This document shows positions 1 through 33,676 of a DNA stretch of 33,676 nt, in pieces. The position numbers and the translations under genes are program-made. The stretch comes from Acidobacteriota bacterium (GTDB taxonomy: Bacteria; Acidobacteriota; Thermoanaerobaculia; UBA5066). The notes below the pieces were generated by a model. That model was not told where the DNA came from. It saw nothing but the letters and a program-made list of their open reading frames with translations, and searched no databases. How positions within the stretch are numbered: position 1 is the first letter of the stretch; every line of letters begins with the position of its first letter. Where the stretch lies: NCBI GenBank assembly GCA_022711615.1, contig JAKLER010000008.1:1-33676 (forward strand), given 5' to 3'.

Positions 1-400
1 CGGCCAGCCGGCCGATCCCGAGGCGCTCGAGCGCCTCGCGGACGACGTCGTGGTCGCGCCGCGACGGGGCGGCGAAGCGGCCGCGCCGGGCCGTCCGGCC
101 CATCAGCACGACCTCCTCCACGGTGAAGGCGAAGAGTCCGGCGTGCGCCTGCGGGACCCAGCCGAGGAGGCGCGCCCTTTCGCGCCGCGACAAGCGGGCG
201 AGCGGCCGGTCCGCGGCGCGCACCTCGCCGGCGATCGGCGGCAGGACGCCGAGGAGCGTCCGGAAGAGCGTCGTCTTCCCTCCCCCGTTCGGGCCGAGGA
301 GGCAGACGATCTCCCCGCCCGCGAGGTCGAGGTCGACCCCTTCGCCGACGGGAGCCCCGTCGTAGCCGAAGCTCAGGCCGCGCGCCTCGAGGCGCCTCAC
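1..400 (-). CDS. ABC importer ATP-binding subunit (FecE/BtuD-like), partial
   Basis: Nucleotide-binding subunit of an iron-complex or cobalamin type ABC importer; it hydrolyses ATP on the cytoplasmic face of the permease. The visible N-terminal part reads VRRLEARGLSFGYDGAPVGE, then a Walker A loop GPNGGGKTT near residues 35-43, and a Q-loop region (LGWVPQAHAG). The signature motif and Walker B lie beyond position 1, so the gene is cut by the window edge. The start is a GTG at 400-398 that overlaps the permease stop as GTGA, which implies translational coupling. It is the third gene of a binding protein-permease-ATPase operon. The class is clear; the substrate is not visible. Confidence 0.88.
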   Translation of the reverse strand, partial: MRRLEARGLSFGYDGAPVGEGVDLDLAGGEIVCLLGPNGGGKTTLFRTLLGVLPPIAGEVRAADRPLARLSRRERARLLGWVPQAHAGLFAFTVEEVVLMGRTARRGRFAAPSRRDHDVVREALERLGIGRLA

Positions 401-1383
401 GAGAAGCGGCCTCCCCGCGCGAGGAGCCAGAGGAAGGCGGGCGCGCCGACGAACGCCGTGAGGATGCCGAGCGGGAGCTCGATCGCGGCGGCGCTGCGGG
501 CGAGCGTATCGGCGATGGCGACGAACGCGGCGCCCAGGAGGAGCGCGGCCGGCATCGAGCGCGCGAACCGCGGCCCGACGAGGAGCCGTGCCGCGTGCGG
601 CACGACGAGCCCCACCCAGCCGACGATCCCCGCGATCGCGACGGAGGCGCCCGTCACGAGCGTCGCGGAGACGATGAGCGTGAAGCGCAGGCGGGAGACG
701 TCCTCCCCGAGCGCAGCGGCCTCCTCGTCGGCGAGCGTCAGGAGGTCGACCCGATGACGGAGGAGGAGGAGCGGGAGGAGCCCCGCCGCGACGAGCGGCG
801 CCGCGCGCCCCACGTCGGCCGGAGAGGAGGCGCTGAGCCCTCCGAGGAGCCAGAAGGTGATCGACGGGAGCTGCACTGTCGGGTCCGCGAGGACTTTCGC
901 GAGCGAGATCCCGGCCGAGAAGAGGGTCCCGATCGCGATCCCGGCGAGGACGAGGACGAGGACCGGGTCGTGCCGCCGCACGCGCCCCGCGACGAGCGTG
1001 ACGAGGCCGACGGCGGTGAGGCCGCCGGCGAAGGCCGCCCCCTGGATCCCGAGCGTCGGCAGACCGAAGAGAATCGCGAGGGCCGCTCCCATTCCCGCCC
1101 CTGCGGAGGCTCCGAGGATGTCGGGCGAGACGAGCGGGTTGCGGAACATCGCCTGGTAGGCCGTCCCGGCGGCCGAGAGGGCCGCGCCGACGAGGAGGGC
1201 CGCGCCGAGCCGCGGGAGGCGAAGGCTCCAGACGACCATCGTCGCCTGCCCCTCCGCGGAGGGGCCTCCGAGGAGCGCGCGCAGGAGCTCGCCGGGCCCG
1301 AGCGCGATCGGGCCCGCGGCGAGCCCGGCGAGGACGGCCAGCGTGAGGAGGAGTCCGAGGAGGAGCCAGGGCCACCGCGGCAT
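397..1383 (-). CDS. ABC importer permease, FecCD/BtuC family
   Basis: Integral membrane permease of the same importer, 328 aa, the usual length for FecCD/BtuC proteins (about ten transmembrane helices). The start is ATG at 1383-1381, sharing one base with the binding-protein stop (TGATG); the open frame continues upstream only as a shadow of that gene. Family landmarks are MFRNPLVSPDILGASAGAGMG, the central GWVGLVVPHAARLLVGP stretch and the ELPLGILTAFVGAPAFLWLL end, which includes the conserved loop that contacts the ATPase. The substrate is probably ferric siderophore, haem or corrinoid; the sequence does not decide between them. Confidence 0.92.
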   Translation of the reverse strand: MPRWPWLLLGLLLTLAVLAGLAAGPIALGPGELLRALLGGPSAEGQATMVVWSLRLPRLGAALLVGAALSAAGTAYQAMFRNPLVSPDILGASAGAGMGAALAILFGLPTLGIQGAAFAGGLTAVGLVTLVAGRVRRHDPVLVLVLAGIAIGTLFSAGISLAKVLADPTVQLPSITFWLLGGLSASSPADVGRAAPLVAAGLLPLLLLRHRVDLLTLADEEAAALGEDVSRLRFTLIVSATLVTGASVAIAGIVGWVGLVVPHAARLLVGPRFARSMPAALLLGAAFVAIADTLARSAAAIELPLGILTAFVGAPAFLWLLARGGRFS

Positions 1384-2399
1384 CAGGCCCCCGCCAGCAT
1401 CCTCTCGAGCGTCGCCCTCTCGGGGGAGAAGCCGTAGAACCGAGCGTGGAACGCGCGGACCCTCTCGACCTCCTCCTTCCCGAGCGGCGAGCCGTGGAGG
1501 CGCGAGGCGAGCCACGGGAGGCCGACGAGGCGGTTGACGCCCGGAGGGCCGTCGAGCCACCCGAACGGCAGGCTCGGGACCAGGTGGAGCCGCCCCGCAC
1601 GAAGGGCGGGAAGGCGCGACCAGCGGTCGTCGCTCCGCGCGCTCGCGAAGAAGCCGGCGTCCTGTGTCAGAACGACCTCCGGCTGCCAGGCCGCCACCTG
1701 CTCGAACGAGACGCGCGCGACGCCTCCCCCCGGGCCGTCCGCGACGCTCCGTCCCCCGGCGAGGGCGAGCGACTCGGCGTTGAGCGAGCCCTCCTTCACC
1801 GTCTCGAGGCCGTCCGGGCCGCGGGCGACGTAGACGCGCGGCCCTCGCGCGCCCGCGCGGAGCGCCCCGCGCGCCTCGGTGAGCAGCCGCTCCGCCTCGC
1901 GCGCAAGCGTTGCGCCGCGCTCCGGCACGCCGAGGAGGCGCCCCGCCTCCGAGAGCTGCCACGGGCTGTCGGCGAGTCGCCCCGGCACGAGGACGTACGG
2001 GATGCCGGTCCGCTCGTGGACGTTCTCCGCGGCGGAGAGGTAGGTCGCGTCGACCGTCCCGGTGTCGAGGATCAGGTCGGGCTCGAGCGCGAGGAGCTTC
2101 TCGAGCGGGATCGTGCTGCCGCGCCCCGAGAGCCGCCCGAGGAACGGGCGTTCGCGGACCGCGGGCGCGAGGAACGCGCGCGCCTCCGGCGAGAGAGGCA
2201 TCGGCCAGCCGATCAGGCGCTCCGGCGAAAGGACGTGGGCGAGGACGGCCGCCGGAGGGCCGGCGGCGAAGACGCGGCGGACCCGCTCGGGGCGCGGGAG
2301 GCTCCCGAAGACGCGCATCCGGGGTCCGGCGTCGGCCGCGGCGAGGAGGCGTGCGCCCGGGAACGCGGCGAGGGCGGCGAGGAACGTGCGGCGGTTCAT
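1383..2399 (-). CDS. ABC importer substrate-binding protein (FecB/BtuF-like)
   Basis: Periplasmic binding protein of the importer, 338 aa, about the family length. The chosen ATG at 2399 opens MNRRTFLAALAAFPGARLLA, a signal peptide with a twin-arginine pair (possible Tat substrate) and cleavage near AAADA. The frame runs upstream to 2546 but that extension lacks signal-peptide character. A TroA-like/PBP2 fold is suggested by LEKLLALEPDLILDTGTVD, then VSFEQVAAWQPEVVLTQDAG and LPSLPFGWLDGPPGVNRLVG. It is the first gene of the operon. No good Shine-Dalgarno site and no cobalamin riboswitch is visible upstream, so a B12 substrate is not supported by regulation. Confidence 0.85.
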   Translation of the reverse strand: MNRRTFLAALAAFPGARLLAAADAGPRMRVFGSLPRPERVRRVFAAGPPAAVLAHVLSPERLIGWPMPLSPEARAFLAPAVRERPFLGRLSGRGSTIPLEKLLALEPDLILDTGTVDATYLSAAENVHERTGIPYVLVPGRLADSPWQLSEAGRLLGVPERGATLAREAERLLTEARGALRAGARGPRVYVARGPDGLETVKEGSLNAESLALAGGRSVADGPGGGVARVSFEQVAAWQPEVVLTQDAGFFASARSDDRWSRLPALRAGRLHLVPSLPFGWLDGPPGVNRLVGLPWLASRLHGSPLGKEEVERVRAFHARFYGFSPERATLERMLAGA

Positions 2400-2535
2400 C
2401 GCGGCGGGGCCGACGGCGAGAGGAACCGGGGTCGCGGCGCCACGTCGACGCGCCGGGAGGCCGTTCTGCGCAGGCTCACGACCCGATGATAGCCGCCGGC
2501 CCGCGGCGTCCCCGCCGGTCCTCCCGGCGACGTCC

Positions 2536-2564
2536 TGGACGCCCATCCATCAATAAACTATGAT
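2536..2564 (+). promoter_or_regulatory. Candidate sigma70-type promoter of the organoarsenical cluster
   Basis: TGGACG (2536-2541) and TATGAT (2559-2564) are 17 bases apart, in a locally AT-rich patch of otherwise very GC-rich DNA. Transcription would begin near 2571, about 56 bases before the first gene. The -35 box is only a 4/6 match, so this remains a candidate. Confidence 0.42.
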
Positions 2565-2581
2565 TCGTGATCAGCCGAATC
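2562..2581. promoter_or_regulatory. Inverted repeat over the -10/start site, possible operator
   Basis: GATTCG and CGAATC face each other across eight bases, covering the end of the -10 box and the predicted start site. It also contains TTCGTGAT, which resembles half-sites of the two ArsR-type operators further on (TTCGTGGAT near 6778, TTCTTGAT near 7195). A metal-responsive repressor site is plausible; the spacing differs from the other two operators. Confidence 0.3.
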
Positions 2582-2626
2582 GAGGGCCGGGTGCCGGCCC
2601 CTCCCTCCCGAAGAAAGGACCGTTCC

Positions 2627-2878
2627 ATGGACACCGCCCCCCGAAAGATCGAAGTCCTCGGCCCCGGCTGCACGCGCTGCAAGGAGACGTTCCGCGTCGT
2701 CTCCCACGTCGTCGAGACGGAGCGCCTCCCCTTCACCGTCGAGAAGGTCGAGGGGATGGAGCGGATGATCGAGCTCGGCCTCCTGGCCACTCCCGGCGTC
2801 GCCGTCGACGGGAAGGTGATCTTCTCCGGCCGCATCCCGAAGGCCGAGGAGCTCCGCGCGGCGCTCGCCGCCCTCTGA
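2627..2878 (+). CDS. arsE: Small thioredoxin-like CxxC protein (ArsE-like)
   Basis: 83-aa cytoplasmic redox protein of the thioredoxin_3 (small redox-active disulfide) family. Residues 11-18 are LGPGCTRC, giving a redox pair Cys15/Cys18, and TPGV at 55-58 supplies the cis-proline loop typical of the fold. The ATG at 2627 was chosen because AAAGGA sits eight bases upstream; an in-frame ATG at 2567 lies at the predicted transcript start and has no ribosome site. It heads a cluster with ArsP, ArsF and ArsG. In arsEFG clusters the small thioredoxin-like protein is called ArsE and works with ArsF in reducing nitroaromatic arsenicals. The fold is secure; the ArsE role rests on context. Confidence 0.85.
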   Translation: MDTAPRKIEVLGPGCTRCKETFRVVSHVVETERLPFTVEKVEGMERMIELGLLATPGVAVDGKVIFSGRIPKAEELRAALAAL

Positions 2879-2933
2879 GTCCCCGCGACGGGGCGTGGCT
2901 GCGGCGGACGCGGCGCCCGCCCGGAGGCCATCC

Positions 2934-4121
2934 ATGAAGGAGAGGACGAAGCTCCTCCTGATCGTCGGGTTCTTCCTCGGCGCGTATTTCCTGCCGGTCG
3001 AGAGCTCGCGCTTCCAGCGGGCCGTTCCCGAGGGGTTCGTCCTGCTCCGCGACTACGCGCGCGAGCACGTCCTCCTCTGTCTCGTCCCGGCGTTCTTCAT
3101 CGCGGGCGCGATCGGCCAGTTCGTGAGCCAGGGCGCCGTCATGAAGTACCTCGGCGCGACGGCGAAGCGCCCGGTCGCCTACGGGGTCGGCTCGGTCTCC
3201 GGCGCCATCCTCGCGGTCTGCTCCTGCACGGTCCTGCCCCTCTTCTCGAGCATCTACAAGCGCGGCGCGGGCCTCGGCCCGGCCACGGCGTTTCTCTACT
3301 CGGGCCCCGCGATCAACGTCCTCGCGATGATCCTCACGGCGCGGGTGCTGGGCCTCCAGATCGGCCTCGCCCGCGCGATCGGCGCCGTCGCCTTCGCCGT
3401 CGTCATCGGCCTGATCATGGCGGCGATCTTTCGTGAGGAGGAGGCCGAGCGCGCGAAGAACGGCCCCGACCCGTTCGCCGCGGCAGGCGCTGCCGCGAGC
3501 GGCCGGACGCGCGCGGGGTGGCAGGATGCCTCCTTCCTCGGCTCGATGGTCGCGATCCTCGTCTTCGCGAACTGGGGCGCCTCCAACCGCGCCGTCGGCT
3601 TCTTCGCGGCGGTCTACGAGGCGCACTGGTATCTCGCCGGCGCAGCCCTCGCGGCCCTCGTCTTCATGATGGTCCGCTGGTACGACCGGGACGAGCTCCG
3701 TCTCTGGGTCCTCGGCTCGTGGGAGTTCGCCAAGCAGATCCTCCCGCTCCTCCTCGGCGGCATCCTCGTCGCCGGGTGGCTCATGGGCCGCCCCGGCCAC
3801 GACTCGGGGCTGATCCCGGACGCCTGGATCGCCGGGGCGGTCGGCGGCAACTCCCTCGCCGCGAACCTCTTCGCCTCCGTGGCCGGCGCCTTCATGTACT
3901 TCGCGACGCTCACCGAGATCCCGATCCTCCAGGGCCTCCTCGGGTCCGGAATGGGCAAAGGGCCCGCGCTGGCGCTCCTCCTCGCCGGCCCGGCCCTCTC
4001 CCTGCCGAGCATGATCGTCATCAACTCGTACCTCGGGACGAAGAAGACGGTCGTCTACGTCGCCCTCGTCGTCGTCATGTCCACGATCACCGGTCTGGTC
4101 TTCGGAGCGTTCGCGTCATGA
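2934..4121 (+). CDS. arsP: ArsP/DUF318-type permease
   Basis: 395-aa inner-membrane permease of the ArsP_1 (PF03773) family; characterised members export trivalent methylated and aromatic arsenicals. Helices are evident throughout. Landmarks are VPAFFIAGAIGQFVSQGAV, the AVCSCTVLPLFSSIYKRG loop with Cys96 and Cys98, and FLYSGPAINVLAMILTARV; a second related half begins near residue 185 and contains LLAGPALSLPSMIVINSY. The ATG at 2934 has GGAGG six bases upstream and is preferred to an in-frame GTG at 2895. The stop overlaps the arsF start as ATGA. DUF318 members can have other substrates, but ArsF and ArsG next door favour an arsenical. Confidence 0.88.
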   Translation: MKERTKLLLIVGFFLGAYFLPVESSRFQRAVPEGFVLLRDYAREHVLLCLVPAFFIAGAIGQFVSQGAVMKYLGATAKRPVAYGVGSVSGAILAVCSCTVLPLFSSIYKRGAGLGPATAFLYSGPAINVLAMILTARVLGLQIGLARAIGAVAFAVVIGLIMAAIFREEEAERAKNGPDPFAAAGAAASGRTRAGWQDASFLGSMVAILVFANWGASNRAVGFFAAVYEAHWYLAGAALAALVFMMVRWYDRDELRLWVLGSWEFAKQILPLLLGGILVAGWLMGRPGHDSGLIPDAWIAGAVGGNSLAANLFASVAGAFMYFATLTEIPILQGLLGSGMGKGPALALLLAGPALSLPSMIVINSYLGTKKTVVYVALVVVMSTITGLVFGAFAS

Positions 4122-4726
4122 GCATCGAGAAGAAGCACCTCGTCACCGGGGCCCTCCTCGCCTTCGTCGCCGTCACGGGAGTCACGTTCGCGGTGAAGGA
4201 GACGCGGCACGCGCAGGCCGTCGCCGCAGCGGACGCCGCCCGGCCCGCGGAGCCCGCTCCTTCGGCCGCGATCGCAGAGCCCCCGGCGCCCCCCGCCGCC
4301 GCTCCCGTTCCGACCGCGCCTCCCGCGGCCACGCCCCGCCCCGCGCCGCCGGCCGCGAAAGCCCCCGCCTCGCGGCCCGCTCCCGAGCCGTCCACGGTCT
4401 ACGTCACCTACTTCCACACCACGGCGCGCTGCGCCTCGTGCCTGAAGATCGAGGACCTCACGAACGCCACGATGACGACGCGCTTCGCCGGCCCCATCGC
4501 CGAGAAGCGGATCGTCTGGCGCCTCGTGAACGTGGACGAGCCCGTCCACGCCCACTTCGTGAAGGACTACGGCCTCTACACGAAGTCCGTCGTCGTCTCC
4601 GAGGTGAAGGACGGCAAGGAGGTCCGCTGGAAGAACCTCGACCAGGTCTGGCACCTCCTCGGGAACCCCGGGTCGTTCCAGGACTACGTCGAGCGGGAGG
4701 TCCAGGCCTTCCTGGGCACGGCTTGA
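4118..4726 (+). CDS. arsF: ArsF-family nitrophenyl-compound nitroreductase subunit
   Basis: 202-aa membrane-tethered thioredoxin-like protein. Residues 9-25 form one transmembrane anchor, residues about 38-91 are a low-complexity Ala/Pro linker, and the C-terminal domain (92-200) opens VYVTYFHTTARCASC with Cys105/Cys108 as a CxxC pair. The domain, including VNVDEPVHAHFVKDYGLY, is recognisable as the ArsF family, named from arsEFG clusters that reduce nitroarsenicals such as roxarsone to aminoarsenicals. The linker would hold the redox domain away from the membrane, outside the cell membrane if orientation is N-in. It starts inside the arsP stop (ATGA) and ends in the arsG start (TTGA). Confidence 0.83.
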   Translation: MSIEKKHLVTGALLAFVAVTGVTFAVKETRHAQAVAAADAARPAEPAPSAAIAEPPAPPAAAPVPTAPPAATPRPAPPAAKAPASRPAPEPSTVYVTYFHTTARCASCLKIEDLTNATMTTRFAGPIAEKRIVWRLVNVDEPVHAHFVKDYGLYTKSVVVSEVKDGKEVRWKNLDQVWHLLGNPGSFQDYVEREVQAFLGTA

Positions 4727-5412
4727 CGCCCGACCTCGCTCCGGCCGCCGCGACGGCGCTCTGGCTCGGCGTCCTGACGTCGATCAGCCCCTGTCCCCTC
4801 GCGACGAACATCGCCGCCGTCTCGTATCTCGCGCGCCGCGCCGACCGCCCGCGCCTGGTCCTCCTTTCGGCCCTCTCCTACTCCCTCGGCCGCGCCCTCG
4901 CCTACGCCGCCGTGAGCGCCGTCGTCGTCCTCGGCCTCCTTTCGGTGCCCGGCGTCTCGCAGTTTCTCCAGCGCTATATGAACAAGCTCCTGGGGCCTCT
5001 CCTCGTCCTCGTCGGGATGTACCTCCTCGGCCTAATCTCGGCCGGACTCTCGACGACGGCCGGGAGCGAGGAGCTGCGAAAGAAGGCGGCCGAAGGGGGC
5101 GCCGTTGGCGCGCTCTTCCTCGGAGCCCTCTTCGCCCTCTCGTTCTGCCCGGTCTCGGCGGCCCTCTTCTTCGGCAGCCTCGTCCCGCTCTCGCTCCAGC
5201 ACGGCTCGAAGGTCGTCCTCCCCGTCGTCTACGGCTTCGGCACCGCGCTCCCGGTCGCCGTCCTCGCCCTCGTCGCCGCGGGAGGGACGAAGGCGCTCGG
5301 CGCGGCGCTGAAGAAGGTGGGGGCATTCGAGGTCTGGGCGCGGCGCCTCACCGGCGTCGTCTTCGTCGCCGTCGGGGTCTACCTCTCGGTGAGGTTCGTC
5401 TTCCTGGGCTGA
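4723..5412 (+). CDS. arsG: ArsG-family aromatic aminoarsenical efflux permease
   Basis: 229-aa polytopic membrane protein of about six helices with a CcdA/DsbD-like layout. Two half-repeats each carry a Cys-Pro in a helix: TSISPCPLATN (Cys24) and ALSFCPVSAALFFG (Cys142). ArsG is reported to export trivalent aromatic aminoarsenicals made by ArsE/ArsF. The first plausible start in this frame is TTG at 4723, overlapping the arsF stop as TTGA. No clear Shine-Dalgarno site precedes it, so coupled translation is likely. It is the last gene of the cluster and is followed by a hairpin. The CcdA-like fold alone could mean electron transfer to ArsF rather than efflux. Confidence 0.83.
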   Translation: MTPDLAPAAATALWLGVLTSISPCPLATNIAAVSYLARRADRPRLVLLSALSYSLGRALAYAAVSAVVVLGLLSVPGVSQFLQRYMNKLLGPLLVLVGMYLLGLISAGLSTTAGSEELRKKAAEGGAVGALFLGALFALSFCPVSAALFFGSLVPLSLQHGSKVVLPVVYGFGTALPVAVLALVAAGGTKALGAALKKVGAFEVWARRLTGVVFVAVGVYLSVRFVFLG

Positions 5413-5418
5413 GGCGCC

Positions 5419-5441
5419 GCGCGGTCGAGACGACCCCGCGC
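5419..5441. terminator. Hairpin between convergent genes
   Basis: GCGCGGTCG, loop AGA, CGACC, a CC bulge, then GCGC gives a nine-pair stem in the 34-base gap between the convergent ends of arsG and the unknown gene. There is no T tract. A bidirectional terminator is likely. Confidence 0.5.
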
Positions 5442-5446
5442 CCCGC

Positions 5447-5812
5447 TCACTTCCCGGGCTGCCCGCCCAGGGCCTCAGCGAGGCAGCGGACGGCGAAGAT
5501 CGAGTTGCCCGTCGCCAACCCACGGCTGTACGGGACGAATCCGAGCTTTGTCCGGGTGACCTGACACGGCGTGCAGCCGGACGCGGTGCCCTCCGCATCC
5601 GGCGCCCTCATCCCATACTCGGCCAGAGGGCGCGCGGCGGCCTTTACCGTCGTCCCCTCCGGTCCGACGAGAAGCGTGACCTCGACGACGGCGCTCTCCG
5701 GCCGGGCCGCGTGCGCGTCGGCGAGGAAGACGATACGTGCCGTCCGTCCCGGCTCCTCCTCCCGCGAGCTGATGAACGAGAGAGCGGCCGGGGCGGGCCT
5801 CGCTTCGACCAT
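5447..5812 (-). CDS. Hypothetical 121-aa protein with CTPC motif
   Basis: I do not recognise this protein. Strong G/C preference at third codon positions on this strand supports real coding. It has no signal peptide or membrane helix. The middle is beta-rich (AVVEVTLLVGPEGTTVKAAA), followed by a GCTPCQ motif with Cys80 and Cys83 as a CxxC pair and a third cysteine near the C-terminus (AVRCLAEAL). The ATG at 5812 is the first convincing start; the frame continues upstream to 6112 into the HMA-CDF gene, where it is only a shadow. It lies between two arsenic clusters, convergent with arsG and divergent from the CDF gene, so a metal or redox role is possible but unsupported. Confidence 0.55.
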   Translation of the reverse strand: MVEARPAPAALSFISSREEEPGRTARIVFLADAHAARPESAVVEVTLLVGPEGTTVKAAARPLAEYGMRAPDAEGTASGCTPCQVTRTKLGFVPYSRGLATGNSIFAVRCLAEALGGQPGK

Positions 5813-5868
5813 GCGTCCGGGTCCGGCCTCGCCGATCCGACCCGCCAAGCGGCTACGATGCCCGTCCG

Positions 5869-6675
5869 ATGACGCCCGCCGGCCTGCAGACGACCCTCCT
5901 TGCCATCTCGAGGATGGACTGCCCGTCCGAGGAGCGGCTCGTCCGGATGGCGCTCGACGGAGTCGAAGGCGTCGACGACCTGAGGTTCGACCTGCGGAGC
6001 CGGACCCTCTCCGTGACCCACCGGGGAGAGCCCGGTGCGCTCCTCGCGAAGCTCGAACCTCTCGGCCTCGGGGCTCGCGTCGTCGAGTCGGTCGCCGCTG
6101 GTCCCGCGACACCCGCTGCGCCGAAGGTCCACGAGGAGGCTTCCTCCCTCCGCCTCCTCCTCGCCATCAACGCCGTCCTCTTCCTCGTCGAGAGCGTCGC
6201 CGGCTGGCTCGCGCAGTCGACCGGCCTCATCGCCGACTCCCTCGACATGCTCGCGGACGCCTTCGTCTACGGCCTCGCCCTCTGGGCCGTCGGCCGGGCC
6301 TCCGCCGCGAAGCTGCGGGCCGCGCACGCCTCCGGTGTCCTCCAGGCGCTTCTGGCGGCGGGTGTGTTCTTCGACGTCGCGCGGCGCTGGGTCACCGGGA
6401 GCGCGCCCGAGCCGCCCGCGATGATCGGGATCTCCGCCCTCGCCCTCGCCGGGAACGTCTCCTGCCTCCTCTTCCTCGCCCGGCATCGGCACGGCGGCGC
6501 ACACATGAAGGCGAGCTGGATCTTCTCGACGAACGACGTCCTCGCGAACCTCGGCGTCATGGCCGCGGGCGCTCTCGTCGCGGCGACCGGCTCCCGCCTT
6601 CCCGACCTCGTCGTCGGGACGCTCGTCGCCGCGCTCGTCCTCCTCGGAGCCGTCCGGATCCTGCGGCTGCGGTGA
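5869..6675 (+). CDS. Cation diffusion facilitator with N-terminal heavy-metal-binding domain
   Basis: 268-aa membrane transporter. Residues 10-75 are an HMA-like domain (MDCPSEER at 16-23, with the second metal-site cysteine replaced by Glu). Residues 95-268 are a CDF membrane domain with about six helices: LVESVAGWLAQSTGLIADSL, then Asp126-xxx-Asp130 in the second helix. In the fifth helix the usual His-xxx-Asp is Phe219-xxx-Asp223 (WIFSTNDVLAN), so one metal ligand of the family is missing. There is no cytoplasmic C-terminal domain. It would export a divalent metal by H+ exchange; the altered site makes the metal uncertain. The start is ATG 5869 with no visible Shine-Dalgarno site; TACGAT nine bases upstream may be a -10 box for a near-leaderless message. 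Confidence 0.82.
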   Translation: MTPAGLQTTLLAISRMDCPSEERLVRMALDGVEGVDDLRFDLRSRTLSVTHRGEPGALLAKLEPLGLGARVVESVAAGPATPAAPKVHEEASSLRLLLAINAVLFLVESVAGWLAQSTGLIADSLDMLADAFVYGLALWAVGRASAAKLRAAHASGVLQALLAAGVFFDVARRWVTGSAPEPPAMIGISALALAGNVSCLLFLARHRHGGAHMKASWIFSTNDVLANLGVMAAGALVAATGSRLPDLVVGTLVAALVLLGAVRILRLR

Positions 6676-6762
6676 AGGCCGGGGGGGGCTCCGTCCGAAC
6701 CGCGAGCGGAGCGCCGCCGGCCGACTTCCCCTCCCGCCGCGCACGATTCTCTCCGCGCACCC

Positions 6763-6790
6763 TTGACATATCAAGTTTCGTGGATATATT
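6763..6790 (+). promoter_or_regulatory. arsR promoter, giving a leaderless transcript
   Basis: Consensus TTGACA (6763-6768), a 16-base spacer and TATATT (6785-6790). Transcription would start at about 6797, essentially at the arsR ATG (6798). No Shine-Dalgarno site precedes that ATG, so the message is probably leaderless. Confidence 0.78.
6768..6787. promoter_or_regulatory. ArsR-type operator in the arsR promoter
   Basis: ATATC-N10-GATAT inverted repeat filling the spacer and overlapping both promoter boxes. Position and geometry are those of an autoregulatory ArsR site. The same arm-N10-arm geometry recurs at 7184-7203. Confidence 0.68.
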
Positions 6791-6797
6791 GGTCCCC

Positions 6798-7163
6798 ATG
6801 GCGACGACGATGTCCCGCGCCAAGCCGGTCCGGACCGGCCTCCCGCTCGCGAGGGAGGACCGCGCGGAACGTCTCGCCGACCTCTTCCACGCCCTTTCGG
6901 ACCCGACCCGCATTCGTATCCTGGCCGCCCTCCGGAACGGGGAGCAGTGCGTCTGCAACCTGACCGGGCTTCTCGTCGCCCAGCAGTCCCGTCTCTCCTT
7001 CCACATGAAGACCCTCAAGGACGCTGGCCTCGTTCGGGACCGGCGCGAGGGGCGCTGGATTCACTACTCCCTCGTCCCCGAGGCGGTGGAGGAGATCCGG
7101 GTCGCCCTCGAGGAGCTCGAGGCGGCCGCGAAGGCGTGCGCCGCGAGCTGCTGCCGCACCTGA
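6798..7163 (+). CDS. arsR: ArsR-family arsenite-responsive repressor
   Basis: 121-aa winged-helix repressor of the ArsR/SmtB family. The core is DLFHALSDPTRIRILAALRN, then the As(III)-sensing helix EQCVCNL (Cys51 and Cys53), matching the ELCVCDL motif of classical plasmid ArsR, then the recognition helix QQSRLSFHMKTLKDAGLV and the wing DRREGRWIHYSL. A C-terminal cluster KACAASCC offers extra thiols for As(III) or Sb(III). The ATG at 6798 coincides with the predicted transcript start; another in-frame ATG is at 6810. The frame is open far upstream but that stretch lies above the promoter. It controls the downstream arsM-acr3-arsC unit and itself through two operators. Confidence 0.95.
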   Translation: MATTMSRAKPVRTGLPLAREDRAERLADLFHALSDPTRIRILAALRNGEQCVCNLTGLLVAQQSRLSFHMKTLKDAGLVRDRREGRWIHYSLVPEAVEEIRVALEELEAAAKACAASCCRT

Positions 7164-7183
7164 AACCCTTTTTTTTCTTCAAC

Positions 7184-7203
7184 GTATCGAGAATTCTTGA
7201 TAC
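7184..7203. promoter_or_regulatory. Second ArsR-type operator, in front of arsM
   Basis: GTATC-N10-GATAC inverted repeat; with its central GAATTC nearly the whole 20 bases are palindromic. It lies 21 bases after arsR and ends just before the arsM ribosome site AAAGGAGA (7204-7211). TTCAAC (7178-7183) and TACAAA (7201-7206), 17 bases apart, could form an internal promoter around it, although this would start a transcript only a few bases before the ATG. A T8 run (7169-7176) sits just upstream. Confidence 0.68.
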
Positions 7204-7216
7204 AAAGGAGACGAAG

Positions 7217-8041
7217 ATGAACGACAACGAGATCCGCGACGTCGTGAGGGAGAAGTACGGGAAGGCCGCCCTCCAGGTGAAGGAGGGGCGCGCCTCGTGC
7301 TGCGGCACCGCCCCGTCGGCTTCGGGCCTCTCCTGCGACCCGATCACCTCGAACCTCTACGCCGACCACGAGAAGGAGCTCCTCCCGACGACGGCCGTCC
7401 AGGCCTCGCTCGGCTGCGGCAACCCGACGGCGCTCGCAAAGCTGGAGGAGGGCCAGGTCGTCCTGGACCTCGGCTCCGGCGGCGGCATCGACGTCCTCCT
7501 CTCGGCGAAGAGGGTCGGGCCGACCGGCAAGGCCTACGGCCTCGACATGACCGACGAGATGCTCGCGCTCGCTAGGGAGAACCAGCGACAGGCGGGGGCG
7601 ACGAACGTCGAGTTCCTGAAGGGGACGATGGAGGAGATCCCGCTCCCCGACGCGAGCGTCGACGTGATCATCTCGAACTGCGTCATCAACCTCGCGGCGG
7701 ACAAGGACCGCGTCCTGGGCGAGGCCTTCCGCGTCCTGAAGCCGGGCGGGCGCTTCGCCGTGTCCGACGTCGTGACGAAGGGGGAGATCCCCGCGCCGGT
7801 GAAGAAGAGCGTCGAGCTCTGGATCGGCTGCATCGCCGGCGCCCTCGACGAGGACGACTACGTCGCCAAACTCCGCGCCGCCGGCTTCACTGACGTCACC
7901 GTCGAGCCGACGCGCGTCTACCGGGTCGACGACGCCCGCGACTTCCTCGCCTCGGCGGGGATCGACGTCGACGCCCTCGGCGCGGAGGTCGACGGGAAGT
8001 TCCGGAGCGCCTTCGTCCGCGCGGTGAAGCCCGCCGCGTAG
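7217..8041 (+). CDS. arsM: Arsenite S-adenosylmethionine methyltransferase
   Basis: 274-aa Rossmann-fold methyltransferase that methylates As(III) using SAM in the cytoplasm. Motif I is [10 protein letters not shown] (84-93), followed by YGLDMTDEM for SAM ribose binding. Arsenic-binding cysteines appear where ArsM needs them: Cys67 in SLGCGNP, Cys155 in ISNCVINL and Cys205 in WIGCIAGAL, plus Cys28/Cys29 and Cys40 near the N-terminus. The ATG follows AAAGGAGA by five bases. It lies 53 bases after arsR and nine before acr3, in one operon. Its methylated trivalent products are toxic, and the ArsP permease in the neighbouring cluster could export them. Confidence 0.96.
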
Positions 8042-8050
8042 GAGGTTCGA

Positions 8051-9136
8051 GTGAGCGAGGCCGCCGCCCCGAAGCGCCTCAACGTCTTCGAGCGCTGGCT
8101 GACCCTCTGGGTCGCGCTCTGCATGGTCGCCGGGGTCGCCCTTGGGAAGCTCTTCCCCGGGGCGACCGACGCCGTGCGGAAGCTCGAGTTCGGCGAGGGG
8201 AGCCAGATCAACGTCGCGATCGCCGTCCTGATCTGGCTCATGGTCTACCCCATGATGCTGAAGATCGACTTCACGAGCCTCGCGGGGGTCGGGAGGCGGC
8301 CGAAGGGCCTCCTCGTCACGCTCTTCGTGAACTGGCTCGTCAAGCCGTTCTCGATGGCCTTCCTCGCCTGGCTCTTCTTCAAGAACGTCTTCGCGGCCTG
8401 GATCCCGGCCGGCCTCGCCGACCAGTACATCGCGGGGGCGATCATCCTCGCCGCGGCGCCCTGCACGGCGATGGTCTTCGTCTGGTCGTACCTGACGGAC
8501 GGGGACCCGGCCTACACGCTCGTCCAGGTCTCGGTGAACGACCTGATCATGCTCGTCCTCTTCGCGCCGATCGTGACGTTCCTCGTCGCCGGCGCGAGCA
8601 ACCTGACGGTGCCGTTCAAGGTCCTCCTCCTCTCCGTCCTCGTCTTCATCGTCATTCCGCTCGCCCTCGGGAGCCTCAGCCGGACGCTCCTGATTCGGGC
8701 GAGAGGGCGGGCGTGGTTCGAGGGGACCTTCCTCCCCGTCTTCCACCCCGTCACCGTCGTCGCGCTCCTCGCGACGCTCGTCCTCATCTTCGCGTTCCAG
8801 GCCGACAACCTCCTGACGAACTGGTTCCACGTCGTCCTGATCGCGGTCCCGCTCCTGATCCAGGTCTACTTCAACTCCGGCCTCGCCTACGGCCTGATGA
8901 AGCTCCTGAAGGTGCCGCACGCCGTCGCGGCGCCCGGCGCCCTCATCGGCGCGAGCAACTTCTTCGAGCTCGCCGTCGCGACGGCGATCGCGCTCTACGG
9001 CCCGGGCTCGGGCGCCGCGCTCGCGACCGTCGTCGGCGTCCTCGTGGAGGTGCCGGTCATGCTTTCGGTCTGCTCCTTCTGCAACCGGACGCGGGGATGG
9101 TTCCCGGCGCCCGCCGCCACGGCACCCTCCTCCTGA
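8051..9136 (+). CDS. acr3: ACR3 arsenite efflux permease
   Basis: 361-aa, ten-helix inner-membrane As(III)/H+ antiporter of the ACR3 (BASS superfamily) group. LNVFERWLTLWVALCMVAGV at the N-terminus is typical. The essential cysteine is Cys138 in ILAAAPCTAMVFVWS, within the fourth helix, and Glu305 lies in GASNFFELAVA. It starts at GTG 8051 with GGAGG (8041-8045) immediately after the arsM stop, so the two genes are tightly coupled. It exports the arsenite made by ArsC. The family assignment is not in doubt. Confidence 0.97.
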   Translation: MSEAAAPKRLNVFERWLTLWVALCMVAGVALGKLFPGATDAVRKLEFGEGSQINVAIAVLIWLMVYPMMLKIDFTSLAGVGRRPKGLLVTLFVNWLVKPFSMAFLAWLFFKNVFAAWIPAGLADQYIAGAIILAAAPCTAMVFVWSYLTDGDPAYTLVQVSVNDLIMLVLFAPIVTFLVAGASNLTVPFKVLLLSVLVFIVIPLALGSLSRTLLIRARGRAWFEGTFLPVFHPVTVVALLATLVLIFAFQADNLLTNWFHVVLIAVPLLIQVYFNSGLAYGLMKLLKVPHAVAAPGALIGASNFFELAVATAIALYGPGSGAALATVVGVLVEVPVMLSVCSFCNRTRGWFPAPAATAPSS

Positions 9137-9144
9137 GGAGCCCG

Positions 9145-9573
9145 GTGAGGAAGAAGGTCCTCGTCCTCTGCACCGGGAACTCCTGCCGCTCGCAGATGGG
9201 CGAGGGGTGGCTTCGGCACGACCTCGGCGAGAGCGTCGAGGCGTTTTCCGCCGGCACGACGCCGTCCTTCGTCCACCCGCGGGCGATCCAGGTCATGGCG
9301 GAGGCGGGCGTCGACCTCTCTACTCACTCGAGCAAGGGGGTCGAGAGCCTCCGCGGGGTCGCGTTCGACCTCGTCGTCACCGTGTGCGACTCGGCGCGCG
9401 AGGCATGCCCGGTCTTCCCGGGCGCGAAGCGGACCGTCCATCACGCCTTCGAGGACCCGGCCCACGCCGGGACCGGGAACGAGGCGCTCCCCGCGTTCCG
9501 CCGTGTCCGGGACGAGATCCGGTCCGTCCTCGTCCCGCTCGTCGCACGGGAGCTGGGGCTGCCCGGGCGCTGA
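9145..9573 (+). CDS. arsC: Arsenate reductase, low-molecular-weight phosphatase type
   Basis: 142-aa cytoplasmic reductase of the thioredoxin-coupled class that turns As(V) into As(III) for ACR3. The catalytic P-loop is CTGNSCRS with nucleophile Cys9 and Arg15; the shuttle cysteines are Cys81 and Cys88 in VTVCDSAREACPVF, and Asp-Pro at FEDPA supplies the general acid. The start is GTG 9145 with GAGGAG (9135-9140) overlapping the acr3 stop. The frame is open upstream but only as a shadow of acr3. It is the fourth gene of the ars operon. Confidence 0.95.
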   Translation: MRKKVLVLCTGNSCRSQMGEGWLRHDLGESVEAFSAGTTPSFVHPRAIQVMAEAGVDLSTHSSKGVESLRGVAFDLVVTVCDSAREACPVFPGAKRTVHHAFEDPAHAGTGNEALPAFRRVRDEIRSVLVPLVARELGLPGR

Positions 9574-9614
9574 GGCCCCGCGATGAGGCGACGCCGCGCG
9601 GAAGGGGCGGGCCG

Positions 9615-10868
9615 GTGACGGAGCAGACGCGAATCGTCTCCTTCCGCGTCGACGCCGACGGCCGCCTCGTCGCCGACCCGTCCGACTCCCGGCAGCTCGG
9701 CCTCCGGCCGGGCGACGCGCTCCGGATCGAGACGGGCGACCCGCTCTGGGTCGCCCGACGCCCGGTCTCGAACCTCGCGCGCGTCTACGTCGAGCCGACG
9801 AACGCCTGCAACCTGACCTGCTCGACGTGCGTGCGGAACGTCTGGAGCGCCGAGTCGGGCTTCATGACGGAGGAGACGTTCGACGCCCTCCTCCGCGGGC
9901 TCGCGGCGCTCCCCCGTCCCCCGGTCCTCTTCTTCGGCGGCTTCGGCGAGCCGCTCGCGCACCCCCGGATCCTCCCGATGCTGGAGGAGGCCCGCAGCGC
10001 CGGCGCCGAGGTCGAGCTCATCACGAACGGCATCCTCCTCGGCGACGAGGTCCGTCGCGCCCTCGTCTCGCTCGGGCTTCGCCGGCTCTGGGTCTCGATC
10101 GACGGGGCGACGCCCGCCGCGTATCGCGACGTTCGGATCGGCGACGCCCTCCCGGAGATCCTGGCGAACCTCGCCGCGTTCCGGGCGCTGCGCGAGGCCT
10201 CGCCCGGCCGGAGCACCCGGCTCGGCCTCGTCTTCGTCGCGATGCGCCGGAACCTCGGGCAGCTCCCCGACGTCGTGAAGCTGGGACGCGCGGCGGGAAT
10301 GGACCGCCTCCTCGTGACGAACGTCCTCGCGTACACCGACGACCTGAAGGACGAGACGCTCTACGACGAGGGGCTCGCCCCGGGCGACGGGGACTCCCTG
10401 GAGAGGACGGCGATCCTCCTCCCGCGCCTCGAGCCGTCGGGTGCCGTCCGCGAGGCCCTTGCCGCCGTGGTCGACGGCGGACCGGTCGACCTGCGCCCTC
10501 GCCTCTCCGCCGTCCGCGGTCGCAACTTCTGCCCCTTCGTCGAAAGGGGGACGACTTCCGTGAGGTGGGACGGGACCGTCAGCCCCTGCCTCGCCCTCCT
10601 CTACGACCACGACTACTGGCTCGGAGACCGCCGGCGGCACTCGCACGCCAGCGCCGTCGGGAACGTCCGGGACAGGAGCCTCGCCGACGTCTGGGCCGAC
10701 CCCGCGTACGTCGAGCTCCGGCGGCGCGCCCAGGCGTTCGACTTCTCGCCGTGCAGCTCCTGCAACACGTGCGAGATGGCCGACGACAACTCCCGCGACT
10801 GCTCGGGCTCTCCCCTCCCCGCCTGCGGCGGCTGCCTCTGGGCGCAGGGGCTGATCCAGTGCCCGTGA
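9615..10868 (+). CDS. Radical SAM/SPASM protein with AbrB-like N-terminus
   Basis: 417-aa iron-sulfur enzyme. Residues 5-48 look like an AbrB-type beta hairpin (GRLVADPSDSRQLGLRPGDA). The radical SAM core begins at PTNACNLTCSTC (Cys65, Cys69, Cys72 holding the SAM-cleaving cluster), with FFGGFGEP at 107-113. The C-terminal SPASM region has Cys306, 325, 380, 383, 386, 396, 404, 407 and 416, enough for two auxiliary clusters, ending CGGCLWAQGLIQCP. This architecture most resembles the maturase linked to tungsten-dependent aldehyde ferredoxin oxidoreductases, but no such oxidoreductase is present here. It starts at GTG 9615, 41 bases after arsC on the same strand, so it may be co-induced by arsenic. 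Substrate unknown; it is not ArsS-like. Confidence 0.82.
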   Translation: MTEQTRIVSFRVDADGRLVADPSDSRQLGLRPGDALRIETGDPLWVARRPVSNLARVYVEPTNACNLTCSTCVRNVWSAESGFMTEETFDALLRGLAALPRPPVLFFGGFGEPLAHPRILPMLEEARSAGAEVELITNGILLGDEVRRALVSLGLRRLWVSIDGATPAAYRDVRIGDALPEILANLAAFRALREASPGRSTRLGLVFVAMRRNLGQLPDVVKLGRAAGMDRLLVTNVLAYTDDLKDETLYDEGLAPGDGDSLERTAILLPRLEPSGAVREALAAVVDGGPVDLRPRLSAVRGRNFCPFVERGTTSVRWDGTVSPCLALLYDHDYWLGDRRRHSHASAVGNVRDRSLADVWADPAYVELRRRAQAFDFSPCSSCNTCEMADDNSRDCSGSPLPACGGCLWAQGLIQCP

Positions 10869-10875
10869 CGCTCCC

Positions 10876-10896
10876 CGGACGCGGCGCCTCCGTCCG
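10876..10896. terminator. Weak hairpin between convergent genes
   Basis: CGGACG, a nine-base loop, then CGTCCG, in the 46-base gap between the convergent radical SAM gene and the ABC exporter gene. Six pairs and no T tract; a possible terminator for both. Confidence 0.33.
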
Positions 10897-10914
10897 CCCC
10901 GCCTCGGCCCGCCC

Positions 10915-12789
10915 TCAGGCCTCCGCGACGAGCGCGTCCTCGGCGATCGCCGCCTCGTCGAGAGGGGGCGCCGCCGCGCGAGGCGGCGCCCCCCACGGCT
11001 CGCGTTCGCCGATCTGCTGGCGCCACATCGCGTAGTAGAGGCCCCGCCTCTCGACGAGCTCGTCGTGGCTCCCCGTCTCGACGATCCGCCCGCGCTCGAG
11101 GACGTGGATCGTCCCGGCGTGCGCGATCGTGCTGAGGCGGTGCGCGATCAGGATCACCATGTGCTGCCGGCTCCCCGAGACCTCGCGGACCGACGCGGCG
11201 ATCTCCTGCTCGGTGATCGAGTCGAGCGCCGACGTCGCTTCGTCGAAGATGAGGAGGCGGGGGCGGCGCAGGAGCGCGCGGGCGATCGAGAGGCGCTGGC
11301 GCTCCCCGCCGGAGACCCGGAGGCCCGACTCCCCGACGCGCGTGTCGAGCCCCTGGCCCGAGCGCGTCAGGAGCGGCGTCGCCGACGCGCGCCGGAGGGC
11401 CTCGAGCATCTCCTCGTCGGTCGCGTCCTCTTTCACGAGCTGGAGGTTCTCGCGGATCGTCCCCGAGAAGAGCTGCGGGTCCTGGGTCACGAACCCGATC
11501 TGCCGTCGCACGCGGTTGTAGCGCAGCTCGTGGATCGGCACGCCGTCGATCGTGACGACCCCCGCGGTCGGCCGGTAGAGCCCGACGAGGAGCTTGACGA
11601 GCGTCGACTTCCCGGAGCCCGACGGGCCGACGAACGCGATCGTGTCGCCGAGCCTCGCCTCGAACCCGATGTGGTCGAGCGCATCCTCCGCGGCGCCGCG
11701 GTAGCGGAACGAGACGTCCTCGAAGCGGAGGCTCTCGATCTCACCGACGTCGACCGGCTCCTCGGGCCGCTCCTCGACCGGTGTCGCCATCAGACGCCCG
11801 AACGCCGCGAGCGAGGCCTCGGCCTCCCGGTGGTTCAGGAGGACGTTCCCCATCTGCTGGAGCGGCCCGAAGATCGTGTTCAGGATGAACTGGAACGCGA
11901 TCAGCTCGCCCGGCGAGAGCGCCTTGCGGAAGATGAGCCAGAGGAGGATGAAGAGGATCGACTGCCGGAGGACGTTGATGATCGCCGCCTGCAGGAACGC
12001 GAGGCCCCGCACGCGCTTCACCTTCGCCATCTCGAGGTCGAAGATCCGCTGCGTGTAGCCCGAGAGGCGCCGGAACTCGGCCCGGGTGAGGCCGAGGCTC
12101 TTGACGAGCTCGATGTTCCGGAGCGACTCGGTGATCGCCCCCGACATCCGCGTCGTCTCGCGGACGACCTGCCGCTGGACGGTCTTGATCCGGCGGCTCA
12201 GGAGACCGGTCAGCGAGCCGAGGACGAGGACGCCGATCCCGAACGCCGGTATCAGGAGCCAGGAGCGGGTGACGCCGTACCAGACGAGGAAGCCGACCCC
12301 GACGAGCGAGGAGTAGAGGACGGTCACCGAGGCGTTCACGAACCGCTCGGTGTCGGTCCGCACCTTCGTCAGGAGCGCCATCGTCTCGCCGCTCGGCCGC
12401 TCCTCCATCTCCTGGAACGCGAGCCGAAGGGTCCGACGGAGGCCGTCGTCGAACATCGCCCGCCCGATGCTCTGGACGAGGAGACGCATCACGTATTCCT
12501 GGAGGGCCGAGGCGAGACGAGCGGCGAGGGCGACCCCCGCCGCGACGAGGAGCCAGAAGAGCGCGCCGCGGACGAGCTCGGACTCGGGACGGCCGCCGGG
12601 CGCGAGGACGTAACGGTCGACGATGAGGCCGAAGATGAGGGGGTCGACGAGCGTCAGGACCTGGGCGAGCCCGGCCAGGAGGAGCGTGAGCGCCACGAGC
12701 CCGCGGTGCGGCCGCAGGTAGCGGCCGAGGATCGCCATCGGGGTCTCGCGGCCGGACGGGTTCGCGCTCGGGCGGGCCATCGCGAGCAA
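10915..12789 (-). CDS. ABC exporter half-transporter (MsbA/MdlB type)
   Basis: 624-aa fused permease-ATPase that would dimerise in the inner membrane to export a lipid, drug or peptide. Residues about 28-310 are the six-helix membrane domain. The ATPase has Walker A GPSGSGKST (388-396), Q-loop FVTQDPQLF, signature VSGGERQRL (492-500), Walker B LLIFDE (512-517) and switch His550 in LIAHRLST. TTG at 12789 is supported by GGAG seven bases upstream; ATG at 12780 is the alternative, too far from that site, and ATG at 12738 would also leave the membrane domain intact. It follows the histidine kinase by 33 bases on the same strand, so the two may be co-transcribed. Confidence 0.93.
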   Translation of the reverse strand: MLAMARPSANPSGRETPMAILGRYLRPHRGLVALTLLLAGLAQVLTLVDPLIFGLIVDRYVLAPGGRPESELVRGALFWLLVAAGVALAARLASALQEYVMRLLVQSIGRAMFDDGLRRTLRLAFQEMEERPSGETMALLTKVRTDTERFVNASVTVLYSSLVGVGFLVWYGVTRSWLLIPAFGIGVLVLGSLTGLLSRRIKTVQRQVVRETTRMSGAITESLRNIELVKSLGLTRAEFRRLSGYTQRIFDLEMAKVKRVRGLAFLQAAIINVLRQSILFILLWLIFRKALSPGELIAFQFILNTIFGPLQQMGNVLLNHREAEASLAAFGRLMATPVEERPEEPVDVGEIESLRFEDVSFRYRGAAEDALDHIGFEARLGDTIAFVGPSGSGKSTLVKLLVGLYRPTAGVVTIDGVPIHELRYNRVRRQIGFVTQDPQLFSGTIRENLQLVKEDATDEEMLEALRRASATPLLTRSGQGLDTRVGESGLRVSGGERQRLSIARALLRRPRLLIFDEATSALDSITEQEIAASVREVSGSRQHMVILIAHRLSTIAHAGTIHVLERGRIVETGSHDELVERRGLYYAMWRQQIGEREPWGAPPRAAAPPLDEAAIAEDALVAEA

Positions 12790-12822
12790 GGTACCACTCC
12801 GCCCGCGGCGAGCATCCGGCGC

Positions 12823-14979
12823 CTACTCCGGCCGAAGCGGCCCGACGCGGCCCTCGCCCGACGGGGGGCCGGCGAGCGGGAGCCAGAACGAGAACGTCGC
12901 TCCCCGCCCCACCGCCCCCTCGGCCGAGACGTCGCCGCCGTGACGGGCGACGATCCGCCTGGCGAGGGCCAGCCCGACGCCCGTCCCGGCGAACTCGGAC
13001 GGGGCGTGGAGGCGCTGAAAGACCCCGAAGAGCTTGTGGGCGTAGGCCATGTCGAAGCCGGCCCCGTTGTCGCGGACGCGATAGACGATCCGCCGCCCCT
13101 CGACCGCCCCCTCGATCTCGACGACGGGCGCCTCGACGAGGGCCGAGAACTTCACCGCGTTCCCGACGAGGTTCACCCAGACCTGCCGCAGGAGGTCCGG
13201 GTCGCCCTGGGCGGGCGGCAGGTTCGCGAGCCTCAGCTCGACGCGCTCGCCCGAAGGGGCCGCCAGCCGGGCCTCGGCGAACGCCGCGCGCGCGAGGCTG
13301 GTCATGTCGACCTCGGTTCGCCGCATCTCGGCGCGCGAGGAGCGCGAGAAGGCCAGAAGATCGTCGATGAGCTGCCCCATCTTCCGGGCGTTCCCGCTCA
13401 CGATCCCGAGGAGGCGGCGCCCCTCGTCGTCGAGCTGGCTCCCCTTCTCCTCCGAGAGGATCCGGGAGAAGCCGTCGATGGCCCGGAGCGGGGCGCGCAG
13501 GTCGTGCGAGACCGAGTAGGAAAAGGCCTCCAGCTCCCGGTTCGCCTCCGTCAGGAGCTCGGTCCGCCGGGCCACGCGGCGCTCCAGCTCGGCGTTCAGA
13601 TCGGCCATCCGCTCTTCGGCCCCCTTGCGCTCCGTGACGTCGAGGACCATCGCGATATGCGTCGAGGGCGTCTCGCCGGGCGCCCACATCGGGGAGACGG
13701 AAAGAGTCACCCAGACGAGCGTGCCGTCCTTTCTCACGTAGCGTTTGTCGATCGTGTACTCGCGCCGCCGACCTTCCAGCAGGTCTTCGACCAGCTCGGA
13801 GCTGGCCCGGACGTCCTCGGGGTGCGTCACGTCGCGAAACGTCCGGTCGACCAGCTCGTCGCGGCCGTAGCCGAGGATCTCGGCGTACCGGTCGTTGACC
13901 CTCAGGAAACGTCCCGTCGGCGTCTCCACGTGCGCGACGCCGACGGCGCGCTGCTCGAAGAGCGCCCGGAAGACGCTCTCGCGCTCGCGCGCCGCCGCCT
14001 CCCGCGCCCGCTCGGCGGTCTGGTCGCGGACGACGACGACGGCCCCCGAGACGGCGCCGTCCGCGGCGTGGGTCGGCGCGACACTCCCGAGCACCGGCCG
14101 CGTCACGCCCTCCCGGGACTCGAGGACCGTTCCCCTCCCGATCGACCGGAGCTCACCCGTGCGCATCGCGTCGGCCACCGGATCGACCTCCTCGCTTCCC
14201 GGGCCCTCGATCCGAATGCGAAGCACCTCGCGCACCGGCCGGCCGACCGCGTCCGGCTCGCGCCAGCCGGTCAGCGACTCGGCCACCCGGTTGAGCCGCG
14301 TGATGCGCGCCCGCTCGTCGGTCGCGAGGACGGCATCGCCGATCCCGTAGAGGGCCGCCCGCGTCCGCTCCTCGCTCTCCCGGAGCTGGTCGGCGTCCCG
14401 CTTCCTCCGAAGCCGGTTGACCATGAGGAGGCCCAGCGCCGCCGTCGCGGCCGGGTAGATGACGAGGACGGGGAGGCCGATTCCGGCCAGGACACGGAGC
14501 CCTACCCCCCTGGGGAGCGTCATCGTCAGGGCAAGCATCGTGAAGTGGACCGCGACGCCGAGCGCGTAGAGCTCCTTCGCCCCGAGGTCGGCGAGGGCCG
14601 CGCGGCGCCGGTAACGCCACGCGAGGCCGATGCAGCCGGAGGCCACGATGACGCTGACGCCCATCGGGGTCGCGGCGCCTCCCTGCCAGAGCCGGAGGGC
14701 CGCCGTCATCGCCATCGCGATGACGGTCGGGAGGGTCCCGAAGAAAAGGCCGGAAATGCCGAGGAGGATCGAGCGCGTGTCGAAGATGATCCCCGGCTCG
14801 AGCACCCAGGAGGAGAGCATGAGGGCGATGCCGAGCCCGCCGATCGCCACCCCGACCGCGATCTGTCGGAGGCGGCTCTCGTCTCCCCACCAGCGCGTCG
14901 TCGCGAGGTCGTAGACGAGCGCCATCGCGAGGAGGAGGCTCGCGTTGTGGACGAGCGCGAGGAAGGCCCCGTCAGGCAT
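12823..14979 (-). CDS. Membrane sensor histidine kinase with two PAS domains
   Basis: 718-aa hybrid-free sensor kinase. Residues 5-190 hold about six helices of the 5TMR-LYT (LytS-like) sensor type, including GLFFGTLPTVIAMAMTAALR. PAS domains lie at about 203-320 and 335-452 (second with PAC motif YVRKDGTLVWVTLSVSP). A short coiled coil (453-485) leads to the HisKA helix SYSVSHDLRAPLRA with phospho-acceptor His492. The ATP-binding domain has N box NLVGNAVKF (603-611), G1 DNGAGFD (637-643) and G2 GTGVGLA (665-671). No response regulator is next to it, so its partner is elsewhere. It starts at ATG 14979 without a strong ribosome site. The exporter gene downstream could be its co-transcribed companion. 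Confidence 0.93.
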   Translation of the reverse strand: MPDGAFLALVHNASLLLAMALVYDLATTRWWGDESRLRQIAVGVAIGGLGIALMLSSWVLEPGIIFDTRSILLGISGLFFGTLPTVIAMAMTAALRLWQGGAATPMGVSVIVASGCIGLAWRYRRRAALADLGAKELYALGVAVHFTMLALTMTLPRGVGLRVLAGIGLPVLVIYPAATAALGLLMVNRLRRKRDADQLRESEERTRAALYGIGDAVLATDERARITRLNRVAESLTGWREPDAVGRPVREVLRIRIEGPGSEEVDPVADAMRTGELRSIGRGTVLESREGVTRPVLGSVAPTHAADGAVSGAVVVVRDQTAERAREAAARERESVFRALFEQRAVGVAHVETPTGRFLRVNDRYAEILGYGRDELVDRTFRDVTHPEDVRASSELVEDLLEGRRREYTIDKRYVRKDGTLVWVTLSVSPMWAPGETPSTHIAMVLDVTERKGAEERMADLNAELERRVARRTELLTEANRELEAFSYSVSHDLRAPLRAIDGFSRILSEEKGSQLDDEGRRLLGIVSGNARKMGQLIDDLLAFSRSSRAEMRRTEVDMTSLARAAFAEARLAAPSGERVELRLANLPPAQGDPDLLRQVWVNLVGNAVKFSALVEAPVVEIEGAVEGRRIVYRVRDNGAGFDMAYAHKLFGVFQRLHAPSEFAGTGVGLALARRIVARHGGDVSAEGAVGRGATFSFWLPLAGPPSGEGRVGPLRPE

Positions 14980-15363
14980 GCGCGGCCCCGTCGAACGAAG
15001 CCGGACGCCGGGGCGCCGACTGCCCGCACGGCCCTCTCTCTCCCGATTCGGGTGCGGACCGATCGCTCACCGCTCCCCCTTCTCCGGTTCGCTTCGTTCG
15101 CCGCGGGCGCACCGTACAGTCTAGACCTCGTTCCGACCGTCCGGCGCGACGACGCGCGAAAGCCCGCGATAGAATTGCTTCGTCTTCGATCCCCGGCCCC
15201 TGAAGGGAGGCCCTCCCGGGGCCCGGGACGGTGGGCAGGACCCGGCGACGGGTTCGACGCTCCGAGGGTCGCCTCCGGAAACGGGACGGCGTCCCGCCTG
15301 GAAAGGAGATCCTCGATGCCCTCGCCGACACCCCGCGCGACCCGCTCCGGCTGAGGGGCTCTC
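14980..15363 (+). other. Intergenic region with structured moaA leader
   Basis: 384 bases between the divergent kinase and moaA genes. No convincing -35/-10 pair is visible; TAGAAT at 15170-15175 is a possible -10 box for moaA. The part from about 15190 is full of self-complementary runs (for example around 15205-15230), then CTCC at 15260-15263, a CGGGAC-GGC-GTCCCG hairpin (15282-15296) and a strong ribosome site (15303-15308) serving a 12-codon ORF. CTCC could pair with GGAG at 15305-15308. The pairing of a CTCC-rich strand with the AAAGGAG site recalls moaA leaders under molybdenum-cofactor control, but the element is far shorter than the known Moco riboswitch. Confidence 0.45.
15316..15354 (+). 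CDS. Possible 12-residue leader peptide of moaA
   Basis: ATG at 15316 follows AAAGGAG by seven bases, the strongest ribosome site in the region, and encodes MPSPTPRATRSG before a TGA at 15352-15354. That stop is nine bases before the moaA GTG and in the same frame, and its own bases form part of the moaA ribosome site (GAGGGG). Three prolines in the first six residues could slow ribosomes. It may be a regulatory leader peptide, or simply a decoy start. Nothing indicates a free function. Confidence 0.4.
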   Translation: MPSPTPRATRSG

Positions 15364-16329
15364 GTGGACCAGCCTCGCGCCGCGGGCGCCGCGACGCTTC
15401 GCGTCTCCGTCACCGACCGCTGCAACCTCCGCTGCGCCTACTGCATGCCGGAGGCCGGGGTGCCGCTCGTGCCGCGGGGCGAGATCCCGCGCCTGGCCGA
15501 GCTGGCGGAGGCGGTGCGATGGCTCGCGGCGCGCTTCTCCGTCGACCGCGTGAAGGTGACGGGAGGCGAGCCCCTCGTCCGCGGTGGCCTCCCCGCGTTC
15601 GTCTCGGCCGTCGCCGCGATCCCCGGAATCCGCGAGGTCTCGATGACGACGAACGGGACCCGCCTCGCCGGCCTGGCCCGGGAGCTCGCCGCGGCGGGCC
15701 TGGCACGCGTGAACGTCTCGCTCGACACGCTCGACCCGGAACGCTTCCGGGAGCTGACGCGCGGGGGCCGTGTCGAGGAGGCGCTCGAAGGGGTCGACGC
15801 CGCCCTCGACGCCGGACTGACCCCGCTCAAGCTCAACTCGGTCCTCCGCCGCAGCTCCTTCCGCGACGACGTCCCCGCCCTGCTCTCCCTGGCGTCGGAG
15901 AAGGGAGTCGAGGTCCGCTTCATCGAGCTGATGCAGACCGGGACCGAGGCCGGCTGGGCGATCGCCGAGCGCGTCACCGGAGCCGCCGTCCGGGAATGGC
16001 TCGTCTCCGAAGGCGCTCGCGTGGCGCCCCTGCCGGACCGCCCGAACGCCCCGGCGCGCCGGGCGGCGATCGACTGGAACGGCCGGTCCGTTGCGACCGG
16101 CTGGATCGACCCGGTCAGCCACGCGTTCTGCGGCGACTGTGACCGTCTGCGCCTCGACGCCCGCGGCCGCCTTCGCCGCTGCCTGATGGACGACCACGCC
16201 TTTCCGCTCGTCGACCTGCTCCGCCGGGGCGAGGCCGGTGTCGCGGCGGCCGCCGCGCTCTACGTCGGGGGCAAGCGCCCGCCGGACGAGATGACGATCG
16301 GCTCCGCGATGGCCTCGATCGGCGGCTAG
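15364..16329 (+). CDS. moaA: GTP 3',8-cyclase, molybdenum cofactor biosynthesis
   Basis: 321-aa radical SAM enzyme that, with MoaC, converts GTP to cyclic pyranopterin monophosphate, the first step of molybdopterin synthesis. The SAM cluster motif is CNLRCAYC (Cys20, Cys24, Cys27), then TGGEPLVR. The second cluster is bound by Cys256, Cys259 and Cys273 in AFCGDCDRLRLDARGRLRRC. The chain ends in Gly-Gly, as functional MoaA proteins require. The start is GTG 15364 with GAGGGG five bases upstream; the N-terminus is shorter than in E. coli but complete from the barrel on. No other Mo-cofactor gene is nearby. The stop's last base begins the left 27-bp direct repeat. Confidence 0.95.
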   Translation: MDQPRAAGAATLRVSVTDRCNLRCAYCMPEAGVPLVPRGEIPRLAELAEAVRWLAARFSVDRVKVTGGEPLVRGGLPAFVSAVAAIPGIREVSMTTNGTRLAGLARELAAAGLARVNVSLDTLDPERFRELTRGGRVEEALEGVDAALDAGLTPLKLNSVLRRSSFRDDVPALLSLASEKGVEVRFIELMQTGTEAGWAIAERVTGAAVREWLVSEGARVAPLPDRPNAPARRAAIDWNGRSVATGWIDPVSHAFCGDCDRLRLDARGRLRRCLMDDHAFPLVDLLRRGEAGVAAAAALYVGGKRPPDEMTIGSAMASIGG

Positions 16330-16355
16330 CCGGACCGCGCCTCAGCCCGCGGCCG
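16329..16355. repeat. 27-bp direct repeat, left copy
   Basis: Identical over all 27 bases to 21667-21693, in the same orientation and 5338 bases apart. It begins on the last base of the moaA stop codon. The two copies bracket the giant surface-protein gene with its promoter and terminator. Flanking bases do not match on either side. Confidence 0.9.
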
Positions 16356-16402
16356 TGCGCCCCGACGAAGATCTGCGAGGAGCCGGCGCCCGACCGAGAC
16401 CA

Positions 16403-16417
16403 GCCGGCGACGCCGGC
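16403..16417. terminator. Short hairpin after moaA
   Basis: GCCGGC-GAC-GCCGGC, 74 bases after the moaA stop. The short stem without a T tract is weak evidence for termination before the next promoter. Confidence 0.25.
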
Positions 16418-16455
16418 ACGCGTCGAGGACGTGACACTTCGCACAATTTGCGTCG

Positions 16456-16483
16456 TTGACACTGACCCCTCCTCAAATAGACT
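16456..16483 (+). promoter_or_regulatory. Candidate promoter of the giant surface-protein gene
   Basis: Perfect TTGACA (16456-16461), 16-base spacer, TAGACT (16478-16483). The surrounding 60 bases are clearly less GC-rich than the rest. A start near 16490 would give a leader of about 75 bases to the ATG at 16566. Confidence 0.58.
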
Positions 16484-16565
16484 CGGTCTCAAAACCACTA
16501 AGTCCGAATCGACCTGCCGGGACGACCGGGAGATCGAGACTCCTTGTGCGGGAGGCACGCAACTC

Positions 16566-19500
16566 ATGACGCACCTGAGCCGATCAACCGTCGTTCCGGG
16601 AGCCTGCACGACCAGGGGCCAGAGCCTGCGCCGTCGCCTGGCAGTCGCCCTCTCCGTCGTCGGCGCCGCGATCGCTGCGGCGACTCCCGTCGAGGCGGGC
16701 GACTCCACCATCACCGCGCCGCGAATCGTCTACACGGGCGTCAGCCAGACGGTCGAGTTCGCGGGCACCGACGCGATCTCGAACGAGAGCCGTGTGCTCA
16801 CGATGGACGCGTCGATCTCCGGCTCCTGCAATCCGACGGCGGGAAACGGCTGGTCGATCTCGCTCTGCGGCCGGGTGCAGATCAGCCTGACGGACGGCAC
16901 CGGCGGCTCCCTCTACATGGCGGGCACGACCCAGGTCCAGTCCTCTCCCGCCGTCTACCAGACCGCCTCGGGCGCGATCGTCGAGAACCCGACCGACCCC
17001 GCCGTCTGGGGTGGCCCGGTCCTGACCATCTACATGAACGGCACGCTCGACCAGCTGAACGGAGCGCTCGCCGACCTCGAGTACATCCCGGCGCCGGACT
17101 ACGAGGACGGGACCTGGGACGAGCAGACGCCGCCGGGCTCCGGCACGCCGAACATCGACATCCTCGTCAACGACGGCTCCGTCAGCTCGACGAACGCCAC
17201 GACGGAGATCGTCCTGCGCGTCGAGGGGCCCAACGGAGGCCCGACGGTGGCCGGGCCGGTTTCGGCGCTCACGGCGGCCGCCGGTGCGGAGAACAAGTTC
17301 CCGCCGAGCACGTCGGACCCGGCCGTCTTCTCGGTCGTCGATCCCGAGCTCTGCCTCAGAAGCCCGAACAACCGGTGCGACGGCGCCTACGACGCCGCCC
17401 CCGCTCCACTCATTCCCGAGCCCCACGACGCGATGCTCCTCGTTGCGTGGCTCCCTCAGGCGGGTTGCGGCCAGTTCGCCTTGCGGAGCGTCTCCGGCTT
17501 CACAAACCTCGGCGGGGCCGCGTTCCCGTCGGTCAACTCCATTCTGACGAGTCCGGCCGGCCTCGACCTCGAGCAGCCCGCCGCCGACGCCATTCTCGCC
17601 ACCCTCGGATTGGCGGGCACCATCGACCTCTCCGGGCAGTCGAGCGGCAACAACCTCACGACGGTCTTCGCGGGGACCGCGGGGAGCATCGCGGACGTCC
17701 GATACGCACTCTCGCAGCTGACCTACATGGCTCCCGCTGCCGAGACGAGCTGCACGCTGAACATCGCGTTCGCCGACCTCGGCAACAACGGCATGCCAGA
17801 GGAGTGGGTCCCGCCGAACCCACCCGTCGGCGAGTACGAGATCCCGAACGCCCTCGCCTCGGCGATCTCCGTGACATTCAACGTCGTCGACACCCACCCC
17901 GACGTGACGATCGACCAGATCCTTCCGTCCCAGGCGGGCGACCCGGCCGGACCCAGCAAGCCGTCGGGCTTCAAGATCACGTTCGGCGAGCCGATCGACC
18001 CCGCGAGCTTCGACACGAACGACCTCAGCCTCGCGACGAGCAGCGCGAGCGGAGCGGCTTTCGGAGCGCTCGTCCCCGTGACGTCGGGACTCGTCTACAC
18101 GGTCCCGGTCACCGCCACCGGTGACGGCACGCTCACGCTGACGATGGCCGCGGGCGGCGCCTGCGCCGCCGGGCACTTCAGCGGCAGCTCGTGCGACGCC
18201 GGCTACGACTCGGAAGCGCCCGTCTACTCCGACAACGAGATCGCGTGGGACCAGACGGCACCGACGGCCACGATCGTCCCCGAGGCCGGGCAGCCCGATC
18301 CGACGAGCGCGTCGCCTGTCTACTTCACGCTCGACGTGAGCGACACGGTCTCCACTGCGCCGCTCGACGTCGTCGGGAGCGAGATCGGCCTCTCCGGGAC
18401 GGCGAATCCTACGACGGCGGTCGTCAGCTGGCCCGACATCACGAAGCCCAAGCAGTTCCGCGTCGCCGTCTCGGGGATGAGCGGGCCGGGGACGGTCGCC
18501 GCGAAGCTCCTCGCCGGCGCCTTCCTCGACCAGGCCCTCAACCCGAACACGGCCTCGGCCGACGCGGTGATCAACTACGACAACGTGAAGCCGACCGTCG
18601 CGGTGGCGCCCGCCGCGGGGCAGGCGGACCCCACGTCCGACCCGCAGATCCAGTTCACGGTCACGTTCTCCGAGAACGTGACGGGATTCACCGACTCCGC
18701 CTCCGATCTCGTCCTCGGGGGCTCGGCCCTGCCGACTTCGGCGAGCATCACCGGCGGACCAGCGATCTACACCATCACCGTCACGGGCATGTCCGTCACG
18801 GGCTCCGTGACCCTGAGTGTCCCCGCCGGGGCCGCGCAGGACGCGGCGCTTCTCGACAACGTGGCCGCCCCCGCAGCCGCGACCGTCCAGTGGGAGCTCC
18901 CGCCGCCCGCCACCCAGGTCGCGTTCGTCCAGCAGCCCACGAACGCGACCTCCGGCGCGGCGATCACCCCCGCGGTGACGGTCCAGCTCCGGGACGCCGC
19001 CGCCAACCCCGTGGCCGTCGCCGGAACGACGATCACTCTCGCCCTCGCGTCCGGCACCGGCGTCCTCTCGGGCACGACCAGCCAGGTCACGAACGCCTCG
19101 GGCCTCGCCACCTTCAGCGACCTCTCGATCGACCTCGCCGGCGCCAAGCAGCTCACCGCTGCCAGCGCGGGGCTGACCTCCGCCATCTCCGGCGCCTTCA
19201 CGATCACCGCCGGGTCCGCCACCCAGCTCGCCTACGTCCAGCCGCCGACCCCTGCGGCGCCCGGGGCGACGATCTCCCCCGCGGTGACGGTACAGCTGCA
19301 GGACGCATCCGCGAACCCCGTCGCCGTCGCCGGGACCACGATCACGATCAGCCTCACGAGCGGCACCGGCACGCTCTCGGGCACCATGAGCCGGCTCACG
19401 GACGCCGCGGGCCTCGCGACCTTCAACGACCTCTCGATCGACACGGCCGGCTCCAAGCAGCTCACGGCCACCAGCGCCGGCCTCACCTCCGCCGTCTCCA

Positions 19501-21488
19501 GCGCCTTCTCGATCACGTCGGCGACCGCCACGCAGGTCGCCTTCGTCCAGCAGCCGACGGATGCGCTCTCCGCCGCCACGATCGCCCCCGCGGTGACCGT
19601 GCAGCTGCGGGATTCCGCCGCGAGCCCCGTCGCCCTCGCGGGTGTGACGATCACCCTCACGCTGACGAGCGGCACCGGCGTCCTCTCGGGTACGACGAGC
19701 CAGGTCACGAACGCCTCGGGCCTCGCCACGTTCGGCGACCTCTCGATCGACCTGGCCGGGGCCAAGCAGATCACCGCCGCAAGCTCCGGCCTCACCTCCG
19801 CCGTCTCCAGCACCTTCACGGTCACGGCCGGCCCGGCGTCCCAGCTCGCCTACGTCCAGCCGCCGTCACCCGCGGCTCCCGGCGCGACGATCACCCCCGC
19901 GGTGACCGTGCAGCTGCGCGACGCCGCCGCCAACCCCGTCGCCGTCGCCGGGACGACGATCACGATCAGCCTCACGAGCGGCACCGGCGTCCTCTCGGGC
20001 ACCACGAGCCAGCTCACGAACGCCATGGGCCTCGCGACCTTCAGCGACCTTTCGATCGACACGGCCGGCCCGAAGCAGCTCACCGCCGCGAGCGCCGGCC
20101 TCACCTCCGCCGTCTCGAGCGCCTTCTCGATCACTTCGGCGACCGCCACCCAGGTCGCCTTCGCGCAGCAGCCGACGGATGCCCTCGCTGCCGCCACGAT
20201 CGCCCCCGCTGTGACCGTGCAGCTGCGCGACGCCGCCGCGAACCCCGTCGCCGTCGCCGGGACCACGATCACGCTCGCGCTGACGAGTGGCACGGGCACC
20301 CTTTCGGGTACGACGAGCCAGGTCACGAACGCCTCGGGCCTCGCCACCTTCATCGACCTCTCGGTCGACCTCGCCGGCGCCAAGCAGCTCACCGCCGCGA
20401 GCGCCGGCCTCACCTCCGCCGTCTCCGGCGCCTTCACGATCACGGCCGGTCCGGCCAGCCAGCTCACCTACGTCCAGCAGCCGACACCCGCCGCACCCGG
20501 AATGACGATCACCCCCGCCGTGACGGTGCAGCTACGCGACGCGGCGACGAATCCCGTCGCCGTCGCGGGAACGACGATCACCCTCAGCCTCACGAGCGGC
20601 ACCGGCGTCCTCTCGGGCACCACGAGCCAGCTCACGAGCGCCGCGGGCCTCGCGACCTTCAGCGACCTTTCGATCGACACGGCCGGCCCGAAGCAGCTCA
20701 CCGCCGCCAGCGTCGGCCTGACCTCCGCCGTCTCCAGCTCCTTCTCCATCACGTCGGCGACCGCCACCCAGGTCGCCTTCGTCCAGCAGCCGACGGATGC
20801 GCTCGGCGCGGCCACGATCGCCCCCGCGGTGACCGTGCAGCTGCGGGATGCCGCCGCCAACCCCGTCGCCATCGCGGGGGTGACGATCACCCTCGCGCTC
20901 TCGAGCGGAACCGGCGTCCTCTCGGGCACGACGAGCCAGGTCACGAACGCCTCGGGCCTCGCCTCCTTTGCCGACCTCTCGATCGACCTCGCGGGCGGCA
21001 AGCAGCTCACCGCCGCCTCCGCCGGCCTGGCCTCCGCCATTTCCGGCGCCTTCACGATCACGCCCGGTCCGGCCGCCGCGATCGCGGTGACCGCCGGATC
21101 GCTTCAGAGCGCTCCGGCCTCCGGGGCCTTCCCGGCACCGCTCGTGGTGACAGTGACCGATGCCGGCGGCAACCCCGTGAGCGGAGTGACCGTCACGTTC
21201 CTCGCTCCGTCTTCCGGGCCGAGCGCCCTCCTGAGCAACGGCGGGGTCGCCACGACGAACGCGGCCGGGCAGGCCTCGGTCACGGCGATGGCGAACGGCA
21301 TCCCGGGCGGGCCGTACTTCGTGACGGCCAGCGTGGGCGCGCCGCCGGCGGCCCAGTTCGCCCTGACGAACCTCTCGGCGGACGCGATCGCGAACGTCCC
21401 CGTGCTCGGCGGTGTCGGCATCGGCGTCTTCGCGCTCCTGCTCGCCGCCGTCGGCGCCCTGGCGTCGAGAGGCGCGTTCAAGGTCTGA
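16566..21488 (+). CDS. Giant secreted Ig-like repeat protein with C-terminal membrane anchor
   Basis: 1640-aa surface or secreted protein. The ATG at 16566 (GGGAGG ten bases upstream) gives a signal peptide SLRRRLAVALSVVGAAIAAA with cleavage near VEA/GDS; an earlier GTG at 16431 lies above the promoter. Residues about 45-230 are cadherin-like (LNGALADLEYIPAPDYEDG), about 480-780 hold Ig-like domains with SVTLSVPAGAAQDAALL type strands, and 782-1502 are seven 103-residue Ig-like repeats. A Big_1-like domain follows (about 1503-1605), then PVLGGVGIGVFALLLAAVGA and a basic tail SRGAFK, like a PEP/IPTL-CTERM sorting signal without the exact motif. Few cysteines and much Thr/Ser/Ala fit an extracellular stalk or adhesin. 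Ligand unknown. Confidence 0.85.
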   Translation: MTHLSRSTVVPGACTTRGQSLRRRLAVALSVVGAAIAAATPVEAGDSTITAPRIVYTGVSQTVEFAGTDAISNESRVLTMDASISGSCNPTAGNGWSISLCGRVQISLTDGTGGSLYMAGTTQVQSSPAVYQTASGAIVENPTDPAVWGGPVLTIYMNGTLDQLNGALADLEYIPAPDYEDGTWDEQTPPGSGTPNIDILVNDGSVSSTNATTEIVLRVEGPNGGPTVAGPVSALTAAAGAENKFPPSTSDPAVFSVVDPELCLRSPNNRCDGAYDAAPAPLIPEPHDAMLLVAWLPQAGCGQFALRSVSGFTNLGGAAFPSVNSILTSPAGLDLEQPAADAILATLGLAGTIDLSGQSSGNNLTTVFAGTAGSIADVRYALSQLTYMAPAAETSCTLNIAFADLGNNGMPEEWVPPNPPVGEYEIPNALASAISVTFNVVDTHPDVTIDQILPSQAGDPAGPSKPSGFKITFGEPIDPASFDTNDLSLATSSASGAAFGALVPVTSGLVYTVPVTATGDGTLTLTMAAGGACAAGHFSGSSCDAGYDSEAPVYSDNEIAWDQTAPTATIVPEAGQPDPTSASPVYFTLDVSDTVSTAPLDVVGSEIGLSGTANPTTAVVSWPDITKPKQFRVAVSGMSGPGTVAAKLLAGAFLDQALNPNTASADAVINYDNVKPTVAVAPAAGQADPTSDPQIQFTVTFSENVTGFTDSASDLVLGGSALPTSASITGGPAIYTITVTGMSVTGSVTLSVPAGAAQDAALLDNVAAPAAATVQWELPPPATQVAFVQQPTNATSGAAITPAVTVQLRDAAANPVAVAGTTITLALASGTGVLSGTTSQVTNASGLATFSDLSIDLAGAKQLTAASAGLTSAISGAFTITAGSATQLAYVQPPTPAAPGATISPAVTVQLQDASANPVAVAGTTITISLTSGTGTLSGTMSRLTDAAGLATFNDLSIDTAGSKQLTATSAGLTSAVSSAFSITSATATQVAFVQQPTDALSAATIAPAVTVQLRDSAASPVALAGVTITLTLTSGTGVLSGTTSQVTNASGLATFGDLSIDLAGAKQITAASSGLTSAVSSTFTVTAGPASQLAYVQPPSPAAPGATITPAVTVQLRDAAANPVAVAGTTITISLTSGTGVLSGTTSQLTNAMGLATFSDLSIDTAGPKQLTAASAGLTSAVSSAFSITSATATQVAFAQQPTDALAAATIAPAVTVQLRDAAANPVAVAGTTITLALTSGTGTLSGTTSQVTNASGLATFIDLSVDLAGAKQLTAASAGLTSAVSGAFTITAGPASQLTYVQQPTPAAPGMTITPAVTVQLRDAATNPVAVAGTTITLSLTSGTGVLSGTTSQLTSAAGLATFSDLSIDTAGPKQLTAASVGLTSAVSSSFSITSATATQVAFVQQPTDALGAATIAPAVTVQLRDAAANPVAIAGVTITLALSSGTGVLSGTTSQVTNASGLASFADLSIDLAGGKQLTAASAGLASAISGAFTITPGPAAAIAVTAGSLQSAPASGAFPAPLVVTVTDAGGNPVSGVTVTFLAPSSGPSALLSNGGVATTNAAGQASVTAMANGIPGGPYFVTASVGAPPAAQFALTNLSADAIANVPVLGGVGIGVFALLLAAVGALASRGAFKV
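18909..21071 (+). repeat. Seven tandem 309-bp coding repeats in an ABABABA order
   Basis: Units start at 18909, 19218, 19527, 19836, 20145, 20454 and 20763, each exactly 309 bp (103 codons) with no insertion or deletion. Odd units read TQVAF.QQPT, VTNASGLA and DLAG.KQ; even units read QLxYVQ, PAAPG and DTAG.KQ. The true period is therefore a 618-bp pair. A degenerate Ig-like domain continues after 21071. Confidence 0.95.
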
Positions 21489-21507
21489 TCGCGGACGGAG
21501 GCGTCTG

Positions 21508-21535
21508 AGGGAACCGGGCTCGCCCGGTTCCCTCC
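21508..21535 (+). terminator. Strong terminator hairpin of the surface-protein gene
   Basis: GAGGGAACCGGG, loop CTCG, CCCGGTTCCCTC: twelve perfect pairs starting 20 bases after the stop. There is no T tract, but the stem is the best in the window and lies in the right place. Confidence 0.8.
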
Positions 21536-21633
21536 GCGCCTTCGGGGTGCGGCGACCTCGTCCACCGATCGCGCCCCCGGCGTCACGGCGAATGGGCGGC
21601 TCCCGCCGCGGGAACGCTTCCTGCGCCGCATTC

Positions 21634-21655
21634 GACCCCGAGCGCATCCGGGGTC
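21634..21655. terminator. Second hairpin, probably terminating the minus-strand unit
   Basis: GACCCCG, eight-base loop, CGGGGTC. It lies 25 bases past the stop of the minus-strand Mpv17-like gene and inside the region bracketed by the 27-bp repeats. Confidence 0.5.
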
Positions 21656-21666
21656 CTTCCGAGCGG

Positions 21667-21693
21667 GCCGGACCGCGCCTCAGCCCGCGGCCG
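21667..21693. repeat. 27-bp direct repeat, right copy
   Basis: Exact copy of 16329-16355. It contains the stop and last codons of the minus-strand Mpv17-like gene, so this copy is part of a gene while the left copy is not. Confidence 0.9.
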
Positions 21694-22351
21694 CGCGGCG
21701 CTTCGCGAACGCGAGGATCGCGCCGAGCGCGAGCGAGAGGAACGCCGCGAAGAGGACGCGCAGCTCCGGCGGCAGCAGGAACGTCACGGTGTGCGCGGGA
21801 ATCCAGAAGAACGGGATCGTCTTCAGGAGGACGAAGCCGAGGAAGCCCCTCCAGTCGATCGCCGAGGCCACCGCGCCGATCCCGACCGACGGCACCCGCG
21901 CGAGCGCCCCGCCCGCGAGGTCGAGCCAGGTGTCCGTGAGGCGATGGACGAGCATCAGCGCGACGCCCCAGCTCAGGTTCATGACGGCGCTGGTCCAGAA
22001 CGCGGTCGCGACCTTCGCCCCCGAAGCGCCCGGGAGCGACGGCAGGAGCCCGGACTTCATCGCCGCCGGGACCCCCGCGGCGTAGACCGGGAAGAGGAGC
22101 GCGAGCGCCGCGCCGAGGAGCCCCCAGACGACCGCCCGCCAGGCCGGCCCGGCAGGGAGCTTCCACGCGCCCGCCACGACCCGGATCGCGAGGAGCTCTC
22201 CCAGGCTCGCCAGGATCGCGAACTTCAGGAAGCCCATCGCGTACGGGTGCGCACGCGTCGTCTCCACGATCCACTCCTGCGACGACGGGACGACGAGGAG
22301 GAGGACGACCGAGGCGAGCGTGCCGCAGAAGGCGAAGCTGCCCCGGCTCAT
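21680..22351 (-). CDS. Mpv17/PMP22-like integral membrane protein
   Basis: 223-aa polytopic membrane protein with about five helices. The C-terminal part (TIPFFWIPAHTVTFLLPPEL, then RVLFAAFLSLALGAILAF) resembles the conserved end of Mpv17/PMP22 proteins (W-x-P...NF.LVP...RV). That family makes membrane channels in eukaryotic organelles; bacterial members have no settled role. The start is ATG 22351, overlapping the symporter stop as ATGA, so it is the last gene of a coupled CrcB-DUF190-symporter-Mpv17 chain. Its last codons lie inside the right 27-bp repeat. The family call is tentative. Confidence 0.7.
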   Translation of the reverse strand: MSRGSFAFCGTLASVVLLLVVPSSQEWIVETTRAHPYAMGFLKFAILASLGELLAIRVVAGAWKLPAGPAWRAVVWGLLGAALALLFPVYAAGVPAAMKSGLLPSLPGASGAKVATAFWTSAVMNLSWGVALMLVHRLTDTWLDLAGGALARVPSVGIGAVASAIDWRGFLGFVLLKTIPFFWIPAHTVTFLLPPELRVLFAAFLSLALGAILAFAKRRAAAG

Positions 22352-23829
22352 GCGCCGGCCTTTCCTTCGGCCGGGGCCGCCGGCCGGAGCCGGTCGACGG
22401 CCGCCGCCACGAGGACGGTCGTCAGGCTCCCCGCGAGCGTGTAGAGCGGCCACGCGAGGGGCGTCCCGAAGACGACGAAGACCATGACGCCGACCCCCGA
22501 CAGGAACCCGGCGGTCCCCGCGCGGCGGCTCGTCCCGCCCCGCAGCGCGAGGAGGAAGAGGCCGAGGAATCCGCCGTAGGTGAACGAGGCGATCGACAGC
22601 GCGAGCTCCACGACGGCCTGACCCGTCCCGATGAAGACGAGCGCCGCCCCCGTCAGGAGGACGGCCCAGCCGAAGCTGACGCGGCGGGAGAGGCGGAGCT
22701 TCTCCTCCTCGCTCGCGAGGCGGCCCCTCTTCGTCGAGGCCCAGAGGTCGAAGACGGTGGCGCTCGAGATCGAGCTGATCGAGCCCGACACCGTCGACAT
22801 CGCCGCGGCGAGGAGCCCCGCGATGATGAGGCCCGAGAGCCCCGACGGGACCTGCTCGACGATGAACTTCGGGAAGACGGCGTCGCCCTTCAGCGGCAGG
22901 TCGCCGTAGAAGAGGAAGAGGAGCGTCCCGACGGCGAGGAAGAGCGCGAACTGGAGGATGACGACGACGCCGCTCGCGACGAGCGCCCGGCGGCCGTCGC
23001 GGAGGCTCTCCGTCGCGAAGAGGCGCTGGACGATGATGTAGTCGGTGCCGTGCGAGGCCATGGAGAGGACGGCCCCGCCCAGGATCGCGGTCAGGACGTG
23101 GTACGGCGAGGTGAGGAACGAGCCGTCGGTCTGGAAGATCGTCAGCTTTCCCGCCGCGGCCGCCTCGGCGAGCCGGGCGCCGAGCGCCGGGACTTTCGGG
23201 ACGAGGACCGCGAGGGCGACGAAGCCGCCGACGACGTAGACGCCGAGCTGGATCACGTCGGTCCAGATGACGGCGCGGACGCCTCCGACCTGGACGTAGA
23301 TCACCGTCACGGCCGCCGTCAGGAGGATCGCCCCGACGTAGAGCGTCGGGTCGCCGACCCCGGAGAAGAGGTTGTAGCCGCGGAAGATGACGACGAGCGG
23401 GATCGCCGTGGCGTAGAGCCTCACGCCGTCGGCGAAGATCCGGGTCAGGATGAACGTCCCCGACGCGAGGCGCCTCACGCCCGTTCCGAACGACCGCTCG
23501 AGGAGCGCGTACGAGGTCGTCAGCTCCCCCTCGAAGTAGCGCGGCAGGAGGACCCAGGCGACCGCGATCCGGCCGAGGAGGTAGCCGAAGGAGAGCTCGA
23601 GGAAGCCCCACGCCCCCTTCCAGGCCATTCCCGGCACGGAGATGAACGTGAGGGCGGAGGTCTCGGTCGCGACGATCGAGGCGGTGACCGCTCCCCAGCC
23701 GATCTTCTTCTCGGAGAGGAAGTAGTCCTTCGCGGAGGCCTGCCGCCCTCCCTTCGCCAGGCCGAACGCGGCGATGCCCCCCATGTAGAGGAGGACGACG
23801 ACCCAGTCGAGCGACGAGAAGCCGCTCAC
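22348..23829 (-). CDS. Sodium:solute symporter (SSS family)
   Basis: 493-aa, roughly 13-helix Na+-coupled importer with the LeuT fold. Typical features are the N-terminal helix LDWVVVLLYMGGIAAFGLAK, the SSS segment ASIVATETSALTFISVPG and GLLAAAMSTVSGSISSISSA in the eighth helix, which carries Na+-binding serines. The GTG at 23829 overlaps the DUF190 stop (GTGA); the frame remains open upstream only as a shadow. Family members carry sugars, proline, vitamins or carboxylates; the substrate here cannot be read from the sequence. The neighbouring Na+ pump genes could supply its driving force. Confidence 0.92.
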   Translation of the reverse strand: MSGFSSLDWVVVLLYMGGIAAFGLAKGGRQASAKDYFLSEKKIGWGAVTASIVATETSALTFISVPGMAWKGAWGFLELSFGYLLGRIAVAWVLLPRYFEGELTTSYALLERSFGTGVRRLASGTFILTRIFADGVRLYATAIPLVVIFRGYNLFSGVGDPTLYVGAILLTAAVTVIYVQVGGVRAVIWTDVIQLGVYVVGGFVALAVLVPKVPALGARLAEAAAAGKLTIFQTDGSFLTSPYHVLTAILGGAVLSMASHGTDYIIVQRLFATESLRDGRRALVASGVVVILQFALFLAVGTLLFLFYGDLPLKGDAVFPKFIVEQVPSGLSGLIIAGLLAAAMSTVSGSISSISSATVFDLWASTKRGRLASEEEKLRLSRRVSFGWAVLLTGAALVFIGTGQAVVELALSIASFTYGGFLGLFLLALRGGTSRRAGTAGFLSGVGVMVFVVFGTPLAWPLYTLAGSLTTVLVAAAVDRLRPAAPAEGKAGA

Positions 23830-24167
23830 CTCGCCTTCCCGCCCCGGTAGAACCTCACGAACGCCTTCTCCATCGTCGCGAGCCCCTCGGGGACGTGCCC
23901 CTCGATCTCCTCGAGGAACGCCTCCAGCTTCTCGCGCGCGTCGACGATCTCGACGACGACGGGGAGGTCCTCGGACAGCCGCTCGATCTTGAACGTGTGG
24001 AGGCGGCTGTGCGCCCCGAAGCCCATCACGCCCCGGAGGACCGTCGCCCCCGCCAGGCCCTTCTCCCGTGCCTTCAGGACGAGCCACTCGTAGAGGAGCT
24101 TCCCCTCGTGGCGATCGCTCTCGCCGACGAAGACCCGGAGGAGGGCGCCGTCTTCGGGAAGGGTCAT
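23826..24167 (-). CDS. DUF190 (PII-like) protein
   Basis: 113-aa cytoplasmic protein of the DUF190 family, which has a PII-like ferredoxin fold. It contains LLRVFVGESDRHEGKLLYEW and VLRGVMGFGAHSRLHTFKIE, both typical. ATG 24167 was chosen because GGAGG stands five bases upstream; a GTG at 24173 would sit inside that site. The ribosome site overlaps the crcB stop. DUF190 genes very often accompany crcB and are thought to sense or modulate fluoride export, though this is not proven. Confidence 0.9.
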   Translation of the reverse strand: MTLPEDGALLRVFVGESDRHEGKLLYEWLVLKAREKGLAGATVLRGVMGFGAHSRLHTFKIERLSEDLPVVVEIVDAREKLEAFLEEIEGHVPEGLATMEKAFVRFYRGGKAR

Positions 24168-24169
24168 CG

Positions 24170-24553
24170 TCACCTCCAGAGGAGCCGGGCGGAGGCCCGG
24201 CCGAGCGCCACCGCGAGGAGGCCGAGGACGAGCTGCCCCCCCGCGTTCGCAGCGGCGGAGAGGGCCTCGCCTCCGCGGAGGAGGTTGATAGTCTCGTTGC
24301 CGAAGGAGGAGAAGGTCGTGTACCCGCCGAGGACCCCGACGAAGAGGAAGGAGCGGGCGTTCCCGGACGGGACGCCGCGCTCCTCCGCCAGCCCGGCGAG
24401 GAGGCCGATCGCGAAGCAGCCGGTGACGTTCACGGCGAACGTCCCCCAGGGAAACGTCGCGCTCCGCGAAAGCGCCTGGGCGGCGCCGCCGAGGAGGTGG
24501 CGAAGCGAGGCGCCGATGCCGCCTCCGAGGAAGACGAGGGCGAGGGTCTTCAT
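24170..24553 (-). CDS. crcB: Fluoride exporter CrcB/Fluc
   Basis: 127-aa four-helix membrane protein that assembles as an antiparallel dimer forming a fluoride channel. Motifs are GGGIGASLRHLL at the N-terminus, WGTFAVNVTGCFAIG (with the pore Asn) and GVLGGYTTFSSFGNE, whose phenylalanines line the pore. Only one crcB is present, so it should be the homodimeric type. It starts at ATG 24553, 29 bases after the antiporter stop, which leaves no room for a fluoride riboswitch between them. It is coupled to DUF190 downstream. Confidence 0.95.
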   Translation of the reverse strand: MKTLALVFLGGGIGASLRHLLGGAAQALSRSATFPWGTFAVNVTGCFAIGLLAGLAEERGVPSGNARSFLFVGVLGGYTTFSSFGNETINLLRGGEALSAAANAGGQLVLGLLAVALGRASARLLWR

Positions 24554-24582
24554 CGGTCGGGGGAGCCTAGCATCGGCGCTGG

Positions 24583-25965
24583 TCAGCGGCGGAGGGCCAG
24601 GATGCTCCGGACACGTCCACCGGCGAGGAAGGTCGCGAGGACGGCGCTCGTCACGCGCACCCAGGTCGTCTCCACGATGAAGACCCCGACCATTAGCGCC
24701 AGGATCGGCAGGAGGTAGACGAAGGCCCACCGGGCGACGTAGCCGCCGAAGCTCGGCATCGCGACGCCGTCCGACTCCGCGATCGCCTTGACCATGAAGT
24801 TCGGGCCGTTCCCGATGTAGGTCATCGCGCCGCAGAAGACCGCCCCGAGGCTGATCGAGACGAGGAAGACCTCCCTCACGCCCGCGACGGCCGGCTCCCC
24901 GCCGAGCGCCTTCGCGAGCTCGAAGAACGTCACGTAGGTCGGAGCGTTGTCGAGGACCGAGGAGAGGCTGCCGGCGAAGACGAAGAACGTCACTCGGTTC
25001 AGCGGCAGCTCCGGCGCCTTCTGGGCGAGATAGGCGAGAGCCGGGACCATCGTCAGGAAGATGCCGATGAAGAGGGCGGCGACCTCCTGGATCGGCCCCC
25101 ACTCGAATCGGTTGTCCTCGAACCGGGCCTTCCGGTCGCCGAGGAAGAAGGAGAGGGCCGCCGCCGCCAGGAGGATGATCTCCCGGAACGGGATCCACGC
25201 GGCGAGGGACGCGTGCCCCTCGCGGATCGCGTGCAGGTCGACGGACGGGGCGAGCGCGACGGCGGCGACGATGACGCCGAGGAGCGCGATGCTCCCCTTC
25301 CCGTGGAGGGCGAGCGGCTTGACGTCGGCGGCGTCCTTCACGAGGTCGGGCATCTCCTCCTTCCGGAACGCGGCGGAATCGAGGGCGTAGTAGGTCAGGA
25401 GGAGCATCCCGTTCACGAAGAGCCACTCGGGGAAGAGCTTCAGCGTCCAGAGGAACGGCACGCCGCGCAGGAGGCCGAGGAAGAGCGGAGGGTCGCCGAG
25501 CGGCGTCAGGAGCCCGCCGCAGTTCGCGACGACGAGGACCGTGAAGACGACCGTATGGACCTTGTGCTTCCGCTCCCGGTTCGTGTTCAGGAGCGGCCTC
25601 ACGAGGAGCATCGCGGCCCCGGTCGTCCCGATGAGCGAGGCGAGGACGGCCCCGGCGCCCAGGAAGAGGGTGTTGTTCCGCGGGGTCGCCTGGATGTCGC
25701 CCGCCACGAAGACGCCGCCGCTCACGACGAACAGGGAGAAGAGGAGCGCGATGAACGAGGCGTACTCGACGAGGGCGTGGATCACCTCGGTGCGGCCGCC
25801 GAGCGACCAGCACCAGGCCGCCATCGGGAGACCGAGGACGAGGGCGACGAGGAGCTGGAAGCGCCGCTTCTCCCAGTGGTGCTTCGTCGCGTGCATCAGG
25901 GGGAACGTCGCGATCGCCGCGAGGAGCGCCGCGAACGGAAGGATTCCGTACCAGGGGACCGTCAT
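24583..25965 (-). CDS. Sodium:proton antiporter, NhaD-like (ion transporter superfamily)
   Basis: 460-aa membrane protein with about 12 helices of the CitMHS/NhaD-like ion transporter superfamily. Landmarks are SGGVFVAGDIQATPRNNTLF, LASLIGTTGAAMLLVRPLL, VVANCGGLLTPLGDPPLFLG and the second-half AGSLSSVLDNAPTYVTFFEL with MTYIGNGPNFMVKAI. The paired discontinuous-helix signatures (TPLGDPP, DNAPTY) are those of Na+/H+ exchange members. ATG 25965 has GAGG five bases upstream. Its place after a Na+-pumping decarboxylase suits interconversion of Na+ and H+ gradients. A dicarboxylate transporter role is the alternative. Confidence 0.85.
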   Translation of the reverse strand: MTVPWYGILPFAALLAAIATFPLMHATKHHWEKRRFQLLVALVLGLPMAAWCWSLGGRTEVIHALVEYASFIALLFSLFVVSGGVFVAGDIQATPRNNTLFLGAGAVLASLIGTTGAAMLLVRPLLNTNRERKHKVHTVVFTVLVVANCGGLLTPLGDPPLFLGLLRGVPFLWTLKLFPEWLFVNGMLLLTYYALDSAAFRKEEMPDLVKDAADVKPLALHGKGSIALLGVIVAAVALAPSVDLHAIREGHASLAAWIPFREIILLAAAALSFFLGDRKARFEDNRFEWGPIQEVAALFIGIFLTMVPALAYLAQKAPELPLNRVTFFVFAGSLSSVLDNAPTYVTFFELAKALGGEPAVAGVREVFLVSISLGAVFCGAMTYIGNGPNFMVKAIAESDGVAMPSFGGYVARWAFVYLLPILALMVGVFIVETTWVRVTSAVLATFLAGGRVRSILALRR

Positions 25966-25976
25966 CTCGACCTCGG

Positions 25977-25995
25977 GCCCGCACCGGGTGCGGGC
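25977..25995 (-). promoter_or_regulatory. Hairpin just upstream of the antiporter gene
   Basis: GCCCGCAC-CGG-GTGCGGGC, eight perfect pairs, a few bases above the ribosome site of the antiporter gene on its strand. It may modulate its translation or act with the 26015-26046 stem in termination. Confidence 0.38.
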
Positions 25996-26014
25996 GGGGG
26001 AATCGGAAGGGAGA

Positions 26015-26046
26015 CCGCCGCGCCGGCCCGGGAGCCGGCGCGGCGG
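26015..26046 (-). terminator. Strong hairpin after the decarboxylase operon
   Basis: CCGCCGCGCCGGC, six-base loop, GCCGGCGCGGCGG: thirteen perfect pairs, seven bases beyond the beta-subunit stop. On the minus strand it is followed by a pyrimidine-rich run (TCTCCCTTCC). It probably ends or attenuates the decarboxylase transcript before the antiporter gene. Confidence 0.7.
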
Positions 26047-26052
26047 AAGAGG

Positions 26053-27171
26053 CTACCTGAGGAGCGCGAGGAGACTCCCGGCCGCGACCGCGGTGCCGAT
26101 GACCCCGGCGACGTTCGGCCCCATCGCGTGCATCAGGAGGTAGTTGTCGGGGTCCTCGGCCTGCCCGACGTTGTGGGCGACGCGCGCCGCCATCGGGACG
26201 GCCGAGACGCCCGCGGCGCCGATGAGCGGGTTGACCGGCGTCCCCGGCAGGCGGGACATCAGCTTCCCGAGGAGGACGCCGCCCGCCGTCGAGACGGCGA
26301 AGGCGACGCAGCCGAGGACGAGGATCTTGAGGGTCGCCGCCCGGAGGAACGAGTCGCCGTCCATCGTGACGCCGACCGAGAGGCCGAGGACGATCGTGAC
26401 GAGGTTGATCAGCTCGTTCTGGGCCGAGCGGGTCAGGCGTTCCGTGACGCCGCATTCGCGGAGGAGGTTCCCGAACATCAGGAGGCCGATGAGCGAGGTG
26501 GCCGCCGGGACGATCAGCGCGCAGATGACCGTGCAGACGATCGGGAACGAGATCCGGAGCCACTTCGGGACGTCGAAGTTCGCCTCCATCCGGATGAGGC
26601 GCTCCTTCTTCGTCGTGAGGGCCCTCATGATCGGCGGCTGGATGAGCGGCACGAGCGCCATGTAGGAGTAGGCGGATACGGCGATCGCCCCGAGGAGGTG
26701 GGGGGCGAGCTTGATCGTCAGGTAGATCGACGTCGGCCCGTCCGCGCCGCCGATGATCCCGATCGAGGCCGCCTCCTTCGGCGTGAAGCCGAGCCAGCCG
26801 GCCGCCAGGAACGTCCCGAAGACGCCGAGCTGGGCGGCGCCGCCGAGGAGGAACGTCTTCGGGTTCGCGAGGAGCGGCCCGAAGTCGGTCAGCGCCCCGA
26901 GGCCGAGGAAGATGAGCGGCGGGAAGATCTCGAGCTCGACCCCCTGGAAAAGGTAGTGGAAGAGCCCGCCCGGCGCGCCTTCGGCCGGGAGGTTCATCAG
27001 GCCGTTCAGGGGGAGGTTCGTCATGAGCGCCCCGAACCCGATCGGGACGAGGAGGAGCGGCTCGAATTCCTTCTTGATGGCGAGCCAGAGGAGGAGGAAC
27101 GCGACCGCGATCATCACCCCCTCGCGCCACGTCAGCGCGAGGAAGCCGGTCTGCGCGAGCAGCTTCTCCAC
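26053..27171 (-). CDS. Na+-translocating decarboxylase beta subunit
   Basis: 372-aa integral membrane subunit (OadB/MmdB/GcdB family) that decarboxylates carboxybiotin and pumps Na+ outwards. It has the family motifs GIIGGADGPTSIY (with the Na+-binding Asp), LGLSVGVTMDGDSFL, NPLIGAAGVSAVPMAARV and HAMGPNVAGVIGTAVAAG. It starts at GTG 27171, one base after the biotin-carrier stop, with GGAGG overlapping that stop. With the carrier, gamma and carboxyltransferase genes it makes a complete Na+ pump. The partner carboxyltransferase suggests methylmalonyl-CoA rather than oxaloacetate as substrate. Confidence 0.95.
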   Translation of the reverse strand: MEKLLAQTGFLALTWREGVMIAVAFLLLWLAIKKEFEPLLLVPIGFGALMTNLPLNGLMNLPAEGAPGGLFHYLFQGVELEIFPPLIFLGLGALTDFGPLLANPKTFLLGGAAQLGVFGTFLAAGWLGFTPKEAASIGIIGGADGPTSIYLTIKLAPHLLGAIAVSAYSYMALVPLIQPPIMRALTTKKERLIRMEANFDVPKWLRISFPIVCTVICALIVPAATSLIGLLMFGNLLRECGVTERLTRSAQNELINLVTIVLGLSVGVTMDGDSFLRAATLKILVLGCVAFAVSTAGGVLLGKLMSRLPGTPVNPLIGAAGVSAVPMAARVAHNVGQAEDPDNYLLMHAMGPNVAGVIGTAVAAGSLLALLR

Positions 27172-27172
27172 G

Positions 27173-27589
27173 TCACCCCTCCGGGGCGTAGCGGATGAGC
27201 GGGTCGCGCACCTGGACGGACGCGCCCGCCTCCACGCAGACCTCCGCGATCGTCCCGCTGCGCGGGGCGTAGATGTAGGTATCCATCTTCATGGCGTCGA
27301 GGAGGACGACGGGGGTCTTCCCCTCGACGTGCATCCCCTTCGTCACGAAGACTTTCTGGACGGTGCCGGCGATCGGCGAGGCGATGACGTTCGGGTCGCC
27401 GGCGCCGCCGGGCGCCGGCGTGGACGACGGAGTCGGCGAGGACGCCGGACGGGCGGCCTCCGTCATCGGGAGAGCGGCGGCCCCGGGGTACGGGAGGCTG
27501 GCGGCCGAGCCGATCGCCTCGTCGTCCTGAAGGACCTGGACCTCGACGTCGTAGACCTTGCCGCTGACGGTAATACGAAGCTTCTTCAT
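27173..27589 (-). CDS. Biotin carboxyl carrier subunit of the decarboxylase
   Basis: 138-aa carrier protein. The N-terminal part (KLRITVSGKVYDVEVQVL) is the usual beta-strand start, residues about 28-66 form a flexible Ala/Pro linker, and 67-135 form the biotinyl domain with AMKM at 99-102, so Lys101 should be biotinylated. It carries CO2 from the carboxyltransferase to the membrane beta subunit. It starts at ATG 27589, two bases after the gamma-subunit stop, and ends one base before the beta-subunit start. The Pro-rich linker is typical of decarboxylase carriers. Confidence 0.94.
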   Translation of the reverse strand: MKKLRITVSGKVYDVEVQVLQDDEAIGSAASLPYPGAAALPMTEAARPASSPTPSSTPAPGGAGDPNVIASPIAGTVQKVFVTKGMHVEGKTPVVLLDAMKMDTYIYAPRSGTIAEVCVEAGASVQVRDPLIRYAPEG

Positions 27590-27591
27590 CG

Positions 27592-27915
27592 CTATCTCTT
27601 CGGGTCCACCCGGTGGGACCGCAGGAGGTCGATCCGCCCGACGCGGGACCAGGTCTCCTGGCCCGCGGGGCGGATGAGGCGGATGTGGCGGACGACGACG
27701 GACCGGCCGAGAGCGGCGGTCGCCGCCGCGGCGAGGACCGCAACGAGCTCGGGCGTGACGCCCTCCTCGGACGCGGCCGCCGCTGAGGTCGCCTTCGCGG
27801 CCGCGACGGCCTGCCTCCGGGTGATGGCCTGGAAGCCGTAGAGGACGCCGACGAGGAGCGCCATGACGCACATCACGACGCTCATGCAGATCAGGGCGAC
27901 GACGTAGACCGACAT
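27592..27915 (-). CDS. Decarboxylase gamma subunit (OadG family)
   Basis: 107-aa protein with a single N-terminal helix (VALICMSVVMCVMALLVGVL) and a hydrophilic Ala-rich tail, the layout of OadG/MmdD subunits, which hold the pump complex together and in some cases bind Zn2+. It lacks the His-rich end seen in some OadG proteins. Its position between the carboxyltransferase and biotin-carrier genes supports the call more than sequence does, because the family is poorly conserved. ATG 27915; nine bases separate it from the carboxyltransferase stop. Confidence 0.8.
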   Translation of the reverse strand: MSVYVVALICMSVVMCVMALLVGVLYGFQAITRRQAVAAAKATSAAAASEEGVTPELVAVLAAAATAALGRSVVVRHIRLIRPAGQETWSRVGRIDLLRSHRVDPKR

Positions 27916-27924
27916 CTCCGCGCC

Positions 27925-29469
27925 CTACATCGGGATGTTGCCGTGCTTCTTCTGCGGTCGCTGGTCGCGCTTGGCCCGCAGGGTGACGAGGCGCTCGATG
28001 AGGAGGCGCCGCGTCCAGGACGGCCGGATGACGTCGTCGACGTAGAGGGCCGCGGCGGCCCGGTACGGGTTCGCATGGAGCTTCCGGTACTCCGCGGCCT
28101 TCTCGGCGAGGAGGGCGTTCTTCTCCTTCGCCGACTTCGCCGCCTCGAGCTCGCGGCGGTGGAGGACGCGGGCGGCCCCCTCCGGCCCCATGACGGCGAT
28201 CTCGGCCGTCGGCCAAGCGAGGACCGAGTCGGCCCCGAGGTCCTTCGAGCACATCGCGAGGTAGGCGCCGCCGTAGGCCTTCCGGAGGATGACGGTCATC
28301 TTCGGGACGGTCGCGGCGGAGTAGGCGAAGAGCATCTTCGCGCCGTGCCGGATGATCCCGCCGTGCTCCTGCGCGACGCCCGGGAGGAACCCGGGGACGT
28401 CGACGAGAGTCACGATCGGGATGTTGAAGATGTTGCACGTGCGGACGAAACGGGCCGCCTTGTCGGACGCGTCCATGTCGAGCGAGCCGGCGAGATGCAT
28501 CGGCTGGTTCGCGACGAGGCCGACGACCATCCCGCCGAGACGGGCGAAGCCTGTGACGATGCTCCGCCCGAACGCCTCCTGCACCTCGAGGAACGACGCC
28601 GGGTCGACCAGGCGGGCGATGACATCCTTCACGTCGTACGCCTTCCGGGGGTCCTCGGGAACGATGTCGTCCATCCGCTCGTCGTCGACGATCGGCTGTT
28701 CGAACGGGAGGTCCGGGGCCGACTCGAGGTTGTTCGAGGGGAGGTACGACAGGAGCCGCTTCACGATCGCGACGGCCGACCGCTCGTCGGGCGCCGCGAA
28801 GTGGATGTTCCCCGAGACCTCCGCGTGGACCTTCGCCCCGCCGAGCGCCTCGTCGGTGATGGCCTCGCCGGTCGCCGCCTTGATGACGTCGGGCCCGGCG
28901 ATGAACATCTTCGCGCTCTCCTCGACCATGACGATGAAGTCGGTGAGCGCCGGCGAGTAGGCCGCGCCCCCCGCGCAGGGGCCGGCGATGACGCTGATCT
29001 GCGGGACGACGCCGGAGAGGAGCGTGTTCGTGTAGAAGATCTGTCCGTATCCGGAGAGGGCCTCGACCCCCTCCTGGATCCGGGCGCCGCCCGAGTCGTT
29101 GAAGCCGACGACGGGGAGCCCGGTCCGGAGGGCCCCGCGCAGGCACTCGCAGATCTTCGCGGCGTGGATCTTGCCGACGGAGCCGCCGCTGACGGTGAAG
29201 TCCTGGGAGAAGGCGTAGACGGCCCGGCCGTCCACCCACCCCTTTCCGGTGACGACCCCCTCGGCCGCGAGGACCTTCGCGCCCGGCTCGGCGTTGTCCT
29301 CCTGGGCCCAGAGGCCGAACTCGACGAAGCTGTCGGGGTCGAGGAGGAGCGCGAGGCGCTCGCGCGCCGTCAGCTTTCCCTGGCGGTGCTGCTTCTCGAT
29401 CCGTTCGGCCCCGCCGCCCAGAAGAAGCTCCCGCCTCTTTTGATCGAGGTCCGAAAAACGCTTGGACAT
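27925..29469 (-). CDS. mmdA: Acyl-CoA carboxyltransferase, probable methylmalonyl-CoA decarboxylase alpha subunit
   Basis: 514-aa cytoplasmic carboxyltransferase with two crotonase-like halves. Landmarks are KLTARERLALLLDPDSFVEF, FNDSGGARIQEG (about 123-134) and GPCAGGAAYSPALTDFI in the first half (acyl-CoA oxyanion site), and VDVPGFLPGVAQEHGGIIRH with RKAYGGAYLAMCSKDLGAD in the second. It ends KHGNIPM, like propionyl-CoA carboxylase beta chains. In a gene set with beta, gamma and biotin-carrier subunits it should transfer CO2 from (S)-methylmalonyl-CoA to biotin for Na+ pumping. Without that context it would be called propionyl-CoA carboxylase beta. ATG 29469 with AAGGAGG upstream; first gene of the operon. 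Confidence 0.93.
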   Translation of the reverse strand: MSKRFSDLDQKRRELLLGGGAERIEKQHRQGKLTARERLALLLDPDSFVEFGLWAQEDNAEPGAKVLAAEGVVTGKGWVDGRAVYAFSQDFTVSGGSVGKIHAAKICECLRGALRTGLPVVGFNDSGGARIQEGVEALSGYGQIFYTNTLLSGVVPQISVIAGPCAGGAAYSPALTDFIVMVEESAKMFIAGPDVIKAATGEAITDEALGGAKVHAEVSGNIHFAAPDERSAVAIVKRLLSYLPSNNLESAPDLPFEQPIVDDERMDDIVPEDPRKAYDVKDVIARLVDPASFLEVQEAFGRSIVTGFARLGGMVVGLVANQPMHLAGSLDMDASDKAARFVRTCNIFNIPIVTLVDVPGFLPGVAQEHGGIIRHGAKMLFAYSAATVPKMTVILRKAYGGAYLAMCSKDLGADSVLAWPTAEIAVMGPEGAARVLHRRELEAAKSAKEKNALLAEKAAEYRKLHANPYRAAAALYVDDVIRPSWTRRLLIERLVTLRAKRDQRPQKKHGNIPM

Positions 29470-29582
29470 GTGCCTCCTTGGTACTCCTTCCGGCTGGAAG
29501 GGCGAGGAATCGTACTCCTCCGGGAGCCGGCCTGCCGGGGCGCGTCCTTCGGTGCCGACGTGCGGAGAGAATGCGTCTCCGG

Positions 29583-29588
29583 TAATCT
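29583..29588 (+). promoter_or_regulatory. Possible -10 box for the AMP nucleosidase gene
   Basis: TAATCT ends nine bases before the ATG at 29598, and no Shine-Dalgarno site is present. A start at about 29595 would give a nearly leaderless message. No -35 match is seen at the usual distance. Confidence 0.3.
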
Positions 29589-29597
29589 GGGTGTTTC

Positions 29598-30767
29598 ATG
29601 GATCGCGTCGTCGATTTCGCCGCCCTCTCCGCCGAGGACGATCGGTCTCCGCTCGTCTGCTCGCTCTGCGACGCGATCGAGGCGACCTGGGACGAGGGGC
29701 TCTACCCGCTCGTCGAGGTGGACCGCCCCTGGTCGCGCCACAACCCCCTCCTCCGCGGCGAGTTTGCCCGCCCGAAGGCCATCCGGTGGTACCTCGAGCG
29801 AGAGCTCGGGAAGCTGGCGGCAGCCGGCGCGAAGGTCACCGTCGGCGGCTCGCGCGAGCGAGTCCCGTTCGACGACCCGGCGCATTTCGGGAGCCTCGAC
29901 GAGGAAGCCTGGGACCTCCGGCAGAAGAAGCTCTTCCTCTTCCGCGCCGAGAGGATCGACCTCTCCCTGAACCGCCTCGAGCATTACACCGGCACCCCTG
30001 CGGAACGGTTTCAGAGGCACGTCCTCTTCACGAACTACGAGATGCACGCCGAGGCGTTCCGCGCCCGCTATCCCGGCGCCGTCGGCCCGGCGCGGAGCGT
30101 CCAGATGCCTGCGTGGCACCACGAGCTGCCGGGCAATGCCGGGCTCACGCTCGTGAACATCGGCGTCGGCCCCTCGAACGCCAAGACGATCACCGACCAC
30201 GTCGCCGTCCTCCGCCCCGACGCCGTCCTGATGGTGGGCCACTGCGCCGGCCTCCGAAACCACCAGGAGGTCGGCGACCTCGTCCTCGCGACCGGCTACA
30301 TGAGGGACGACCGGATCCTCGACGACGTCCTGCCGACGAGCGTCCCGGTCGCCTCGAACCACTTCCTGAACGCGCTCCTTCTCGAGGAGATGGAGGCGCG
30401 CGGCCTTTCCTACCGGCTCGGGACGGTCTTCACGACCGCGAACCGGAACTGGGAGTTCAACCAGTCGGGCGCCCTCGCCGCGATCCGCGCGAGCCGGAGC
30501 GTCGCCGTCGACATGGAGTCGGCGACCGTCGCCGCGAACGGCTTCCGCTACCGCATCCCGACGGCCGCTCTCCTCTGCGTGAGCGACAAGCCGCTCCACG
30601 GCCAGCCGAAGCTCTCCGCCCAGGCCCAGGCGTTCTACCGCGAGAGCCGGATCGCCCACCTCGAGGTGGCGGCCGAGGCGCTCGAAAAGGCGCGCGACCG
30701 TTTCCCCGGCGGCCTTCCCTCCTCCGACATCCGCTCTTCGGACGAGCCGCTCCTCGGGTCGGCCTGA
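29598..30767 (+). CDS. amn: AMP nucleosidase
   Basis: 389-aa enzyme that hydrolyses AMP to adenine and ribose 5-phosphate. The C-terminal nucleoside-phosphorylase-like domain carries LTLVNIGVGPSNAKTITDHV, VLMVGHCAGLRNHQEVGDLV, VDMESATVAANGFRY (ribose-binding Met-Glu) and LLCVSDKPLHGQPKL with the catalytic Asp. The N-terminal regulatory domain is present but shorter than in the 484-aa E. coli enzyme, so ATP/phosphate control may differ. It is divergent from the decarboxylase operon across 128 bases and convergent with a PfkB-family kinase. Start ATG 29598 with no ribosome site. Confidence 0.9.
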   Translation: MDRVVDFAALSAEDDRSPLVCSLCDAIEATWDEGLYPLVEVDRPWSRHNPLLRGEFARPKAIRWYLERELGKLAAAGAKVTVGGSRERVPFDDPAHFGSLDEEAWDLRQKKLFLFRAERIDLSLNRLEHYTGTPAERFQRHVLFTNYEMHAEAFRARYPGAVGPARSVQMPAWHHELPGNAGLTLVNIGVGPSNAKTITDHVAVLRPDAVLMVGHCAGLRNHQEVGDLVLATGYMRDDRILDDVLPTSVPVASNHFLNALLLEEMEARGLSYRLGTVFTTANRNWEFNQSGALAAIRASRSVAVDMESATVAANGFRYRIPTAALLCVSDKPLHGQPKLSAQAQAFYRESRIAHLEVAAEALEKARDRFPGGLPSSDIRSSDEPLLGSA

Positions 30768-30769
30768 GG

Positions 30770-30794
30770 CGCGGCGCGCTTCCGCGCGACCGCG
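30770..30794. terminator. Hairpin between convergent amn and kinase genes
   Basis: CGCGG-c-GCGC, loop TTCC area, GCGC-ga-CCGCG, a nine-pair stem with a small internal loop, lying just after the amn stop and before the convergent kinase stop. Probably a shared terminator. Confidence 0.42.
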
Positions 30795-30806
30795 GGGCGT
30801 CCGCGG

Positions 30807-31727
30807 CTACGGCTCGTACGGGTCCGGGTCGGACGCGACGAGCTGACGGAGCGGCTCGGCGCCGAGGAAGCCTTCCGCAGCCGAGGCCGCCCCGAGCTTC
30901 CAGGACGCGAAGACGACCGCGCGGCGGAGCGCCGCGCGCGCGTCGCGTTCCGCGAGGTAGCCGTCGAGGAACGCCGAGAAGAGCGCGTCGCCCGCGCCGA
31001 CCGTAGAGACGACGGAGCGTGTCCTCACGGCCGGGACCCTCTCGACGATCCCTTCGAACGGGAGGTGGAGGAGCGCCCCTTTCGCCGCCATCCCGACGAC
31101 GACGACCTCGGGGCCGAACCGCGCGCCGAGGTCCCGCGCGAACTCCTCGGCCGGCGCCGGGAGCGCGTCGTCGCTCAGGAAGACGACCTGCGCGGCGCGG
31201 AGGAAGTCGCCGTTGTACGGGTCGTCGAGGGAGGAAAGGGCGTGGACGTCGGTCGCCACGAGCTTGCCCGCCGACCGCGCCGCGGCGAGGAAGGGGCGCG
31301 AGAAGTTGACGTTGCAGAGGGCCGCCGCGTCGCACGCGGCGAGCGCCTGGACGAAGAGCTCCTGCGGGTAGGCCCGCTCCTGGACGTCCTTCAGGTCGAC
31401 GTGGATCTGGCGTCGCCCCTCCTCGTCGTAGAGGACGACCGACTGCGCCGTCTCGCGGGCCCCGTCGCGGACCCAGAAGCCGTCGAGGCCGTCCCGCGAC
31501 AGGGCGTCCCGGACCTGGCGCCCCGCGAGGTCGGGGGCGACGAGCGAGAGGAGAAGAGGCGCGTTCCCGAGAGCCTGAAGAGCCCGGGCGACGTTGTAGC
31601 CGACGCCGGAGACCGAGGAGGCGACGCCGAAGAACGGGTAGCGGACCGGGAAGTAGGGGACCGGAAACGCTTCGACCTTCACGGTCGTCTCGAGGTTCAC
31701 GAGGCCGGAGACGAGGATTCGAGCCAT
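30807..31727 (-). CDS. PfkB-family carbohydrate/nucleoside kinase
   Basis: 306-aa cytoplasmic kinase of the ribokinase/PfkB family. The N-terminal ILVSGLVNLETTVKVE is followed by the substrate loop SVSGVGYNVARALQALG and, in place of the first PfkB signature, a normal Rossmann-like core. The C-terminal signature STVGAGDALFSAFLDGYL has the anion-hole GAGD with catalytic Asp. The substrate is a sugar or nucleoside; the neighbouring AMP nucleosidase makes a ribose or nucleoside substrate thinkable, not shown. Start ATG 31727; the open frame to 31832 is upstream filler. CAGAAT eight bases above the ATG and no ribosome site again suggest a near-leaderless start. Confidence 0.86.
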   Translation of the reverse strand: MARILVSGLVNLETTVKVEAFPVPYFPVRYPFFGVASSVSGVGYNVARALQALGNAPLLLSLVAPDLAGRQVRDALSRDGLDGFWVRDGARETAQSVVLYDEEGRRQIHVDLKDVQERAYPQELFVQALAACDAAALCNVNFSRPFLAAARSAGKLVATDVHALSSLDDPYNGDFLRAAQVVFLSDDALPAPAEEFARDLGARFGPEVVVVGMAAKGALLHLPFEGIVERVPAVRTRSVVSTVGAGDALFSAFLDGYLAERDARAALRRAVVFASWKLGAASAAEGFLGAEPLRQLVASDPDPYEP

Positions 31728-31773
31728 GAGGCCCCATTCTGCTCCAGGGCGCCCTTGGGCGCGGACGGCACGT

Positions 31774-31786
31774 GTGCAAAATGCAC
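31774..31786. promoter_or_regulatory. Palindrome in the divergent kinase/deacetylase gap
   Basis: GTGCA-AAA-TGCAC, centred in the 90-base divergent gap. It could be a small operator; nothing else identifies a regulator. Confidence 0.25.
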
Positions 31787-31817
31787 GGCGACCCCATCTC
31801 GCGACCCGGAGGTTCCC

Positions 31818-32828
31818 GTGCCCCCTACGCATCGCCGCCTCGCATCCGCCCTCCTCGCCTTCGCCCTGCTCGCCTCTCCGGCCGCCGTCCTCCTCGCGGA
31901 GAGGGGCGCCGCCTCCGCCGTCCGCAGCCGCCGGACCGTCGCCGTCACGGTCGACGACCTCCCGTTCGTCGCCTACGGCCTCCCGCTCGAGGCGGTCCGG
32001 AAGCTCTCAAGGGAGCTCGTCGCCTCGCTCGCCGCCCGGAAGGTCCCCGCCGTCGCCTTCGTCAACGAGGACCGTCTCTTCGTCCGCGGCGAGGTGGACG
32101 AGCGGATCGCCCTCCTGACGGAGTGGCTCGACGCCGGGATGGAGCTCGGGAACCACACTTTCGGCCACGTCGGCTTCACCGCGACGCCCCTTCCGAAGAT
32201 GAAGGACGCCGTCGTCCAGGGGGAGGTCGTCACGCGCGGGCTCCTCGCCCGCCGGGGGAAGACGCTCCGCTGGTTCCGTCACCCGTTCACGCAGACGGGT
32301 CCGACGAAGGAGGCGAAGGACGCCTTCGAGACGTTCCTCGCGGAGCGCGGCTACACCGTCGCCCCCTTCAGCATCGAGCACGAGGACTGGGTCTTCGCCT
32401 CGGCCGACGCGAAGCTCGCCGCGGAGAGGGACGAGGCCGGCCGCACCCGCCTCCTCGAGGCGTACCTCGAGAACTTCGAGGCGCGCGTCGCCTTCTACGA
32501 GGAGCGCTCTCGCGCGCTCTTCGGCCGCGAGATCCCGCAGATCCACCTCGCGCACGCGAACGCCCTGAACGCCCGGGCGATGCCGTACCTCCTCGAGCGT
32601 CTCGAGAGGCGCGGCTACGCGTTCGTCACGCTCGACGAGGCGCTCGCGGACCCCGCCTGGAAGAGCCCGGACGGGTACGTCGGCAAGTGGGGCCCGTCCT
32701 GGCTCCACCGCTTCGCGGCGGCCCGGGGCGAGGACGTGCGCGCCCTCTTCCGGGCCGAGCCCGAGGCCCCGACGTGGGTCGCCCAGCTCGACGAGGCGCG
32801 TCGGGCGGCGGCTCCCGCCGCGCCCTGA
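31818..32828 (+). CDS. Secreted polysaccharide deacetylase family protein
   Basis: 336-aa protein with a signal peptide (LASALLAFALLASPAAVLLA, residues 8-27) and a NodB-homology domain. Motif 1 is VTVDDLPF with catalytic Asp46 and metal-binding Asp47; motif 2 is GNHTFGH with metal ligands His113 and His117; motif 3 is RWFRHPFTQTG; motif 5 is IHLAHANALNA with a catalytic His. It would remove N-acetyl groups from a surface or wall glycan in the periplasm. Start GTG 31818 with GGAGG five bases upstream; the frame is open much further up but only as a shadow. It stands alone, divergent from the kinase gene. Confidence 0.9.
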   Translation: MPPTHRRLASALLAFALLASPAAVLLAERGAASAVRSRRTVAVTVDDLPFVAYGLPLEAVRKLSRELVASLAARKVPAVAFVNEDRLFVRGEVDERIALLTEWLDAGMELGNHTFGHVGFTATPLPKMKDAVVQGEVVTRGLLARRGKTLRWFRHPFTQTGPTKEAKDAFETFLAERGYTVAPFSIEHEDWVFASADAKLAAERDEAGRTRLLEAYLENFEARVAFYEERSRALFGREIPQIHLAHANALNARAMPYLLERLERRGYAFVTLDEALADPAWKSPDGYVGKWGPSWLHRFAAARGEDVRALFRAEPEAPTWVAQLDEARRAAAPAAP

Positions 32829-32844
32829 GCGCCGCGCGGGCGGA

Positions 32845-33676
32845 TCAGCCCCTTCTCTTCCCGACGAGCGCGAAGCCCGCCTCGCCGCCGATCTCGTCCC
32901 AGACGGCGAGCGAGATCCGCGGCGCCGGCGCGTCGCTCTCGACCTCGAGCGTGTAGGTGAGGTGCGAGGCGTCGGCCTTCGCCTCCTCGCCGCGCTTCAC
33001 CTCGAACTCCTGCCGCCGGCGCACGACCTCGGAGAAGTCCCCTTTCGGCGTCGCCGCGACGACGAAGACCGAGAACTTCCCCTTCGCCGCGGAGGGGCCC
33101 GGCACACGGACGAGCGCACCCAGGGGGATGCGGACCTCGAGCGGAATCCGGTACTTCTTCCCTTCCGGCTTCGCCTCGCCCGCCGCGACGGAGATGCCGA
33201 TGCGCGAGCTCGCGTCGGGGGCGAAAAGGTTCGCGAGGGCCCGGTCGGTGAGCCGCTCCTCGGCCGTCCTCTCCGCCACCGTCGTCCGGGTCCGCACCGC
33301 CAGCCCCTCGCGCTTCACGCGGACCCTCACCGCTTCCGGCTTCGTCGTCCCCGAGGCCGGGAAGCCGATCGAGTAGTAGGAGCCGAGGTCGCTCGCGACC
33401 TGGTCGAGGAAGCGCGGCAGCTCGCCCGGGTGGCCCGCCGTCGAGCCGCCGGTCTGCTTCGTCACGAAGTCCAGGCCGGCCATCTCGTTCATCCAGATCG
33501 CGTCGAACCCGGAGCCGTAGGCGGCGGACGAGGTCGACGGGTTCAGGGCCGCGGAGTCCGCGGCCGAGGCGAGCGCCACTCTCTCGTAAGGATAGATGCC
33601 GTAGAGCGTCACGCCGCTCGCGTTCGCGGCGGCGGCGAGCTCCTCGAGCAGGGGCTTCCCGTCGCGTTCCCTGGGA
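32845..33676 (-). CDS. VWFA-related domain protein, C-terminal part
   Basis: The last 276 residues of a larger protein; the frame stays open to the window edge, so the internal GTG at 33612 is not the true start. The first residues visible (LLEELAAAANASGVTLYGIY) are the end of a VWFA-type domain, followed by LPRFLDQVASDLGSYYSIGF, the boundary typical of the VWFA-related proteins abundant in Acidobacteriota. The remaining part is beta-rich and ends with KRRG. These proteins are usually secreted; function unknown. It is convergent with the deacetylase gene. Confidence 0.85.
   Translation of the reverse strand, partial: PRERDGKPLLEELAAAANASGVTLYGIYPYERVALASAADSAALNPSTSSAAYGSGFDAIWMNEMAGLDFVTKQTGGSTAGHPGELPRFLDQVASDLGSYYSIGFPASGTTKPEAVRVRVKREGLAVRTRTTVAERTAEERLTDRALANLFAPDASSRIGISVAAGEAKPEGKKYRIPLEVRIPLGALVRVPGPSAAKGKFSVFVVAATPKGDFSEVVRRRQEFEVKRGEEAKADASHLTYTLEVESDAPAPRISLAVWDEIGGEAGFALVGKRRG

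Follow-up and report, generated by a model that had tools for sequence, protein, structure and literature searches.

The window, i.e. the whole 33,676-nt stretch of DNA under analysis, carries an ars operon in which the genes arsR, arsM, acr3 and arsC are followed by a gene for a radical SAM/SPASM protein (rSAM below). The features relevant to this operon are the following.

2567–5412, forward: second arsenic-type cluster with an ArsE-like thioredoxin, an ArsP-family permease, a small secreted protein and a CcdA/DsbD-like protein (PF03773; DsbD_2; thioredoxin-like homologs)
6763–6790, forward: promoter-like site upstream of arsR, TTGACA-16-TATATT (consensus scan; 0.0 expected in shuffles)
6798–7163, forward: arsR, ArsR/SmtB repressor (NF033788, above cut-off)
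7184–7203, no strand: palindrome GTATCGAGAATTCTTGATAC between arsR and arsM (inverted repeat I6)
7217–8041, forward: arsM, arsenite methyltransferase (NF008823, above cut-off)
8051–9136, forward: acr3, arsenite efflux permease (TIGR00832, above cut-off)
9145–9573, forward: arsC, thioredoxin-type arsenate reductase (TIGR02691 family match, 118 bits, below cut-off)
9615–10868, forward: rSAM, radical SAM/SPASM gene, 417 aa (PF04055, PF13186; TIGR04317 below cut-off; 95% ortholog L031)
9615–9770, forward: N-terminal AbrB/MazE-type hairpin, residues 1–52 (AlphaFold2; PF04014 in relatives)
9807–9830, forward: CX3CX2C SAM-cleaving cluster motif, Cys65/69/72 (invariant in alignments)
10530–10862, forward: SPASM region with nine conserved cysteines, Cys306 to Cys416 (PF13186; conserved columns)
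10752–10772, forward: C380-xx-C-N-T-C386, clade signature C-N-S/T-C (residues along the tree)

The initial annotation had described rSAM as the fifth gene of an ars operon, located on the same strand 41 bases after arsC with no terminator or promoter in between. The gene order and the arsC stop at 9573 agree with this description; a scan of positions 6600–11,000 placed all promoter-like sites upstream of arsR (6746–6790) and detected no terminator-like sites. The palindrome GTATCGAGAATTCTTGATAC at 7184–7203 could serve as an operator for ArsR. Many long ORFs that overlap the ars genes, on either strand, were disregarded as high-GC shadow frames. The second cluster (2567–5412) lies just upstream of the operon; a similar set is present in loci L142, L145, L151 and L152, and in L142, L152 and others this gene set adjoins rSAM.

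The rSAM ORF is intact, with a GTG start, and a 95%-identical ortholog (L031) in a second genome of the genus has its start, an ATG, at the same position; the ORF is a genuine gene. Its product matches the Pfam families Radical_SAM (PF04055, 6e-12) and SPASM (PF13186, 9.2e-14). The cluster-binding motif and nine C-terminal cysteines noted in the initial annotation were found at residues 65–72 and 306–416; alignments of 59–80 homologs show no or almost no variation at Cys65/69/72 and at the nine other cysteines (306/325/380/383/386/396/404/407/416). Residues 383–386 read C-N-S/T-C in the clade of the window protein vs C-G-G-C in most relatives. The AlphaFold2 model (mean pLDDT 86; one row from a plasmid record was left out of the input alignment) combines a radical SAM barrel with a SPASM tail and has, at its N-terminus, a beta-beta-alpha-beta-beta element (strands 10–12 and 18–20, helix 22–28, strands 37–40 and 45–48). 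This element corresponds to the AbrB-like hairpin of the initial annotation, whose description of the gene and protein is thus confirmed. Among 59 family members, 27 match the Pfam model MazE_antitoxin (PF04014, AbrB superfamily) at E < 0.05, although the window protein itself has no match at this threshold.

Gene neighborhoods of rSAM homologs

Homologous loci were collected from GTDB contigs and from genomes of the same phylum; after L153 was dropped (it is the contig of L031), 84 loci remained. Labels were assigned from tblastn hits of arsenic and AOR markers at a distance of up to 8 kb, and a locus was called ars-linked if it had strict ars markers (Acr3, ArsM, ArsP, ArsC, ArsA/D) or the ars-associated cassette described below. 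By this definition 43 of the 84 loci are ars-linked (two of the 43 also have AOR/MoaD), 13 have AOR or MoaD only, five have only ArsR or an ArsE-type thioredoxin, and 23, many of them on short contigs, have neither ars nor AOR neighbors. Such a neighbor table had been proposed in the initial annotation along with the outcome that would speak against an arsenic role, namely homologs always beside AOR genes and never beside ars genes. With 43 ars-linked loci vs 13 with AOR/MoaD only, that outcome is excluded and the rSAM relatives form a recurrent ars-associated subfamily.

The gene acr3 is found within 8 kb in 28 of the 84 distinct loci, whereas ∼0.4% is expected by chance; the linkage is therefore not accidental. 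It recurs in Acidobacteriota, where nearly all rSAM copies lie in ars clusters, as well as in Chloroflexota, Spirochaetota and Actinomycetota. Four Chloroflexota loci (L032, L034, L038 and L070) are minimal arsR-acr3-rSAM operons with gaps of 37–95 bp, and the gene upstream of rSAM is co-directional in 39 of 46 loci. Most ars-linked loci have no ArsM within 8 kb.

In 15 ars loci from Chloroflexota and Acidobacteriota (L033, L043, L045, L048, L050, L052, L053, L063, L064, L137, L139, L140, L145, L148 and L155), rSAM is accompanied by a cassette of a GcvH-like protein, two DGC proteins, an OsmC-like protein and an ArsE-type thioredoxin; in some of these loci one member is missing or the contig breaks off. 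The GcvH-like protein has an invariant lipoyl-type lysine in the motif ET[IV]K, and the OsmC-like protein has two conserved cysteines. Dihydrolipoyl groups are a classical target of arsenite, which makes carrier-bound arsenite an attractive guess. The cassette is absent from the window genome, and a test for DGC proteins was negative for this genome and for 10 of 11 others, which mostly belong to the window clade, so rSAM must be able to work without the cassette. We know of no description of an ars-linked cassette of this kind in two phyla, and none was found in the open-access literature. One of the cassette loci also encodes an Fe-S protein and a dihydrolipoamide dehydrogenase-like protein. 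At L033:543–1967, the gene flanked immediately by arsR on one side and the GcvH-like gene on the other is dihydrolipoamide dehydrogenase-like, suggesting that this arsenic operon has a lipoyl redox pair of its own. Locus L143 has the cassette too, together with AOR.

Relation to known families and origin of the gene

With its PF04055 core carrying CX3CX2C and its cysteine-rich SPASM domain, rSAM belongs to the radical SAM/SPASM superfamily. The initial annotation had named the tungsten-cofactor maturase as the closest architecture. Indeed, the best NCBIfam model is TIGR04317 (W_rSAM_matur), which is matched over its full length (query residues 53–417 vs profile positions 2–349) and has in common with rSAM the SPASM architecture and the cysteine-rich C-terminal tail; membership, though, does not follow, as the score of 255 bits is below the curated cut-off of 380 bits. 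All five relatives that were scored, whether ars-linked or AOR-linked, fall short of this cut-off too, and a search of 297 genomes of the phylum gave no protein above it. The neighborhoods differ too: the window rSAM has ars genes as neighbors, while an AOR-family gene (often with MoaD), as expected for TIGR04317, is present neither in the window, where the initial annotation had likewise seen no oxidoreductase, nor next to the window clade. Judged by its score, rSAM makes a subfamily beside TIGR04317, related but distinct. The second-best model, TIGR04311 (rSAM_Geo_metal, a putative metalloenzyme maturase; 215 bits), has a similar radical SAM core but matches rSAM in separate pieces and misses its cut-off of 400 bits; a plasmid example of TIGR04311 adjoins chromate-resistance and MFS genes.

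Formation of C–As bonds by radical SAM enzymes is established for ArsS, which acts with ArsM on arsenicals in arsenosugar biosynthesis (adenosylation of arsenic), and for ArsL, which forms the C–As bond of arsinothricin (PMC12159101, PMC8552651). ArsL is a 428-aa protein encoded in an ars operon next to arsM, with CX3CX2C at Cys194–201 and only three conserved cysteines (PMC8552651). Thus, both ArsL and rSAM are radical SAM proteins with CX3CX2C from an arsenic operon near arsM, but the motif of rSAM is at residues 65–72 instead of ∼194 and is supplemented by the nine additional conserved cysteines. The arsenosugar (ArsS) model is not among the best 25 NCBIfam models listed for rSAM, a list reaching down to 32 bits. 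The initial annotation had set rSAM apart from both enzymes; for ArsL this is supported by motif position and cysteine count, and the architecture of ArsS probably differs too.

The top PDB fold matches of the rSAM model are BlsE, SuiB, DesII and SkfB (E ∼1e-13, TM 0.47–0.55); their overall fold is alike, yet identity is 14–20% and the substrates and neighborhoods are different. A plasmid search with the rSAM protein gave no close relative, the best hit being a Thermovirga protein (∼29% identity) whose gene follows AOR and MoaD. Our search of the open-access literature on radical SAM/SPASM proteins and arsenic, the TIGR04317 family and the cassette genes returned nothing on the rSAM enzyme.

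In a maximum-likelihood tree of 78 proteins, the window rSAM falls in a starred clade of eight, all ars-linked. The 14-row clade around it, likewise starred, has 11 ars-linked and no AOR-linked members; the three unlabeled rows are L040, L044 (ArsR as the sole marker) and L071 (contig end). AOR-linked members are confined to one Chloroflexota region, except for the Thermovirga outgroup and one Syntrophaceae copy. The ars and AOR labels require five changes on the tree vs a mean of 11.8 for shuffled labels (none of 500 shuffles was as low).

The host is an acidobacterium, yet its rSAM groups with ars-linked Chloroflexota proteins and not with the main clade of Acidobacteriota. In a sister genus, arsR-arsM-acr3-arsC are likewise present (77–90% identity) but rSAM is not, and most congeners and family members are without the gene. 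The Chloroflexota grouping, taken together with the sister-genus operon, points to horizontal gain into an existing ars operon, and rSAM looks like an add-on acquired from an ars-linked lineage. When ars-linked and AOR-linked proteins were compared, R70, E79, D319 and Y/H240 appeared as tendencies of the ars-linked group, although their distribution is mostly explained by the tree. In two ars-linked copies that branch within the AOR clade, E79 and D319 are present but A240 and W299 are still of the AOR type; consequently, we claim no substrate-determining residue.

Role in the arsenic response

The initial annotation had left two options for rSAM, an ars-induced maturase and an arsenical-modifying enzyme. 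What both have in common, the association with arsenic, is strongly supported by the labeled loci, while maturation of an AOR enzyme has been weakened. The gene is encoded in ars operons across lineages, as seen in both the 43 loci and the tree, and rSAM is probably a dedicated arsenic-response enzyme rather than a stray cofactor-assembly gene; we put the probability of dedication to the arsenic response at about 80%. That the enzyme acts directly on an arsenical is a more cautious claim, to which the comparative evidence lends somewhat less than even odds. In such a scheme, arsenite would release ArsR and the genes arsR-arsM-acr3-arsC-rSAM would be induced as one transcript. A [4Fe-4S] cluster on CX3CX2C would cleave SAM to the canonical 5′-deoxyadenosyl radical, and auxiliary SPASM clusters would hold or oxidize the substrate. 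The most likely substrate would be a trivalent arsenical, either arsenite or methylarsenite from ArsM, and the product an organoarsenical of lower toxicity or easier to export.

Direct action on an arsenical is favored by the predominance of ars-linked loci, by the all-ars composition of the window clade and the five label changes, by the minimal operons, by the add-on pattern and by the precedent of ArsS and ArsL. Further, the other protein partners considered for rSAM are missing from genomes of the clade, and the gene has no conserved ORF for a small peptide beside it (what recurs there is limited to Acr3 shadow ORFs and the ArsE-type thioredoxin). On the other side, the sequence and SPASM architecture resemble those of protein and peptide maturases, the catalytic cysteines are all common to AOR-linked relatives, ArsM is near only a minority of ars-linked loci, AOR co-occurs with rSAM in the phylum, and rSAM evolves faster than its operon partners (dN/dS between two species of the genus of ∼0.54 vs 0–0.35).

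In our assessment, it is unlikely that rSAM is induced by arsenic to mature or repair an oxidoreductase of the AOR family (tungsten/molybdenum pterin) whose gene lies elsewhere, a function that would be called for once arsenite has damaged cofactors dependent on thiols or pterin. Such a role fits the identity of the closest named family, the occurrence of some Chloroflexota relatives in AOR-MoaD-DUF1952 operons and the position of the Thermovirga gene, as well as the presence of two AOR genes in the host genome (G000:C446 and C28; L158 and L159). These host AORs, however, are of a 735-aa subtype ∼25% identical to the AORs adjoining the rSAM family, and one of them has a 90% ortholog in a congener without rSAM. 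In four genera with both carriers and non-carriers of rSAM (g1, g65, g67 and g69), all non-carriers keep AORs. Because AORs persist within genera without rSAM, maturation in trans is weakened. Nor does the window clade have MoaD or AOR neighbors. Finally, no AOR was found in the genomes of L032 and L084, whose rSAM copies are ars-linked; the several tRNA synthetases looked for were all found there, making gross incompleteness unlikely.

At the genome level, AOR is present in 27 of 28 rSAM carriers vs 73 of 269 non-carriers among the 297 Acidobacteriota genomes (p ∼3e-13, confounded by relatedness), and in 40 of 43 genomes reached through the loci. As an anaerobe control we used CODH, which replaced the pyruvate oxidoreductase PF01558, present in 275 of 297 genomes and hence uninformative. 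CODH is itself found in 17 of 28 carriers vs 24 of 269 non-carriers, which shows that much of the AOR co-occurrence is common to an anaerobe marker. Among the CODH-positive genomes AOR still occurs in all 17 carriers vs eight of 24 non-carriers, figures likewise confounded by relatedness. The phylum-level pattern thus leaves an AOR-related role conceivable, with a low probability.

Alternatively, rSAM could be a maturase of another arsenic-response protein (GcvH-like, DGC, OsmC-like, Acr3 or a peptide), the installed modification making it better at binding arsenic or at its redox function. Proteins and peptides are common targets of SPASM enzymes, the best fold matches include SuiB, SkfB and anSME, and the 15 cassette loci, one with a dihydrolipoamide dehydrogenase-like gene, would offer candidate substrates. 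Yet the absence of DGC from the window genome and from 10 of 11 others indicates that the cassette is not a general substrate, and minimal loci consist of arsR, acr3 and rSAM only. For a RiPP maturase one would look to a precursor peptide, and no conserved precursor gene or other conserved short ORF was found near rSAM. We consider such a protein substrate improbable. That rSAM is a radical SAM gene of unrelated function that lies behind arsC by chance would suit the 23 loci without ars or AOR neighbors, the lack of the gene in most congeners and family members and its comparatively high dN/dS, but is very unlikely given ars linkage in 43 loci from four phyla, an expectation of ∼0.4% per locus for acr3 alone and the conserved short co-directional gaps.

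We return to rSAM as an enzyme acting on arsenicals. Two radical SAM routes to organoarsenicals are known, those of ArsS and ArsL. A bolder version, which we offer tentatively and hold to be rather doubtful, is that the subfamily represents a third lineage of radical SAM enzymes by which C–As bonds are formed or cleaved, much more widely distributed than the other two; it would have arisen from a tungsten-maturase-like ancestor and would operate in uncultured anaerobes of several phyla, in many lineages together with the lipoyl-carrier/DGC/OsmC/thioredoxin cassette, whose dihydrolipoyl would hold arsenite. If rSAM does act on arsenicals, it would add an organoarsenical route uncounted in methylation-based models of the arsenic cycle, and proteins that owe their annotation as tungsten-cofactor maturases to similarity may have a role involving arsenic. 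In any case, rSAM is an uncharacterized enzyme whose relatives recur in arsenic operons of unrelated anaerobes, mostly uncultured bacteria of several phyla. The gene is repeatedly present or absent in otherwise similar ars operons, so the question is directly testable by addition or removal of one gene.

Two observations concern the composition of the ars regions. Chloroflexota ars clusters contain a second, divergent radical SAM/SPASM gene (∼350–400 aa) at L038:1316–2353 and L070:14418–15494, so that one arsenic region can hold two radical SAM genes. At L137:12164–13158, two half-length ORFs for ArsP-family permeases (160 and 171 aa) lie side by side, each covering about half of the ArsP_1 profile.
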